NCBI RefSeq assembly: GCF_900187135.1
Contig: NZ_LT906443.1
Span: forward strand, 434,001-498,000
Source: Corynebacterium ulcerans
GTDB lineage: Bacteria > Actinomycetota > Actinomycetes > Mycobacteriales > Mycobacteriaceae
DNA length: 64,000 nt
Direction of reading: 5' to 3'
This document shows, piece after piece, positions 1 through 64,000 of the stretch. The notes beneath the pieces were generated by a model. It did not search any database, was not told the DNA's origin, and was given only the letters and a program-made list of their open reading frames with translations. Every line of letters starts with the position of its first letter. The stretch's first letter is position 1. The translations under genes were made by a program, and so were the position numbers.

Positions 1-914
1 GCCACGAAGTTACAATCGTAGATAACTTTTCTACTGGTAACAGGGAGGCTGTGCCTGCTGGAGCCAGTCTTGTCGAAGGAGATATCCGCGACAAAGCCAA
101 CGAGATACTCGCATCTGATTCATACGATGCTGTCCTGCACTTTGCAGCACGCTCTTTGGTTGGCGAATCAGTGGAAAAACCATCCGAGTACTGGCAACAC
201 AACTTTGTTACCACGTTGGCGCTTTTGGACGCGATGCGCACCAACAACGTAACAAATCTGGTTTTTTCTTCTACTGCGGCAACCTACGGCGAGCCAGCGT
301 CAGTCCCCATCACAGAGGACTTCCCCACCCAGCCGACCAATCCCTACGGCGCCACTAAGCTTGCTATCGACCACGCCATCACGTCTTATGCACACGCTTA
401 CGGTCTGAGCGCTACGAGCCTTCGCTATTTCAATGTTGCCGGAGCTTACGGAGACATCGGTGAGAATCGCGAAGTGGAAACCCACCTCATTCCTCTGATA
501 CTCCAGGTGGCATTGGGACACCGAGACAAGATTCTTATGTTCGGTGACGATTGGCCCACTGAAGACGGCACTGCGGTTCGCGATTACATCCATATTCGAG
601 ATCTCGCCGATGCTCACGTTCTAGCTATGGAGTCCAATCAACCGGGTGTCCATAGAATTTTCAATCTTGGTTCTGGAGAAGGCTTCTCGGTCAAGCAGGT
701 CATAGAAGCGTGCCGTACGGTGACGGGCCATCCCATTCCTGCAGAGGTTGCGCCACGCAGAGCTGGTGATCCAGCTGTATTGATTGCGTCTTCAGCCAAA
801 GCCCAGTCAGAACTGGGATGGCATCCTACGCGCACCGATCTTTCCACCATTGTTGAAGATGCATGGTCTTTTACCTCTAAGCTGGGAGAACGTGCCCATA
901 GCGCGCGTAAATAA
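1..914 (+). CDS. galE: UDP-glucose 4-epimerase, 5' end outside window
   Basis: GalE interconverts UDP-glucose and UDP-galactose in the cytoplasm, supplying galactose for the arabinogalactan wall. The reading frame is open from base 3 ([13 protein letters not shown]), so the start codon and the GxxGxxG NAD-binding loop lie upstream of the window. Visible short-chain dehydrogenase/epimerase features are the [10 protein letters not shown] strand with the catalytic Ser/Thr region and the YGATK catalytic Tyr-x3-Lys near base 345. About 303 of an expected 330 residues are present. In corynebacteria galE commonly follows dtxR, which would be just outside. A hairpin terminator follows the stop codon. 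Confidence 0.95.
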
Positions 915-932
915 CCGATTTTTCCACCGTTC

Positions 933-968
933 TGCAGCAGCATAAACGTAGAAGCTTATGCTGCTGCA
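933..968. terminator. Bidirectional terminator between galE and the DUF4192 gene
   Basis: TGCAGCAGCATAA (933-945) pairs perfectly with TTATGCTGCTGCA (956-968) around a 10-nt loop. One arm overlaps the last codons (Ala-Ala-Ala-stop) of the opposing DUF4192 gene, so the convergent genes share it. T-rich stretches lie on both sides. Confidence 0.75.
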
Positions 969-2023
969 TTCGTTTTCCCGTCATTGCAAAAGCCAAGAGA
1001 CTCCCATGTTTGTTGTACTCCTTCCTGCACAGCCTCGTACACACGGGCTAGCTCCCCAGTTTGATACCCAGCTAACAGTAAGCGGCTAAGACGGTGGTCA
1101 GGATTGTCATCCAAAGCACTAGCCAAGGCAATAGGAATCCGCGGAGACAAAGGCGTGCTACAACAACTAATGGCATAAACGCACAAAGCGTTGGCGCGGA
1201 TATTACCTGATGAGAGCTGTGCAACTTCACGAGTCACACGTCGTGCGGCTTCCGGCTGTTCAAGAAACTCGGAGAGGCATAAATCTCTGAGGAAGGAATC
1301 CGACAATATCTCTCTCACTACGTTTAAATGCGCATTATTAAGATAATGCGTGTCTGCGGGGGATTCCCAAGCCGACATGAGGATCATACGAAGTTGCTTA
1401 ATTAAGTCGCATCCCTGCTGCTTGTCACTTTTTATTGCTTGCGCTCGCATTAATGCACTTTGGCACAAAGAGGCAACATCCAAATCCTCCAGCTGCTCCC
1501 CTGTTGCCTCAAAATAGTGAAAGGCTTCCCCACGACTGATAGCAGGCAATTCTCCACATTCGAGCAAAGCCTGGCTAGTACGAGAGGCTGAAATCTGCGA
1601 GATCTCACCTTCCTGCCAGCATCGATCCTTATCTGCCCATCGCTGTGCGTCATCGCCCAGGAACAACGCCCGGTATCGCTGTGACGTAGCAATATCCGTA
1701 GTAATCCAGCATCCATCCAGGTGCAGAATCCCACAATGAGACAATTGGGAAAGATAGTCTCGCAAATCTTCGATCTGTTCTGCACTTAATCGTGACGTAA
1801 TCACAAAACCCATCACAAATTCCGGTTCCACAACGCTTAATGCCTGATCTACATCCGGCAGATGCCTAGCATCGTTAATATCCAGACGCAGCACAGGACC
1901 GAGGACTATACGGTTCTCAGAATTTTTGACACAGGTGACAAATACCAAGGACTCATGCGGGTAATAGCCAAGCAAACCAGGGATATTGGCAAGTATTTCT
2001 CTCGGAGTAAAGACAATGTTCAT
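956..2023 (-). CDS. DUF4192 domain protein, function unknown
   Basis: This 355-residue soluble protein begins MNIVFTPREILANIPGLLGY and continues PHESLVFV, the pattern that opens actinobacterial DUF4192 proteins (the family's PxxLLGFxPxxSLV-like N-terminus). There is no signal peptide or membrane segment. The rest is mostly helical, with several Cys residues but no recognisable catalytic motif. No biochemical role is established for the family. It is transcribed towards galE, shares a terminator with it and stands alone, with a 390-bp spacer upstream. The family call rests on recalled sequence similarity and no search was run. Confidence 0.8.
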   Translation of the reverse strand: MNIVFTPREILANIPGLLGYYPHESLVFVTCVKNSENRIVLGPVLRLDINDARHLPDVDQALSVVEPEFVMGFVITSRLSAEQIEDLRDYLSQLSHCGILHLDGCWITTDIATSQRYRALFLGDDAQRWADKDRCWQEGEISQISASRTSQALLECGELPAISRGEAFHYFEATGEQLEDLDVASLCQSALMRAQAIKSDKQQGCDLIKQLRMILMSAWESPADTHYLNNAHLNVVREILSDSFLRDLCLSEFLEQPEAARRVTREVAQLSSGNIRANALCVYAISCCSTPLSPRIPIALASALDDNPDHRLSRLLLAGYQTGELARVYEAVQEGVQQTWESLGFCNDGKTNAAA

Positions 2024-2413
2024 GTCTCAAATTTCTACTGAGACTGTTCCAGGTTGGACAGTGCCTCATACTTGAACCACTCTTATCGGTGGATAACTCT
2101 AGGTTTCTGTTGCTGTCTGTGTACAACAACTTTTCTATTATCTCTAGTGGATGCTTCTACAAAAGCACTGGCACCCGCGAAAAATGCTCAGCGTGGAACA
2201 AAAAGCTCACACGATCTGTTGTTGAAAGTACACAGAGAAATGGCTGTTCAACGCCACTATTGTGTTCTGTGGAGAAGACTACGCTACCGCTTACCCGCAT
2301 TATCGTAAAACAGACTAAAATGGAGGGCTTAGCGTAAATAGTGACCTCGTTGTGTCTTTCGTCCGGCACTATGAACGCTATTAAGATGTGGGAAGATGTT
2401 TAGGAGGAGTAAC
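2024..2413. other. Intergenic spacer of 390 bp without a recognised gene
   Basis: This spacer separates the divergent DUF4192 and PAC2 genes. The short open frames in it have no ribosome binding site or familiar sequence. A -10-like TAAAAT at 2316-2321 could serve the PAC2 gene, though no convincing -35 element stands 17 bp upstream. I see no tRNA, riboswitch or strong hairpin. Confidence 0.4.
2402..2407 (+). promoter_or_regulatory. Shine-Dalgarno AGGAGG deciding the PAC2 start
   Basis: A perfect AGGAGG sits 6 nt before ATG 2414. It lies inside the frame opened by the upstream ATG at 2396, which shows that the shorter protein is the right one. Confidence 0.85.
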
Positions 2414-3427
2414 ATGCAAGAGAAAAACGCTCGCATGTACGAATTAGAGTTCCCTGCGCCTGAAGTGTCCTTGAAGGACAGTGAAGGCCCAACTCTCATC
2501 GTTGCGCTCCAGGGTTATGCGGACGCTGGACATGCAATCGATGCCAGTGCGGAGCATTTGCTTGCAGCTCTCGACCATAGGCCAGTGGCTTCATTTAATA
2601 ATGACGAGCTCATCGACTACCGATCCCGGCGCCCCTCGGTAACCATCGAACACAATAATATTGTTAGCGCAGAGGAACTCGCATTAGGTATTGAGGTTCT
2701 CCGAGATAATTCGGGAACGCCTTTCCTACTTCTCTCTGGACCCGAGCCAGATCTTCGGTGGGATGCTTTTACTAAAGCCGTCGCGGATCTCGTAGAGCGC
2801 TTTGGGGTATCTCGCACCATATGTCTGTATGCAGCCCCTATGGCTGCCCCACATACCCGGCCCATGGTGGTTTCCGCTCACGGAAATTCCGCGGATTTAA
2901 TCGATCATCATTTCAGCTTAGACACCAAGATCACAGTCCCGGGGTCTGCATCGCTTCAGCTTGAGCGCCTGCTCAACAAGCAAGGACGAAACGTAGCCGG
3001 ATACACCGCACATGTTCCGCACTATCTTTCTGCATCACCGTATCCACAAGCAACGCTGAGCTTGCTTGAAGCTGTCTCATCTTCCACCGGGTTAAAGTTT
3101 CCGCTTCGCACATTAGAAGAGGATTCTCGCAAGGTTGCTCTTCAAATTGAAGAACAAGTTGCAAGTTCTGCAGAAATCGAAAATGTTGTTCGCCTTTTGG
3201 AGCAACAATACGACGAAGAACTTGAGCGGTACCGTGAGGCAAATCCTGAGGCTGTCATGCCAGGAGAAAGTGCCGTACCTAACGCTGAGCTGCTGGGAGA
3301 AGAATTTGAGAAATTCCTTGCAGACATCGACAACCGTTCATTAAACGGTGGAAAAAGCGAGAACGATAAAGACCCCTCAACTTCCACAGACAACACTGAC
3401 GAGCCAGATGGGGAAACGGAGCTCTAA
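2414..3427 (+). CDS. PAC2 family protein
   Basis: This 337-residue protein belongs to the PAC2 (proteasome assembly chaperone 2-like) family, common in actinobacteria (for example Rv2125). The core reads PTLIVALQGYADAGHAIDASAEHLL and later YAAPMAAPHTRP, typical of the family. The C-terminus is acidic and helical, with a disordered Asp/Ser/Thr-rich tail. The start is placed at ATG 2414 because a perfect AGGAGG lies at 2402-2407; the ATG at 2396 precedes that site and is unlikely to be used. The family resembles eukaryotic PAC2, but its role in corynebacteria, which lack a 20S proteasome, is unknown. A terminator follows, before helY. Confidence 0.88.
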   Translation: MQEKNARMYELEFPAPEVSLKDSEGPTLIVALQGYADAGHAIDASAEHLLAALDHRPVASFNNDELIDYRSRRPSVTIEHNNIVSAEELALGIEVLRDNSGTPFLLLSGPEPDLRWDAFTKAVADLVERFGVSRTICLYAAPMAAPHTRPMVVSAHGNSADLIDHHFSLDTKITVPGSASLQLERLLNKQGRNVAGYTAHVPHYLSASPYPQATLSLLEAVSSSTGLKFPLRTLEEDSRKVALQIEEQVASSAEIENVVRLLEQQYDEELERYREANPEAVMPGESAVPNAELLGEEFEKFLADIDNRSLNGGKSENDKDPSTSTDNTDEPDGETEL

Positions 3428-3445
3428 CGTCAAAAACAGCCCCAC

Positions 3446-3478
3446 CAGGGAGGGAATGAACACGTTATTCCCTCCCTG
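3446..3478 (+). terminator. Terminator after the PAC2 gene
   Basis: A 12-bp perfect stem CAGGGAGGGAAT (3446-3457) / ATTCCCTCCCTG (3467-3478) has a 9-nt loop and is followed by a short CTTTGT run. It separates PAC2 from helY transcription. Confidence 0.75.
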
Positions 3479-3581
3479 CTTTGTCATGTCGTATAGCTAT
3501 TCCCCCATTTTCCTTTCTGTTCTTAGCGCATGTGATACGTGTTTCAGCACACGACAACAAACCCGGCTAGGGTTAATCACT

Positions 3582-6122
3582 GTGAACCTTACTCAGATGC
3601 TCCCCGACCTAGAAGAAGTCCCCTCGTCGCTTTTAGACGACGCTATTTTTGACTCTTTCTTGGGGTGGACAAAGGCTAAGGGAATTTCTCTCTATCCGGC
3701 CCAAGAAGAAGCCGCTCTGGGGATCCTTGCCGGAGACAACGTTATCTTGGCGACCCCTACGGGCTCCGGAAAGTCCATGGTTGCTACCGCAGCTCATTTT
3801 ATTGCAATGGCGCGGGGACAACGCTCTTTTTATACGGCCCCCATCAAGGCTCTTGTCAGCGAAAAATTCTTCGCGCTATGCGATATTTTCGGCCCCGAGT
3901 CAGTAGGAATGATGACGGGTGATGCCACCGTTAACGGCAACGCTCCTATCATTTGTGCCACGGCCGAGATTGTAGCCAACATTGCACTTCGGGACGGCGC
4001 TCGCGCTGACATCGACCAAGTCATCATGGATGAGTTCCATTATTACTCCGAACCTGGTCGCGGTTGGGCCTGGCAAGTGCCACTCTTGGAGCTCCCTCGG
4101 GCACAGTTCCTGCTCATGTCAGCGACATTAGGCGATACTTCCTTCTTAGAAAAAGATCTGGAACAGCGCACTGGGCGCGATACCCAGCTAGTTTCCGGTT
4201 CCACGAGGCCAGTCCCGCTGGAATTTTCTTATGTTTATACGCCCATCCATGAGACTATTGAAGACCTTCTTTCAACGGGTAAGGCCCCTATTTACGTTGT
4301 GCATTTCACCCAGCGGGAGGCGATCGAACGCGCCCAATCGCTGACGAGCATGACGATCATAGACAATGATGCCAAAGAAAAAATCGTGCAAGAGATCGGT
4401 GACTTTAAGTTCACCACAACTTTTGGCCATGTTCTTTCCAAGCTACTGCGTCGCGGTATTGGGGTACATCATGCCGGTATGTTGCCCAAATACCGCCGCC
4501 TAGTGGAGAAGCTCTCTCAGACGGGTCTTCTGCGAGTAATTTGTGGCACAGATACTTTAGGGGTGGGCATTAATGTGCCTATTCGCACCGTGTTGTTTAC
4601 TGGTCTCGCTAAATTTGATGGCACGAAACAGCGTATCCTTGCGTCTCGGGAGTTTCACCAAATTGCAGGTCGTGCGGGACGAGCTGGCTTTGACACAGTC
4701 GGGTCTGTGGTAATCGAGGCTCCTGAATTTGAAATTGAAAATTGGCGACTCCGACAACGAGCAGGTAGCGACCCCAAAAAACTAAAAAAGTTACGCAAAA
4801 AATCGGCGCGTGACGGCGATGTTGTCTGGGGAGAACGCACCTACGAGCGCCTCAGCACCGCGGAACCGGAGCATTTGCAAAGCCAGTTCCGGGTATCTAA
4901 TTCAATGCTGCTCAATATCATTAGCCGCCCCGGTGATGGCTACATGCATCTCAAACAGTTGCTTCGTAACAACCATGATTCGCGTGAAAAGCAAAATAAA
5001 GACATCCTGACGTGCCTTGAATTATTCAGGGGGCTTCTCAACGCTGGGATCGTCGAGAAGCTAGAAACCCCGGATGAAACCGGCCGCTATTATGCGATTA
5101 CCCAGGAGCTGCAACGAGACTTTGCACTCAACCAGCCCTTGGCGCCTTTCGCGCTAGCCTCTCTTGAACTGCTTGACCGTCAATCGGACACTTTTGTCCT
5201 TGACGTGATTAGTACCTTCGAGGCTATTTTGGATGATCCTCGACAGGTTTTGATTGCGCAGCAAAAGGAAGCACGCGCAACCGAGATAGCTGCACTCAAA
5301 GCAGAGGGCGTTGACTACACCGAACGCATGAAATTGATCGAGGACATCACATGGCCAAAACCATTAGAGGATGAATTAGAGAATGCTTTCGAGATATACG
5401 CTCAAGGTCATCCATGGGCTAAAGAATTTGAGCTAAGCCCCAAATCTGTAGTCCGAGACATGATCGAACACGGCATGACGTTCAGTGATCTGATAGCCAC
5501 ATACGGCCTTGCACGTTCTGAGGGCGTCGTGCTGCGGTATCTCACCGATGCGTGGAGAACGCTGCAGCACAGCGTCCCTGCTGAGTATCGCACCGAAGAG
5601 CTTGACGACGTCATCATTTGGCTGGGAGAGGTCGTCCGCCAGGTGGACTCTTCGCTTGTCGACGAATGGGCTCAGATGGCAGACCCCGATGCGCCGATTT
5701 CTCAAGAGACTCTTGAACGCGAACTAGCTTTCGGAGTGGAAGACCCAACCGCGCTTACAGCTAATAGGCGTGCCTTCACCATTATGGTGCGTAACACAAT
5801 GTTCCGACTCGTCCAGCTTTTCGCAGACGAGAAAGAAGACGAACTCAAAGAGATGCTCGCATATCTCAGCGAAGTTCCCGATTTCGGAGTTGCCTTGGAT
5901 GATTACTTTGACGAATATTCGGATCTTGATACTGGACCGGAGGCTCGTGGGCGGGAGTACTTCCTGGTACAGGCTTCTGGCAGAGAATGGCAAGTACGCC
6001 AGATAATCAAAGATCCTGCGGGTGATAACGCCTTTGCTTTTGTTGGAACTGTTGACCTTGATGCTTCCGATGCTGCAGGCGAAGTACGCTTCTCACAATT
6101 AGCACTCGATTACGCACATTAA
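3582..6122 (+). CDS. helY: Ski2-like DEAD/DEAH-box RNA helicase
   Basis: This is a superfamily 2 helicase of about 846 residues, orthologous in layout to mycobacterial HelY (Ski2/Mtr4-like), probably acting in RNA turnover or surveillance. It shows the Walker A motif ATPTGSGKS (about residue 55), a DEFHY Walker B variant in place of DExH (about 148), the LMSATLG motif III, GVHHAGMLPKYR, and motif VI HQIAGRAGRAG (about 359). A long C-terminal helical region follows. The frame is open further upstream, but the first good start is GTG 3582 (or ATG 3597), after the terminator of the preceding gene and with a weak AGGG upstream. It stands as a single gene with its own terminator. Confidence 0.88.
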   Translation: MNLTQMLPDLEEVPSSLLDDAIFDSFLGWTKAKGISLYPAQEEAALGILAGDNVILATPTGSGKSMVATAAHFIAMARGQRSFYTAPIKALVSEKFFALCDIFGPESVGMMTGDATVNGNAPIICATAEIVANIALRDGARADIDQVIMDEFHYYSEPGRGWAWQVPLLELPRAQFLLMSATLGDTSFLEKDLEQRTGRDTQLVSGSTRPVPLEFSYVYTPIHETIEDLLSTGKAPIYVVHFTQREAIERAQSLTSMTIIDNDAKEKIVQEIGDFKFTTTFGHVLSKLLRRGIGVHHAGMLPKYRRLVEKLSQTGLLRVICGTDTLGVGINVPIRTVLFTGLAKFDGTKQRILASREFHQIAGRAGRAGFDTVGSVVIEAPEFEIENWRLRQRAGSDPKKLKKLRKKSARDGDVVWGERTYERLSTAEPEHLQSQFRVSNSMLLNIISRPGDGYMHLKQLLRNNHDSREKQNKDILTCLELFRGLLNAGIVEKLETPDETGRYYAITQELQRDFALNQPLAPFALASLELLDRQSDTFVLDVISTFEAILDDPRQVLIAQQKEARATEIAALKAEGVDYTERMKLIEDITWPKPLEDELENAFEIYAQGHPWAKEFELSPKSVVRDMIEHGMTFSDLIATYGLARSEGVVLRYLTDAWRTLQHSVPAEYRTEELDDVIIWLGEVVRQVDSSLVDEWAQMADPDAPISQETLERELAFGVEDPTALTANRRAFTIMVRNTMFRLVQLFADEKEDELKEMLAYLSEVPDFGVALDDYFDEYSDLDTGPEARGREYFLVQASGREWQVRQIIKDPAGDNAFAFVGTVDLDASDAAGEVRFSQLALDYAH

Positions 6123-6141
6123 CATCTCATGTTTTTCTACG

Positions 6142-6185
6142 AGTACGCGGTGCTCAGGGGTCTAAAACCCTAAGCACCGCGTACT
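6142..6185. terminator. Bidirectional terminator between helY and ahpD
   Basis: AGTACGCGGTGCT (6142-6154) pairs with AGCACCGCGTACT (6173-6185), and an inner GGG/CCC extends the stem. The genes on both sides converge here. Confidence 0.8.
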
Positions 6186-6257
6186 TTCTTAGTAGTAGTT
6201 CACGCTGAAATTATCTAGGACGCCAGACGTTATAACTTCAGCGTTAGCCAGCTGTTT

Positions 6258-6782
6258 CTAGCGAGCAGCCTCAATTTGTACTGCTTGTGCGATAGCTTGC
6301 ATTACGCCAGCGATCTTGATGCTCTCCCAGACTTGTTCCTTTGTCAGTCCCTCTTCTTGCACCGTTTTAACGTGTGCGACTGCGCAGTGTTCGCAACCAT
6401 TAATCGCGGAAACAGCAACAGCCCATAACTCAAAATCAGCTTTATCAACGCCAGTCTTGTTAATGATGTTCATCCGCAGACCAAATTTCACCTGAGCAAA
6501 GTCGTCACCGAGCCAGCTCTTAGCCCGGTAAGCTACGTTATTCATGGCCATAACAGTCGCAGCAGCAAAAGCAGCTTCAATTGCTTCTGCAGAAAGGTGG
6601 TCCTGAGCCTCATCAAGGATTTCTGAGATAACCGTATCGTTGCGGGTTGCTGCCGCAGTCGCTACTAAAGTTCCCCACAGCTGCTGTTCGCTGAGTTCGG
6701 TAGACCTAACGAGGGTACCAATGTTGAGTTTTTGGTCCTTTGCGTACTCTGGAAGCGCATTCTTAAGGTTCTCGATGGACAT
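6258..6782 (-). CDS. ahpD: Alkyl hydroperoxidase AhpD
   Basis: This 174-residue carboxymuconolactone-decarboxylase-fold protein has the redox-active CxxC in [10 protein letters not shown] (Cys about 130 and 133), followed by the His of the proton-relay motif. In Mycobacterium AhpD re-reduces AhpC using dihydrolipoamide/SucB-linked electrons, giving NADH-dependent peroxidase activity. Length and motif match that family. It lies 143 bp downstream of ahpC on the same strand, with inverted repeats between them, so co-transcription with partial attenuation is likely. Induction through the divergent oxyR is inferred from the arrangement. Confidence 0.95.
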
Positions 6783-6878
6783 ATGTTTCCTTTTGTTGAA
6801 ATTTTTTCTTATCTAAAAGGGCCCGGCGCTAACGTCTCTATACAAAACCTCATACAAAGAATCTGCCCCGGGCCAATC

Positions 6879-6900
6879 ACGCCTCTGTAATCGCAGGCGT
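6879..6900 (-). terminator. Hairpin after ahpC, probable attenuator before ahpD
   Basis: ACGCCT (6879-6884) and AGGCGT (6895-6900) form a 6-bp stem just after the ahpC stop. A second inverted pair, GGCCCGG/CCGGGCC with a long loop (about 6821-6874), lies before ahpD. Neither has a clear U tract, so processing or partial read-through is more likely than full termination. Confidence 0.4.
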
Positions 6901-6925
6901 TACCACAGTTGGTTAGTTCAACTGA

Positions 6926-7522
6926 TTACTTCAGGGATCCCTGAACTACCTCAAGCTTGTCGATGTTCTTGGTCGGATCATTCTTCTGCCAGTTACAAGC
7001 ACATACTTCCTCAGACTGAAGAGCATCTAGCACACGGAGAACTTCATCTACGTTGCGGCCAACAGCATCTGGGGTAACAGAAACAAATTGGATGATTCCG
7101 TCAGGATCGATGATGAAGGTTGCGCGATCTGCGACACCTGCGGCATTCTCAACACCAAGCTCACGAATAAGCTCATGCTTAATATCAGAGAACATTGGGA
7201 ATGGGATGGTCTTGAGCTCAGGGTGCGTAGCGCGCCAGTTAAAGTGAGAGAACTCGTTGTCAATGGAGCCACCAAGGATCTGGGTATCGCGGTCTTGGAA
7301 TTCCTCATCGAGCTTTCCAAATGCAGCAATTTCGGTGGGGCAAACAAAGGTAAAGTCCTTCGGGTAGAAGAAGACTACCTTCCATTTACCCTCATATTTG
7401 TCCAAAGAAACGGTCTCAAAGTAATCCTCAGGCTGGGAGGCGTTAACGTTGTGCAGGTCACCGCCTTTAAGGGCCAAGAGCTCGAACTCAGGGAACTTCT
7501 CTCCAACTGTCAGGATTGCCAT
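6926..7522 (-). CDS. ahpC: Alkyl hydroperoxide reductase AhpC (2-Cys peroxiredoxin)
   Basis: AhpC reduces hydrogen peroxide, organic peroxides and peroxynitrite in the cytoplasm. The 198-residue product has the peroxidatic Cys61 in DFTFVCPTE and a C-terminal CAC pair (about Cys174/176) as resolving cysteines, the same arrangement as mycobacterial AhpC. The start is set at 7522 (MAILTVGEKFPEFEL) because a GGAGG lies just upstream; the open frame extends 23 codons further without an RBS. It is followed by ahpD and diverges from oxyR, the standard actinobacterial peroxide-response arrangement. Confidence 0.97.
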   Translation of the reverse strand: MAILTVGEKFPEFELLALKGGDLHNVNASQPEDYFETVSLDKYEGKWKVVFFYPKDFTFVCPTEIAAFGKLDEEFQDRDTQILGGSIDNEFSHFNWRATHPELKTIPFPMFSDIKHELIRELGVENAAGVADRATFIIDPDGIIQFVSVTPDAVGRNVDEVLRVLDALQSEEVCACNWQKNDPTKNIDKLEVVQGSLK

Positions 7523-7646
7523 GTTTTCCTCCAATAAAACAAATGACGTTACTTTTATTTCCGTAGCCAGCCGCAAATCCAAAGACTTCACAGTTAACCA
7601 CGGCAGATCATGCTCCTATGCATACCAAAAGATGCCTGCGACCATG

Positions 7647-7652
7647 AGTATA
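7647..7652 (-). promoter_or_regulatory. Candidate ahpC -10 element
   Basis: The minus strand reads TATACT here, about 125 nt before the ahpC start, matching the corynebacterial TANNNT -10 pattern. No clear -35 is present, which is common in activator-dependent promoters. This is a weak call. Confidence 0.3.
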
Positions 7653-7730
7653 TGAATTGCACATTAGAGCCGGAGCAAAGCCTTAGACGTGCACTAGCCC
7701 CACATAATCCATTTCATAGCAGGCATGCTT

Positions 7731-7834
7731 AATAGGTTTCACCGTAGTGTCATGCACCTACAATCGTTTATACCTATTCCCCACCACAGTGTCAATATGA
7801 CTTTACGATTTAACTAGCTATAATAAATAGGTAT
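7731..7834. promoter_or_regulatory. Candidate OxyR operator region with three AATAGGT copies
   Basis: AATAGGTTT (7731-7739), its inverted counterpart ATACCTATT (7770-7778) and AATAGGTAT (7826-7834) lie between the divergent ahpC and oxyR genes. The last two are exact 9-bp inverted repeats, and the third copy overlaps the oxyR start codon. Binding by OxyR is inferred from position and symmetry. Confidence 0.4.
7819..7824 (+). promoter_or_regulatory. oxyR -10 box implying a leaderless transcript
   Basis: A perfect TATAAT ends 8 nt before the A of the oxyR ATG at 7833. Transcription would begin at or within 2 nt of the start codon, and there is no Shine-Dalgarno sequence, so a leaderless mRNA is expected. 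Confidence 0.6.
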
Positions 7835-8774
7835 GAGCAATAAAGAATACCGACCAACTCTCGCACAGCTACGAACTTTTGTCACAATTGCAGAAAATAA
7901 GCACTTCGGAAGCGCCGCAGCCAAGCTATCCATTTCACAACCATCCTTATCGCAGGCCCTGGTTGCCCTGGAAAATGGTCTAGGCGTACAGCTTATCGAG
8001 CGCTCTACTCGACGAGTCATCGTAACCCCCGCAGGAGAGGCTCTTCTCCCCTTTGCAAAAGCCACACTAGACGCCGCGGATGCTTTTACTTCTTATGCAC
8101 AGGGCGCATCCGGCACGCTTTCAGGCCCTCTATCTTTAGGCATTATCCCAACGATCGCACCCTACATCCTCCCGCAACTCCTTGATTTGGTACACGAGGA
8201 ATTCCCCGATCTCGAATTACGCATTATTGAAGAACAAACCAAGCATTTACTCCAGCAACTGCGCGACGGGCAACTCGACTGCGCAGTGCTTGCACTCCCC
8301 ACGGAGCAGCCAGGGATTATCGAAATGCCTCTTTATACCGAAAACTTCCGGATGGTAGTGCACAAAAACCACCCGTTTGCAGGACGCGATAATCTCACTT
8401 TGAGCAGTCTGCGAGAACTTGACCTTATTTTGCTTGACGACGGTCACTGCCTACACGACCAAATCGTAGACCTTTGCAAACAGGTAGATGTTAACCCTGC
8501 GCGCTCTAAGAACGCTGAAATGCGTGCAGCTAGCCTTACCACCGTTATGCAGCTCGTGGGAGCAGGCCTTGGAAGCACACTAGTCCCCGAGAGTTCAATA
8601 CCTATTGAATGCAATCGGCCTAACATTGCGACGGCAAGCTTTGCACGCGAAGTAACAGCCGCGCGCCAAGTGGGCTTAGTATTCCGCGCTTCTTCCACAC
8701 GCACAGAGGAATACCAGAAGCTTGGTTCAATTGTTGGACAGGCTTATCACAACGCTTTAGCCTCCGAGGCATAA
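7833..8774 (+). CDS. oxyR: LysR-type peroxide sensor OxyR
   Basis: This 313-residue LysR regulator has the N-terminal winged helix-turn-helix (TLAQLRTFVTIAENKHFGSAA, then SQPSLSQALVALE) and a periplasmic-binding-like effector domain. The LDDGHCLHDQIVDLC segment has two cysteines about 9 residues apart (about 205 and 214), matching the redox pair C199/C208 of E. coli OxyR, so peroxide sensing through a disulfide is well supported. It diverges from ahpC-ahpD, its expected targets. In some corynebacteria OxyR acts as a repressor of antioxidant genes, so the regulatory sign here is open. The promoter suggests a leaderless message. Confidence 0.93.
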   Translation: MSNKEYRPTLAQLRTFVTIAENKHFGSAAAKLSISQPSLSQALVALENGLGVQLIERSTRRVIVTPAGEALLPFAKATLDAADAFTSYAQGASGTLSGPLSLGIIPTIAPYILPQLLDLVHEEFPDLELRIIEEQTKHLLQQLRDGQLDCAVLALPTEQPGIIEMPLYTENFRMVVHKNHPFAGRDNLTLSSLRELDLILLDDGHCLHDQIVDLCKQVDVNPARSKNAEMRAASLTTVMQLVGAGLGSTLVPESSIPIECNRPNIATASFAREVTAARQVGLVFRASSTRTEEYQKLGSIVGQAYHNALASEA

Positions 8775-8783
8775 ACATACAGC

Positions 8784-8827
8784 AGAAAAGCGCTGTCCAA
8801 TAGGTTTCCTCTGGACAGCGCTTTTCT
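8784..8827. terminator. Bidirectional terminator after oxyR
   Basis: AGAAAAGCGCTGTCC (8784-8798) and GGACAGCGCTTTTCT (8813-8827) form a perfect 15-bp stem with A/T tracts on both sides. It serves oxyR (+) and the convergent membrane-protein gene (-). The loop also contains AATAGGTTT, the same 9-mer as at 7731. Confidence 0.85.
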
Positions 8828-8850
8828 CATGATCTTTTTGGAGCCTATCT

Positions 8851-9879
8851 CTAATACTTCGGGTATGGACCACCCGCGAGTTGCCTATAAGCATGAACTG
8901 TAGCGTTGTAGATGACTGGGAAGACAATAAACGTTCCCAATCCAAGTGTAAAAATCATAAGAGCAACAGAAATAAGTCCAGTAAGGATCAAAAACCCAAG
9001 GATCCGAAGATAATTTTTCTTTCCAACAGCAATTCCCCACAACAGAGCATCTTTCACTCCGCCTCGGCGATCAGCTGCGTAATACGCAGAAAAACTCACA
9101 AATGGCTGGATTAATAGAGAGATAAGAGCATAAACTGCTAGCCCTCCCAACGTCACAGCGATAAGTTGCGGATCAGTTATAGAACCAGAGATTTTCCACA
9201 GGTTAACGCCCACGACTGCGGCGACCACAAACAGAATCAGAAAATCAATCACAGCAATAGCCAGCAAAGTAAGCGTCGCAGGCCAATAATTTACTTTTTG
9301 GAAAACAGCAGAAAAAGAAATATTTTTCCCGTCTATTTGCAGCAATAGCAATTGATACAAGAATGCTGTCAGGAACACAGTAATCAACGAAACAACGATG
9401 TCAAAGACTGGGCTACCAGAATCTTCCGGTCCGGGAGCGGAACCTGCGTCAATCTGAGCAGCTATCTGTGGTAGTGCTACGCCTATGCTGCCGCCGATAA
9501 CGATCAAACAGACAATAAAAGCACCGAGAATCCACAGCACTGGACGACTAAAAGTAATACCAAATCCATATTTAATTGCAGACTTGATCTGGAGCCCTGG
9601 ATCACCAGTGACCATAAATCGGTCCACGTCCGGGTGCATCTCCTGTGCCACGGGGCTTGCATAAGCGTTGCCATTTACCCCAGCCGCTGTTTGCTCCATT
9701 GCGTTTGCAGAATAACCGTCATAACTTCCCGTCTGATTCTGCCGAGGCTCGCCAGCGCTATAAGGAAAATCTGGCTTGTCTTCCGGATGATTAACCTCCG
9801 GGTAAGGACGAAAATCATCTGCCCCACCCTTATTATGATCCCCTGTTGCATTGCTATCTTTATCATGTGGGTCAGACAT
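8851..9879 (-). CDS. Integral membrane protein with disordered N-terminus
   Basis: This 342-residue protein starts at ATG 9879 (MSDPHDKDSNATGD), chosen for the GGAGGG ribosome binding site just upstream. The first about 110 residues are hydrophilic, rich in Asp, Pro, Gln, Gly and Tyr, and probably disordered in the cytoplasm. Five or six hydrophobic segments follow, including PVLWILGAFIVCLIVIGGS and ATLTLLAIAVIDFLILFV, and the protein ends in a short GGPYPKY tail. Such proteins are frequent in Corynebacterium and have no assigned role. It shares a terminator with oxyR and diverges from hrpA. A tandem 15-bp repeat lies in its leader. Confidence 0.75.
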   Translation of the reverse strand: MSDPHDKDSNATGDHNKGGADDFRPYPEVNHPEDKPDFPYSAGEPRQNQTGSYDGYSANAMEQTAAGVNGNAYASPVAQEMHPDVDRFMVTGDPGLQIKSAIKYGFGITFSRPVLWILGAFIVCLIVIGGSIGVALPQIAAQIDAGSAPGPEDSGSPVFDIVVSLITVFLTAFLYQLLLLQIDGKNISFSAVFQKVNYWPATLTLLAIAVIDFLILFVVAAVVGVNLWKISGSITDPQLIAVTLGGLAVYALISLLIQPFVSFSAYYAADRRGGVKDALLWGIAVGKKNYLRILGFLILTGLISVALMIFTLGLGTFIVFPVIYNATVHAYRQLAGGPYPKY

Positions 9880-9896
9880 AACACCCTCCAGTGTAT

Positions 9897-9925
9897 TTAT
9901 TTTCTTGATACTTATTTTCTTGATA
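9897..9925. repeat. Tandem 15-bp repeat in the membrane-protein gene leader
   Basis: TTATTTTCTTGATA occurs at 9897-9910 and again at 9912-9925, separated by one C. The repeats lie between the GGAGGG ribosome binding site and a probable -10 (TACAAT on the minus strand, 9942-9947), so they form part of the 5' untranslated region. Confidence 0.85.
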
Positions 9926-9941
9926 GGGAAAAACAATTTTC

Positions 9942-9947
9942 ATTGTA
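9942..9947 (-). promoter_or_regulatory. Candidate -10 of the membrane-protein gene
   Basis: The minus strand reads TATACAAT here; TACAAT fits the TANNNT pattern. It would give a leader of about 60 nt that contains the two 15-bp repeats. Confidence 0.4.
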
Positions 9948-10073
9948 TAGATTATCGTTTGATCACAATGGGGGTAAAGAATGCTTCCCTACCCACCCCT
10001 TATAACCATCAGAATAGGAAACAATACCCACATTAGGGGTAAAAATTCGATGCGGTGATTTCACACACAAGCT

Positions 10074-13000
10074 ATGTACTCAACAGTTGAGGTTCTTTTA
10101 CCCAACAGAGCCAAGTACCATGGTCAAGAAATGAGTACTGCGAAACATCAGCCCCGCGATAATAACAACGTTGATACCAACGCAATCCCTGCCACTCCTA
10201 AGAAGCAACGACACTCGACGGCATCTTTCCGACCGGATGCCGAGTTACGTTCTGCAAAGAAATCGCTTCGCACAAAGCTTAATCAGGTCAGTATTGCCGA
10301 GGAACGAGTCTTTCTTCGTCGTATTCACAAGGCCTCGTCCATGGGTGCCATTAAGGCTATCACCAATGATATTGATCAAGCCCAGGCAACATTATTACAA
10401 CGAACAGCAAACATTCCTGCTGTTACGTTCCCCGAGAATCTTCCAGTCTCTAGCCAACGTGACGCTATCGCAGAAGCTATCACCAACAATCAGGTTGTCA
10501 TTATTGCGGGAGAAACAGGATCGGGAAAAACCACGCAAATTCCTAAGATCTGTTTAGAGCTAGGCCGCGGAGTACGTGGTTTGATCGGCCATACACAACC
10601 GCGGCGGCTTGCTGCACGCACGGTTGCAGAACGCATCGCGGAAGAACTCGGTCAAAAAATCGGTGATTCGGTGGGATATGCCATCCGTTTTGATGATCGC
10701 GTTTCTGCGTCCACGTCTATCAAGTTGATGACCGACGGCATTCTGCTCGCAGAGATGCAGCGAGATCGCTTCCTCAACGCTTATGACACAATAATCATCG
10801 ATGAAGCGCACGAGCGCAGTCTCAATATCGATTTTATTCTCGGCTACCTCAAGAAGCTCCTTCCACGGCGTCCTGATCTTAAAGTCATCATTACCTCTGC
10901 GACAATCGATCCAGAACGATTTGCACAGCACTTCTCTGACGCCCACGGTAATCCTGCGCCAATCATTGAAGTCTCCGGGCGCACATACCCCGTTGAGATT
11001 CTTTATCGTCCGCTTGAACTCTCCGAGGGCGAAAAACTTATAGACGTCGATCCCATCGATGGACTTATCCAAGCCATCCAGGAGCTTATGGGATATGGCC
11101 CCGGAGATATCCTGTGCTTCTTTGCAGGAGAAGCAGATATTCGCGAGGCCATGGATGCTATCGAAGCCAAACGCTGGAAAAACGTTGAGGTCACTCCCCT
11201 CTTCGGCCGCCTCTCCAACCAAGAGCAGCATCGGGTTTTCTCTCCCCATTCAGGACGCAGAATTGTTTTAGCAACTAATATCGCGGAAACCTCACTTACT
11301 GTTCCCGGTATTCATTTTGTGGTGGACACCGGAACCGCACGCATTTCCAGGTATTCCACTCGGACTAAAGTCCAGCGCCTTCCTATCGAACCAATTTCGC
11401 AGGCTAGCGCCAATCAAAGGTCAGGACGCTGTGGTCGTGTCACGGATGGCATAGCGATCCGCTTGTACTCCCAACAAGATTTTGAGTCTCGACCAGAATT
11501 TACTGACCCAGAAATCCTGCGAACAAATTTGGCCAGTGTTATCCTTCGGATGGCTTCGCTCAAATTAGGCGATATTGAAAACTTTCCTTTTATTCAAGCC
11601 CCTGACACCCGGGCCATCCGCGACGGTTTCTTGCTTCTCAAAGAGCTCGGAGCTCTCACCGAGTCAGATCAAGAAGATTCTCTTCGTCTCACCACAGTCG
11701 GCCGTAGCTTAGCCAAGATTCCCCTGGATCCCCGTCTTGCGCGAATGCTGATTGCTGCAAAAGAATACGGTTGTCTCAGAGAGGCCTACATAGTGGTAGC
11801 CGCTTTGAGCATTCAAGATATCCGTGAACGTCCATTGGAAAAGCAAAGCCAGGCGGACCAACTCCACGCACGTTTTAAAGACACAAGCAGCGATTTTCTT
11901 AGCTATCTTAAGCTCTGGGAATACATCGCAGAAAAGCGTGCAGAACTGTCTGGCAATGCTTTCCGACGCACCATGCAATCTGAATTTTTGCACTATATGC
12001 GCATCAGGGAGTGGTCAGATCTCATTCGTCAGTTGCGTAGCATCGGGGAACAGATTGGCTGGACCAACCCAGAAGACATCGGAGGGATTTTCAATCCTGA
12101 CAATTTACACAAAGCTCTGCTCTCTGGGTTGTTATCTCATATCGGTTTGCGCGATGGTGATTCCAAAGAGTTCATAGGCAGCAGAAACTCCAGATTCTTA
12201 GTATTCCCAGGTTCTTCTTTATCCAAGCGTCCACCGCAATTCCTGATGGCAGCGGAACTGGTAGAAACTTCCCGATTGTGGGCACGAAATGTAGCGGAAA
12301 TCGATCCCGCTTGGGTCGAACATATAGGTAAAAACCTGCTCAAACACCATTACTCTGAGCCGTATTGGTCCACAAAGCGCGTGGCCGCCATGGTGCACCA
12401 AAGGTCAACGTTATATGGTGTGCCAGTTATTGCGGATAGATCAGTCGGGTATGCCTCTATTGATCTTCACGCTGCCCGCGATATGTTCATTCGGGAAGCG
12501 CTAGTCAACGGCAATTGGACTACGCACCATGCTTTTTATCGTCGTAACGCAGAAAAACTACTTTCAGCTGCACAAATTGAAGAAAAAATCCGACGCCGTG
12601 ATGTTGTAGTCGATGAAGATACCCTCTTTAGCTTTTACGATTCCAGAATCCCCAAGCACATCGCCACCGGACGTTCCTTTGACCGCTGGTGGAAAACTAC
12701 TGCGCACGAAACGCCACACCTTCTGGACTTTGATCTGGAGGAACTGCGCCGAGATGGCGCAGCAAACGTCGATGAGAAAGATTTCCCCGATGTATGGCGC
12801 CGAGGGTCTTTGGAATTCGGTTTAACTTATCACTTTGATCCCAGTGCCGAAGACGACGGTGTCACCGTTCTTGTCCCCGTGCCCTTGCTGGGAGGCCTCG
12901 ATGCCGATGGCTTTGAATGGCTTGTTCCAGGGTTGTTGGAAGATCTGGTCACCGACCTGATCCGTTCTTTACCTAAACACTTGCGTAAAACCGTTGTTCC

Positions 13001-14129
13001 TGCACCCGATTTTGCCCATAAAATCACAGCGATGCTGGCCTATCGTGACGGTTCCCTTTACCATCGCATCGCCGAATGCTTAGCAGAATTGGGTCGTCCT
13101 GGAATATCTGCGGAAGACTTCAACCCACAAGCGCTTCCCAAACACCTCAAAATAACATTCGCGGCTGTGGATAAACGCGGGCGTATCATCGATCGGGATA
13201 AATCGCTCGAGTCGCTCAAATCCCGACGTTCCGAGCAGATCCGAGCATCGGTTTCGCGGGTGTCTCATGCAGTTGAGCAGTCCTCTGCTAAGGAATGGAC
13301 TACGCAGTCTCTAGGTGCTATCGCACAAGAAGTCACCACAAAAGTCGATGGACAAATAGTGACAACGTACCCAGCACTTGTCGTTACGCCCGAAGGCGTT
13401 TCTGTTAAGGCTATGGCGACTAAACGCGAGGCTGATGCCTCCATGTTTACAGCGACGCTAACGTTATTACTCAAAGCCGTACCCGTGAACACCCAAAAGA
13501 TGCTCAATGGACTGCCGCTGCAACAACGAGTTGCTATAGAAAATTATCCGCACGGTGGCGCCACAGGCTTTGTCAACGATGCGCGGGTTGCGGTCGTACG
13601 AGACTTGATCATCGCTCACGGTGGCGCGGTGAGGTCACCAGAAGAGTTTTCCAAGCTACAAGCGGTTATCAAACCATTAGTTCCCAGCAAGGTACGTGCA
13701 ATAGTCGTCGAATTAGCTCCCGGTATTAACTCTTATCTTCGCATCAAATCAGAGATCAGCAATTGGGCAGGTCCAGCTATCGACGATATTAACGATCAAC
13801 TCAATTTTCTACTTCCGCCGCATGCCCTATCCCAGCATGGAGCACAACGCCTCAAGCACCTTTCAAGATACGTGCAAGCAATCACGCTTCGGCTCGAAGA
13901 CATGGGTCGGATGCCTGATCGAGATGCAGACAGACAGTTACTGATTAATCGATTAGAACGGGACCTAGCGCAGAAAGTTCAAAAATCTGGGCACGGAAAA
14001 TCTACTCGACAGATACGAGATATCCAATGGATGATTCAAGAATTGCGTGTCAGCCTTTTTGCCCAAAGGCTGGGAACTGCACAATCAGTCTCTGAAAGGA
14101 AGATTGCAAAAGCAATCGAGCAGCTCTAA
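10074..14129 (+). CDS. hrpA: ATP-dependent RNA helicase HrpA
   Basis: This is a DEAH-box RNA helicase of the HrpA family, up to 1351 residues, in the usual 1300-residue range. Motifs in order are Walker [14 protein letters not shown] (about 145), DEAH in [12 protein letters not shown] (about 242), ITSATID (about 275), [12 protein letters not shown], and motif [10 protein letters not shown] (about 448). Helicase-associated and OB-fold regions follow, then a long C-terminal DUF3418-type domain. HrpA is linked to mRNA processing and to rescue of stalled ribosomes in E. coli. The start is uncertain: ATG 10074 or ATG 10131 ([10 protein letters not shown]), neither with a strong ribosome binding site. 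The stop codon overlaps that of convergent nrdR. Confidence 0.93.
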
Positions 14130-14581
14130 AGGCTACGATCACGCCGCCGCATCAAACGGATCTCAGATTCAAAATCATTAACGCTCTCAAACGATTTATA
14201 GACAGAAGCAAAGCGCAAATAGGCAACTTCATCGAGTTCTCGTAAAGGTTCCAAAATTGCTAGGCCTATGGCATTTGCCTGAATCTGAGAACTTCCGTGC
14301 TTCCGGATACGTTCCTCTACTTGTTGGGCCAATCGTTTTAATGCGTCTTCGCTCACGTCACGCCCCTGGCAGGCTCTCCTCACGCCCACGATAACTTTAT
14401 CGCGGCTAAAGGGCTCCGTCAGGCCGTTACGTTTTACTACTAGTAACTGTGCCTTTTCCACAGTGGTAAAACGGCCATTGCACTCCGAGCATTCACGCCG
14501 CCGCCTGATTGCTGAACCAGCATCAATCATTCTGGTATCGATAACTTTGGAATGCTCATGGTGGCAGAACGGGCAATACAC
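14126..14581 (-). CDS. nrdR: Ribonucleotide reductase repressor NrdR
   Basis: NrdR is an ATP/dATP-sensing repressor of ribonucleotide reductase operons. The 151-residue product has the N-terminal zinc ribbon CPFC ... CSEC (residues 3-6 and about 31-34), the RRRRECSEC segment typical of the family, and an ATP-cone domain starting [16 protein letters not shown]. Length is standard (about 150). The stop codon overlaps that of hrpA on the other strand by 2 bases. It sits beside divS-lexA, the usual corynebacterial order. Confidence 0.97.
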
Positions 14582-14690
14582 TTTGAATAATCCCTACACT
14601 CGATAGTCGTTTAACTAGCGTAACTTAAAGGCTACCGCACAGGCTTGAGCAATAGCTGTTAAAGGCGGCCTTCAAAAAACGCACGACGTC

Positions 14691-15074
14691 CTAATTCTTA
14701 GCACCGAACTGGGGTATTCCTGCATGTAGAGTCTCAGAGCCAGAAGTACTTTGCGCAGGGATCGTACTCGGATTTCCTTCTATCTCGCCCGCAACGACGA
14801 TTCCAAGAAGAAGGAAAAGACCAAAAACAGCACCAGCAAGTACATTACTGGCGTGTTCCTTCCAGCGAGGAACCGCTGTGGTTAACAAACTCCGCCACTC
14901 TTTGTGGTTGCCTCTATTACGTCCAGATCCTTCATGCAAGGAAAGTGTACGAACATTCGTTTTAATATCACTGTTACGATTCGCGTCAATGTCCCAGACA
15001 TCCGACGCAGGAACAATTTGCGCTCGATTTACCCGAGAATCACTCATTTTTTGAGGGCGATAAGCCAGCGTCAT
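14691..15074 (-). CDS. divS: SOS-induced cell-division suppressor-like protein
   Basis: This 127-residue protein has a hydrophilic N-terminus, one membrane segment (ASNVLAGAVFGLFLLLGIVV, about residues 76-97) and a short Ser/Thr-rich tail predicted outside. Position, divergent from lexA and next to nrdR, is that of C. glutamicum divS, a LexA-controlled gene needed to block division during the SOS response and a functional analogue of YneA or Rv2719c. No LysM motif is visible, unlike the mycobacterial analogue. A GGAAG ribosome binding site precedes the ATG, and a near-consensus LexA box lies about 100 bp upstream. The name rests on synteny, topology and the LexA box. Confidence 0.72.
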   Translation of the reverse strand: MTLAYRPQKMSDSRVNRAQIVPASDVWDIDANRNSDIKTNVRTLSLHEGSGRNRGNHKEWRSLLTTAVPRWKEHASNVLAGAVFGLFLLLGIVVAGEIEGNPSTIPAQSTSGSETLHAGIPQFGAKN

Positions 15075-15169
15075 TACTCTTCCTAACTTTTCGCAGCAAA
15101 GAAATCATCCCTGCTGTTTTAGCAACAAAGTCACTATAAAAACCACTTCAAACACACCACACAGAAACA

Positions 15170-15183
15170 CGATCATATGTTCG
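15170..15183. promoter_or_regulatory. LexA (SOS) box between divS and lexA
   Basis: CGATCATATGTTCG differs at one base from the CGAAC-N4-GTTCG Gram-positive SOS box. Degenerate half-sites follow at 15190-15203 (CAATC-N4-GTTCG) and 15219-15232 (CGAAC-N4-GGTCA), suggesting cooperative LexA binding in the divergent promoter region. Confidence 0.7.
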
Positions 15184-15306
15184 AAGAATCAATCACACGT
15201 TCGATTTTTACACCTTTTCGAACAGACGGTCAAGTCTCTCATCCATTTTTTCGAACAGATCACCCTAAGAGCACAAAGATAAGCTAAGGTGAACAGCAGT
15301 AGAGGA

Positions 15307-15318
15307 CGAACACGTTCG
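15307..15318. promoter_or_regulatory. CGAACACGTTCG element upstream of lexA
   Basis: CGAAC and GTTCG arms are present but separated by 2 bp where a standard SOS box has 4. It may be a weak or accessory LexA site close to the lexA promoter. Confidence 0.3.
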
Positions 15319-15336
15319 CGGAGCATTAAAAGAACT

Positions 15337-15358
15337 CCCCCCCCCCCCCAAAAAAAAA
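15337..15358 (+). repeat. C13-A9 homopolymer tract before lexA
   Basis: Thirteen cytosines (15337-15349) run directly into nine adenines (15350-15358). The block ends 4 nt before the GAAGGG ribosome binding site of lexA. Such tracts are slippage-prone. It is non-coding, so length changes would alter spacing or transcript start, not the reading frame. Confidence 0.9.
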
Positions 15359-15379
15359 TCCTGAAGGGATATGACATCA

Positions 15380-16087
15380 ATGGCCAAACAATCAAATAAA
15401 CCGAACGCCACCGAGCCTGACCAGAAGAAGCTTTCCGAACGTCAGCGACGCATCCTTGAAGTAATCAGAGATGCTGTTGTTTTGAGAGGCTACCCACCAA
15501 GCATTCGAGAAATTGGAGATGCCGCAGGCTTGCAGTCCACCTCATCCGTGGCGTATCAACTCAAAGAGCTAGAAAAGAAAGGGTATTTGCGCAGAGACCC
15601 TAATAAACCACGCGCTGTCGACGTGAGAACACTGCCCGAATCCAGCACCCCTAAACCGGGCAGGAAACAAAACGCAAAGCCGAGCAAGTCGCCAGACCCC
15701 TCCGAAACTTCACCTACTAGCTTCATTCCTATCGTAGGATCCATTGCCGCAGGCAGCCCAATCCTCGCCGAAGAAAACGTGGATGCCTACTACCCGCTCC
15801 CCCAAGAGATTGTGGGAGATGGCGAGCTCTACATGCTCGAAGTCGTGGGCGAATCTATGCGAGATGCAGGCATCCTCAATGGAGACTGGGTAGTTGTACG
15901 TTCTCAGCCTGTTGCAGAACAAGGTGAATTTGTCGCTGCCCTCATTGACGGCGAGGCTACCGTAAAAGAATTCCACAAAGACTCTTCAGGAATATGGCTA
16001 CTCCCCCACAATGACGCTTTCTCACCAATCCCAGGTGACCAAGCAGACATCATGGGCAAGGTAGTCTCTGTTATTCGAAAACTCTGA
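15380..16087 (+). CDS. lexA: SOS repressor LexA
   Basis: LexA represses DNA-damage genes and cleaves itself when RecA filaments form. The 235-residue product has an N-terminal winged helix ([16 protein letters not shown], then [15 protein letters not shown]), a linker, and an S24 peptidase domain. The Ala-Gly scissile bond is in GSIAAGSP (about residue 123), the catalytic Ser in GESMRD (about 158) and the Lys in ATVKEF (about 195). Two starts are possible. ATG 15371 lies only 2 nt after GAAGGG, whereas ATG 15380 (MAKQSNK) has an 11-nt spacing and is preferred. LexA-box-like sites and a C13-A9 tract lie upstream. Confidence 0.95.
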
Positions 16088-16375
16088 TCCACCCTTATCC
16101 TTTTAGATTGCACAGCACGGTTACCCCCATTTCAGGGAGTATGTAAAAAGCAAGATAAACATCACATTCAAATAAAACGGACACCGCCACCTTGGCTAAC
16201 GCCTACTTTTCCCAAAAAATGTTTTGATTCATGTCCGAACATTCGTGATTCATTTGTCCGTTTGACTGTTTTCTCCTTTTACCCGTGACAAAATGACAAG
16301 AGGTAAGTCTTACGGAAAACAACGGTTCAAGCACCGAACTTTTCCGATATTTGATTTCACTCGAAGGGATTGGAC

Positions 16376-17152
16376 ATGTACTCAGAAGAACGACGGCGCC
16401 AAATAGCTTCTCTTACGGCGGTAGAGGGGCGCGTCAATGTTACTGAGCTTGCCGCCCGATTTGATGTTACCGCCGAGACTATTCGTCGAGATTTGGCAGT
16501 GCTCGACCGTGAGGGAGTCGTTCATCGAGTTCATGGCGGTGCAGTGGCAAATCAGACATTCCAAACCACCGAGTTCAGTTTGGATACTCGTGCACGCTCA
16601 GCATCCGGAGCTAAAAACTCCATTGCACACGCTGCTCTGTCATATCTCCCTGAGTCCCATGGTGGAATGTTCCTTGATGCAGGTACGACCACAGCTGCAT
16701 TGGCGGAACTTTTATCGGTTCAACCAGCTGCAAAGCATTGGTCGATTGTTACCAACAGCCTCTCTATCGCGTTGACTCTAGCCAACTCAGGGCTCGACGA
16801 GATTCAGCTTCTTGGTGGAAGCGTACGCGCAATCACTCAAGCTGTTGTGGGTGACACTGCACTGCGCACATTAGCCCTCATGCGCGCAGATGTGGCTTTT
16901 ATCGGCACAAATGCGCTAACAATTGATCATGGCCTTTCCACCGCTGATTCTCAAGAAGCAGCAATCAAATCAGCCATGATCACGAATGCGCATAAAGTAG
17001 TCGTCTTGTGTGACTCAACAAAAATGGGAACTGATTATCTTGTTAGCTTTGGTTCAATCAACGACATAGACGTAGTGATCACAGACTCAAATGCTCCCGA
17101 ATCATTCATCAAAGCTCTCCGCGAGCATGATGTTGAGGTCATCACCGCGTAA
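16376..17152 (+). CDS. sugR: DeoR-type sugar regulator SugR
   Basis: This 258-residue DeoR/GlpR regulator has an N-terminal winged helix (VNVTELAARFDVTAETIRRDLAVL) and a sugar-phosphate sensor domain with the GGSVR and FIGTNAL strands. SugR represses PTS genes (ptsI, ptsH, ptsG, ptsF) and some glycolytic genes in C. glutamicum and is released by sugar phosphates. Its place right after lexA and before the PTS genes is the same as there. The start is ATG 16376, 6 nt after GAAGGGA; a TTG two codons earlier is less likely. Unlike C. glutamicum, no phosphofructokinase-type gene follows before ptsI. Confidence 0.88.
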   Translation: MYSEERRRQIASLTAVEGRVNVTELAARFDVTAETIRRDLAVLDREGVVHRVHGGAVANQTFQTTEFSLDTRARSASGAKNSIAHAALSYLPESHGGMFLDAGTTTAALAELLSVQPAAKHWSIVTNSLSIALTLANSGLDEIQLLGGSVRAITQAVVGDTALRTLALMRADVAFIGTNALTIDHGLSTADSQEAAIKSAMITNAHKVVVLCDSTKMGTDYLVSFGSINDIDVVITDSNAPESFIKALREHDVEVITA

Positions 17153-17169
17153 ATAAACAAACGCCGCAA

Positions 17170-17215
17170 CAAAGGGGCGGGGCCACCATATATTACTGGT
17201 AGCCCCGCCCCTTTG
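17170..17215. terminator. Bidirectional terminator between sugR and ptsI
   Basis: CAAAGGGGCGGGGC (17170-17183) pairs with GCCCCGCCCCTTTG (17202-17215), and an inner ACCA/TGGT extends the stem. It is very GC-rich and lies between convergent genes. Confidence 0.85.
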
Positions 17216-17231
17216 AGGTTCTAGGCCTAGA

Positions 17232-18935
17232 CTAAGGCTGAATGATAGCTCTCACAGCAGCACGCGCTTCTTTAGCCCCTTCGGCATCCAAGGCTGCTTC
17301 TGCCGCTTTCTTACAGGTTTCCATGTCAACGGCAGCAAGCTGAGCGCCAACGCCTGCGATAGCCGTCGAAGCAGCGGATAGCGAGTTAACGCCCAATCCG
17401 GTAAGCACGCAGGCCAACAGAGGATCAGCAGCAGCCTCGCCACAAACACCCACAGCGGTATCAAACCGTGCGCCCTCTTTACAAGTATGTGCAATAAGAC
17501 GCAGTACCGCCGGCTGCCACGGATCGGTCAGGTACGCTAGCTGCGGAGACATACGGTCCGCTGCCATGGTGTACTGGGTGAGGTCATTTGTACCGATGGA
17601 AACAAAGTCAAGGTGCGGCATAAGCTTGTCTGCCATCAAAGAAGCCGCTGGGACTTCAATCATGGCACCCGCGACCAAACCACGGTCTGCACATAGCCCA
17701 GCAAACCATTTCGCTTCACGAGCAGTTGCCACCATCGGCGCCATAACCCACGTCGGTGAGTGTTCATCGCGACCAAGATCCGCCGCGGCTTTGGCAATAG
17801 CATCAAGCTGTCGCGTCAGGAGAGCCTCGTTGGCACGCGCCACCCGAAGCCCCCTCACTCCAAGAGCTGGGTTCATTTCATCTGCCATTGAAGCGAAAGC
17901 AACAGGCTTATCAGAACCGGCATCTAGTGACCGGACGACAACCTTAGAATCCGGGAACTGTTCTAAGACCTTCTTGTAAACTTTCGCCTGTTCCTCAACG
18001 CTTGGCTCTTCCGTTGCGGTGAGGAAGCACATCTCAGTACGGAATAAACCAATACCTTCAGCCTGGCTATCAGTGGCTGCAATACGAGCGGCTTTACCAT
18101 CTTGAACATTAGCCAGCAGCTGCACGCGGTGTCCGTCTTTGGTGGTCGCTGGGCCCTGCCATTGCGCAATACGCTCTGCGAGTAGCTTGGATTCTTGCTC
18201 CGCGGCTCGGGCGGTTTCTGGGTCTGCTTTAAGAGTCACGGTCCCCAGGGCGCCGTCGACAAGCACAGGCTCACCGAGCTGCACTTTATGAATCTTCTCC
18301 CCAGCTGCCACGATGCAAGGCACGTTCAGCTGTCGAGCGATGATAGCGGTATGACTGGTCGGGCCACCTAGCTCAGTGACTAGCCCGACAAAAAAATCAG
18401 TGTCTAGCGCTGCAGTATCCGCAGGCGAGAGATCATCAGCGAAAAGCACAACCTGCTCTTCAACATCTGGGAGACCTGGTTCCGGTTCATCGCGAAGCTG
18501 TGCAATCACACGGTCCCGGATATCACGTAGGTCCGTTGTGCGCTCGGCCATAATTCCACCGGCAGCTTCAAACAACGAAACAAATTTAGTGGTGGCTGCA
18601 ACAACAGCATATTCGGCCGGGTGGCCACCTTGTGTGCCTTTTTTCACAGCTTTTCTCCAGCCACGATCATTGACCATGCCTGCAGTCGCTTTCAAGACCT
18701 CTGAAGCAGCGCCCTCTGCGCGTTGTGAGCGATCAAGCAAACGCTTAGCGACGACGTCCGCAGCAGTTGTAAAACGTTCAAACTCAGCCTCGCGCAGGGA
18801 CTCCTCGATCACTTCACCAGCCTGCGGCAATTCGGGACGCGGGCTAATCCACACAGCTTTTGCGTAGCGAACACCAGATACCACTCCAGTGCCCTTAAAA
18901 ACTGTGTCAGTTGCAACGTTATTCAAGGTTTCCAC
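17232..18935 (-). CDS. ptsI: PTS enzyme I (phosphoenolpyruvate-protein phosphotransferase)
   Basis: Enzyme I takes phosphate from phosphoenolpyruvate and passes it to HPr, the first step of all PTS sugar uptake. The 567-residue protein has the phosphohistidine motif GGPTSHTAIIAR (His about 196), the PEP-binding GIGLFRTEMCF segment, and a C-terminal TIM barrel with DFVSIGTNDLTQY and GVCGEAAADP. The length is typical. It is divergent from the fruR-fruK operon across a 210-bp promoter region, and probably under SugR and FruR control as in C. glutamicum. Confidence 0.97.
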   Translation of the reverse strand: METLNNVATDTVFKGTGVVSGVRYAKAVWISPRPELPQAGEVIEESLREAEFERFTTAADVVAKRLLDRSQRAEGAASEVLKATAGMVNDRGWRKAVKKGTQGGHPAEYAVVAATTKFVSLFEAAGGIMAERTTDLRDIRDRVIAQLRDEPEPGLPDVEEQVVLFADDLSPADTAALDTDFFVGLVTELGGPTSHTAIIARQLNVPCIVAAGEKIHKVQLGEPVLVDGALGTVTLKADPETARAAEQESKLLAERIAQWQGPATTKDGHRVQLLANVQDGKAARIAATDSQAEGIGLFRTEMCFLTATEEPSVEEQAKVYKKVLEQFPDSKVVVRSLDAGSDKPVAFASMADEMNPALGVRGLRVARANEALLTRQLDAIAKAAADLGRDEHSPTWVMAPMVATAREAKWFAGLCADRGLVAGAMIEVPAASLMADKLMPHLDFVSIGTNDLTQYTMAADRMSPQLAYLTDPWQPAVLRLIAHTCKEGARFDTAVGVCGEAAADPLLACVLTGLGVNSLSAASTAIAGVGAQLAAVDMETCKKAAEAALDAEGAKEARAAVRAIIQP

Positions 18936-19000
18936 CCATCTTCACAGTTGAAGTTCATTCTTCCTACACATCACCACAAACTCAACATTTCCGCAACCAA

Positions 19001-19052
19001 ACAAACAGAGAACTATTGACAAACAGACACAAGTGGGCATAAATTGGGCATT
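19001..19052 (+). promoter_or_regulatory. fruR operon promoter with repeated motifs
   Basis: TTGACA (19016-19021) is followed after 17 nt by ATAAAT (19039-19044), the best sigma-70-type promoter in this intergenic region. ACAAACAG occurs twice (19001-19008 and 19019-19026), the second overlapping the -35. GGGCAT occurs twice, 11 bp apart (19035-19040 and 19046-19051), overlapping the -10. These are candidate operators for FruR or SugR. Confidence 0.55.
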
Positions 19053-19145
19053 GATTTCAACATTTTTCCAGCAGAAACGGTAAAAACGGCGGAAATCAAC
19101 ATGCTTCAACTCTTCACAAAACGCCAATTTTGTTAGGAGGTGACT

Positions 19146-19949
19146 ATGGCCACCGTCGAAGAGGTTCAACTTAGACAATCAGCAATTGTCACCCTTACCA
19201 ATGATTTAGGCCGTTGTAGTGTGACACAACTTTCTCAGCGTTTTTGTGTCACACCAGAGACGATCAGACGCGATTTAAAAAGTCTTGAACATCAAGGTTT
19301 ACTCACTCGAGTTCATGGCGGCGCAGTATCCGGTTTCCCTATGCCTCATATAGAAATACTTGCGGTAGATGATGACGATGATCTTCCCATTCATCAATCG
19401 CAACGGCGTAAGCAAGCCATCGCGCACGCAGCGTTGCCCTTGATCCCCGGACCGACCGCGGCCATCTTCATTGATGCAGGGTCTACTACAGAAAGTTTCG
19501 CCAGCGTTTTAGCCCGCAACTACGTGGGACAAAACTGGTTAGTTGTTACTAATTCCCCAAATGTGGCCAGAACGCTTAGCGGAGCCGGTGTTCCTGACGT
19601 GATGATCCTTGGTGGGACGCTTAAAGGAAGAACTCAAGCGATTGTTGGCGAAAAAGCGGAAGCATCCTTACGCACGCTTAAAGCAGACATCGCATTCATG
19701 GGAACAACCGGTCTCAGCATTGAAACCGGACTGACCACGTCCGATCCGCGAGAAGCTTCCATCAAGGCCACTATGATCGCCCAATCCAGGCGCGTAGTTG
19801 CGCTCTGCGATTCCGGGAAACTTAACCGAACTTCTGACGTCACGTTTGCCAGTATTGATGACATCGATTTCTTAGTAACCGACCGGCATGCCTCAAAACA
19901 GCTACGAGCCAGCTTCAACACATTCAACACCCAGGTGGTGATCCCGTGA
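19146..19949 (+). CDS. fruR: DeoR-type fructose regulator
   Basis: This 267-residue DeoR-family repressor has the helix-turn-helix CSVTQLSQRFCVTPETIRRDL and a sugar-phosphate-binding domain (IFIDAGSTTESFA, ILGGTLKG, MGTTGLS). It corresponds to C. glutamicum FruR, which represses fructose PTS genes and responds to fructose phosphates. ATG 19146 is preferred because AGGAGG (19135-19140) lies 5 nt upstream; a GTG at 19140 overlaps that site. The stop overlaps the fruK GTG start (GTGA), so the two are translationally coupled. An 11-bp perfect inverted repeat lies inside the helix-turn-helix codons. Confidence 0.88.
   Translation: MATVEEVQLRQSAIVTLTNDLGRCSVTQLSQRFCVTPETIRRDLKSLEHQGLLTRVHGGAVSGFPMPHIEILAVDDDDDLPIHQSQRRKQAIAHAALPLIPGPTAAIFIDAGSTTESFASVLARNYVGQNWLVVTNSPNVARTLSGAGVPDVMILGGTLKGRTQAIVGEKAEASLRTLKADIAFMGTTGLSIETGLTTSDPREASIKATMIAQSRRVVALCDSGKLNRTSDVTFASIDDIDFLVTDRHASKQLRASFNTFNTQVVIP
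19219..19254. repeat. Inverted repeat inside fruR coding sequence
   Basis: GTGTGACACAA (19219-19229) and TTGTGTCACAC (19244-19254) are perfect 11-bp inverted repeats with a 14-nt spacer. Each arm is itself nearly palindromic (TGTG-N-CACA). They lie about 75 bp into the gene. They could form an RNA hairpin or a paired protein-binding site, and neither role is proven. Confidence 0.8.
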
Positions 19950-20926
19950 TACTTACATTCACACCCAATCCCAGCATTGACACAACGCTTACCCTCGATA
20001 CCGCTTTACGACGAGGCTCTGTACAACGCCCGATCTCGAACAAAAGCGTAGCCGGTGGAAAGGGGGTAAATGTGTCTCAAGCGATAGCAAAAGCGGGACA
20101 TGAAACTATTGCGCTCTTCCCCTCTGCAGCACACGACCCTTTTATAGAGTTGGTCAAGCAAGCTGAAATTCCAGGACACGCAGTCCCAGTCTGTGGACAT
20201 GTTCGAGTGAATACCGCTGTTACTGAACCTGATGGAACAACAACAAAATTCAATGATCAAGGTGCACAACTAGACTCCACGAATATTGAAGCTTTAGAAT
20301 CCGAGCTCCTTGCTTTTTCACGACGCGCATCTTGGGTCGTTCTCTCCGGTTCATTGCCACCTGGAGCACCCATAAATTGGTACTCCCAACTCGTGGAAAA
20401 GCTGCAAAAAGAGATTCCGGGCATCAACATCGCTGTTGACACTTCTGATAAACCACTCGTTGCACTAGCCGCTGATTTTACTAGGGTCGCCCCCACAATA
20501 ATTAAGCCGAATGGCATGGAACTAGGTCAGCTAGTTGGCGCTAAGGACATAGATTTTGAAGCTGAAGCCGAAAAAGGAAACTACGAGCCAGTGGTTTCCG
20601 CGGCAGAAGAGCTGATAAAGCAGGGACTGGAAGCCGTACTAGTAACGCTGGGAGCTTCAGGAGCCGTACTAGTCTCTACTACCGGTTCATGGATTGCTCA
20701 GCCACCGGAGACCACCGTCGTCTCCACTGTAGGGGCTGGCGATTGTACCCTCGCCGGTTTTATCATGGGACAAAGCACAGGCTTATCCCAGTCCGAGTCT
20801 CTAGCACTAGGCGTCGCATATGGCAGCGCAGCCGCAGCCTTACCTGGAACCACTATCCCAACACCTGATCTCATAGACGTAGCCGGAACTCGAGTCTTCG
20901 CTTTTACTAAGATTAAAGTTTCTTAA
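19946..20926 (+). CDS. fruK: 1-phosphofructokinase
   Basis: FruK phosphorylates fructose 1-phosphate, made by the fructose PTS, to fructose 1,6-bisphosphate. The 326-residue PfkB/ribokinase-family protein starts MILTFTPNPSIDTTLTLD, typical of FruK, with the GGKGVNVSQA sugar-binding motif, KPNGMEL, and the C-terminal anion-hole GAGDCTLAGF with the catalytic Asp. The start is GTG, overlapping the fruR stop by 4 bases. A small terminator follows, before ptsF. Confidence 0.96.
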   Translation: MILTFTPNPSIDTTLTLDTALRRGSVQRPISNKSVAGGKGVNVSQAIAKAGHETIALFPSAAHDPFIELVKQAEIPGHAVPVCGHVRVNTAVTEPDGTTTKFNDQGAQLDSTNIEALESELLAFSRRASWVVLSGSLPPGAPINWYSQLVEKLQKEIPGINIAVDTSDKPLVALAADFTRVAPTIIKPNGMELGQLVGAKDIDFEAEAEKGNYEPVVSAAEELIKQGLEAVLVTLGASGAVLVSTTGSWIAQPPETTVVSTVGAGDCTLAGFIMGQSTGLSQSESLALGVAYGSAAAALPGTTIPTPDLIDVAGTRVFAFTKIKVS

Positions 20927-20946
20927 CCCTACTCGAACAATCTCCG

Positions 20947-20968
20947 AGCACCGGACGGTGCTGTTTTT
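20947..20968 (+). terminator. Terminator between fruK and ptsF
   Basis: AGCACC (20947-20952) and GGTGCT (20957-20962) form a 6-bp stem with GGAC loop, followed by G and five Ts. It is short, so partial read-through into ptsF is possible. Confidence 0.6.
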
Positions 20969-21075
20969 AGCCACTACCCCTATCTATCACGCAGTTTGCC
21001 TTTCACCGCCACAATGAAGGACAGCCTTTTCTTATCGTCCTTGACGCGAACGGAGGCATAGTCTCAAGGAAAACC

Positions 21076-23115
21076 ATGGCTCAACCCGTAATCACTGCTT
21101 CACTGGTGCGGTTGGACGCTGAGTTCGGCCCAACTCCAACCGATGTTATTTCTTCCCTCGCGGACATCGTCTCAGATGCTGGACGTACCGATCATGCGGC
21201 AACGCTTCTCGCTGATGCGCTCGCGCGAGAAGAAAAATCTGGTACCGGCGTTCCTGGCGGAATCGCCATTCCACATTGTCGTTCCGAGTCTGTGCAGATA
21301 CCTACTCTTGCTTTTGCACGGCTCAAAGATGGCGTGGATTTCGGTGCTCCGGACGGCTCCGCTTCTCTGATTTTCTTAATTGCAGCGCCTGCCGGAGGTG
21401 GGAAAGAGCACCTAAAGATCCTTTCCAAACTTGCGAGAGCTCTCGTCCGAAAAGATTTTATCGATGCGTTGCACAACGCTACTTCTGAAGAGCACGTAGT
21501 CGAATTGGTGAATACCGTCATCCATCCTGCCCCTGAAACCCCGACAGACGCCCAAGCTTCAGAAGCTGCAATAGCTAATAAAAATCACATCACTCGTATC
21601 GTCGCAGTAACAGCATGCCCCACCGGCATAGCCCACACGTACATGGCTGCAGATTCCCTCAGTCAAGAAGCCGTCAAACGCGACGATGTTGAGTTAGTGA
21701 TAGAAACCCAAGGATCTTCAGCAGTTACGCCTATCCCCCAAGATACGATTAACGCTGCGGACGTGGTTATTTTTGCCACCGATGTTGGCGTAAAAGACAG
21801 GGAGCGATTTGCCGGTAAACCACTAGTCGAATCGGGAGTTAAACGGGCTATCAACGAGCCGGTAGCAATGCTAGAGGAAGCCGTTCTCGCTGCACAGAAT
21901 CCGCAAGCTCGCAAAGTATCAGGCGTTTCATCTTCCGGACGAACAACCGATACAGCACCAAGCGGAGGCCTGAGTCTAGGCAAGAAAGTACAGCAGTCAA
22001 TCATGACTGGCGTCTCTTACATGGTTCCTTTTGTCGCCGCGGGTGGTCTCCTCCTTGCATTAGGGTTCCTCTTTGGAGGATATGACATAGCCAATGGTTG
22101 GAAGACGATCGCTAGCGAGTATTCAATTACCAACCTGCCTGGCAATACCGTAGCTATCGACGGCTCCGACATAACCTTCGACCGTTCAGGGCTATTGCTT
22201 TATCTTGGCGCTGTTCTCTTTGCTACAGGTCAAGCAGCAATGAGTTTTATTGTGGCAGCGTTGTCTGGCTACATTGCTTATGCCCTCGCAGGGCGTCCTG
22301 GTATCGCCCCCGGTTTTGTTGGTGGCGCCATCTCCGTGACTTTAGGCGCGGGTTTTATTGGCGGCCTGGTTACTGGTTTATTAGCAGGCGTTATTGCACT
22401 GTGGATTAGCTCGTGGAAAGTACATCGGATTGTCCAATCTCTTATGCCAGTGGTCATCATCCCGCTCCTCACCTCGCTGTTCATAGGCCTCATCATGTTC
22501 CTTCTACTAGGACGCCCCTTGTCTGCAGCCATGATGGGGCTACAAAACTGGTTAGGAACGATGTCGGGCTCTTCCGCCATCCTTTTGGGCATCATCCTTG
22601 GCTTAATGATGTGCTTTGACCTAGGCGGTCCAGTGAACAAGGCTGCTTATCTCTTTGCCACAGCAGGTTTGTCTACTGGCGATCAGGCCTCCTTACAGAT
22701 CATGGCAGCAGTCATGGCAGCAGGAATGGTGCCTCCCATTGCTCTATCCCTTGCCACGCTTATAAGAAAAAACCTGTTTACCCCAGCAGAACAAGAGAAC
22801 GGCAAATCGGCTTGGTTGCTCGGTCTTTCCTTTGTCTCTGAAGGCGCCATTCCTTTCGCCGCAGCCGACCCACTGCGCGTCATCCCCTCGATGATGGCAG
22901 GCGGTGCGGTCACTGGAGCGATAACCATGGCAACACATACTATTTCCAGGGCTCCCCACGGCGGAATTTTTGTTTCCTTTGCTATCGAGCCCATCTGGGG
23001 TTTCGTCCTTGGGATAATAGCTGGTGTGGTTGTCTCCGCGTTTTCCGTCATCGCACTAAAAAGCTTGTGGCCCAACAAGCTGGCAGAGCAAGCAGCTGTT
23101 AAAGCCCAAGCGTAG
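21076..23115 (+). CDS. ptsF: Fructose PTS enzyme IIABC
   Basis: This 679-residue membrane permease takes up and phosphorylates fructose to fructose 1-phosphate. Domain order is IIA (residues 1-150, phospho-His in IPHCRS at about 68), IIB (about 172-270, phospho-Cys in TACPTGIAHTYMAA at about 182), and IIC (about 310-670) with about eight to ten membrane segments, including GVSYMVPFVAAGGLLLALGF. It sits in the fruR-fruK-ptsF-ptsH order known from C. glutamicum, 149 bp after fruK. A GGCATAG motif lies just upstream (21055-21061). Confidence 0.96.
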   Translation: MAQPVITASLVRLDAEFGPTPTDVISSLADIVSDAGRTDHAATLLADALAREEKSGTGVPGGIAIPHCRSESVQIPTLAFARLKDGVDFGAPDGSASLIFLIAAPAGGGKEHLKILSKLARALVRKDFIDALHNATSEEHVVELVNTVIHPAPETPTDAQASEAAIANKNHITRIVAVTACPTGIAHTYMAADSLSQEAVKRDDVELVIETQGSSAVTPIPQDTINAADVVIFATDVGVKDRERFAGKPLVESGVKRAINEPVAMLEEAVLAAQNPQARKVSGVSSSGRTTDTAPSGGLSLGKKVQQSIMTGVSYMVPFVAAGGLLLALGFLFGGYDIANGWKTIASEYSITNLPGNTVAIDGSDITFDRSGLLLYLGAVLFATGQAAMSFIVAALSGYIAYALAGRPGIAPGFVGGAISVTLGAGFIGGLVTGLLAGVIALWISSWKVHRIVQSLMPVVIIPLLTSLFIGLIMFLLLGRPLSAAMMGLQNWLGTMSGSSAILLGIILGLMMCFDLGGPVNKAAYLFATAGLSTGDQASLQIMAAVMAAGMVPPIALSLATLIRKNLFTPAEQENGKSAWLLGLSFVSEGAIPFAAADPLRVIPSMMAGGAVTGAITMATHTISRAPHGGIFVSFAIEPIWGFVLGIIAGVVVSAFSVIALKSLWPNKLAEQAAVKAQA

Positions 23116-23121
23116 AACTTA

Positions 23122-23143
23122 TCTCACAAGACTCCTTATGAGA
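23122..23143 (+). terminator. Weak hairpin after ptsF
   Basis: TCTCAcAAG (23122-23130) and CTTaTGAGA (23135-23143) can pair with one mismatch. There is no T tract, so termination efficiency is doubtful. Confidence 0.35.
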
Positions 23144-23176
23144 CATCAAACATCCAAACACAAAGGATTATGACAA

Positions 23177-23232
23177 TTCTATGCCCGTTTAATGGAAAAA
23201 CCGACAGAATCGGAATAGAATCGGGCATAGAA
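23177..23232. promoter_or_regulatory. ptsH promoter flanked by inverted repeat
   Basis: TTCTATGCCCG (23177-23187) and CGGGCATAGAA (23222-23232) are perfect 11-bp inverted repeats, 34 bp apart. Between and overlapping them lies a promoter candidate TGGAAA-N17-TAGAAT (23193-23198, 23216-23221). Arms upstream of the -35 and at the expected transcription start are typical of repressor operators. Confidence 0.5.
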
Positions 23233-23236
23233 CCTA

Positions 23237-23306
23237 CGGAGGAAAACTCCGATCATGGTTTTTGCGCATTGCAAGGTTCTTACGCAAGGCTCTCACATGC
23301 GCAAAA
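23237..23306 (+). ncRNA. Structured 5' leader of ptsH
   Basis: Two stem-loops are encoded between the promoter and ptsH: CGGAG-N5-CTCCG (23237-23251) and TTTTGCGCAT (23260-23269) / ATGCGCAAAA (23297-23306) with a 27-nt loop. The leader would be about 165 nt long. It does not match a riboswitch class that I recognise. Confidence 0.45.
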
Positions 23307-23393
23307 CTGAGTTTTAATCTCCTTTAGGGACAAAGAAAAGCGTTAGGATTCAGCATTCCAGAGCTGGATTCAACACTATGAAAGGAATATTCC

Positions 23394-23660
23394 ATGGCTT
23401 CTAAGACTGTTGCAGTCGGCTCCGCAGTTGGCCTCCACGCACGCCCAGCTTCCATCATCGCAGAGGCAGCCGGCGAGTTCGATGAGGAAATCTTCCTTGC
23501 CCTTGAGGGGGAAGACGATGATGAAACCGATGCAGCGTCATCCTTGATGATCATGGCTCTCGGCGCAGAAAAAGGCGATAAAGTCACCGTAACTTCTGAA
23601 AACGCAGAAGCAGTTGAGAAGATTGCAGCCCTGATCGAAAAAGATCTGGACGCTGAATAA
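23394..23660 (+). CDS. ptsH: PTS phosphocarrier protein HPr
   Basis: HPr carries phosphate from enzyme I to the sugar-specific EII proteins. The 88-residue product has the phospho-His15 in VGLHARPAS and the length typical of the family. The segment ASSLMIMALGAEKGD matches the region around Ser46 of Gram-positive HPr, but no HPr kinase gene is visible here. An AGGAATATTCC context with AAAGGAA precedes the ATG. Its long, structured leader and own promoter suggest expression separate from ptsF. A strong terminator follows. Confidence 0.97.
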   Translation: MASKTVAVGSAVGLHARPASIIAEAAGEFDEEIFLALEGEDDDETDAASSLMIMALGAEKGDKVTVTSENAEAVEKIAALIEKDLDAE

Positions 23661-23669
23661 TCCTTTCTG

Positions 23670-23712
23670 ATAAAGCGCTGAGGTTGGGACACTCCCCTCC
23701 TCAGCGCTTTAT
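23670..23712 (+). terminator. Terminator after ptsH
   Basis: ATAAAGCGCTGAGG (23670-23683) pairs with CCTCAGCGCTTTAT (23699-23712), 14 bp, followed by TTATG. Confidence 0.8.
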
Positions 23713-23790
23713 TTATGCCTCATCTGCACATCTAAAACCGCGTTGAGCATCTAGTCCCTGGCGTGAAAACTCCTTCAAACATCTGCGTGG

Positions 23791-23830
23791 AATATTTGCA
23801 AAATATTTTTGTTGACATGTCATATAAAAT
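23791..23830 (+). promoter_or_regulatory. Promoter with two palindromes upstream of the monooxygenase gene
   Basis: The palindromes AATATTT-N3-AAATATT (23791-23807) and TGACATGTCA (23813-23822) directly precede a TATAAAAT -10 (23823-23830). A repressor operator is likely. The -35 is not clear. Confidence 0.45.
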
Positions 23831-23868
23831 GTTTTCCAAAACGCTTTTAACACCAAGAAGGAAACACC

Positions 23869-24984
23869 ATGCAATTCGGGATTTTCACGATCGGCGATCT
23901 CACCCCCAACCCTATTACTGGAGAGACCCCCACAGAGCATGAACGCATTAACAGGATCACTGAGATAGCCCTCAAAGCAGAAGAAGTAGGACTCGATGTC
24001 TTTGCTACTGGTGAACATCACAATCCGCCTTTTGTGCCTTCCTCCCCTACGACACATCTGGGATATATCGCCGCCAAAACCACCAATATTCAGCTTTCGA
24101 CCTCAACTACGCTTATCACAACAAATGACCCAGTAAAGATCGCTGAAGACTACGCTTTCCTCCAGCATCTTGCGCAAGGCAGGGTTGATCTCATGCTAGG
24201 ACGTGGAAATACCGGCCCTGTTTATCCGTGGTTTGGTAAAGACATCCGCGACGGCTTGCCGTTAGCAGTAGAAAACTATCATCTTCTCCGCAGACTGTGG
24301 CGCGAGCCAGTTGTTCATTGGCACGGTAAATTCCGGACACCACTACAGGGTTATACCTCTACTCCAGCTCCACTCGAAGATGTACCGCCCTTCGTCTGGC
24401 ACGGCTCTATCCGCTCCCCAGAAATCGCCGAACAAGCAGCATATTACGGTGACGGGTTCTTTCATAACAATATTTTTTGGAACAAAGAGCACACAGCCAA
24501 AATGGTCAACCTATATCGCAAACGCTATGAATCGTATGGTCATGGGCAAGCCGATCAAGCAATTGTTGGCCTTGGCGGACAGGTATTTATCGCAGAAACA
24601 GAATCCGAAGCCAAGCGTATCTTCCGTCCTTACTTTGATAATGCCCCTGTCTATGGTCACGGCCCATCACTAGAAGAATTCTCCTCATTAACGCCCCTAA
24701 CTGTAGGTACAGTTGAGCAAGTTATTGAAAGAACGATGCACTTTGCAGACTGGGTCGGCGATTATCAGCGCCAAATGTTCCTCATTGATCATGCAGGACT
24801 TCCACAAGAAGTTGTTTTGAAACAAATTGAGGTTCTAGGAAAAGATGTGGTTCCCGAATTGCGAAAGCGTATGGAAGCTCGCCGTCCAGAACACGTTCCC
24901 AGTAACCCTCCTAGCCACCGCTGGCTCGCTGAACATCGGGATTCTCCACACTTCCTCGTTGATCCAACCTCTAAGGAGTCTTAA
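23869..24984 (+). CDS. LLM-class flavin-dependent monooxygenase, CE1758 type
   Basis: This 371-residue bacterial-luciferase-like monooxygenase starts MQFGIFTIGDLTPNPITGE. The family features EVGLDVFATGEHHNPPF, a hydrophobic beta barrel and DLMLGRGNTGPVYPWFG are visible. It matches the actinobacterial subgroup that is always followed by a dedicated FMN reductase (the CE1758/CE1759 pair), as it is here with only 3 nt between the genes. Reduced FMN from the partner would drive oxidation of an unknown substrate. AAGGAAA precedes the ATG, and palindromes in the promoter suggest a local repressor. Confidence 0.85.
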   Translation: MQFGIFTIGDLTPNPITGETPTEHERINRITEIALKAEEVGLDVFATGEHHNPPFVPSSPTTHLGYIAAKTTNIQLSTSTTLITTNDPVKIAEDYAFLQHLAQGRVDLMLGRGNTGPVYPWFGKDIRDGLPLAVENYHLLRRLWREPVVHWHGKFRTPLQGYTSTPAPLEDVPPFVWHGSIRSPEIAEQAAYYGDGFFHNNIFWNKEHTAKMVNLYRKRYESYGHGQADQAIVGLGGQVFIAETESEAKRIFRPYFDNAPVYGHGPSLEEFSSLTPLTVGTVEQVIERTMHFADWVGDYQRQMFLIDHAGLPQEVVLKQIEVLGKDVVPELRKRMEARRPEHVPSNPPSHRWLAEHRDSPHFLVDPTSKES

Positions 24985-24987
24985 GCT

Positions 24988-25650
24988 ATGCGCTCTCTCG
25001 TTGTCATATCGGCAGGTTTATCCACTCCCTCATCAACCACAAATGTCAGCGATACTATCGCTCGTGCTGTATCCGCGGCTGTTACTGCGCGTGGTGAGTC
25101 TTTAGAGATTCATTCAATCGAGTTATCTGAACTAATCCCGGATCTCAGCACTGCATTGTCGACGGGCGTTGGGACGCCACGGCTAGAAGAGGTCAAGCAA
25201 AAATTATCGTCTGCAGATGCCCTCGTGGCGGTGTCCCCTGTCTTTAAAGCAAGCTACTCCGGATTATTCAAAACTTTTTTTGATGTTCTTGATGCGGAAG
25301 CTCTCGTCGATATGCCGGTACTTATCGGTGCTACTGCAGGCACTGCACGGCATTCTTTGGTTCTCGACTTCGCCTTGCGTCCCCTGTTTACCTATATGCG
25401 CGCGATAGTTGTACCTACAGGGGTTTTCGTTGCTACAGAAGATTTTGGCAGCATCGAATCAGAGGCAACTCATATAAGAATTCAACGAGCCGCCAATGAG
25501 CTAGCAGAGCATATAGTCAATGTTTCCTCACAGGTAGATGGTCTTGGGAATTTTGTTTTACACAAAGAAACAAGACGACACACTGGGACCGATCCTCAGG
25601 AAAATCTGACTCCTTTTAGCGAACTGCTCCGGGGACATACTGGTTCCTAA
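24988..25650 (+). CDS. LLM-partnered FMN reductase, CE1759 type
   Basis: This 220-residue NAD(P)H-dependent FMN reductase is of the flavodoxin-like fold. It shows LVVISAGLSTPSSTTN at the N-terminus for phosphate binding, VAVSPVFKASYSGLFKTFFD, the typical SP.Y..S.....K.F.D flavin-reductase motif, and GATAGTARHS. It supplies reduced flavin to the preceding monooxygenase; the 3-nt spacing and AAGGAG site indicate coupled expression. The last about 40 residues are polar and specific to this subgroup. Confidence 0.85.
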   Translation: MRSLVVISAGLSTPSSTTNVSDTIARAVSAAVTARGESLEIHSIELSELIPDLSTALSTGVGTPRLEEVKQKLSSADALVAVSPVFKASYSGLFKTFFDVLDAEALVDMPVLIGATAGTARHSLVLDFALRPLFTYMRAIVVPTGVFVATEDFGSIESEATHIRIQRAANELAEHIVNVSSQVDGLGNFVLHKETRRHTGTDPQENLTPFSELLRGHTGS

Positions 25651-25677
25651 CCGTGCAGTCGGGGCAAAAGGCAAAAC

Positions 25678-26181
25678 TTAGAAATATGACCAATACAAGC
25701 GAGTCACACGTTCTTCCTCTTGCTCCGACATCACCATATATTCTTCCCAGCGAAGCGGCCCCGGTTCCCCACATTCCGCCACTCGTTTCTCCAGTTCACT
25801 CCACACCTTAGGAAGAGCAGAATATGACCCTCTATGTTCCACAAAAGCCGCGGTAGTGCTTGGTGTTTCCCACGTAGTCATCCCGCTTACCTGGCTAGGA
25901 AGACACTCGTAATGAGCCTCGTCAGAAGCTCCACAGGCAGCCTCCATCAAGGCCCAGTCCTTCGGCTGCACCACAAACGCTGGAGCCATGTGTATTACCC
26001 CGCTTGAGATCTCATAGTAATAAGCGACGTGGGCAGCAGGCGCTACTCCTTGCTTTTTAAACAGGTCACCGAGAGCTGTATATGCTGGCTCGAACACCGT
26101 AGGGATCTCCGACAGAGGAACCTTATAGTGGATTCCAACGAGGAAGCGATTCTCAATCACTGACTGTTGCATATGTTCCAT
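25678..26181 (-). CDS. GyrI-like small-molecule-binding domain protein
   Basis: This 167-residue protein resembles the GyrI-like / AraC effector-binding (SOUL-fold) domain. It shows VGIHYKVPLSEIPTVFEPAYTALGDLFKKQG, a VAYYYEISSGVIHMAPAFVV middle and a C-terminal LRWEEYMVM strand. There is no DNA-binding domain, so it is a stand-alone ligand-binding domain and not a full regulator. ATG 26181 is preferred, 7 nt after GAAGGGA; the open frame extends 12 codons further. It converges with the FMN reductase gene and is separated from the uracil permease by a perfect palindromic terminator. Confidence 0.75.
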   Translation of the reverse strand: MEHMQQSVIENRFLVGIHYKVPLSEIPTVFEPAYTALGDLFKKQGVAPAAHVAYYYEISSGVIHMAPAFVVQPKDWALMEAACGASDEAHYECLPSQVSGMTTWETPSTTAAFVEHRGSYSALPKVWSELEKRVAECGEPGPLRWEEYMVMSEQEEERVTRLYWSYF

Positions 26182-26258
26182 GAGGGTCCCTTCCCTTGAT
26201 GACCTCTGTGGATACACAGTACACGCATGCCGGCTATGTTCCCCGGAAAATAACGCAA

Positions 26259-26284
26259 GCCCGTATCTTGATCAAGATACGGGC
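26259..26284 (-). terminator. 26-bp perfect palindrome after the permease gene
   Basis: Thirteen-base arms, GCCCGTATCTTGA and its exact complement, meet with no spacer (26259-26284). As a terminator for the minus-strand permease it has a T-containing tail. In DNA it could also bind a dimeric protein upstream of the GyrI-like gene. Confidence 0.6.
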
Positions 26285-26290
26285 CAGTTT

Positions 26291-27577
26291 TTAAAACTGT
26301 GCTGTTTGCCCCTCACCAACACGGGTATACAACCATCGCAAGATTGGGTAAAAGACGATGATTCCCATGGATCCCCAAGCAATACCTTGAAGTTCAACGC
26401 CGAAGACCGTGAGAGTCAGGTTTCCGATTCCTGCGATAAGTGCCACAGCAGCAGCGGTAAGATTCACAGGGTTATTAAAGTTGACCTTGTTGTCTTGCCA
26501 GATCCGCACACCAAGCATTCCGATGAGGCCATACAAGACAATGGCCGCGCCCCCGAGAACGCCCGTAGGAATAGTGAAAATGAGCGCCCCGAACTTCGGG
26601 ATAAAAGCCAAGACAACTGCTGTCAAAGCCGCAATCCAATAAGCAGCTGTTGAGTAGACTCGCGTTGCAGCCATAACACCGATGTTTTCTGCATACGTGG
26701 TGGTTCCTGATCCACCGAAGCCTCCAGCAAAAGTAGTTCCTAATCCATCCGCGATGAGTGCGTCGCCAGCCAAATCGTCTAGATCACGCCCGGTCATCTC
26801 ACTCACGGCTTTGACATGTCCTACGTTTTCCGCGATAAGCACGATCACTACCGGCAGGGTCACGAGGATGGTGTGCACAGTAAATTGTGGAGTGTGGAAC
26901 TGTGGTAACCCGATCCATGCGGCATCATGAATAGCAGTAGTCGCGCCTTCCGAAAGGTTTCCGGTCAGAGCGGCAAAAACCCAGCCTATGATGACTCCAA
27001 TGAGAATCCCCAGTCTGGCAATCATTCCACGTCCAGCAACTGTAAAAAAGAGAATCGCAGCCAGAGTCACCGTTGCGACCAACGGTTGTGCTTGAAAATT
27101 AGACGTAGCGGCCGGAGCAAGGTTAAGCCCGATAAGCGCGACAATGGCACCCGTGACGGCGGGAGGCATGACAAGATCAATGACTCGCTTACCTGCGGCT
27201 TTAACAATAAATCCCACCGCAATAAGCACAAGGCCTGTGACCACTACGCCACCCAACTGGACAGCGATACCTTCACTTTGAGAGGCGATCAGCGGAGCGA
27301 TAAAGCCAAACGAGCTTCCCAAATAAGAGGGAAGCCTGTTTCGAGTGATCAGGAGGAACAGCATGGTGCTAATTCCAGAGAAGAGCAAGGTGGTATTCAC
27401 AGGGAAACCAGTCAGGGTGGGCACCAGCAACGTTGCACCGAACATTGCGATTACGTGCTGCATGCCGATACCTACGGTCCGACCCCAGCTCAATCGTTCT
27501 TCTGGTGCTACTACGGCACCAGGGGCAATCGTCTTACCGTCGCCGTGAAGGGTCCATCCCCAGGAAGTTTTGCTCAC
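26291..27577 (-). CDS. Uracil/xanthine permease (NCS2 family)
   Basis: This 428-residue nucleobase transporter has about 12-14 membrane segments. Family features are GMQHVIAMFGATLLVP near the N-terminus, VILIAENVGHVKAVSEMTGRD with the substrate-coordinating Glu, and GGFGGSGTTTYAENIGVMA. It most likely imports uracil with protons, like UraA/PyrP, though xanthine cannot be excluded from sequence. It is a single gene. A CCCC-CGAA-GGGG hairpin lies just upstream in the spacer to hflX. Confidence 0.9.
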   Translation of the reverse strand: MSKTSWGWTLHGDGKTIAPGAVVAPEERLSWGRTVGIGMQHVIAMFGATLLVPTLTGFPVNTTLLFSGISTMLFLLITRNRLPSYLGSSFGFIAPLIASQSEGIAVQLGGVVVTGLVLIAVGFIVKAAGKRVIDLVMPPAVTGAIVALIGLNLAPAATSNFQAQPLVATVTLAAILFFTVAGRGMIARLGILIGVIIGWVFAALTGNLSEGATTAIHDAAWIGLPQFHTPQFTVHTILVTLPVVIVLIAENVGHVKAVSEMTGRDLDDLAGDALIADGLGTTFAGGFGGSGTTTYAENIGVMAATRVYSTAAYWIAALTAVVLAFIPKFGALIFTIPTGVLGGAAIVLYGLIGMLGVRIWQDNKVNFNNPVNLTAAAVALIAGIGNLTLTVFGVELQGIAWGSMGIIVFYPILRWLYTRVGEGQTAQF

Positions 27578-27619
27578 GAGCTTTTATTATCACCCCCGAA
27601 GGGGCTTTTCTCCAAGAAC

Positions 27620-27651
27620 GTGGGGGCACCATGTACATTTTTCGCCCCCAC
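27620..27651 (-). terminator. Terminator after hflX
   Basis: GTGGGGGC (27620-27627) and GCCCCCAC (27644-27651) form an 8-bp GC stem just past the hflX stop. The loop contains AAAAA/TTTTT, and no strong tail follows. Confidence 0.5.
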
Positions 27652-27657
27652 CTCGGA

Positions 27658-29280
27658 TTATGAGGTGGAAGTTACCTGGTACTCCCCTAGTTCTGATGCC
27701 AAAGAATGCGGCAGGCGGACGTCGATAAGCGTGCCTTCCGCGTGATACTCCTCAGATAAAACCGTTCCAAATTTGTGGAGTCGCGACACAATGTCCCCCC
27801 GGGTAAAGGGAATCAGCAGATGAACATGTGCGTCCAGAGTGTTGAGGAAAAGCTCGATACGAGCTTCCAGCTCAGGAATCCCATCGCCTTCTTGTGCAGA
27901 CACAAACACCACGTCATCCAACGCGTGGCGCAATTCTGCAAGGATCAACGGATCTGCCTGATCAATCTTATTGACCACGATTATCTCTGGTGGCGCTTCT
28001 ACCTTTAGCTCTCGCACGATGTCAGATATAACTCCGTTAACAGCTTTGATCTGTTCCAACGGGAAGGGATCAGAACCATCGACAACGTGGAGAACAAGAT
28101 CTGCTCCCACGACTTCTTCAAGCGTAGATCGGAAGGCTTCCACTAGCTGAGTAGGCAAGTGACGGACAAAACCCACGGTGTCGGTGAAGACCACCGATCG
28201 GCCATCGGCAAGCTCAGCGCGCCTGGTGGTCGGATCCAGGGTCGCAAACAGTGCGTCCTCCACAAGCACGCCCGCGCCAGTAAGAGCATTAATAAGGGAT
28301 GATTTTCCAGCGTTGGTATATCCAGCAATCGCGATCTGAGGAATCGTAGAGTCGCGGCGCTGCGAGCGTTTCACGTCTCTCGCTGTTTTCATACCAGCGA
28401 TTTCTTTACGCAATTTAGCCATGTCTGAACGAAGACGACGGCGATCCGCCTCGATCTTTGTTTCACCGGGGCCACGCAGGCCTACGCCACCATTGGAACC
28501 TGCTCGACCGCCCGCCTGCCGAGACAAAGCCCCACCCCAACCGCGCACGCGAGTAATAAGGTATTCCATTTGCGCCAATGAGACTTGAGCTTTGCCCTCT
28601 TTGCTCTTAGCGTGCTGGGCAAAGATATCAAGGATCAGCATCGTCCGGTCAATGACCTTAACGTCTAAGGCTTTTTCCAGCGCAATCATCTGTCCTGGTG
28701 AGAGCTCACCATCGCACACCACAGTATCCACACCGGTAGACATCACGATGTCTTTAAGCTCTGCTACTTTACCGGAGCCGATATAGGTTCCAGGGTCCGG
28801 CTTATCACGCTTTTGATAGAGCATGTCCACGACCTCTGACCCTGCTGTCTCAGCCAGAGCTGCAAGTTCTTGCATAGTGGCTTCTACTTCTGCCGTAGTT
28901 CCTTGTGTCCACACACCAACAAGAATCACGCGTTCTAGGCGTAATTTTCGGTACTCAACGTCATAGCCGTCATCTTGGTCTGTCGCATGAATACTTGAGC
29001 CTCGAGTGAGGCTACGCAGGCTGGATCGGGCTTCTAGATCAAGCTCACCAACAGTAGGCTGTTTGTTCTCCGACATGCCAGGCGAGGACACTGCCCCATC
29101 CGCGTGGCGGGGACTAAGCAACCCAGATTGATCTACTCCGGAATCTTCATACGGCGCTACAGGTCGATGATCCTTGAATGCTTGGTCAAGAAGGTCATCA
29201 TGCACGGTTCCTAGCTGCTCCGAGGGATGAGCAGAGTTAAGGATCTGGTCGTGAATTGGGGTTTCATTATTTTTAGTCAT
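27658..29280 (-). CDS. hflX: Ribosome-associated GTPase HflX
   Basis: HflX is a GTPase that binds the ribosome and splits stalled 70S particles. The 540-residue protein has the HflX N-terminal domain (YIGSGKVAEL, SPGQMIALEKAL), the glycine-rich GGVGLRGPGETKIE linker, then the G domain with G1 GYTNAGKSSL (about 318), G3 DTVGF (about 366) and G4 NKID. A disordered about 90-residue N-terminal extension is typical of actinobacteria. In mycobacteria hflX lies beside dapF and miaA; here two small genes separate it from dapF. Confidence 0.95.
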   Translation of the reverse strand: MTKNNETPIHDQILNSAHPSEQLGTVHDDLLDQAFKDHRPVAPYEDSGVDQSGLLSPRHADGAVSSPGMSENKQPTVGELDLEARSSLRSLTRGSSIHATDQDDGYDVEYRKLRLERVILVGVWTQGTTAEVEATMQELAALAETAGSEVVDMLYQKRDKPDPGTYIGSGKVAELKDIVMSTGVDTVVCDGELSPGQMIALEKALDVKVIDRTMLILDIFAQHAKSKEGKAQVSLAQMEYLITRVRGWGGALSRQAGGRAGSNGGVGLRGPGETKIEADRRRLRSDMAKLRKEIAGMKTARDVKRSQRRDSTIPQIAIAGYTNAGKSSLINALTGAGVLVEDALFATLDPTTRRAELADGRSVVFTDTVGFVRHLPTQLVEAFRSTLEEVVGADLVLHVVDGSDPFPLEQIKAVNGVISDIVRELKVEAPPEIIVVNKIDQADPLILAELRHALDDVVFVSAQEGDGIPELEARIELFLNTLDAHVHLLIPFTRGDIVSRLHKFGTVLSEEYHAEGTLIDVRLPHSLASELGEYQVTSTS

Positions 29281-29519
29281 CGTTACCGATCATTGTCGCA
29301 TGTTGAATAGTCCAACACTAGTACTTCGCACCGATGATCTTTGTTAGCGAACGCAGCAAAAACGTAGTAAACAAGCCAACCTCACATGATTTTTCTGCGA
29401 CATACTAAGGACATCTAGCCGTGCCCGCCTATGTCTCGTCGTCACGCAGCGCCAGCCTCCGTGAGTGAGAAGAACTCCTAAGAAATAGTTCCAATGCCAT
29501 CAATGGGGTCACAAAGGGA

Positions 29520-29525
29520 TACAAT
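29520..29525 (+). promoter_or_regulatory. -10 box implying a leaderless transcript
   Basis: TACAAT ends 8 nt before the ATG at 29534, with no Shine-Dalgarno sequence between. The spacing fits a transcript beginning at or near the start codon. Confidence 0.45.
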
Positions 29526-29533
29526 CAGACGCT

Positions 29534-30289
29534 ATGAGCACTGATCTCTTGAGCATAGGTATGACCTTTGACAAGTGGCAGGATGCCGTTGAAGCAGCCA
29601 TCGCCACCGATAAACTTGCCGTGACCGGCGAAGTCCGTGGTGGACAGCTTATTCAGTATGCAGACGACTCCGGCGCACAAATTAACATTCTCGCTGTTGA
29701 ACCGTTTGCAACTTTTGCTGGCTTTGACTCCGTTACTCAATCATTCGCACATATCTCCATGGTGAATGACGTCCTCGCATTGTGCGAAATTGTTGATTAC
29801 AACGGACAAGAAGTCACGACAGTGGCCTGCAATCTTGCGCAAGGTCCTTTGCTTGTCGACGAACCCGAGCAGCGCTGGCAACAGCTGGGTTTATCCGCCC
29901 TCGCTTTCGACGTGATCACGTATCCGACTATCGCAGACTTTGAGCAGGCCTCCCCCGAAATCCTGGGAACGGTAGTCAGCGAAGGCGCTCTAACAGTGAT
30001 GTCTGGCAACGGCACTGCCGCCCCTGACGCTTTTGCAACTTTTAACGTCCGTGTCTTGTCAGCCGAGTACAGAACGAATACCCTCACAGGTTCACGGTTT
30101 ATCCATGCGACCGTCGATGGACCTTTCCCCTTTGACGTCTGTTTGCCCGACGCAGCGTCTCTTCCAGAACGTGACTCCGTCATCTCCGGTAAAGCCGTAC
30201 TGGTGGGATCCGTGTCCGTTCCAGAATCAGGTGGATGTGGTTCCGGCGGCGGATGCGGCTCTGGTGGCTGCGGCTGTGGTGGACACTGA
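29534..30289 (+). CDS. Protein of unknown function with Gly/Cys-rich tail
   Basis: This 251-residue protein matches no family that I recognise. It has no signal peptide or membrane segment. The main part (residues 1-228) is mixed and acidic, beginning MSTDLLSIGMTFDKWQDAVE. The last about 20 residues are almost only Gly, Cys and Ser, with four Cys and a final His, spaced like a metal-binding or iron-sulfur tail. Such ends occur in some metallochaperones and metallothioneins, but that is analogy only. Transcription is divergent from hflX, with an apparent leaderless promoter. Confidence 0.75.
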   Translation: MSTDLLSIGMTFDKWQDAVEAAIATDKLAVTGEVRGGQLIQYADDSGAQINILAVEPFATFAGFDSVTQSFAHISMVNDVLALCEIVDYNGQEVTTVACNLAQGPLLVDEPEQRWQQLGLSALAFDVITYPTIADFEQASPEILGTVVSEGALTVMSGNGTAAPDAFATFNVRVLSAEYRTNTLTGSRFIHATVDGPFPFDVCLPDAASLPERDSVISGKAVLVGSVSVPESGGCGSGGGCGSGGCGCGGH

Positions 30290-30384
30290 TCTCCCCGATT
30301 ATTTCTTTGCCCGCCCCTTACCTAGGTTTAGGTCATATCATCTCATAATCGCGCAGCAACTTGACGCCAAAGGAACGATAAATA

Positions 30385-30909
30385 ATGCCGGAATTCGCTG
30401 GAATTAGCGACGCAGGACGTAGGCCACTCTGGCCTTACATCGCGATCTCTTTTGCTTGCGTCTGCCTCGTTATATGGCTCAAGTTTCCCGGAGTGATGCT
30501 CTCTATCATCATTATCGGTGCAACAACCTTTATGACTCAGCATCGTCCCAATACTCGGGAAGTAGATTCTCTCCGTGCTTCCATCCGGCTCACGCTTGAG
30601 GATATACAAGATATTCTCACGCAGTATGACAAGTTTGAGACAGGCACGGACATGGAGTCGATCGCGGATCGCACCCTCTATCGTCCTGCGCTTCTCGACC
30701 CAGAAAGCAGTGATCCGGATATTGAGGCTTTCCATTATCTTCGAAAGACCTCGCGCCGATTCCTGACTCGCGCCGATGGACACCTCACTAAGGCATTGAC
30801 CATCGGGCAACTAGAGAAAATCCTTGAGGTTACCGACCGCCGTGCCTCTGATTTTGAGGAATCGTGGATTGCTGCACGACGCGCTGCGAAACGATTGAGC
30901 GAGAATTAG
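30385..30909 (+). CDS. Small membrane protein of unknown function
   Basis: This 174-residue protein has two adjacent hydrophobic segments (PLWPYIAISFACVCLVIWL and PGVMLSIIIIGATTFM, about residues 14-50) followed by a soluble, helical, charged C-terminal domain of about 120 residues. It is probably anchored in the cytoplasmic membrane with the C-terminal domain inside. No family is recognised. It follows the Gly/Cys-tail gene after 95 bp and ends at a strong bidirectional terminator shared with dapF, so the two may form a unit. Confidence 0.75.
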   Translation: MPEFAGISDAGRRPLWPYIAISFACVCLVIWLKFPGVMLSIIIIGATTFMTQHRPNTREVDSLRASIRLTLEDIQDILTQYDKFETGTDMESIADRTLYRPALLDPESSDPDIEAFHYLRKTSRRFLTRADGHLTKALTIGQLEKILEVTDRRASDFEESWIAARRAAKRLSEN

Positions 30910-30922
30910 TCTCAGCTCTATC

Positions 30923-30964
30923 AGTAAACGCCCGCACCGGTATATCTTGGTGCGGGCGTTTACT
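30923..30964. terminator. Bidirectional terminator between the membrane-protein gene and dapF
   Basis: AGTAAACGCCCGCACC (30923-30938) and GGTGCGGGCGTTTACT (30949-30964) form a perfect 16-bp stem with a 10-nt loop. Confidence 0.85.
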
Positions 30965-30972
30965 TAACGGGT

Positions 30973-31866
30973 TTATGCGCTTAAACCGCGGGTATCCAGT
31001 TGACCCCACGCAACGATTTTTGAGGGGCCCCGCAAAACAGAAGTGTCTCCTTGGATTGTCACGCTGACGCTGCCACCAGGTATGTGTACCACCACGTGGC
31101 CGTCGACAAGCCCAGCATCAGCTAGCGCCGAGCGCGCCGCAGCGACGGTACCGGTGCCGCAACTGCGGGTCTCTCCCACGCCACGCTCATACACACGCAT
31201 ATGGATCTGCGATTGTTGATCGAGTTCCGTAAGCAGCTCTACGTTGACTCCCTCTGGGAAAAACTCACTGTCAACAACAGGCTGTACCAGATCAACCTCT
31301 GACAAGGCTTGCGGAGTCAACCCTGGAACCACGCAGGCGAGATGCGGATTCCCCATATCCACTCCCATGCCTGCGTATGAAGCCGTACCGATATGACACG
31401 TTGAGACACCGGTGACTTCGGCTGGTCCCATATCAACGCTAACGTCAGCATCCGTTGCGCTAAAGGAGTGGACCGAAACGGTACGAACCCCTGCGCGAGT
31501 GCCAATACTAAAGTCATCTGTATCGACTAAAGCTCGTGATCTCAGCCAATGGGCAAACACGCGTGTTCCATTACCGCACATCTCTGCAGCAGAGCCATCC
31601 GCGTTGTAATAGTCCATAAAATAGTCAGATGGGTCTAGCCCTTCCGGAGCTTGGGTAAGCACACCGGAAGCCAGCAAGGCTCCAACACGAGCGACGCGTA
31701 AAACACCGTCTGCACCCACGCCCGCCCTACGATCGCACATGGCGCTTATGAGCTGAGGCGTCAACGGCAGCTTCGCGTCAAGATCCTCGATAATTACAAA
31801 GTCATTTTCAGTCCCATGGCCTTTAGCAAACGAGATCTGCTGAGGTAATTCATGTGTCACAGTCAC
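30973..31866 (-). CDS. dapF: Diaminopimelate epimerase
   Basis: DapF converts LL- to meso-diaminopimelate for peptidoglycan and lysine. The 297-residue protein has both catalytic Cys motifs, MCGNGTR (about Cys94) and SCGTGT (about Cys233), and the N-terminal [12 protein letters not shown] segment. The start is GTG 31866, overlapping the miaA stop by 4 bases (GTGA), so translation is coupled. The order miaA-dapF is conserved in actinobacteria. Confidence 0.97.
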
Positions 31867-32834
31867 GTTAGCAATGATAGCGCTTGCGTCGGAGTGTCTT
31901 CAGCAGCATCAATCCAGGAGATACGGGGATCACGGTTAAACCAGCTTCTTTGCCTGCGCACATATCTGCGAGTCCCCGTGATCGTCCGATCCACTACCTC
32001 ATCCCAGGTCAAATCGCCTGCCATTCCCTGTAAAACCTGCGCGTATCCGATCGCCCGCCCTGCCGTCGAATCAGCCACCAATCCTTTGTCTAACAACGAT
32101 TCAACCTCTGCGACAAAACCGTGTTCGAACATGAGACGAGTGCGTAACTCAATACGAGGGTTAAGCCAATCACTGTGGGTACGTAGGCCTAGAATTCGTG
32201 TCCCCCAACGAGGAGTGCCATTTTTGGGCGGCTGGCTGGCTTGAAATGGCTGACCAGTAAGCTCAATAACTTCCAACGCCCGAACTGTCCTGCGAGGATC
32301 TTTGTCTTCAATAATCTCCGCCGCAGCGGGATCACGTAGTGCAAGTTCGCGATGCAACGCGTCAATACCGATTTCAGCCAGTTTTTCTTCCCATTGAGCC
32401 CGCACTTTCTTATCAGTGGGGGGAAATTGCCAGGCGTCGACAAGCGCTTGCACATACAGCATCGATCCCCCCACCAGAATGGGGGTTTTCCCACGTGCCA
32501 TGATGTCTTCCACATCGCGTACTGCGTCTTGTTGAAACCTTGCTACCGATGCAGTCTCCGTGACCTCCCAAACATCAAGCTGATGGTGAGGGATCCCTTC
32601 GCGCTCAGAAAGAGAAAGTTTAGCTGTGCCAATATCCATGCCTCGATAAAGTTGCATCGAGTCAACATTGACTATCTCTCCGTCTAGCTCATGCGCTAGA
32701 GCAATACCAAGAGCTGACTTCCCCGATGCCGTAGGTCCAACGACGGCGATGGGGCGTATTCCGTCTACAGCCTGATGATCCGGTTTTTCCTTGTGCATGC
32801 CATTTTCTCTGTGCTGTGTAAACGCTATTGACAC
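31863..32834 (-). CDS. miaA: tRNA dimethylallyltransferase
   Basis: MiaA adds a dimethylallyl group to A37 of tRNAs that read codons beginning with U. MiaB, encoded 4 kb away, then thiolates the product. The protein has the P-loop [31 protein letters not shown], and [17 protein letters not shown] at the C-terminus. GTG 32834, with AGGAG just before, gives 323 residues and overlaps the upstream gene by 10 bp. An internal ATG at 32798 has a poorer site. It is followed by dapF with a 4-bp overlap. Confidence 0.96.
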
Positions 32835-33544
32835 GTGCTTCTCCTACCCGCTGCTGTGCCCTTCCATACTGCGACAAATCTCCCGACTCCCAAAGACGAA
32901 TCAGACAAAGCCAAAAACGTCTCTTCCACCTCCAGCTCACTGAGTTCATGCCACAAGTCTGGATGTACAACCCCACCGTTTTCTGGGGTAAGCAGCGCGT
33001 TAAATTTCTCTTTTTCCGCGCCATCATGGAGAGCATGAGGTCCTCCTGCCAACAACTTCTCCATGAGCTGGTGGGTTTCTTCCCCCGCATCAAGCAAAGC
33101 AAGCGGCGCCCGTTCAGTTAAGCCTGCGGAACCATCAACCACAACAATCGTGAGTGTTCCACCGCGTGGTTTCTCCAGACGCGGCCTGATCTCTGACACG
33201 TCCACCCTCGGGTTATCCTCTATAAAAGGACCCGCAACATAACGAGCGATAAGTTCAGGAAGATAAAACCCCTTCCCCACATTCACCTGGGGGGCACCCC
33301 ACGCTTTGAAACTGCCTTCTATGTTTGTGCGGAAGTTGGTATCGCATGTGCCAACAATGTCTATCGACGTAGGAGACAAGCCTTCAATCATGTAACGCGC
33401 ACACTCGCGCAACACACTTGAAGCAGCATCAGGAGATAACTCTGAGACAAGCGCCGGACTGCTCGGAATAATCAACACGGCCCACGGTTTCGTTTCACAT
33501 TTTCCACGACTTTCTACCGTGGTATCCGTATCAATACTCACCAC
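32825..33544 (-). CDS. Class III extradiol dioxygenase-like (MEMO-type) protein
   Basis: This 239-residue protein corresponds by position to Rv2728c, upstream of miaA-dapF in mycobacteria, and has the fold signature of class III extradiol dioxygenase subunit-B-like/MEMO proteins: [19 protein letters not shown] at the N-terminus and [20 protein letters not shown] in the middle. The usual metal-binding histidines are not obvious, so enzymatic activity is doubtful. The stop overlaps the miaA GTG start by 10 bp, which implies a three-gene operon with miaA and dapF. Function is unknown. Confidence 0.75.
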
Positions 33545-33813
33545 AACTGCCTCCCTCTACCTTCCACGTTGCATATGCTTGCAACGCTTCCAGAGCTAAG
33601 CCTAAACGTGGGTCGTAAGAGAACCAACCTGCATGCGCTCAGTTGCCGAGAATGTCACGCTTGTTTTTGCGGCAGTGTCATTACGAAACCTGTAAGTTTA
33701 TTGAAGTGAAACATAAGGCATACTCGGAATAGCAGATTCCTCTCCTTGTGCTTCTGTTAAAGCTTCGGCAGCCGCGACGCGCGGCACGATGAATAGAAAG
33801 ACGGACTAGCGTT

Positions 33814-35166
33814 ATGAGCTCTAACACTTCCCCCAAGCCAGGCCCCACCCCAGGTCCTCGTCCCGGTCCTCGACCAGGAGCTGTGCCGGGGCCACGCCCT
33901 GGTGCACATGCGGTGCATTCAGCACCTGCGGTTCCGGTTGCGCCGCAGAACGACCCCAGTAAATGGGGCCGCGTGGAAGAAGACGGCACTGTCTTTGTCA
34001 CCTACAAAGGCGCCGACCGAGAGATCGGTTCCTGGCAAGCGGGTACCCCGGCTGAAGGCCTCGCCCACTACGGGGCTCGCTTCGACGATGCCGCTACGGA
34101 AGTCGCTTTGCTAGAAGCACGGCTTAATACGCATCCTGGCGACGCAGACCACATCAAGCGCAAGGCAGCAGAAATCCTGGAGACTCTGCCTACCGCAGCG
34201 TTTATTGGCGATATCGAATCTCTTGAGCGACGTTTGGGCAGCATCATCAACGGCGCAGACGACGCCGGCGAAAAAGCACGCGAGGAAAAGCAACAGCACC
34301 GCATCAAAGCAATCGCCCGCAAGGAAGAACTCGCAGCCGAAGCAGAAGACCTAGCCGAAAACTCTACAGACTGGAAAGCGGCCGGCGACCGTATCCGCGA
34401 GATACTCGATGAGTGGAAGAGTATCAAGGGAATTGACCGTAAAACAGACGATGAGCTTTGGAAGCGCTATTCACGTGCTCGTGACTCTTTTAATCGTCGT
34501 CGCGGTTCTCACTTTGCGGAGTTGGACCGGGGCCGGGCAGCAGCGCGCAAGGTGAAGGAAGAACTCGTAGCCAAAGCCAACGAGATTAAGCACTCCACTG
34601 ACTGGAATGACACGGCTAAGACATTCAGGGATCTTATGACCTCCTGGAAGACCGCCGGACGGGCTCCCCGTGAAGTAGACGACAAGCTGTGGAGTGCTTT
34701 CAAAGAAGCTCAAGATTACTTCTTCAACGCGCGCCATGCGGTCAATGAAGAACGAGATCGCGAGTTCAGCGCTAATGCCGACGCAAAGGATGCTCTCCTT
34801 GCGGAATACTCGCAGCTCATCGATCCTTCCAAGGATCTCGACGCAGCACGTAAAAAGCTACGCGAGTTGCAAGAGAAATGGGAAGAAATCGGTTACGTGC
34901 CACGTGACCGGGTACGCGAATTCGAAGATAAAATCTCCAAGCTTGAACGCAAGGTGGAAGATGCCGCTGATGCTCAGTGGCGCCGTACTGACCCAGAGGC
35001 GCAGGCGCGTGCTTCCCAGTTCACCGCCAAAGTCGAAGAGTTTAATGCACAAGCTGCAGAGGCTGAGGCTAAGGGCAACTCCAAGAAGGCTGCGCAATTG
35101 CGTGAACAGGCGCAGCAGTGGCAAGAATGGGCCAATGCAGCACTCAATGCGGTAGAAAACCGCTAG
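33814..35166 (+). CDS. DUF349 domain protein
   Basis: This 450-residue protein is almost entirely coiled coil after residue 85. It has at least three DUF349 repeats, recognisable by DWKAAGDRIREILDEWKSI, DWNDTAKTFRDLMTSWKTAG and KKLRELQEKWEEIGYVPRD. The first about 35 residues are a Pro/Gly/Arg-rich tail with PGPRPGPRPGAVPGPRPG. It corresponds to Rv2731. The family is widespread but without assigned function. It lies 10 bp before a GNAT gene on the same strand. A spacer of 269 bp upstream holds only a small CGTTGCA/TGCAACG hairpin (33567-33586). Confidence 0.85.
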   Translation: MSSNTSPKPGPTPGPRPGPRPGAVPGPRPGAHAVHSAPAVPVAPQNDPSKWGRVEEDGTVFVTYKGADREIGSWQAGTPAEGLAHYGARFDDAATEVALLEARLNTHPGDADHIKRKAAEILETLPTAAFIGDIESLERRLGSIINGADDAGEKAREEKQQHRIKAIARKEELAAEAEDLAENSTDWKAAGDRIREILDEWKSIKGIDRKTDDELWKRYSRARDSFNRRRGSHFAELDRGRAAARKVKEELVAKANEIKHSTDWNDTAKTFRDLMTSWKTAGRAPREVDDKLWSAFKEAQDYFFNARHAVNEERDREFSANADAKDALLAEYSQLIDPSKDLDAARKKLRELQEKWEEIGYVPRDRVREFEDKISKLERKVEDAADAQWRRTDPEAQARASQFTAKVEEFNAQAAEAEAKGNSKKAAQLREQAQQWQEWANAALNAVENR

Positions 35167-35176
35167 AATTGGCTAG

Positions 35177-36331
35177 ATGCTGAAGCTTTATCAAATCGAA
35201 CGACCGGAGCACGCCGACTTGTCTCGTATCGAGCCGAGCGATCTGCTTCGGTCGTTTACTTTTTCTTCTAATTTAGCTACACAAGACATCAGTGGGGATA
35301 ACTCCACGTCCTCCACCGTTGCCTCTGTTATCCAGCAACTTCACGGTTCTCCTGCTCAACGAACAATTATTGTTGTTGCTGTCCAAGAAGAGCATCACAC
35401 GTCGATATATCCGACAGGTGAGCTAGGTTTAGAGATGCTTCCTTGCACCGATCATCCAGTACCTGGGTCAGAGGAAAATACTCTTGGCTATCCAGTTGGA
35501 TATCTAGAAATCGACGTGCCACTACAGTCAAATCTCTCTTCAATCGCGTGCGACATCATCCTGGATGCGGAGCTTCAGCCCCTGCCTGCAGAACAGCCAA
35601 GCGACGAGGCACGCGAGTGCATCCGATTCTTGTTGGAATCTCTCCCCTCGCTTGCAGAACAACTAAGCCGCCCCATCATCCAGCTATGGAAGCTCATGCC
35701 TGCGGAGCCGACTCCTTATAGTCTCTTCCTAGAGTCAGTCATTCATGATCAAGGCTTTATCCAAGGTCTGGATGAGATCCAAGGATATGTACCCGCTCAG
35801 GACTATCCCATAGCGATTCCTGAAGGTTTTGAATCCCTCACCTACTACGATCACACGCCACCGCACGATATCGTCGACAGCCTCCTGTCTCTATTCAACC
35901 AAGCGGCCTACGACATACCGGTAGGCACATTGAGTAGGAAGCCGCGCCCCTGGACTAGGGAACGGCTAGAACAAACAGCTGAAACAACTCGCCGTCGCGG
36001 CAACCAAGTAGTTTCTACCGTGCTTGTACACCAAGGAAAAGCCATTGCCTTCAGCGAAGCTTCTCGACGCGCCGACGCATCTCCTTCTGTCGCCGAGCAA
36101 AGCTTTACTCTTGTTCTACGCGAATATAGAGGAAAAAATCTGGGCACGCTGATCAAAACGCTCTGTATCACCGAAGCCCTTCGTCGATGGCCTCATATCA
36201 AGCGCATTTATACCGAAATGGCCACATACAACGCTGCCATGCAAACCGTTAATAACCAGCTTGGGTTTACGCGTGTAGCTTCAATACGTGCATGGGAGAA
36301 AAAAACTAGCTTAACCAGTGACTGGTTTTAG
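35177..36331 (+). CDS. GNAT family acetyltransferase
   Basis: This 384-residue protein has a double-GNAT-like layout. The C-terminal half carries the acetyl-CoA-binding motif A as LREYRGKNLGTLIKTLCI and YNAAMQTVNNQLGF, typical of motif B. The N-terminal half is degenerate. Similar large two-domain acetyltransferases are common in actinobacteria; no substrate can be assigned. It starts 10 bp after the DUF349 gene and ends with a 4-bp tail-to-tail overlap with the membrane-protein gene on the other strand. Confidence 0.82.
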   Translation: MLKLYQIERPEHADLSRIEPSDLLRSFTFSSNLATQDISGDNSTSSTVASVIQQLHGSPAQRTIIVVAVQEEHHTSIYPTGELGLEMLPCTDHPVPGSEENTLGYPVGYLEIDVPLQSNLSSIACDIILDAELQPLPAEQPSDEARECIRFLLESLPSLAEQLSRPIIQLWKLMPAEPTPYSLFLESVIHDQGFIQGLDEIQGYVPAQDYPIAIPEGFESLTYYDHTPPHDIVDSLLSLFNQAAYDIPVGTLSRKPRPWTRERLEQTAETTRRRGNQVVSTVLVHQGKAIAFSEASRRADASPSVAEQSFTLVLREYRGKNLGTLIKTLCITEALRRWPHIKRIYTEMATYNAAMQTVNNQLGFTRVASIRAWEKKTSLTSDWF

Positions 36332-36999
36332 CGGTTGTCTTTGTCAGCTCCGCGTTCCTGATTCTTCTTGTGCTTCGCTGCAGCTAATCGACGCCGATCA
36401 TCGATAAATAATGGGTTCTCTTTCGGCATACTCGCCTGTTCGGCTATGCGCAGAGATCGTTGCGCATAGCCGACCTCATCGAGATTTTCATGTTCTGCCC
36501 GGGCCTGAGCAATCTTTGCTTGTTCATCACTCCGCGCAAAGATAATTAAGCTTAAAAAGAAAACCAAAATAATCGTGGCTGCTACTTCCAATAACAAGCC
36601 GATTCCGATGCCGGTCTGTCCTTGAAACGCTTTACTTTGTAACCTCATCCATAAGCAGAACAAGGAAACCAGCAAAGAGATTCCACCAAGTAGATAGCAT
36701 AAATTGGCAGCTAAAGTACGTCGGGATAGCAGCGTTACCCCATTAAGCACAACGACGGACAGCGTTCCCACATAAACAAAGATGTGCTCCGCCACCTTGA
36801 CTGAGCCGTAGTCTCCAGGGATGAGTAACTGTGCCCCGCGAATTCCACCTGTATGAGGTAGCGCAAGTCCAACAAGAAAAAGAACAAGAGCCACAAGCAT
36901 GCCGGCACGCGCACCGTCTGTTGATACACGACGAGAAACGGTCTTCTCTTCATGTGCTAACTGGCTAGCAGAAACTGGCTCTTGTTTTGCTTCAGACAC
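36328..36999 (-). CDS. Conserved membrane protein (Rv2732c-like)
   Basis: This 223-residue protein has four hydrophobic segments (about residues 33-52, 70-90, 97-115 and 133-156) and a charged, cytoplasmic C-terminal tail ending in KKNQERGADKDNR. Its place directly downstream of miaB on the same strand is the same as Rv2732c in mycobacteria. No function is known. The stop codon overlaps that of the convergent acetyltransferase gene. Confidence 0.8.
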   Translation of the reverse strand: MSEAKQEPVSASQLAHEEKTVSRRVSTDGARAGMLVALVLFLVGLALPHTGGIRGAQLLIPGDYGSVKVAEHIFVYVGTLSVVVLNGVTLLSRRTLAANLCYLLGGISLLVSLFCLWMRLQSKAFQGQTGIGIGLLLEVAATIILVFFLSLIIFARSDEQAKIAQARAEHENLDEVGYAQRSLRIAEQASMPKENPLFIDDRRRLAAAKHKKNQERGADKDNR

Positions 37000-37067
37000 T
37001 ACTGCCTTCTCCTATTAACGACTCAATAATGCTGCGCACAGTGCGCAAACAGATGTAATTCCTTGCC

Positions 37068-38606
37068 TTAGCAGCCGCAAGCGTCTTGTGACGCGGACTT
37101 CTGTGCAGTTGGCGCACCTATTGAAGGCAATCCTAGCCCAACGCCAACAGGCGCAGTTGTAGGCACTTTTCCAGCAGCGCTCATATCGCCGGCTTTTGTA
37201 CGACGATGCGAGATAACACCAGAGTCTGCGATTAAGAAGTGCGGCGCAGCACTGGTGACCGTTGTGAGAATAATGTCGCCTGGACGGATTTCTCCATCCG
37301 TGACGCCTTCCGGCGAAAAATGAACCAGCCTGCCGTCACGAGCACGGCCCGTAAGCCGGTTTGTCTTATTGTTCTTCCGTCCGCCTTCAGCCTGCACCAA
37401 AAGCTCAACCTCTGTGCCAATAAGCTTCTGGTTTTCTTCGAGAGACACTCGCTCTTGCAGCTCTAGGAGACGCTCGTAGCGTTCCTGCACCACTTCTTTT
37501 GGTATCTGATTGTCATACTCTGCCGCAGGTGTCCCCGGGCGAGGGCTGTATTGGAAGGTGTAAGCACTGGTAAAACGAGCTTTTTCTACCACGTCGAGGG
37601 TTGCCTGAAAATCTTCTTCAGTCTCACCAGGGAAGCCAACGATGATGTCTGTGGTTATCGAGGCATGAGGTAGCTTCGCCCTTACCTCATCCAAAATCGC
37701 CAGGAATTTCTTTGATCGATACGAGCGACGCATCTCTTTCAAGACTTTGTCAGAGCCGGATTGAAGCGGCATGTGCAGCTGCGGGCAAATATTAGGAGTC
37801 TCAGCCATGGCATCAATGACGTCGCTAGTAAATTCTGCCGGGTGCGGGCTGGTAAAACGCAGTCGTTCGAGCCCCTCGATATCGCCACAGGCCCTCAGAA
37901 GCTTAGAAAAAGCAGAACGGTCACGTTCAATCGAAGCATCAGCGAAATTGACTCCATAAGCATTAACGTTTTGCCCAAGCAGCGTTACCTCAGATACGCC
38001 CTGTTCCACGAGTGCTTGTACCTCTGCCAGAATGTCGCCGGGACGGCGGTCGACCTCTTTACCGCGCAATGAGGGCACGATACAGAACGTGCACGTATTG
38101 TTGCATCCGACGGACACTGATACCCATCCTGCATAGGCAGACTCTCGTTTTGCAGGAAGGACGGAGGGGAATTGTTCCAAGGAATCCACGATTTCTACCT
38201 GCGCACGGTTGTTATGCTCCGCACGATCAAGCAGCGCTGGCAAGGAACCAATGTTATGAGTGCCAAAAACTACGTCCACCCAAGGTGCTTTTTTCACAAC
38301 AGTGTCTTTGTCTTTTTGCGCGAGACAACCACCTACCGCGATCTGCATCCCAGGGCGTTCCACTTTGGTTGCGCGTAATTGCCCCAAGGTTCCATAAAGA
38401 CGCATATCAGCGTTTTCTCGGACGGCACAGGTGTTAAAGACCACCAGATCTGGTTCATCACCAGCTGTTACGGGTGAGTATCCGGCGTCTTCAAGAAGTC
38501 CGGAAAGCCTTTCAGAATCATGGACGTTCATTTGGCAACCGAAGGTTCGCACCTCATACGTCTTACCCGCGCCCACAGTTGTTTTCTCGGACTTTTCGTT
38601 CTTCAT
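37068..38606 (-). CDS. miaB: tRNA-2-methylthio-N6-dimethylallyladenosine synthase
   Basis: MiaB is a radical-SAM methylthiotransferase acting on A37 of tRNA after MiaA. It has the N-terminal cluster Cys residues in [25 protein letters not shown] and VGGCLAQKD, the radical-SAM motif CNNTCTFC (about 168), and a TRAM domain. From ATG 38606 the protein has 512 residues, the usual length. An ATG at 38714 overlaps the recX stop (ATGA) and would add 36 residues, so it remains possible. The C-terminus ends DACGC. Confidence 0.95.
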
Positions 38607-38710
38607 CTGCACATCTTTTGTTGACAATGACACGTCACGCCATTGTAGTGGGCAAGGGATAAAAGCCATAACCGAATCACCTGCATTTTTAGGATGCTGT
38701 TTCTTGGCTT

Positions 38711-39316
38711 TCATTCTTTAAGTTCGTCCAACCGCTGTTCTAATGCAGAACGTGCGATGTGAAGCGACTGAGATTGCCCAAAGCCTCTACGTGCAAGTAC
38801 ACCTACGATTCTTCTTAGTGCCTTGTCATAGTCGTTTCGCGTTTCGGGTATCTTTTTAATCGACCGAGCCTTTTTCCAAGCTAAAGCGCTCGCCACGTTT
38901 TCTTCATCGTCTTCAGAAACCTGGCTCAACGCTTCCTCACGCTGCTGTCTGCCCACGCCTTTTTCTTTAAGCTCATGGTTAAGCGCAGCACGAGATTTTC
39001 CACGTGCTACATGTCGTTGCCGCACCCATTCATTGGCAAACGTTTGGTCGTCGAGCAGCTTTGCATGTTCAAAGTCTTCCAGCACCGAATCCACAACGTC
39101 TTCTTCAAAATCTAAAGAAAGCAACCGTTGTTTAAGCTCGTGGCGTGAGCGCTGACGTTGGTTGAGCAACAGAAGCGCGCGGTGTTTCACTGGGGCTTTG
39201 GCTTCTTCGAACTTTTTATCAAAAAGTTCGCTGCCTTCCTCGTGATAGCGCTCAAGCGCCCGCGAAAGGCGCTTGAGCTTGTCTTCTTTGCTTAGACCTG
39301 GATCAATCTTAGCCAT
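38711..39316 (-). CDS. recX: RecA regulator RecX
   Basis: RecX limits RecA filament growth. The protein of about 201 residues is helical and basic, with the RecX repeat signatures [47 protein letters not shown] and [15 protein letters not shown] 39316 (MAKIDPG) overlaps the recA stop by 8 bp and follows a GAGGA. Two other ATGs lie slightly upstream. Overlap with recA indicates a recA-recX operon, as in mycobacteria. Confidence 0.93.
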
Positions 39317-40418
39317 TGTCCTCGTCATCAAAGTCGATATTAGGGACCATATCTACTGGATCGTCAGTAAGCGCGTCATTTTGATTAGCGTACTTTCCAA
39401 TCTGCAGTGCCCGGAAGATCTTCTCTTCGATTTCGTCCGCTAGCTCAGGGGTCTGTTTTAAGTACAGACGGACTTTTTCTTTGCCCTGCCCGAGCTGATC
39501 GCCATCATAGGTAAACCACGAGCCCGATTTTTTGATGATCCCGTTGTCTACACCCAAATCGATGATGGAGGATTCCCTAGAGATTCCTTCGCCATACATG
39601 ATGTCAAACTCTGCAATTTTGAATGGGGGCGAGACCTTATTCTTTACCACTTTTAGTCGGGTTCGGTTGCCAATGGCATCCTGTCCATCCTTAAGCGTTT
39701 GGATACGGCGAACATCGCACCGAACTGAGGCATAGAACTTCAGCGCTTTACCACCCGTAGTTGTCTCAGGTGAACCAAACATCACGCCAATTTTTTCGCG
39801 CAGCTGGTTGATAAAGATAGCGGTCGTTCCCGAGTTATAGAGAGCGCCTGTCATCTTACGCAAAGCCTGGCTCATCAAACGTGCCTGCAAGCCAACATGG
39901 CTATCTCCCATTTCTCCTTCGATTTCCGCTTTGGGAGTAAGGGCAGCCACGGAGTCAATAACAATGATGTCTATGGCACCTGAGCGAACAAGCATGTCTG
40001 CAATTTCCAGAGCCTGTTCACCGGTATCTGGCTGAGATACCAACAGTGCGTCTGTATCTACACCGAGCTTGCGCGCATAATCTGGGTCCAAGGCGTGTTC
40101 GGCGTCGATAAACGCGGCAATCCCCCCAGCACGCTGCGCTTGCGCTATGGCGTGCAGAGCCACAGTCGTTTTACCCGAGGACTCTGGTCCATATACTTCG
40201 ACGATGCGTCCCTTGGGGAAGCCACCAATGCCAAGGGCAACGTCGATTGCAGTGTTTCCAGAAGAAATAGCGCTGATCGGAGGCCGATTGTCGTCGCCAA
40301 GGCGCATTACTGCGCCTTTACCAAAGTCTTTCTCGATCATAGCCAAGGCCGCGTCGAGCGCTTTTTGCCGATTATCCCCTGTTGCCGGCTGAGACTTCGA
40401 ACTTTTCTTAGCTGCCAT
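39309..40418 (-). CDS. recA: Recombinase RecA
   Basis: RecA forms filaments on single-stranded DNA, performs strand exchange and triggers LexA self-cleavage. The 369-residue protein has Walker [14 protein letters not shown] (about 67), the IDAEHALDP and [10 protein letters not shown] segments, the L2-region [12 protein letters not shown], and an acidic C-terminus DFDDEDNG. The start is ATG 40418 after GAAGGA; the frame extends 10 codons upstream. There is no intein, unlike M. tuberculosis. A near-consensus LexA box is present 194 bp upstream. Confidence 0.98.
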
Positions 40419-40611
40419 TTTTATCCTTCTTTTCTCATTGAGGAACACTCAAATTAATCTGGCTCATCTTTTTGACGAATGATCAGGGCATTGTGGATCC
40501 CTCATCAGTGTATAACCGGGGAATTCCACCCCCGATTGGTGAGCTCGACTCAACTAAGCATGAATCCTAACGACCACTGCCAACATCGCATTAATCTCCC
40601 ACGAGAATACA

Positions 40612-40625
40612 CAAACAGATGTTCG
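40612..40625. promoter_or_regulatory. LexA (SOS) box of recA
   Basis: CAAACAGATGTTCG differs at one base from CGAAC-N4-GTTCG. It lies 194 bp before the recA start, in the recA/DUF3046 spacer, so recA-recX should be under LexA control. Confidence 0.65.
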
Positions 40626-40672
40626 ACAGGCAAACTGATCTCCGCAGACTTTTACATAGTCCTGAGCAACTT

Positions 40673-40885
40673 TTACTTCGGATTATCCAACCCCAGCCGT
40701 CGACTTTCAGGAACCGAAAAGTCTTCACACAAAGCCCACCACACTGCTCTCGGCTCTACCCCATGCTCAATTAAGCGATCCGGAGTGTCGCCCAACGCTG
40801 CCAGAACATGAGAATGGAGCAACCACGGTCCGCGAGTGCTACCGAATTCATCAACTACCAACTGGTGAAACTCTGTTAATCGCAT
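40673..40885 (-). CDS. DUF3046 family protein
   Basis: This 70-residue protein begins MRLTEFHQLVVDEFGSTRGPWLL, the DUF3046 pattern of the gene found next to recA in actinobacteria (Rv2738c). It is helical and soluble. ATG 40885 matches the family start; an ATG three codons earlier is also possible. The role is unknown, but the recA neighbourhood is conserved. It reads towards recA with 254 bp between. Confidence 0.85.
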   Translation of the reverse strand: MRLTEFHQLVVDEFGSTRGPWLLHSHVLAALGDTPDRLIEHGVEPRAVWWALCEDFSVPESRRLGLDNPK

Positions 40886-40937
40886 AGTGGCCATCGTAGG
40901 CGATCATCCCACGCAAAGCGCAGCCCCGATAGTGAAT

Positions 40938-40950
40938 TGAACAGCGTTAA
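40938..40950. promoter_or_regulatory. BioQ-type operator upstream of bioY
   Basis: TGAAC-AGC-GTTAA matches the 13-bp TGAAC-N3-GTTAC motif bound by the TetR-type biotin repressor BioQ in C. glutamicum, with one difference. It ends 12 bp before the bioY ATG. Confidence 0.7.
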
Positions 40951-40962
40951 CCACTACTGTTT

Positions 40963-41562
40963 ATGAACGTGAACACTTCTTCTCAGCGCAATCGACTACT
41001 TGATCTCGCTTATATCGCAGTCTTTGCGGCTCTTATCATTGTTTTTGCTTTTGTTTCCATTCCGGTAGGTGCTGCCGGTGTCCCTATCGTTATGCAAAAT
41101 GCAGTCATCATTTTGGCCGGCCTTATCTTAGGCGGACGCAGAGGCTTCCTTGCCACAGCTCTCTTCCTTGCGCTCGGATTGATCGGCCTTCCTGTACTAG
41201 CAGGTGGGCGCACTACCTTGGCCGCATTATCAGGTCCTTCAGTAGGTTACCTTGTTGGTTACCTACTATCCCCTTTGGTCGCAGGAACCATTGCGTACCT
41301 TGCCCCAAAGAAATCCAAGCCATTAACCACGGTTTTCTTTGCCCTCGCAGCTTTTGTCGCACTCTTAGTCCAATACACCTGCGGAACATTTGGACTTATG
41401 CTTAGAGCCGGCCTCGATTTTGCCAAGGCAGCAGCAGTTAATATTCCCTTTGTTGGCCCTGACGCAGTAAAACTCGTCATAGCTGTTGTCATTGCATTAG
41501 GCGTGCACGCAGCCTTCCCAGATATTCGCGGCACTCGCCGCACTGCAGCTTCCGCAGGTTAG
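40963..41562 (+). CDS. bioY: Biotin ECF transporter S component BioY
   Basis: BioY is the membrane substrate-binding subunit that captures biotin. The 199-residue protein has about six membrane segments, including LAYIAVFAALIIVFAFVSIP, and the family motif GGRRGFLATALFLALGLIGLPV. It heads the bioY-bioM-bioN operon, with a BioQ-type operator just upstream. Many corynebacteria are biotin auxotrophs that depend on this system. Confidence 0.95.
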   Translation: MNVNTSSQRNRLLDLAYIAVFAALIIVFAFVSIPVGAAGVPIVMQNAVIILAGLILGGRRGFLATALFLALGLIGLPVLAGGRTTLAALSGPSVGYLVGYLLSPLVAGTIAYLAPKKSKPLTTVFFALAAFVALLVQYTCGTFGLMLRAGLDFAKAAAVNIPFVGPDAVKLVIAVVIALGVHAAFPDIRGTRRTAASAG

Positions 41563-41566
41563 GCTC

Positions 41567-42259
41567 ATGCCAAGCATCATTTTTGACAATGTCTCCGTGG
41601 CTTATGAAGACCTTCCCGTCCTCGATTCCGTAAGTCTGTCGCTTAAGGAACATCGCGTGGGCATTATCGGCGCTAACGGCGGCGGAAAATCTACCTTGGT
41701 GAGGCTTATTAATGGGCTAAGCGATCCTTCTTCAGGAACCGTAGTAGTAGACGGCCTGGACGTCGCAACGCAAGGTAAAATGGTTCGCCGTAAAGTAGGT
41801 TTTGTGTTCTCTGATGCAGAGAACCAAATTATTATGCCAACAGTTAAAGATGACATTGCGTTCTCTCTACGCCGCCTCAAACTAGACAAAGAAACACGAC
41901 GCAAACGCATCGCAACCGTACTAGCTCGTTTTGGCCTTGAATCACACGCGGAGCACTCGCCTCATTTGCTCTCAGGCGGGCAAAAACAGCTACTCGCGTT
42001 GGCTTCTGTCCTGGTCATAGAACCTGAAATCGTGATCATGGATGAGCCAACCACGCTTTTAGATATGCGTAACCGCGCTCATATCAAGACCATCATCGAG
42101 GGCCTAGAGCAGCAGGTTATTGTAGTAACCCATGATCTTGATCTTTTAAGCAATTTCGATCGAGTCCTGTGTGTTCATGACCAAAAAATCTTGTTCGATG
42201 GACCACCCGAGTCCGTGATCGCACAATATGTCTCCCTTATGGAAAACAATCCATTATGA
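41567..42259 (+). CDS. bioM: Biotin ECF transporter ATPase BioM
   Basis: This is the 230-residue ABC ATPase energising biotin uptake. It has Walker A GANGGGKSTL, the signature LSGGQKQLLALA, Walker B VIMDEPTTLLD and the His-switch VVTHD. It starts 4 nt after bioY and overlaps bioN by 4 bases, which indicates one operon. Confidence 0.96.
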   Translation: MPSIIFDNVSVAYEDLPVLDSVSLSLKEHRVGIIGANGGGKSTLVRLINGLSDPSSGTVVVDGLDVATQGKMVRRKVGFVFSDAENQIIMPTVKDDIAFSLRRLKLDKETRRKRIATVLARFGLESHAEHSPHLLSGGQKQLLALASVLVIEPEIVIMDEPTTLLDMRNRAHIKTIIEGLEQQVIVVTHDLDLLSNFDRVLCVHDQKILFDGPPESVIAQYVSLMENNPL

Positions 42260-42870
42260 TGCGTAATGTTCCTTTAGGAGTCTATGTTCCAGGCGAAAGC
42301 GTTATCCATAGAATTCCTCCGAGCGTAAAGTTTTGCTTCCTCATAATTTTTGTCATAGCTACAACGGCTCTAGTAAAGCAGCCGATTGTCGCCTTGTTCT
42401 GCGTCTTCTTTTCTACGACTCTGTACGGTTTGGCAAAAATTCCTCCCCGTATTGCGTGGGGACAATTGTGGCCCCCAGGACTTATATTGTTGTTCCTTGG
42501 AGCATTTCAGTGGTGGCAAAAAGGACTGCCGTACGCATCGGCCCTTGTCTTATCCATTTTCGCCTCGCTCATGCTCGCAATGCTTCTCACATTGACTACC
42601 CCGTTGGAATCAATGATGGAGACGGTGCAACGCCTATTAGCTCCCACGGAACGGTATGGAGTTCCTGTAGAAACCATTACTTTGGCGCTTTCTTTAACGC
42701 TTCGGCTCATCCCACTCATGCTCACGACTGTCTATGAAGTGTTAGACGCTAGGAAAGCGCGTGGTGCCGCTTTTTCTCTTATGGCCCTAGGAACACCTGT
42801 GATGATCCGCTCTATTCGTCGAGCTCGCAGCATAGCGGATGCACTTATGGCGCGGGGTGCCGGCGATTAA
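42256..42870 (+). CDS. bioN: Biotin ECF transporter T component BioN
   Basis: The 204-residue membrane coupling subunit links BioY to BioM. It has about five hydrophobic segments and the conserved ARG motif in DARKARGAAFSL near the C-terminus, which contacts the ATPase, with a second basic patch RRARSIADALMARG. ATGA overlap with bioM shows coupling. A terminator follows. Confidence 0.94.
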   Translation: MMRNVPLGVYVPGESVIHRIPPSVKFCFLIIFVIATTALVKQPIVALFCVFFSTTLYGLAKIPPRIAWGQLWPPGLILLFLGAFQWWQKGLPYASALVLSIFASLMLAMLLTLTTPLESMMETVQRLLAPTERYGVPVETITLALSLTLRLIPLMLTTVYEVLDARKARGAAFSLMALGTPVMIRSIRRARSIADALMARGAGD

Positions 42871-42890
42871 ACACTCTCTTAGCACAACAA

Positions 42891-42925
42891 AAGGCACAAA
42901 CCCCGACAACTGGGATTTGTGCCTT
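42891..42925. terminator. Bidirectional terminator between bioN and pspA
   Basis: AAGGCACAAA (42891-42900) and TTTGTGCCTT (42916-42925) pair, extended inward by CCC/GGG. Confidence 0.8.
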
Positions 42926-42948
42926 CTTATAACGATTGATCCGCGGTT

Positions 42949-43785
42949 TTACGCTTCCCCGCGAAGCTCTCGCATCTTCTGCGCTACAGCATCATCGGTA
43001 GCGCTCGGTGTTGCCTGCGATGACTCAATTGAGCGTTGCTGAGCGCTATTACCAGAAGTGAGCTGGCCGCCTGCCATTTCTGCACGAATCTGCTCCAAGC
43101 GTGAATGACCTGCAAGCTGCACGCCTGCCTGCTCGATCTCAGCCATACGCCCTTGCACGGAGTTCTGAGCGAGTTCCGCAGTCCCCAAAGCATTAGCGTA
43201 TCGACGCTCAATCTTTTCACGAACCTGATCAAGATTAGGAGTATTGCGGTTAGAGATGGAATTCATCGACTGAATCGACTCCGCAACCTTCTCCTGCATC
43301 TTCGCCTGCTCTAGCTGGCTAAGAAGCTTGGTGCGCTCTGCAACCTTCTGTTGCAATGCCATGGAGTTGCGTTCAACTGCTTTCTTAGCTGCCTCAGCTT
43401 GCTGAAGCGACTGATCGTGCAGCTGCTTGGTGTCCTCTACGCCCTGCTCTGCAGTAACCAGCTGTGCAGCAAAGGCCTCCGCAGCATTTTCATACTCTGT
43501 CGCCTTCTGAGTATTACCTTCAGCGCGTGCTTTATCTGCAAGCTGAATAGCCTGACGAGTGTTAGATTGAAGCTTCTCGATCTCAGCCAAACGACGGTTG
43601 AGCTGCATCTCCAGCTGGCGCTGATTACCGATAACTGCTGCTGCCTGCTGCGATAGCTCCTGATGCTGGCGTTGAGCATCCTCGATAGCCTGCTGAATCT
43701 GAACCTTCGGGTCAGCATTCTCTTCGATCTTAGAATCAAAGAGAGCCATCAGGTATTTCCATCCCTTGGAAAATGGGTTAGCCAT
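42949..43785 (-). CDS. pspA: PspA/IM30 family membrane-stress protein
   Basis: This 278-residue, almost wholly coiled-coil protein of the PspA/IM30/Vipp1 family corresponds to Rv2744c (35-kDa antigen). It has [23 protein letters not shown] at the N-terminus and long Gln/Glu/Ala-rich helices. Such proteins coat and stabilise the inner membrane under envelope stress. It lies directly downstream of clgR on the same strand, the order seen in mycobacteria, where ClgR activates psp genes. Confidence 0.92.
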
Positions 43786-43906
43786 CGTGCGTTAGGCCTT
43801 TCATTTCAATAGTTTTGTTCGCGTTATGCACGCGCTTAATAATCCTAGCTCAGGTTCGAGCTATCAGACCATGTTCACCACAGGTCGGGGATAAAATTGG
43901 TTTTAC

Positions 43907-44239
43907 TTATACGCGAGCTAGGTCGGCTTCAGCCGATCGCACGGCCATGGAGCCTGCAGCCTCAATAAGGACATCAGCCACAGTCGCCCCCAACGCATGA
44001 CAAACAGAAGCCAGAAGCTCCGAAGAAACTTCTTTCCGGCCCCGTTCTAACTCCGATAAATATCCCGGAGATACTCTCGACGCTTCCGCAAGTTCGCGCA
44101 GCGTAATACCTTTGTCTGCGCGGAAAGCACGCAGCGCAGCTCCCAATGCTTGGCGCAGAAGCGGCTCTGGTGCACGAGCAGACCGCCCAGTGGCAGAAGC
44201 CGAAACTGGATTATCTAAGACAGCGGTATAGTTCATCAT
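43907..44239 (-). CDS. clgR: XRE-type regulator ClgR
   Basis: ClgR activates clp protease and stress genes in actinobacteria and is itself degraded by ClpP. The protein of about 110 residues has the helix-turn-helix ITLRELAEASRVSPGYLSELERGRKEVSSELL, characteristic of the family, and a short C-terminal tail. The start is uncertain: ATG 44239 or 44236, neither with a clear ribosome binding site; the frame continues further upstream. Its position between cinA and pspA matches Rv2745c. Confidence 0.88.
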   Translation of the reverse strand: MMNYTAVLDNPVSASATGRSARAPEPLLRQALGAALRAFRADKGITLRELAEASRVSPGYLSELERGRKEVSSELLASVCHALGATVADVLIEAAGSMAVRSAEADLARV

Positions 44240-44308
44240 CGTTAGTTCAAACGGCTTAAGCCGCCCTTTTGTTCCCACTTCCCATAGAAATTCCCAAACT
44301 TGCGTCAA

Positions 44309-44336
44309 CTCTACTCAATATAGAGCAGTAGTAGAG
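44309..44336. promoter_or_regulatory. Inverted repeat over the clgR promoter
   Basis: CTCTACT (44309-44315) and AGTAGAG (44330-44336) flank TATATT, read on the minus strand (44317-44322), a likely -10 of clgR. This could be an autoregulatory site. It does not match the CGC-N5-GCG ClgR consensus, so the binding protein is unknown. Confidence 0.35.
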
Positions 44337-44354
44337 CACAGTGTTAGACAAACC

Positions 44355-44870
44355 TTACACTGTCAAAAACTGCATCATAAGTTCATGAGCGCATCGTACA
44401 GCTGCAGAACGAATGTGAAGCCGTGTGCCCGAAAGAAGCGCGTCTGCTGTCTCGGAACCTCTAAGAGCTCCTGCACGATGCGCGCTGACGTGCCCTGTGG
44501 GGGAAGCAATACCAATCCACACCTCACCCACCGGATGACCTGCCTGCTGGTCCGGTCCGGCAACACCAGTTAAAGAGACCCCCCAAGAAGCACCACATCG
44601 GATGCGAACCCCTTGTGCCATAGCCACGGCGCATTCGGAAGAAACGGGACCGAACTCATCAAGTATTGATTGATCCACCCCGGCTAAATCGTGCTTCAAG
44701 TTCGTAGCATAGGTAACAAAGCCGCCTGTGAGCACTGCGCTGGCTCCTGGAACGTCGGCAAGCGATGCCATGTACAAACCAGCTGTAAGCGATTCGCACG
44801 CAGCGAGGGTCTCGCCTCGACGTCTCAATGCGGCGATAACCTGCCGTGCGCCCTCCGCGTTATCGTTCAT
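44355..44870 (-). CDS. cinA: CinA C-terminal-domain protein (NMN amidohydrolase type)
   Basis: This 171-residue protein comprises only the CinA C-terminal domain, with LAACESLTAGLYMASLADVPGAS and GVSLTGVAGPDQQ. The family hydrolyses nicotinamide mononucleotide to nicotinate mononucleotide (PncC activity). It overlaps the pgsA stop by 11 bp, so the two are co-transcribed. The order pgsA-cinA-clgR-pspA is conserved in actinobacteria. Confidence 0.93.
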   Translation of the reverse strand: MNDNAEGARQVIAALRRRGETLAACESLTAGLYMASLADVPGASAVLTGGFVTYATNLKHDLAGVDQSILDEFGPVSSECAVAMAQGVRIRCGASWGVSLTGVAGPDQQAGHPVGEVWIGIASPTGHVSAHRAGALRGSETADALLSGTRLHIRSAAVRCAHELMMQFLTV

Positions 44871-45453
44871 GGTTCAATCGGCGCGCATCGATAAGATATT
44901 GCACACCGGTAATAACAGTAACCGCCACGGCGGCTAGCATCACAAGGAACTGAACAACTGAAAAAACTCCAGACAGAGGTACCAGATACAGTGCTACCGC
45001 TAAAGATTGGAGGGTGGTCTTAATCTTCCCGCCCTTGCTGGCTGGAACCACGTTTCCTTTGCGCAGTTCACCCATACGCCAGAACGTGATGCCGAGTTCG
45101 CGAACCACAATAATGGCCGTGACCCACCACCCCACGAGTCCCACAACATTCAGACATACAAGCGCCGTGATCATCAGTGCTTTGTCTGCAATCGGATCCG
45201 CAATCTTGCCAAAGTCAGTGACCAAGTTTTTCGCTCGCGCTATATCGCCGTCCAGCTTGTCCGTAATCATGAGCGCGACAAAGACGCCTAGGCTCCACCA
45301 CATCCACGAGGCATGCTGACCATCACCTGAAATAACAAGCCACGCAAATAATGGGATGACAATGATGCGCAGACTAGTCAGGACGTTAGGAACATTAAAA
45401 TTAGAAGGCTTATGTTCCGGTGTGTTGACAGTGCGTTCCTCATTCACAATCAC
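44860..45453 (-). CDS. pgsA: CDP-alcohol phosphatidyltransferase PgsA
   Basis: PgsA makes phosphatidylglycerophosphate from CDP-diacylglycerol and glycerol 3-phosphate. The 197-residue membrane protein has the family motif DGDIARAKN ... GKIADPIADK with all its Asp residues, and four to five hydrophobic segments. GTG 45453 is the assigned start, though the ribosome binding site is weak. It heads a unit with cinA and probably clgR. Confidence 0.92.
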   Translation of the reverse strand: MIVNEERTVNTPEHKPSNFNVPNVLTSLRIIVIPLFAWLVISGDGQHASWMWWSLGVFVALMITDKLDGDIARAKNLVTDFGKIADPIADKALMITALVCLNVVGLVGWWVTAIIVVRELGITFWRMGELRKGNVVPASKGGKIKTTLQSLAVALYLVPLSGVFSVVQFLVMLAAVAVTVITGVQYLIDARRLNHER

Positions 45454-45564
45454 TCACCATACCCGCCTCTGCGTTAATCATTTGCTGCACCACACGATTA
45501 GCCAACTGAGAATTCTCAATCAACCCGCAGTGATGCTTAGGTTTCTGACGATACAATCTAAAAC

Positions 45565-45858
45565 ATGAACACCTTTGCTTTCCTGTACAGCTACGACCCC
45601 AACAACCCCGCAATCGCAGAAATACGCCCACGTCATCGCGAATTTTGCAGCAAGCTCAAAGAGGAAGGAACAGTCATCGGCACTGGTCCTTTTGTCGACG
45701 GCGATGGCGGCGCACTACTCGTTGTACGCCTGCCCAAACCAAGCACGCTTGACGACGCTACAGCGATCATGGACCGCGATCCTTTCTACGCAGAGGGTGC
45801 CCTCACGGCACGCACAGCTCACACGTGGAACCCCGTGATCAATATCTTTGAGGACTAA
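45565..45858 (+). CDS. YciI-like protein
   Basis: This 97-residue protein of the YciI fold has FLYSYDPNNPAIAEIRPRHREFC at the N-terminus and the conserved MDRDPFYAEGALTARTAHTW C-terminal motif. The Arg-His and Asp residues correspond to the proposed active site, but the natural substrate is unknown. The gene is single and divergent from pgsA, with no evident ribosome binding site. It ends at a very long bidirectional terminator. Confidence 0.88.
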   Translation: MNTFAFLYSYDPNNPAIAEIRPRHREFCSKLKEEGTVIGTGPFVDGDGGALLVVRLPKPSTLDDATAIMDRDPFYAEGALTARTAHTWNPVINIFED

Positions 45859-45887
45859 ATCGGCTATAAAATTCACTGTTGGTGCGT

Positions 45888-45945
45888 AAAAGACTCTGTC
45901 GCACGCATAGAGGAATTACTCCCTATGTGTGCGACAGAGTCTTTT
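45888..45945. terminator. Bidirectional terminator between the YciI and TerC genes
   Basis: Arms 45888-45910 and 45923-45945 pair over 23 bp with one G-T wobble and a 12-nt loop. They are A-rich on one side and T-rich on the other. Confidence 0.9.
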
Positions 45946-45981
45946 CTTCGTGGCTTTCCGCCACTCGCAAGTAGCTAGTTT

Positions 45982-47004
45982 TTATTCATCAGTGTCATAC
46001 ACAGCTTTGGTGCGCACTACTCCCTGAGTGTCATCACGCTTGGATTTAATCACAGAAGCAAGCACCGTCACTGCCAATATTCCTACGATGGACACAAGCG
46101 ACCACACCGTACCAATTTCGGGAACTGGAACGTTGTTACCGCTATTGATAAAGGGAAGATTGTTCTCATGTAGGGCATGTAGGACTAGTTTCACTCCGAT
46201 AAAGCCGAGGATGATGCCCAATCCATAAGGTAGGTAGACCAAACGCTCAAGCAAACCATCAAGCAAGAAGTACATCTGCCGCAAGCCCAATAAAGCAAAC
46301 GCATTCGTGGTGAAGACGATATATGGTTCTTGAGTGATGCCATAGATCGCAGGAATCGAGTCAAACGCAAACATGAGGTCGATCATGCCGATGGCCACCA
46401 GAGCAATAAATAGCGGCGTTAGCGCGAATTTACCTTTTTGGTGGATATACAGATGATCCTTTTCATAAGTAGGGGTAACGCGAACTACTTTGCGCAGCCA
46501 TTTGATTATCCGCATATCATTGGGGTCGGTCTCAGGCTGATCAGTCACCTCGTCATAAATAAGCTTGATCGCGGTGTACAGCAAGAAAATACCGAAGATA
46601 TAAAACACATCGGACCAGGCGTGAATGACAGCAGCGCCAAGTAAAATAAAAATCAGCCTAAAGATCAGCGCTAGAGCTATACCAATAAGCAGCACTTTTT
46701 GTTGATACTTACGGGGAATCTTAAAAGTCCCCATGATCAATGCGAAGACAAACAGGTTATCAACGCTCAGAGCCTTCTCTGTAACGTACCCCGTGAAGAA
46801 CTCAATCCCATGTTGATGTGGGTTACCAGGCTCACCCCAAACAAACCAAAGAAAGACACCAAAAGCGCACGCTAGGGCCACATAAAATAAAGACCATCCT
46901 GCAGATTCTTTGAGTGTGGGCTCGTGTGGGGTTTTGACATGGGAATAAAAATCAAAAACAAAAAAACCTGAGATCACCACAAAAGTGATGATCCATACCA
47001 TCAT
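45982..47004 (-). CDS. TerC family membrane protein, probable manganese exporter
   Basis: This 340-residue protein has about nine membrane segments and the TerC features EFFTGYVTEKALSVDNLFVFALI and MIDLMFAFDSIPAIYGITQEPYIV, whose acidic residues in the membrane bind metal. ATG 47004 is chosen because GGAAG lies just upstream. The gene is preceded by a yybP-ykoY manganese riboswitch, which strongly favours manganese export or manganese loading of exported enzymes as its role, as for TerC homologues in other bacteria. Confidence 0.92.
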   Translation of the reverse strand: MMVWIITFVVISGFFVFDFYSHVKTPHEPTLKESAGWSLFYVALACAFGVFLWFVWGEPGNPHQHGIEFFTGYVTEKALSVDNLFVFALIMGTFKIPRKYQQKVLLIGIALALIFRLIFILLGAAVIHAWSDVFYIFGIFLLYTAIKLIYDEVTDQPETDPNDMRIIKWLRKVVRVTPTYEKDHLYIHQKGKFALTPLFIALVAIGMIDLMFAFDSIPAIYGITQEPYIVFTTNAFALLGLRQMYFLLDGLLERLVYLPYGLGIILGFIGVKLVLHALHENNLPFINSGNNVPVPEIGTVWSLVSIVGILAVTVLASVIKSKRDDTQGVVRTKAVYDTDE

Positions 47005-47018
47005 GTTTACTTCCAAGG

Positions 47019-47064
47019 AAAAAGACACCTCCGGTCTCATTCGGTCAGCGGATGAACCGGAGGT
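47019..47064 (-). terminator. Riboswitch-controlled terminator
   Basis: The minus strand has ACCTCCGGT (47064-47056) and ACCGGAGGT (47035-47027), with a 20-nt loop, followed by GTC and five Ts (47023-47019). It ends 15 nt before the TerC start codon and is the expression platform of the riboswitch. Confidence 0.85.
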
Positions 47065-47190
47065 CTCCCCCACTCCTAGAACTTTTAGCTGTTTTTGCCA
47101 GAAGCTCCTGCAGGAGCCAGCACGACCGGGAATCTATGAAGATTGCCGTGTTGACGATCAATGCTGTGGGTGGGGTACTCCCCTCCATGC
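47027..47190 (-). ncRNA. yybP-ykoY manganese riboswitch upstream of the TerC gene
   Basis: Read on the minus strand, the conserved elements appear in order: GGAGGGGAGTA (47186-47176), CGTCAACACGG (47155-47145) and GAGACCTCCGG (about 47066-47056). The GGAGG at 47186-47182 can pair with CCTCC at 47063-47059 to close helix P1. The same CCTCC belongs to a terminator stem with the downstream CCGGAGG, so metal binding would prevent termination. This class senses Mn2+ and switches genes on. Confidence 0.88.
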
Positions 47191-47267
47191 ACGGTGCCCG
47201 AGTGTAGTCGATCACAAGCATTTTGCCCACCTAGACCGACCATCTCTCATTTCAGCCCTAGTCCCTC

Positions 47268-47295
47268 TGTATAGCTACAGGGCATTGCCCAGGAA
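47268..47295 (-). promoter_or_regulatory. Candidate promoter of the TerC transcript
   Basis: The minus strand reads TTCCTG (47295-47290), 16 nt, then TATACA (47273-47268). It lies just after ftsK and would give a riboswitch leader of about 260 nt. The same segment can fold as TAGTCC/GGACTA enclosing two small hairpins, so it may also end the ftsK transcript. Confidence 0.4.
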
Positions 47296-47300
47296 TAGGA

Positions 47301-50300
47301 CTAAAAAGCGTTACCAGTAGGGTTATATGTTGCTTGTGTTGTTGTAGACGATGTATCAGCACCACCATCCGAATCAATCTCTTTAGGTGCGTCTTCAGGT
47401 TTTGCACCTTTAAGCATCCACAGAGTTGTTTCGAGTTCTTCTGGCCTCACCAAAACTTCTCGTGCTTTCGATCCCTCAGATGGGCCCACGATCTCCCGAG
47501 ATTCCATCAGGTCCATCAATCGGCCGGCTTTGGCAAACCCGATGCGTAGCTTACGCTGCAGCATCGAGGTAGAACCCAGCTGAGAAGTAATGACCAATTC
47601 AGCAGCCTGAAGTAGATCTTCCAAGTCATTTCCGATATCGGAATCAATGTCTTTCTTAGCTTCGGCTGCCTTATCCGTAGTCACACCCTCGGTGTAATTA
47701 GGCTGTCCCTGAGCTTTTGCGGCGTCGACGACAGACTGGATTTCCTCATCTGTAACAAAAGCACCTTGAATACGCTGAGGTCTTCCTCCCTGCGGAATAA
47801 ACAACCCATCGCCCATGCCGATAAGTTTTTCTGCCCCGCCCTGATCCAAAATCACTCGTGAGTCGGTCAAAGAAGAAGTGGCAAACGCTAACCGGGACGG
47901 CACGTTTGTCTTAATTAGACCGGTCACAACGTCAACGGAGGGACGCTGCGTAGCCAGGACCAAGTGGATTCCCGCTGCTCGCGCCTTTTGCGTAATTCGG
48001 ACGATCGAATCCTCAATCTCCTTAGGCGCAGTCATCATCAGGTCTGCGAGCTCGTCGACAACACACACAATGTAGGGATATGCATGATATTCACGTTGCG
48101 ATCCCATCGGAGCTTGAATTTCGCCGGCGTTAATCTTGCGGTTGAAGTCTTTAATGTGTCGCACACGTGCAGACTTCATGTCCATGTACCGCTGCTCCAT
48201 CTCCTCCACCAGCCATTGAAGCGCAGCTGCTGCCTTTTTGGGCTGAGTAATAATAGGAGTGATCAGGTGTGGAATCCCCTCATAAGGCGTAAGCTCCACC
48301 ATCTTTGGATCAACCAGAATCAGTCGTATGTCTTCAGGGGTTGCTCGGGTGAGCAGGGACACCAGGAGCGAATTCACAAACGCCGATTTACCGGATCCAG
48401 TAGAACCCGCCACCAACAAGTGAGGCATCTTTTGCACCGAGTGCGCGACAAAGTCTCCCTCAATGTCTTTACCCAGGCCAATGAGCATCGGATCGGTGTC
48501 CGCCAGAACCTCAGGCGCATTCAACACGTCTCCTAGTCGAACCATCTCGCGGTCGGTGTTAGGGACCTCAATACCCACGGCCGATTTACCCGGAATCGGC
48601 GTCAGAAGACGCACGTTGTCCGTCGCAACCGCGTACGCCAAGTTTGATTGGAGGTTTGTAATCTTGGATACCTTCACGCCCGGCCCCAGTTCAACCTCAT
48701 AACGGGTTACTGTTGGGCCTCGCGAGAATCCCGTTACGTGCGCGTCTACTTTAAACTCCGCAAAGACATCGGTGATCGCTTCAATCATCCGATCATTGGC
48801 AGCCGAACGAGTTTTGGGCTGTTGTCCAGGGATAAGGAGCTCAGTACTAGGAAGCTCATAGTCATCTACTACGCGATCAATAGTCCCTGCAGAAGCATCT
48901 TCGACTCCCTGATGGCTTGTCGACGCCACCGGTTGCTGCGCGCGCGCCGACACAGCTTCCTGCACAGCCTTACGCCCTGCCGCAACTACATCAGCAGCTG
49001 CTGCAGCAGCCGTCACCGCTTGCCCAGCAGCAGAAATATTGCCGGCCATTGCTCCTGAAACTGCACCGCCGACAGCTCCTGAAACTGCACCGCCGACAGC
49101 TCCCGAGACGATCCCTGCTACCTGCTGGGCACCATTCCCGCTGCCCGAAGGACGTCTTTCCACTACCTCAGTCTTATCCGTAATGATCGGAAGCTCATCG
49201 GTATCAGAGATGTCTCTAGGCAAACGTGCTTCGTCATTTCGCTTCACCGCAGCGGAACGACGCTTCTGAGGTGCATTTGCTGGAACCTCGAATAAACCAG
49301 TTTCTACGTCTTTTTCTTCTAATGGATAAGCATCCAAAGGAGTTGATGGTTTTTTGTTGATCCGTGAATCAATTCCAGACCTACCGCGAGAAGGCACTGC
49401 ATTCTCAGCCCACGAGCTGCTACGAGACGAGGCCGCCCTACCTGCCGCCACTCCCCTGCGAGGCAGATCCCCTTCCGCACGTGCTTCTAGTTCTTCATCG
49501 ACATCCGAGTAGAGATCATCTGAATACTCCTCATCTGCCTCGGCCCCACGATGTTGATGTATAAACTCGCGGAGGGCGTCGACAAGCTCCCGTGTCGTGA
49601 TATCTGTGATCTTTTGAGCCCCATAAACAATGATGATGACCAAAAGCGGAATGGCTAAATAGGAAGAAAATCCTTTGGCTAAGATCCCTCCGGTGTAAGC
49701 CCCCACCGCCCCGCCTGCAGCAGCACGCCCCGGCCAGTCAGAAGGATTACCGCCAAAAAGATGCACCAGTCCAAGCATGGACACAGCGATCAGGATCGTT
49801 CCGCCAACGATGCGTCCTCGCGAATCGATAGAAGGAAAATGCCCTAGCATCAAGGCAATAGCCCCTGCGACCAGAAGAATCGGTAAAATCAAAGCCCCCG
49901 ATCCAATGAGGAAATGCACACCTGCAGAAATTCCCTCGCCAATAGGGCCTGCGATGTTAAACCACACAGAGGCGCCTAAAACCACAGCTAAAGCGATGAG
50001 AATAAGGCCAATAGAGTCGGCGCGTTGCTCGGCTATTCGCCCACCTTCGTAATCAGTTTCATCCTCAACACCGTCATCCTCAGAGCTACGGACAGCGGAA
50101 CGCTTGCGACGAGACTTAGTCTCCGTGTCATCATCAAAGAAATCTTCCGCCTCGTCGTCTCGGTTTTTTCCGATTCCTCCGACAACTCGAGTAAGAGATC
50201 CAACTCCTCGCGCCGTAGCGCCAAAGAGAGACGCCAATCCACCACCAACAGCACGGAAAGCACTGCCAGTCCTCTCCTCAGAGGTATCTGCAGCACGACG

Positions 50301-50465
50301 CGCAGACTGTGCAGGATGATTCACAGAAGAAGCACTCCTTTTAGTACGACTGTTCGGGCCCGTTGACCCACCTGTAACTCGTGGCGCGGATCTATTCGAA
50401 GATCCTCGCGAGCGTTTCTGGTGCGCCGAGGATCCGGCAGATCGGGAATTGCTTCTGACAGTCAT
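47301..50465 (-). CDS. ftsK: DNA translocase FtsK/SpoIIIE
   Basis: FtsK is a septal ATPase that pumps chromosome termini during division. The 1054-residue protein has a basic, disordered N-terminus, four to five membrane segments (about residues 155-285), a long low-complexity linker, then the motor with Walker [32 protein letters not shown] and [17 protein letters not shown]. The C-terminal gamma domain ([23 protein letters not shown]) recognises KOPS-type DNA. The linker contains [18 protein letters not shown] repeats, encoded by a tandem 24-bp DNA repeat. The gene order with rnj and dapA downstream is usual for actinobacteria. Confidence 0.96.
49051..49107. repeat. Tandem 24-bp repeat in the ftsK linker
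   Basis: A 24-bp unit beginning GCTCCTGAAACTGCACCG occurs exactly twice (49051-49074, 49075-49098), and a partial, diverged third copy follows. It encodes [12 protein letters not shown] repeats in frame, so copy-number change would not break the gene. Confidence 0.85.
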
Positions 50466-50540
50466 GTAGCCAAGCTTAGACGCTCACGTCACATTCATCA
50501 CATTCGCAACACTGCAAACTGCCTTTTATTTAAGTCCAGC

Positions 50541-51191
50541 CTATAGGCCTGACCTGACAATTTTTCTTGCGTCTCCATAGAGTTCAATATCCACGACGTC
50601 ACGGCCGAAAGCCCACAACACTAGCTCTCCTACCTGGCCTCTGATATGGGTTACGGCACTGCCAGAAGAGGCCACTCCCCGTGAATCCGCAGCAACAATC
50701 CGAGGATAACGATCAGGTTCTAGCACCACAGGAACCGATGATTGTCGTAGCAGCTTGGGTGCCACAAGACGCAGAACTCGCAACAAATCTTTCTCCGCCA
50801 CGTCACTCAAGCTACGCGGCTGCACCCCAGCCACAAGAGAATTCTCTCCTAGCGACGCTCCCCGACGCAGATCTTCATGATGAACAAAATGTTCCGCCGT
50901 GTTCAGGAAAAAGTCCAGAGTTTTACAGCGCGAGAATCCCCGTTTTTCTTCCGCCCATTTTTTCACAACCTCAGCAAAAGGCATAGATGCAGTTTGTTGT
51001 GTGCGACGTTCGAGCAATGGGGACAGTGCCGGCACAAACATTCCTGCAGTAGCCAACGGATAACGCTGCCTGACGTAGAGATGAACCGCCAAGTCCTCAG
51101 CGTTCCATCCTTCGCACAGCGTGGGCGCCTTTGCCCCTTTTTCTAGTAATAGCTCTGCTAATGCCAAGCGTTCCTGCTCTACAAATAACAT
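50541..51191 (-). CDS. TIGR03085 family metal-binding protein
   Basis: This protein of about 216 residues belongs to the actinobacterial DinB/mycothiol-maleylpyruvate-isomerase-like group. It has LFVEQERLALAELLLEKG, PTLCEGWNAEDLAVHLYVRQRYP with the conserved metal-site His, and FLNTAEHFVHHEDLRRG with two more His residues. The fold binds a divalent metal, and related enzymes use mycothiol as cofactor. ATG 51191 has GGGA 5 nt upstream; an ATG four codons earlier is possible. It lies between rnj and ftsK, a known arrangement. Substrate is unknown. Confidence 0.82.
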   Translation of the reverse strand: MLFVEQERLALAELLLEKGAKAPTLCEGWNAEDLAVHLYVRQRYPLATAGMFVPALSPLLERRTQQTASMPFAEVVKKWAEEKRGFSRCKTLDFFLNTAEHFVHHEDLRRGASLGENSLVAGVQPRSLSDVAEKDLLRVLRLVAPKLLRQSSVPVVLEPDRYPRIVAADSRGVASSGSAVTHIRGQVGELVLWAFGRDVVDIELYGDARKIVRSGL

Positions 51192-51221
51192 AAGTCCCAG
51201 CATATCTCGGATAGGAAAGGC

Positions 51222-51264
51222 AAAGCGGGCAGCACCATCACGTCTTTCCAGTGCTGCCCGCTTT
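51222..51264 (-). terminator. Terminator after rnj
   Basis: AAAGCGGGCAGCAC (51222-51235) and GTGCTGCCCGCTTT (51251-51264) form a perfect 14-bp stem, 12 bp past the rnj stop. Confidence 0.85.
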
Positions 51265-51275
51265 TACTGCTGTTT

Positions 51276-53327
51276 TTATAGGCTTTCGCGCGTTGCGCGA
51301 ATCTCCTCTTCGTCCGCTTCCACCTGAGTCTGAGTCGTCGGGATAACGGTAGGCATAATCATTGGCTTACGACGCCACTTTTGCTCTACGAAACGAGAGA
51401 CACGACGACGCAGTTGCTGAACCATGCGGTAGGGGTCATTCTCCCCTTCCCCAGCCAAGTCAGTCATGGTGTTTTCTACCAACTCGGTGACTTCAGGCAT
51501 CATGGCAACAGCATCTTCAGAGAAGCCCTTGGCCTGAACAGTAGGACGCTCTAACAACCTTCCGGTCCGGTTATCAATCACGGCTGTGATTGCGATCAGA
51601 CCGCCTTCACCTAGGGAAGTACGCTCCTCCAGAACCCCCGCGTCAATATCACCCATGGTGACACCATCCACGTAGAGGTTACCGATCTGGATTTGCCCGA
51701 CCACCCGAGCTCGTCCGTCAACGAGGTCCACGACAACACCATTTTGTGCAAGAACTACACGATCGCGCTCCACGCCAGTGGAGATTGCCAGTTCCTTGTT
51801 GGCCCGCAAGTGGCGCCACTCTCCGTGCACCGGCATAGCGTTCACTGGACGAGCAGCGTTGTAGAGGAACAAAAGCTCACCGGAGTAGCCGTGACCGGAG
51901 GTATGGACCTTGGCATCGCGGCTCGTCACAACGGTCGCACCAATCTGCGCCAGCATATTAATAACGCCGAACACAGCTTCCTCGTTACCAGGTACCAAGG
52001 ACGAAGAAAGAATAATCAGATCGCCATCGCGAACCGTGATCTGGCGATGCTCACGTCGCGCCATGCGCGACAAAGCAGCCATGGGCTCACCCTGCGTGCC
52101 CGTGGTGATGAGCATAACCTTGTGCGGCGCCATCTTTGCAGCATCATCCATGCTGACAATGGTTCCGCGAGGAGCCTTCAGGTAACCCATCTTTTCCGCG
52201 ATTTCCATGTTTCGAATCATGGAACGTCCGTTGAATGCAACCTTACGACCCGAGGCTACTGCTGCATCGACTGCAGCCTGAACGCGGTAGACGTTGGAAG
52301 CAAACGACGCTAGGATAACGCGTTGTTTTGCGTCACCGACAAGGCGCTTCAGAGTTGGCGCAATATCGGCTTCGGATCCCGAAACGCCCGGCGTAGTTGC
52401 ATTGGTGGAGTCACAGAGCATGAGGTCAACGCCCTCATCACCAAAGCGAGACAGTGCAGGAAGATCGGTAGGACGCCCGTCTGTTGGGGTCTGGTCGAGC
52501 TTGATGTCACCGGTATGGATGACCAAACCTGCGCCAGTCTTAATGGCAAGACCTAAGCAATCCGGGATCGAGTGGTTAACTGCCCAGAAACGAATATTAA
52601 AAGGTCCACGGTTAATATCCGACTTCTCATTTACCTCGATCAGCTTAGGACGCTGACGGTGCTCACGACACTTTGCAGCGATAAGAGCCAACGTAAATTT
52701 AGAAGCGTAGATAGGTAGGTCTGGACGCAACTTCAGCAACCACGGAATAGCTCCAATGTGGTCCTCATGCCCGTGAGTAACAACGAGCGCCTCGACCTTG
52801 TCTAGTTTGTCTTCGATAGGACCAAAATCAGGCAAGATCAAATCCACGCCTGGTTCACCAGACGAGGGGAAAAGAACACCGCAGTCAACCAACAACATTT
52901 TGTTGTTGTACTCAAAAACGGTCATATTACGACCAATTTCAGAAATGCCACCAAGAGCGTAGATGCGTAGCCCATTCTTAGGAGCCTTGGGGGGCTCTGG
53001 AAGACGCTCGGTCAGATCCGCACCTTGCATGGATTTAACCACGTTACGACGGCCTCGGTTGCTCTTATTATTCTGAGGATTGCCGCCACGGCGTGAACGA
53101 CCATTGCGTGTTCCGTTTCCAGCTCGTCCCGAGTTGGAGCGGCCACGATTGCCCTTAGAGCTAGCATCTTGATTGGAAGAACCTTCGCCTGAAGTTTTCT
53201 TCTCCGCCTCAGCTTTAGCAGATACCTCTACAGATGCGTCAGGGGCTTGGAAAGCTGGTGCCTCAGTAGTCTCCGGCGGACCAGCTTTACGAGTAACCTT
53301 TCGAGAACGGTTACGTGGTTCAGTCAT
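51276..53327 (-). CDS. rnj: Ribonuclease J
   Basis: RNase J has 5'-3' exonuclease and endonuclease activity and acts in rRNA maturation and mRNA decay. The 683-residue protein has the metallo-beta-lactamase motif HGHEDHIGAIP (about 185), HTGDIKLDQTP, and the beta-CASP motif GHGYSGELL. The first about 120 residues are a basic, Gly/Arg/Asn-rich extension (RAGNGTRNGRSRRGGNPQNN), typical of actinobacterial RNase J and likely RNA-binding. It follows dapA by 2 bp, as in C. glutamicum. Confidence 0.96.
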   Translation of the reverse strand: MTEPRNRSRKVTRKAGPPETTEAPAFQAPDASVEVSAKAEAEKKTSGEGSSNQDASSKGNRGRSNSGRAGNGTRNGRSRRGGNPQNNKSNRGRRNVVKSMQGADLTERLPEPPKAPKNGLRIYALGGISEIGRNMTVFEYNNKMLLVDCGVLFPSSGEPGVDLILPDFGPIEDKLDKVEALVVTHGHEDHIGAIPWLLKLRPDLPIYASKFTLALIAAKCREHRQRPKLIEVNEKSDINRGPFNIRFWAVNHSIPDCLGLAIKTGAGLVIHTGDIKLDQTPTDGRPTDLPALSRFGDEGVDLMLCDSTNATTPGVSGSEADIAPTLKRLVGDAKQRVILASFASNVYRVQAAVDAAVASGRKVAFNGRSMIRNMEIAEKMGYLKAPRGTIVSMDDAAKMAPHKVMLITTGTQGEPMAALSRMARREHRQITVRDGDLIILSSSLVPGNEEAVFGVINMLAQIGATVVTSRDAKVHTSGHGYSGELLFLYNAARPVNAMPVHGEWRHLRANKELAISTGVERDRVVLAQNGVVVDLVDGRARVVGQIQIGNLYVDGVTMGDIDAGVLEERTSLGEGGLIAITAVIDNRTGRLLERPTVQAKGFSEDAVAMMPEVTELVENTMTDLAGEGENDPYRMVQQLRRRVSRFVEQKWRRKPMIMPTVIPTTQTQVEADEEEIRATRESL

Positions 53328-53329
53328 AT

Positions 53330-54235
53330 TTATAGAACTCCAGATTTATTCATGTCGTGTCGGAGACGCTCAAGCTCTTCTTCACTTGGTGCGACAATAG
53401 GCAGTCGCGGGTCTCCGACCTCAATACCTTGTAGCCGCAATCCGGCTTTTGCGAGGCTTACGCCACCCAAACGCCCTTGAGCAGCGACTAATGATGAAAG
53501 TTTTGCGTTAATCTCACGCGCACGCGCAAGATCGCCGTTATTAAAACTTGTATGCAGTTCGCGCAATTCCTTTGGTGCCAAGTGACCAATCACGGAAATA
53601 AAACCCACCGCTCCTACGGACAACCACGGGAGATTAAGTGGGTCATCGCCTGAGTACCAGGCAAGTCCTGTTTCTTCTATGAGAGGTGTAGCAGCAGCGA
53701 TATCACCTTTTGCGTCTTTAACGCCCTTGATCGTAGGGATCTCAGCAAGACGACGCAGAGTATCCGGCTGAATAGGAACAACCGAACGTGGCGGAATATC
53801 ATAAGCGCAGATTGGCAAGTCAGTGGCTTGCGCGACTGTTCGAAAATGCTGATAGATTCCCTCTTGACTAGGTTTTGAATAGTAAGGGGTCACTACCAGA
53901 AGTGCATCGGCGCCAGCTTCAGCAGACGCTCGAGCCATATCAACCGAAGCCGAAGTATTGTTTGTTCCAGCGCCCGCGATAATCTTAACGCGGTCGCCAA
54001 CCTCCGACTTAACGGCCTTGAGCAGGTCAATTTTTTCTTGCAGCGTTGTAGTTGGAGACTCACCGGTGGTTCCGGCGAGTACCAGCGTGTCGATCCCGTT
54101 GTCAGCCAAGTGTGCGGAAAGCTTCCGCCCTGCAGAAACGTCGAGTTTCCCCGTGGCATCAAACGGTGTCACCATCGCTACGGCGACGGTACCGAAGTAG
54201 TCGCTACCCGTATTCGCTGTCAAACCTGTGCTCAT
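53330..54235 (-). CDS. dapA: 4-hydroxy-tetrahydrodipicolinate synthase
   Basis: DapA condenses pyruvate with aspartate semialdehyde, the first committed step to lysine and diaminopimelate. The 301-residue TIM-barrel protein has [15 protein letters not shown], the [11 protein letters not shown]yr motif, and the Schiff-base Lys in [14 protein letters not shown] 54235 is preferred (AGGG upstream); the frame extends 7 codons more. An inverted repeat in the 133-bp spacer to thyX may end or attenuate the dapB-thyX message. Confidence 0.96.
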
Positions 54236-54259
54236 GTGCCCTAAGGTTACCCGCAAATG

Positions 54260-54341
54260 AGCCGGAAGTTGACATCGGGCAAGGATTCCCCCGCGTGTCG
54301 GGTCAAGTCACCCTCGTTGAGAGTTACTTTCTCTTCCGGCT
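54260..54341. repeat. Inverted repeat between thyX and dapA
   Basis: AGCCGGAAG (54260-54268) and CTTCCGGCT (54333-54341) are perfect 9-bp inverted repeats with a 64-nt spacer that itself holds several C/G-rich partial repeats. It lies where the dapA promoter is expected, so it may be an operator pair or a folded RNA. Confidence 0.5.
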
Positions 54342-54368
54342 TTCATATTCTCCACAGCAAAAATTTCG

Positions 54369-55126
54369 TTAAAAATCTGTGACGTACGGGCTAGTTGCCA
54401 TGCAGGAGCCGTCGGCAAGCGTGGACTCCTCAAAGTCACCGAACAATACCGGCGACTGTTCTCTCAACAGATGCAAGCAGCGGATTGCCAACGCCCGAAT
54501 TTCTACGTCAGCATGCTCGGTAGCTCTCATCCCTATAAAGTGACGCCATGTTCTGAAATTTCCGGTGACTAGTAGTCGCGACTCTGTGGCGTTAGGAAGT
54601 ATCGCGCGTGCTGCTTGGCGCGCTTGTTTCTTCCGGAGAAGCGCGTTCGGCTCTTGAACCAATTTTTCTTCCAGCGCAGACAAAACCTCAGTAAAAGCAA
54701 AGCGCGACTCATCTACTGCGTGGAGAAAAAGTCGTCGTAATTCAGGGTCTTCCGCGATCAACGGCGGGATGATTACGTGAGAATCCTCGTGATGGACAAA
54801 TCTCTGTGAGAGCTGCGAGCAAGAAAAATGTCGGTGCCGCATCAACTCATGCGCCGCTGATCGAGACAAACCACGGATATATAAAGAAGCCGTAGCATGT
54901 TCTAAAAGCGCCATATGCCCTACCTCCATAATGTGCCGGAGGTAGGCATCATTTTGAGCAGTTCTCGCATTTGGTTTGTCAAAAGTCTCGTAGCATGCGC
55001 GTCCCGCAAACTCCACCAGCGCTTCAGAATCTTTAGCGGCAGGATCACAAGACCACGTGATACCAGTAGGAGGAGTAAACGTCGTGCAGGCTACCAATTG
55101 CACGTCGAGATAAGTTTCTACAGCCA

Positions 55127-55127
<1 letters not shown>
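54369..55127 (-). CDS. thyX: Flavin-dependent thymidylate synthase ThyX
   Basis: ThyX makes dTMP from dUMP with FAD, NADPH and methylenetetrahydrofolate. The 252-residue protein has the ThyX signature [13 protein letters not shown] (RHRxxSxxxxSxR) and [14 protein letters not shown] near the C-terminus. ATG overlaps the dapB stop (TAATG), so translation is coupled to dapB. The dapB-thyX-dapA-rnj order is characteristic of Corynebacterium. Confidence 0.97.
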
Positions 55128-55936
<809 letters not shown>

Positions 55937-55966
55937 CTACAAAATAGACTTGTGAAGATGCACAAA

Positions 55967-56066
55967 TGCTCCCCACCGTGGTATCGCGACGGTGTATAAG
56001 CTTATCGACGAGATCATAAAATCCCATCACCATATACACAGTAGCGATGCCTATCGCTGGGGAGCA
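55967..56066. other. Spacer between pnp and dapB with inverted repeats
   Basis: The 249-bp spacer between the pnp stop and the dapB start holds TGCTCCCC (55967-55974) and GGGGAGCA (56059-56066), and a small AGCGAT-GCCT-ATCGCT hairpin beside the second arm. One likely role is pnp termination; the other is dapB regulation. No U tract is seen. Confidence 0.4.
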
Positions 56067-56125
56067 GAAGTAAGGATAAGGCAGAAAGCGCCTAGAACGA
56101 TCCCACCTTAACCTTGGTTCGCAGA

Positions 56126-58387
56126 CTAGTCTTCCTTCACTGGTGCCAAGGAAATCTTGCCGCGGTTGTCTATGTCGAGGATCTCCACCTCGACTTTGTC
56201 ACCAACGTTGACTACGTCTTCTACCTTCTCTATGCGCTTACCGTTGCCGAGCTTAGAGATGTGGATGAGGCCGTCACGACCAGGCACAAGAGAAACAAAT
56301 GCACCAAAGGCAGTGGTCTTAACGATGGTTCCGAGGAACCTCTCGCCAACCTTGGGCAACTGCGGATTAGCGATAGCATTGATCTTTTCGATCGCTGCTT
56401 CAGCGGCAGCACCTGAGGTCGCGGAAACATACACAGTTCCGTCTTCCTCGATGGAGATGTTTGCCCCGGTCTCCTCGGTGATCGAGTTGATCGTCTTGCC
56501 CTTAGGCCCAATAACCTCACCGATCTTGCTGACTGGAACGGTGACAGTCGTGATGCGCGGAGCATAATCGCTCATCGCGTCTGGGCTCTCAATGACCTCA
56601 GCCATAGTGTCCAGAATTGCTTCGCGAGCCTCATAAGCCTGAGCAAGCGCAGACGCGAGAACCTTGGAAGGAATGCCATCAAGCTTGGTGTCCAGCTGCA
56701 GGGCCGTCACAAAGTCACGGGTTCCAGCAACCTTGAAGTCCATGTCACCGAAAGCATCCTCAGCGCCAAGGATGTCTGTCAAAGCAACATAACGGGTTTC
56801 TCCGTCAACTTCATCAGACACCAGACCCATAGCAATACCAGCCACGGGGGCCTTCAGCGGAACACCCGCGTTGTACAGCGAGAGTGTTGATGCACACACT
56901 GACCCCATGGAGGTAGAGCCGTTAGATCCGAGGGCTTCCGAAACCTGACGGATGGTGTAAGGGAACTCCTCGCGGGAAGGAATCACTGGCATAAGGGCGC
57001 GCTCTGCAAGCGCTCCATGCCCGATCTCGCGGCGCTTCGGGGACCCCACACGGCCAGTTTCTCCGGTGGAATACGGCGGGAAGTTGTAGTGGTGGATGTA
57101 GCGCTTGGACGATGTGGGTGACAACGAATCAATCTGCTGCTCCATCTTGAGCATGTCTAGCGTGGTCACGCCCAAGATCTGTGTCTCACCGCGCTCAAAT
57201 AGAGCCGAACCGTGTGCACGAGGAATGAGCTCTACCTCTACCCCAAGATCACGAATATCGGTGACTCCACGACCATCAATGCGGAAGTGCTCGGTGAGAA
57301 TCATATGGCGCACGAGCTTCTTCATCACGGCGTTATAAGCAGCGCGGATAGCCTTCGATGCGGCAGCTTCATCCTCAGAACCGAATTTTGCGAGCAACTC
57401 GCCCTCGATCGACTCCATGTAGTCGTTCGTGGCGTCGTCACGCTCTTGCTTTGACTTAATAGTCAACAGCTGACGCAGTTTCTTAGAAACCTTCTTTTCC
57501 ACGGCATCGTAAATAACGTCCGAATAAGGTAGGAAAAGTGGGAATTCTTGAGTTTCTTTCGCTGCACGTTCTGCCAGGCCAGCCTGTGCTCGGCACAAAA
57601 CCTCGATGAAAGGCTTAGCTGCTTCTAGGCCTTGTGCAACGATCTCTTCTGTCGGCGCAGGAGCGCCATCTTTGATCTTTTCTACGACGTTCTCAGTCGC
57701 ACCCGCTTCTACCATCATGATGGCAACGTCTTCGACAGTCTTGCGTCCCTGTTTCTTAGCGACAAGGCGTCCTGCAACGACGAGTTCAAAAAGAGCCTTC
57801 TCGTGCTGCTCATGGGTCGGGAACGCAATCCACTGGCCCTTGGGATGTGCTTCATCCGCGATAAGAGCCATGCGAACTCCGCCTACAGCACCCGATACCG
57901 GCAGACCGGAAAGCTGGGTAGCAGCTGACGCACCGTTGATCGCAACAACGTCATAGTAGTCTTCTGGGTTCATGGACAAGACGGTGATAACGACCTGGAC
58001 CTCGTTGCGCAGTCCCTTAACAAAAGTCGGACGTAGCGGACGGTCGATCAGGCGGCAAGCCAAAATTGCCTCAGTGGAGGGGCGGCCCTCGCGACGGAAA
58101 AACGAACCCGGAATGCGGCCCGCTGCGTACATGCGCTCCTCGACGTCCACCGTCAGTGGGAAGAAGTCGAATCCTTCACGCGGCTGGTTGGAAGCCGTCG
58201 TGGTAGCCAACAGCATCGTCTCATCATCCAAGTAAGTGGTGACAGAGCCATCGGCTTGCTTGGCCAACTGGCCAGTTTCAAAGCGAATGGTACGGGTTCC
58301 GAAGTCGCCGTTGTCAATGGTGGCGATCGCTTCGGTAATACCGAATTCTTCATCTACGTTGAATTCGATGTTTTTTGCCTTGCTCAA
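56126..58387 (-). CDS. pnp: Polynucleotide phosphorylase
   Basis: PNPase degrades RNA 3'-5' using phosphate and in actinobacteria also adds 3' tails. The protein has two RNase PH domains ([37 protein letters not shown] and [10 protein letters not shown]), a KH domain ([18 protein letters not shown]) and an S1 domain ([26 protein letters not shown]). TTG 58387, 9 nt after GAGGAG, gives 753 residues, the corynebacterial length; the open frame extends 14 codons upstream without an RBS. It follows rpsO, the nearly universal order. Confidence 0.95.
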
Positions 58388-58513
58388 AGTGCAGGTCTCC
58401 TCGTGGATATTCCTTCTCACAACGGTCATCGGTGCCGCGTGTTTCCAAAAAAGGTTTTGCTTCTAATGCAACGGCAGGATTTTAACACGTTTTCACATCT
58501 TAAGCACAGCGAA

Positions 58514-58549
58514 ACCCCGCGGCTTAAGTTTTACCTAAAACCACGGGGT
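58514..58549 (-). terminator. Hairpin between rpsO and pnp
   Basis: ACCCCGcGG (58514-58522) and CCaCGGGGT (58541-58549) form a stem containing a second, inner GTTTT/AAAAC stem. It probably reduces read-through from rpsO into pnp or is a processing site. Confidence 0.65.
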
Positions 58550-58568
58550 GCTGGTCACGTCGAAAAGC

Positions 58569-58838
58569 TTATCGACGCAAGCCCAGACGAGCAATCAGAT
58601 CACGGTAGCGATCAACGTTGTTGTCTGCGAGGTACTTCAAGAGGCCCTTGCGACGACCAACCAGAAGTAGCAGACCACGACGAGAGTGGTGATCGTGCTT
58701 GTGGAACTTCAGGTGCTCGGTCAGCTGGTTGATGCGTGCGGAAAGCAGCGCAACCTGTGCCTCAGGGGAACCGGTGTCGGTCTCGTGCAGACCGTACTCA
58801 GCCAAGATGGACTTCTTCTGCTCATTGCTCAAAGCCAT
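58569..58838 (-). CDS. rpsO: 30S ribosomal protein S15
   Basis: The 89-residue protein has the S15 signature [32 protein letters not shown] and a typical length. S15 binds 16S rRNA helices h20-h22 and forms the B4 bridge. A GAGGAG ribosome binding site precedes the ATG. A strong hairpin 45 nt upstream lies where S15 autoregulation occurs in other bacteria. Confidence 0.98.
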
Positions 58839-58881
58839 GAGAAAACTCCTCAGTAGTTATTTCAGTCCACATAAATATGAC

Positions 58882-58914
58882 TTGATAAGAGGAAACCAGG
58901 TTTCTCATTATCAA
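58882..58914 (-). promoter_or_regulatory. Hairpin in the rpsO leader
   Basis: Arms TTGATAAGAGGAAACC (58882-58897) and GGTTTCTCATTATCAA (58899-58914) pair almost completely, with one bulge per side and a 1-nt apical gap. It lies about 45 nt upstream of the rpsO start. It could terminate the upstream nucleoside-hydrolase message or be an S15-binding control element. Confidence 0.6.
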
Positions 58915-59036
58915 ACCATTCCTATCACTGCTGTGGACCGCAGTGAAGAGAACGGAAGGAACACTACCACAGAAAAGAAAGAAACAAAGAGATTTTTCGA
59001 GTTTCCCCGCCTAGCCGTAGCTTTTCCCCGTTTATT

Positions 59037-60002
59037 TTATCTACCGATTGCGTTTCCTACTAGTACGCGCGTAATGCGTTCCATAAATTCTTTGAGGAAG
59101 CGCTCTACGTCAACAGCCACCGCCACCCGAGCATTCTTGTGTGGATCTCCCAGTTTGACCTCATTACCGATTGTCCGTCCCCTCGTAGGCCCCTCGGTAT
59201 CCACTTTAAGGTTCAGAGGAAGAGCAGTGACTAGGCTGGGATCCACAGCTACTGCAACGGCCAGAGGGTCATGCAACCCACAACCGCCAAGATGAGGCGC
59301 TATCGCGTCATAGGCGCGAATGTAGTAATCGGTGGCGTCGGCAAGCACCGTTGCGGCCTCGGTGTTTAGCGCCCTCCACATAGCAGTCTCCTCATACGTC
59401 AACAACGTTTGGAGTGTTACGTCAAGGCCAATCATCGTCACATCAGCGCATTCTCGGACCATCATGTCTGCGGCTTCTGGGTCTTGGTTGATATTTGCCT
59501 CGGCCCAAGTGCTCACATTCCCAGGAACCGTAAGCGCGCCTCCCATGAAAACGATATGAGCGTTAGCTGCAAAATCTGGGTCCTTATCCATTGCCGCGGC
59601 GATATTAGTCATAGCTCCCGTTGGGATAATGACCAAGTCATCGCCATAAGTAGCCACCGATTCAATAAGGAAATCAACTGCTGTTTTATCACTCACGCAG
59701 GATTGAGGCTGCTGTATCTTCGCCTCACCAATGCCATTTTTTCCGTGGATAAACTCAGAAATTTCTAAAACGGAAAACTCATCTTTGGCCCGAGCGTGTG
59801 GCTCGCCGACAAAAACCGGAATATCGGGACGTCCAAACAGTTCCAGGAGCGCAAGGTCGTTGCGCGCTCCATCGTCGACAAGAACGTTGCCATACGTCGC
59901 AGTGACACCAATGAGATCTAGCTCCGGAGAACCTAGAGCATAGGCCAGTGCCAACGCATCATCGATGCCAGTGTCCAGGTCGAGGATTACCTTCTTTGCC
60001 AT
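59037..60002 (-). CDS. Nucleoside hydrolase (IunH/Rih family)
   Basis: This 321-residue inosine-uridine nucleoside hydrolase splits ribonucleosides to base and ribose. It starts KKVILDLDTGIDDALALAYAL, with the Ca2+-binding Asp cluster DTGIDDA, and has the family strands LVIIPTGAMTNIAAA and IVFMGGALTVPGNVS (later metal Asp/Asn residues). Substrate preference cannot be read from sequence. It is preceded by ribF after 17 bp on the same strand and may be co-transcribed. Confidence 0.93.
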   Translation of the reverse strand: MAKKVILDLDTGIDDALALAYALGSPELDLIGVTATYGNVLVDDGARNDLALLELFGRPDIPVFVGEPHARAKDEFSVLEISEFIHGKNGIGEAKIQQPQSCVSDKTAVDFLIESVATYGDDLVIIPTGAMTNIAAAMDKDPDFAANAHIVFMGGALTVPGNVSTWAEANINQDPEAADMMVRECADVTMIGLDVTLQTLLTYEETAMWRALNTEAATVLADATDYYIRAYDAIAPHLGGCGLHDPLAVAVAVDPSLVTALPLNLKVDTEGPTRGRTIGNEVKLGDPHKNARVAVAVDVERFLKEFMERITRVLVGNAIGR

Positions 60003-60019
60003 TCTCTGTCTTCCTTAGT

Positions 60020-61018
60020 TTAGGGTTTACGAGGTTCGTCAACTCTTAAAATTTCGCGAGTAGTCTCCACGTCTTGCGCTATTGCTTCCAGTAGTTCTTC
60101 CATACCGTTAAACTTCACCATCCCGCGAATACGGTCCACGAATTCAACGGTGACGGAATGTCCGTACAAATCAGCACGACGATTAAGAACAAAAGATTCA
60201 ACGCTACGACGCTGATCGCCGAACGTGGGATTATGGCCTACCGAAATAGCCGCCGGGTACCGCACTCCTGCAACCATATCCCCGTCGATGGGCGCTGCAG
60301 AGGTGATCTGCAGCCACCCTGCATACACGCCGTCTTCTGGCAGCGCAATAGAGTCCGGGAAGTACAGATTGGCAGTCGGATACCCAAGTTCTTTTCCGCC
60401 CCGACCAGCCCCTCGCACCACGTCTCCGCTAACTGAAAATTCCCGCCCTAATCCCCAATTAGCTCGGCGTACGTCTCCTTCTGCAAGAGCTTTACGTATT
60501 ACAGAAGAAGAAACCACGGTCTGGTCTTCTGCCAGCAATTCCAGCACACGAATATCAATGCCGTATTTTTCCCCCAATGCCTTCAAAGTCTCCGTGGTAC
60601 CGGATGCTTTATAACCAAAGGTAAAGTTCTCCCCCACCACTACGACCTTGGCCTTGAGCTTGTCTTTAATAATAGAGACAAAGAATTCTTCCGGAGATAG
60701 GTGCGAGAGGTTGGCAGTAAAATTCATGGCAAACATGTGGTCAACGCCAAGATTTTCTACGAGATTCGCACGTTGGGTAACTGTCCCCAAAAGTGGAGGC
60801 ATCTTTTCCGGCCGCAGTACCGCCAAAGGATGCGGGTTAAACGTAACCAGGATGCTCGGAACACCAAGTGCCCGCGCTCGTTGCGTTGCAGCGCTGATCA
60901 GTGTCCGATGTCCACGATGGACACCGTCGAAAACGCCAATGGTGATGACCGAGGCGTCTAGATCCGCCGGAATGTCTTCAATATGATGCCAGATATCCAC
61001 TCTGGACAGTTTAGCCAT
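60020..61018 (-). CDS. ribF: Bifunctional riboflavin kinase / FAD synthetase
   Basis: RibF phosphorylates riboflavin to FMN and adenylates FMN to FAD. The 332-residue protein has the N-terminal nucleotidyltransferase (VITIGVFDGVHRGHRTLI, FNPHP, and GENFTFGYKASG) and the C-terminal kinase (GRGGKELGYPTANLYF, ISVGHNPTFG, with VESFVLN). The ATG lies only 12 bp from the divergent truB ATG, so both promoters overlap or are leaderless. Confidence 0.96.
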   Translation of the reverse strand: MAKLSRVDIWHHIEDIPADLDASVITIGVFDGVHRGHRTLISAATQRARALGVPSILVTFNPHPLAVLRPEKMPPLLGTVTQRANLVENLGVDHMFAMNFTANLSHLSPEEFFVSIIKDKLKAKVVVVGENFTFGYKASGTTETLKALGEKYGIDIRVLELLAEDQTVVSSSVIRKALAEGDVRRANWGLGREFSVSGDVVRGAGRGGKELGYPTANLYFPDSIALPEDGVYAGWLQITSAAPIDGDMVAGVRYPAAISVGHNPTFGDQRRSVESFVLNRRADLYGHSVTVEFVDRIRGMVKFNGMEELLEAIAQDVETTREILRVDEPRKP

Positions 61019-61030
61019 AGACTGCTAACT
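61018..61030. promoter_or_regulatory. Compact divergent start region of ribF and truB
   Basis: Only 12 bp separate the two start codons, and CATAG/CTATG symmetry spans them. TAGACT (61018-61023) ends 7 nt before the truB ATG; on the other strand TAGTTA ends 7 nt before the ribF ATG. No ribosome binding site fits for truB, consistent with leaderless messages. Confidence 0.45.
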
Positions 61031-61942
61031 ATGATTGATCCCCTCTCCACTTCTGGACTCGTAGTCGTCGATAAACCCGCTGGCATGACCTCGCATGACG
61101 TAGTTGGGCGCTTGCGCCGTATCTTTGGCACTAAACGGGTTGGCCACGCGGGCACCCTCGACCCCATGGCTACCGGTGTTCTTGTTGTGGGAATCGAAAG
61201 AGGGACAAAATTTCTTGCCCATATGGTTGCATCGACCAAGTCCTACCGAGCAACTATCAGACTTGGGATGTCCACCACCACCGACGATAAAGAGGGAGAA
61301 GCAGTTTTTGCTGCCGATACCTCCACGGTATCCGCGATCACCGACGATGAGATAGCTGCTGAGATAGCTAAGCTCACTGGACATATCATGCAACGCCCAG
61401 CATCAGTCAGCGCAATCAAAATCAACGGGAAGCGGGCCCACCAAATGGTGCGTGAGGGGCAAGAAGTAGAGATACCCGCACGTCCGGTCACTATTTACCG
61501 GTTCGATGTCCTCGATATTTCGCGCGCTTTATCACCGGAATTCATTGACATCGATGTAGAGGTCACGTGTTCATCGGGCACGTATATCCGGTCTCTCGCT
61601 CGCGATCTAGGAGAAGCCCTCCATGTGGGTGGCCATCTCACAGCTTTACGACGCCTATCCGTGGGCCCCTTCACCCTTTCCGACGCCATTACTCTCGACG
61701 ATCTCGCAACCACCCCCAAACTCAGTCTTTCTTTGGATGAATCCTTAACTCGGTGCTACCCCACATTAGAGATCACAGAATCTGAAGCCACAGATCTTTC
61801 TATGGGAAAATGGCTCCAACCACGCGGTTTAACAGAGGTTCACGCAGCGGTAGCACCCAATGGCCACGCCATCGCGCTTATCAAGGAAAAAGGCAAGCGG
61901 CTTTCTTCCGTTTTCGTCGCGCGTCCCAACACGCTCTCCTAG
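61031..61942 (+). CDS. truB: tRNA pseudouridine(55) synthase
   Basis: TruB makes pseudouridine 55 in the T-loop of tRNAs. The 303-residue protein has the catalytic Asp in GHAGTLDPMATGVLV (about 42), DKPAGMTSHDVV, the TrmB motif KSYRATIRLG, and CSSGTYIRSLARDLGEAL. It starts at ATG 61031; the frame extends 16 codons back into ribF without an RBS. It diverges from ribF and converges on pptT with 24 bp between. Confidence 0.97.
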   Translation: MIDPLSTSGLVVVDKPAGMTSHDVVGRLRRIFGTKRVGHAGTLDPMATGVLVVGIERGTKFLAHMVASTKSYRATIRLGMSTTTDDKEGEAVFAADTSTVSAITDDEIAAEIAKLTGHIMQRPASVSAIKINGKRAHQMVREGQEVEIPARPVTIYRFDVLDISRALSPEFIDIDVEVTCSSGTYIRSLARDLGEALHVGGHLTALRRLSVGPFTLSDAITLDDLATTPKLSLSLDESLTRCYPTLEITESEATDLSMGKWLQPRGLTEVHAAVAPNGHAIALIKEKGKRLSSVFVARPNTLS

Positions 61943-61966
61943 TCGCGCCAAACTTTTGGCAGCCTT

Positions 61967-62638
61967 TTATACAACTGAGGTTACCGCTATTACGTAACCG
62001 TTTTTCACCATCCAGCGCCCTTCTATAAAAGGAACGGGAGTGGGACGAACAAGCAGATAAGACACAAAAGATCCATCGTCTCTAATGTCTATTTCTGCTT
62101 GTTCAAAGCCTAACCACCGGTGTGTCAACGGAAACCACACTTTGTAGGTAGCTTCTTTTGCACAGAACAAAACCCGATCTGCGCACGAGATACCATTGCT
62201 ACGCAGACGTTCAAGCTGTTCGAGTTCGCCTTCTCGAGCGATCGAACCGATGACGCCCTCTGGAAGCGGCTCGGCGACTTCCGCATCGATTCCCATCGAC
62301 CTGATAAGCAGCCGAGGAGCAACAACTGCGGCCCTAAAACCATCAGTGTGGGTCAAGGATCCACTAACAGAAGCTGGCCATAGCGGCATACCTCGCTCAC
62401 CACGCAGAATTGGTTCACCCGTGTCGCGTTGTAACTTAGCAAGGGCTTGGTGAGCACACCACCGCGCATCTCCGAATTCCGCTTTGCGGAGCGGGACAGC
62501 GTGTGCGACAAGAGCCCGTTCCAACGGATGCAGCTCATTAAACTTGCCCAAGTCTATGATTCCGGGATCGGTGGTAAGAGACACATAACGTGCAGCTTCT
62601 GGGAAGAGCGACTGATCAAGCTGGATCTCGTTGTTCAC
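61967..62638 (-). CDS. pptT: 4'-phosphopantetheinyl transferase (PptT type)
   Basis: PptT loads the phosphopantetheine arm onto acyl-carrier domains, including polyketide synthase Pks13 and FAS-I for mycolic-acid synthesis. The 223-residue protein has the Sfp-type motifs GIDAEVAEPLPEGV and FCAKEATYKVWFP with the Mg2+-binding Asp and Glu residues. Its start overlaps the phosphoesterase stop by 4 bp. The pptT-phosphoesterase pair is conserved (Rv2794c-Rv2795c). Confidence 0.94.
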   Translation of the reverse strand: MNNEIQLDQSLFPEAARYVSLTTDPGIIDLGKFNELHPLERALVAHAVPLRKAEFGDARWCAHQALAKLQRDTGEPILRGERGMPLWPASVSGSLTHTDGFRAAVVAPRLLIRSMGIDAEVAEPLPEGVIGSIAREGELEQLERLRSNGISCADRVLFCAKEATYKVWFPLTHRWLGFEQAEIDIRDDGSFVSYLLVRPTPVPFIEGRWMVKNGYVIAVTSVV

Positions 62639-63510
62639 GACTCCCCCTTGTTCACACGCTGTGATATAGGTGCATCCGGCTCAAGCCCCGGGCCCATGGT
62701 CGCTTTTCCGGCATCATCGATATGCATGATAGGAAAAGGCCAGGGACGTGACTCTATGTTTTGCTGCCACTGCCGGGGATATCCCAGAGAAACCTCCACA
62801 TGTGGCACACCATCAATACGCATTATTCCAGGAAGATGCAGATGCCCATAGATCACTGCTTGTGCGCTGTATCGGCTTCCCCATGACATAGTGTGCCGAG
62901 TTCCGCACCATAACCCGATCTCTGGGATCTGCATCCTATCCACAGGTTCTTGGGAAAGGGGCCAATGATTGATCAGAATCGTAGGTCCGTTTACCCTGCT
63001 TAACCGATTAACTGAATATGCCAAACGGTCCCAGCACCATGCGCGAATATCCACGAATGGTGCGATAGCAAACTGGTCCGTAAGCACAATTTGCTTTTCA
63101 TGAGCAGCCTCAACAGCCTGTTCAATACTCATTCCACTCGGGCGGAAAGAGTAATCATAAAGCGTAAACAAAGGCACGATGGTCACACCGCCGAAAACCG
63201 GGAAAGGGTCTTCCGGCGTCAGAACATCAATCTTCCGACACGCACGCACAAGCTCATCGTATTTCGCGCGTCCCTGATGCGTATCTGTTTTCCTACAGAA
63301 CAACTCATGGTTTCCTGGGACCCAAATAACGCAGGCGAATTGCTTACGTAGCTTATGCAGGACTTCCACGACAACGCTAGTACGTTCTGCAACATCTCCG
63401 GCAACAATCAGCCAATCGGAGGGGTCCTTGGGCTTAAGAGAATCAATATGTTCTCCATTAGCTCGAACTGCTGCATGAAGGTCCGCAACAGCCCATAGGG
63501 TCTGTGCCAT
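62635..63510 (-). CDS. Metallophosphoesterase
   Basis: This 291-residue calcineurin-like phosphoesterase has most of the metal-binding blocks: VADLHAA (D-x-H), DWLIVAGDVAE (GD), WVPGNHELF (GNHE), LINHWPL and VIYGHLHLPG (GHxH). It corresponds to Rv2795c, the partner of pptT. In mycobacteria this protein has been implicated in reversing PptT action (a phosphopantetheinyl hydrolase, PptH). By synteny it may remove phosphopantetheine from carrier proteins here too. It starts MAQTLWAVADLHAA. Confidence 0.87.
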   Translation of the reverse strand: MAQTLWAVADLHAAVRANGEHIDSLKPKDPSDWLIVAGDVAERTSVVVEVLHKLRKQFACVIWVPGNHELFCRKTDTHQGRAKYDELVRACRKIDVLTPEDPFPVFGGVTIVPLFTLYDYSFRPSGMSIEQAVEAAHEKQIVLTDQFAIAPFVDIRAWCWDRLAYSVNRLSRVNGPTILINHWPLSQEPVDRMQIPEIGLWCGTRHTMSWGSRYSAQAVIYGHLHLPGIMRIDGVPHVEVSLGYPRQWQQNIESRPWPFPIMHIDDAGKATMGPGLEPDAPISQRVNKGES

Positions 63511-63580
63511 GTGGCCTCCTTGCGCACCTAGGTTGTTTCAAACGTAAGACTAATTATTGCAATTGTTAGCAGAGATTGGC

Positions 63581-64000
63581 TCATCGACTCTCCGGAGTCG
63601 GAATATTCCCGTCTTCTGAATCTTTACTATATGCCCACTTCATCGAGTAAAAGCGCCATATTCCCACGACCATTCGAATAGAAATAAAGGAAACTAGACC
63701 CCACCAAACACCTACCAGCCCCGCGTCGAAGAGCAAAGCCAACCATACGCCAGGTAAAAATCCTACGAGCACTGACAACAAAGATACGGTCCGCAAATAT
63801 GCGGCGTCAGCTGCACCTAAGAATACTCCGTCAAAGCCAAACACGACGCCACCTATAACGATCATGAAGACCAGCTGCCACCACGGTCCACTTATTTCTT
63901 GAAGAACTCCCGCATCCGATGTAAAAATTCCTGGTATCACGTGGAAACCACCAGCGAATATCACAGCAAGCACCACGCTAAACATGGTGGAATACAGCAC
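63581..64000 (-). CDS. MATE family efflux transporter (DinF-like), 5' part outside window
   Basis: The visible 139 residues are the C-terminal part of a MATE/DinF transporter. They contain four to five hydrophobic segments, including WQLVFMIVIGGVVFGFDGVFLGAADAAYL with the conserved MATE C-terminal-half pattern, and a charged tail ending PTPESR. These proteins export organic cations or metabolites in exchange for Na+ or H+. The N-terminal half and start codon lie beyond base 64000. It is 70 bp downstream in map position from the phosphoesterase start; no terminator is visible. Confidence 0.82.
   Translation of the reverse strand: MLYSTMFSVVLAVIFAGGFHVIPGIFTSDAGVLQEISGPWWQLVFMIVIGGVVFGFDGVFLGAADAAYLRTVSLLSVLVGFLPGVWLALLFDAGLVGVWWGLVSFISIRMVVGIWRFYSMKWAYSKDSEDGNIPTPESR

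What the first reader, a model, noticed from the sequence alone, without database searches (positions are those of the whole stretch)
15337..15358. C13-A9 homopolymer block directly before the lexA ribosome binding site
A run of 13 C followed by 9 A is rare in a coding-dense corynebacterial chromosome and is typical of contingency loci that vary by slippage. Here it lies between the LexA-box region and the GAAGGG site of lexA. If the promoter lies just upstream (TTAAAA at about 15325-15330 is possible) the tract would sit at the transcription start and could cause reiterative transcription. Otherwise it would vary leader length. Either could make SOS-repressor level heterogeneous between cells. 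The tract itself is seen; the effect is inference.
Basis: partly seen in the sequence, partly recalled or inferred. Interest (0 to 1): 0.72.

Follow-up and report, generated by a model that had tools for sequence, protein, structure and literature searches.

The report
Long C-then-A run before lexA
A run of 13 C and 9 A sits in the predicted untranslated start of the messenger RNA for the DNA-damage repressor LexA; it looks like a young stretch grown by copying slips and probably unstable in length, and whether its length changes LexA levels is untested.

Summary
The tract is real in this assembly: C13 at 15337-15349, A9 at 15350-15358. It is the longest C/G run in the genome and exceeds composition-based chance. 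It lies in the predicted lexA 5' leader, 4 nt before GAAGGG; an in-frame stop follows it, so length changes cannot shift the lexA frame. The two relatives with an alignable leader (C. silvaticum, one unnamed) have C5 and no C-run there, so it probably grew in this lineage. A conserved TANNNT-like block puts transcription start about 45 nt upstream, which disfavours start-site stuttering (inferred). NucS is present and MutS not detected, so slippage is probably poorly repaired. Such runs are not lexA-specific: 26 C9A7 places in 19 of 242 Corynebacterium genomes, no A7C9. Best reading: a lineage-specific, probably length-unstable leader spacer of weak or no effect. A switch like the espR leader tract of M. 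tuberculosis is possible but unshown. No isolates or reads could be compared, so a length error in the assembly stays open.

The parts
15337..15349 (+). C13 run
   Evidence: read directly; longest C/G run in the genome
15350..15358 (+). A9 run directly 3' of the C run
   Evidence: read directly; one of two A/T runs of 9 in the genome
15363..15368 (+). GAAGGG, likely ribosome-binding site of lexA, 4 nt after the tract
   Evidence: sequence; GGG pairs in the predicted fold with the C run (0.53-0.54) or UCCU 15359-15362 (0.37-0.46)
15371..16087 (+). lexA (238 aa from ATG 15371; the likelier start is ATG 15380, 235 aa)
   Evidence: TIGR00498, 228.3 bits against cut-off 110.95; PF01726 and PF00717; ATG 15371 absent in both relatives
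15292..15379 (+). predicted lexA mRNA leader (88 nt; 78 and 74 nt in the two relatives)
   Evidence: start inferred from the conserved TAAGCT block; not measured
15280..15285 (+). TAAGCT, candidate -10 element
   Evidence: 15280-15326 differs at 3 of 47 columns among three species; TANNNT consensus recalled; not found by the E. coli-type scan
15307..15318 (+). CGAACACGTTCG palindrome in the leader, small predicted hairpin
   Evidence: sequence and fold; kept in C. silvaticum, one base changed next to it in G043
15170..15183 (+). LexA-box-like site CGATCATATGTTCG (1 mismatch to CGAAC-N4-GTTCG)
   Evidence: pattern scan; loose matches are not in excess over shuffles; consensus recalled
14691..15074 (-). 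divergent 127-aa ORF in the position of divS
   Evidence: ORF list; no Pfam or NCBIfam match; assignment by position only (PMC3989709 passages)

Best explanation
The C13A9 block is a lineage-specific homopolymer expansion in the spacer of the lexA mRNA leader, between a conserved promoter-proximal segment and the ribosome-binding site. Shown: its position, its absence from the two alignable relatives (C5 and no C-run), an in-frame stop between tract and gene, MutS not detected and NucS present. Inferred: it grew by replication slippage from a short C-run; its length drifts because small indels are not repaired; drift changes leader length but neither the reading frame nor the distance from ribosome site to start, so the effect on LexA is nil to modest. 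Its C-then-A order is the order in which composite runs persist in this genus, because A or T bases on the 3' side of a G-run seem to be lost.
For: Relatives have C5 (C. silvaticum) and no C-run (G043) at the site. No other of 47 lexA loci read has a run above 7 in the 150 nt before the aligned start. MutS_V not found, control positive in 11 of 14; NucS found at 148.5 bits; NucS does not repair 1-2 nt indels in M. smegmatis (PMC11551767 passages). C9A7 places: 26 in 19 of 242 genomes, flanks unrelated except one pair. Leader not unusually folded, z 0.55.
Against: Only two relatives have an alignable leader, so the history rests on two outgroups. Length variation was not observed. The C-run is predicted to pair with the GGG of the ribosome site (0.53-0.54), which leaves room for a regulatory effect. 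MutL was not searched.
Confidence: 0.62

Rival explanations
1. Phase-variable leader: tract length tunes lexA translation, for example by how the C-run competes for the GGG of the ribosome site, giving heritable, reversible differences in SOS repressor level between cells.
For: Precedent: one extra base in a G7 tract of the espR leader in M. tuberculosis raises EspR protein without more mRNA (PMC11898584, abstract and other passages). Predicted C-run to GGG pairing. MutS not detected.
Against: Tract absent from both relatives. GGG is also mostly paired in the C. silvaticum leader without a long run (0.8-1.0). Other C9A7 tracts lie at unrelated places, so no selection at lexA is needed to explain one. 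No variation or effect was seen.
Confidence: 0.17
2. The tract, or its exact length, is a sequencing or assembly error.
For: Homopolymer indels are a known platform error; for one C. ulcerans genome (Ion Torrent, 2,442,826 bp, not the size of this one) they were corrected by software (PMC4357763 passages). No reads or second assembly could be compared here.
Against: The genome is a single contig; its other ten C/G runs of 9 or more are 9 or 10 long, not inflated; C. silvaticum has a C5 seed at the site.
Confidence: 0.15
3. Reiterative initiation: transcription starts at or in the tract and stutters.
For: A TTAAAA hexamer lies at 15326-15331, just before the tract.
Against: The hexamer is TCAAAC or TCAAAT in the relatives and is not TANNNT, while the TAAGCT block about 50 nt upstream is conserved. 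The E. coli-type scan found no plus-strand promoter in the stretch at all, so neither site has support from it.
Confidence: 0.03

Closest known systems
espR 5' leader homopolymer of Mycobacterium tuberculosis (PMC11898584, abstract and other passages read)
   Same: Homopolymer in the 5' leader of a regulator gene in an actinobacterium; possible effect through leader folding
   Different: espR tract is G7 at the predicted transcription start, 144 bp before the gene, with variation across many isolates and a measured effect; the lexA tract is C13A9 next to the ribosome site, with neither shown
Homopolymer phase-variable (contingency) loci, e.g. the poly-G promoter tract of Neisseria porA (PMC3639595, abstract start seen in a search listing)
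   Same: Long homopolymer in front of a gene, expected to slip
   Different: No length variation or on/off effect shown; the gene is a core stress repressor, not a surface antigen
GnT mutation hotspots (PMC12344412, abstract and passages read)
   Same: Predict loss of T on the 3' side of G-runs, hence survival of C-then-A and loss of A-then-C runs, as counted here
   Different: Described in Pseudomonas and Salmonella substitutions; Corynebacterium does not occur in that paper's main text, and the shortage of A on the 3' side of G-runs seen here is not covered in what I read

Membership tests
Homopolymer contingency (phase-variable) locus | Long pure homopolymer in or before a gene | tested here: met
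   C13A9, longest C/G run in the genome
Homopolymer contingency (phase-variable) locus | Length varies between isolates or cells | not testable with these tools
   one genome per species held; no reads
Homopolymer contingency (phase-variable) locus | Length changes expression | not testable with these tools
   no expression data; only the natural leader was folded
Homopolymer contingency (phase-variable) locus | Tract kept over related lineages | tested here: not met
   absent in the two relatives with an alignable leader; this feature is common but not strictly required
Reiterative-initiation promoter | Homopolymer at the transcription start | tested here: inconclusive
   conserved block suggests a start about 45 nt upstream; no mapped 5' end; scan found no plus-strand promoter
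LexA, SOS repressor | LexA DNA-binding and S24 peptidase domains over cut-off | tested here: met
   TIGR00498, PF01726, PF00717

The most novel reading that the evidence does not exclude
The SOS repressor itself is under heritable, reversible slippage control: C-run length sets how often the lexA ribosome site is masked, so a clone always holds cells with different LexA levels and hence different thresholds for mutagenesis and division arrest; a mutable tract would then control mutability.
Probability: 0.12. Interest if true: 0.75.

Novelty: new member of a known kind. Interest (0 to 1): 0.35.

Why it matters
If length matters, a mutable tract would control a regulator of mutability, in an actinobacterium in which MutS was not detected. 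If it does not, the tract is a neutral mark of slippage. Either way the polarity of composite runs in the genus (C6A6 79, A6C6 0 in 101 genomes) is a simple, testable footprint of directional mutation at the edges of homopolymers.

Tried and rejected
Rejected: tract coding for LexA, because an in-frame TGA lies at 15362-15364. Rejected: a conserved upstream ORF through the tract; the frame from GTG 15289 runs 36 codons and overlaps lexA, but the GTG lies before the predicted start and reads GTA in both relatives. Rejected: a mobile element or insertion motif behind C9A7; with 400-nt flanks the 26 places share no BLAST match except the pair L140/L142. The second C10A8 run of this genome (L002) lies among ORF fragments that look by eye like transposase remnants and is unrelated. 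Paper searches for lexA with 'homopolymeric tract' and for Corynebacterium with phase variation and homopolymer terms listed nothing that, by title and abstract start, concerns this tract; two searches listed 20 of 96 and 20 of 143 papers, and the library holds open-licence papers only.

The 101- and 51-genome sets are even draws from the 242 held. Numbers were retyped into for summing. One search printed minus-strand loci unturned and wrong offsets; one search replaced it. ORF distances come from a mechanical ORF scan and were not used for a count. My note says 33 nt for the distance in L133; searches give 32.

Full report
Observation. The block is as described: C13 at 15337-15349 followed by A9 at 15350-15358. 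No other run of 8 or more exists in the window. The genome (2,453,761 bases, one contig) holds 11 C/G runs of 9 or more; the other ten are 9 or 10 long. It holds two A/T runs of 9. Composition models give 0.0024 C13 runs in 64 kb and 0.05 in the genome, so composition is a poor account. Across the genus 49 of 242 genomes hold a C/G run of 13 or more (in some drafts partly contig-end sequence), so such runs are uncommon but not unique.

Where it lies. The gene downstream is lexA (TIGR00498, 228.3 bits against a cut-off of 110.95; LexA DNA-binding and S24 domains). A TGA at 15362-15364 closes the lexA frame between tract and gene. ATG 15380 is the better start: it stands 11 nt after GAAGGG and aligns with the relatives' starts, while ATG 15371 is absent in them. 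The tract therefore lies in untranslated leader, 4 nt before GAAGGG. On the other strand lie nrdR and a 127-aa ORF without a Pfam or NCBIfam match, which has the position expected of divS; the review PMC3989709 says that in C. glutamicum lexA lies close to SOS-induced genes and names divS cg2113 (passages).

Relatives. With window 15171-15500, 37 of 242 genus genomes match; besides the window's own, only G173 (82%) and G043 (80%) match through the leader, and the other 34 begin within lexA coding sequence. G173 is C. silvaticum KL0182, since its place equals that of L051. C. silvaticum reads C5 then AGCAAAC where the window has C13A9; G043 has no C-run there. Growth in the window lineage is the simplest history, from two outgroups only. 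Of 47 lexA loci read (L021-L067; one is the window, C. silvaticum appears twice), no other has a run above 7 in the 150 nt before the aligned start. No tool names the window's species; its LexA is 95% identical to that of C. silvaticum.

Promoter. From TAAGCT at 15280 to 15326, 47 nt differ at 3 columns among the three species. I take TAAGCT as the -10 element (TANNNT, recalled), which gives a start near 15292 and leaders of 88, 78 and 74 nt. The E. coli-type scan reports no plus-strand promoter here, so the start needs measuring. A LexA-box-like site lies at 15170-15183 (1 mismatch), but loose matches are not in excess over shuffles (209 against a mean of 246).

Structure. The natural leader is no more folded than its shuffles (z 0.55). 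The GGG of the ribosome site pairs with the C-run (0.53-0.54) or with UCCU 15359-15362 (0.37-0.46). In C. silvaticum the GGG is also mostly paired (0.8-1.0), in G043 less (0.2-0.7). The C-run could thus bear on translation, but a masked site does not need a long run. The folds are thermodynamic predictions of natural leaders only.

Mutability. MutS_V was not found in the genome (the same search rings in 11 of 14 control genomes); NucS was (148.5 bits). MutL was not searched. NucS of M. smegmatis does not repair 1-2 nt indels (passages of PMC11551767). Length instability is therefore likely, by inference. RNA polymerase may also slip on A9: in many bacterial genomes selection against A/T runs in coding regions is evident at nine (passages of PMC1088944). 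In an untranslated leader that would only blur leader length.

Not specific to lexA. C9A7 occurs at 26 places in 19 of 242 genomes and the reversed A7C9 at none. Flanks are unrelated apart from one pair. The lexA tract has the longest C-run of the 26. At shorter lengths: C6A6 79 against A6C6 0 in 101 genomes; C5A5 196 against A5C5 86 in 51; G6A6 2 against A6G6 29 in 101. At 4+4 no bias is seen in a small sample (window 3 against 4; 46 other lexA loci 4 against 5), which speaks against a simple rule acting at every length. Viral contigs agree for long runs: C9A7 at least 120 stretches and A7C9 18; A7G9 at least 120 and G9A7 26. In words: long A or T runs stand on the 5' side of G-runs and seldom on the 3' side. 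T after a G-run is a known T-to-G hotspot (abstract and passages of PMC12344412), which fits the loss of A-then-C; the shortage of G-then-A is not covered in what I read. The order of the lexA block is thus the order that persists, and needs no design.

Comparison. The nearest known case is the espR leader of M. tuberculosis: a G7 tract whose +1 variant raises EspR protein without a change of its mRNA (abstract and other passages of PMC11898584). The lexA tract could work like that, but variation and effect, the two features that make a contingency locus, are untested. Cell-to-cell SOS heterogeneity in C. glutamicum is known from a divS reporter after an iron shift (passages of PMC6173762); no tract is mentioned in what I read.

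Verdict. A real, lineage-specific, probably length-unstable leader tract, most likely of little effect (0.62); a modest chance of a true LexA-level switch (0.17); some chance of an error in the assembly (0.15); little for start-site stuttering (0.03).

Noticed in passing
Corynebacterium genomes and viral contigs: Strong polarity of composite homopolymers: C-then-A and A-then-G runs are common, A-then-C and G-then-A runs rare (C6A6 79 against A6C6 0 and A6G6 29 against G6A6 2 in 101 genomes). The first fits GnT mutation hotspots; the second is unexplained.
   Followed up: partly
L133 (G111), 1487-1517: C10A10G11 (read on the lexA strand) begins 32 nt after the stop codon of another species' lexA, a perfect hairpin of C and G with an A10 loop; a second composite run beside a lexA gene, probably coincidence.
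   Followed up: partly
L002 1501-1518 (G000:C1:1564136-1564153): The genome's only other C10A8-type run lies among overlapping ORF fragments that look by eye like transposase remnants.
   Followed up: no
15289-15399 +: A 36-codon frame from GTG 15289 runs through the tract and overlaps the lexA start; tract length would set whether it stays open. The GTG is not kept in relatives.
   Followed up: partly
15307-15318: CGAACACGTTCG, two LexA-type half sites with 2 instead of 4 bases between, conserved in the leader of three species; could be a hairpin or an odd operator.
   Followed up: no
L140 (G082) and L142 (G064): C9A9 and C10A7 in two species whose flanks match at 85-88% identity: the one case among 26 where a composite tract is shared or recurrent.
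   Followed up: no
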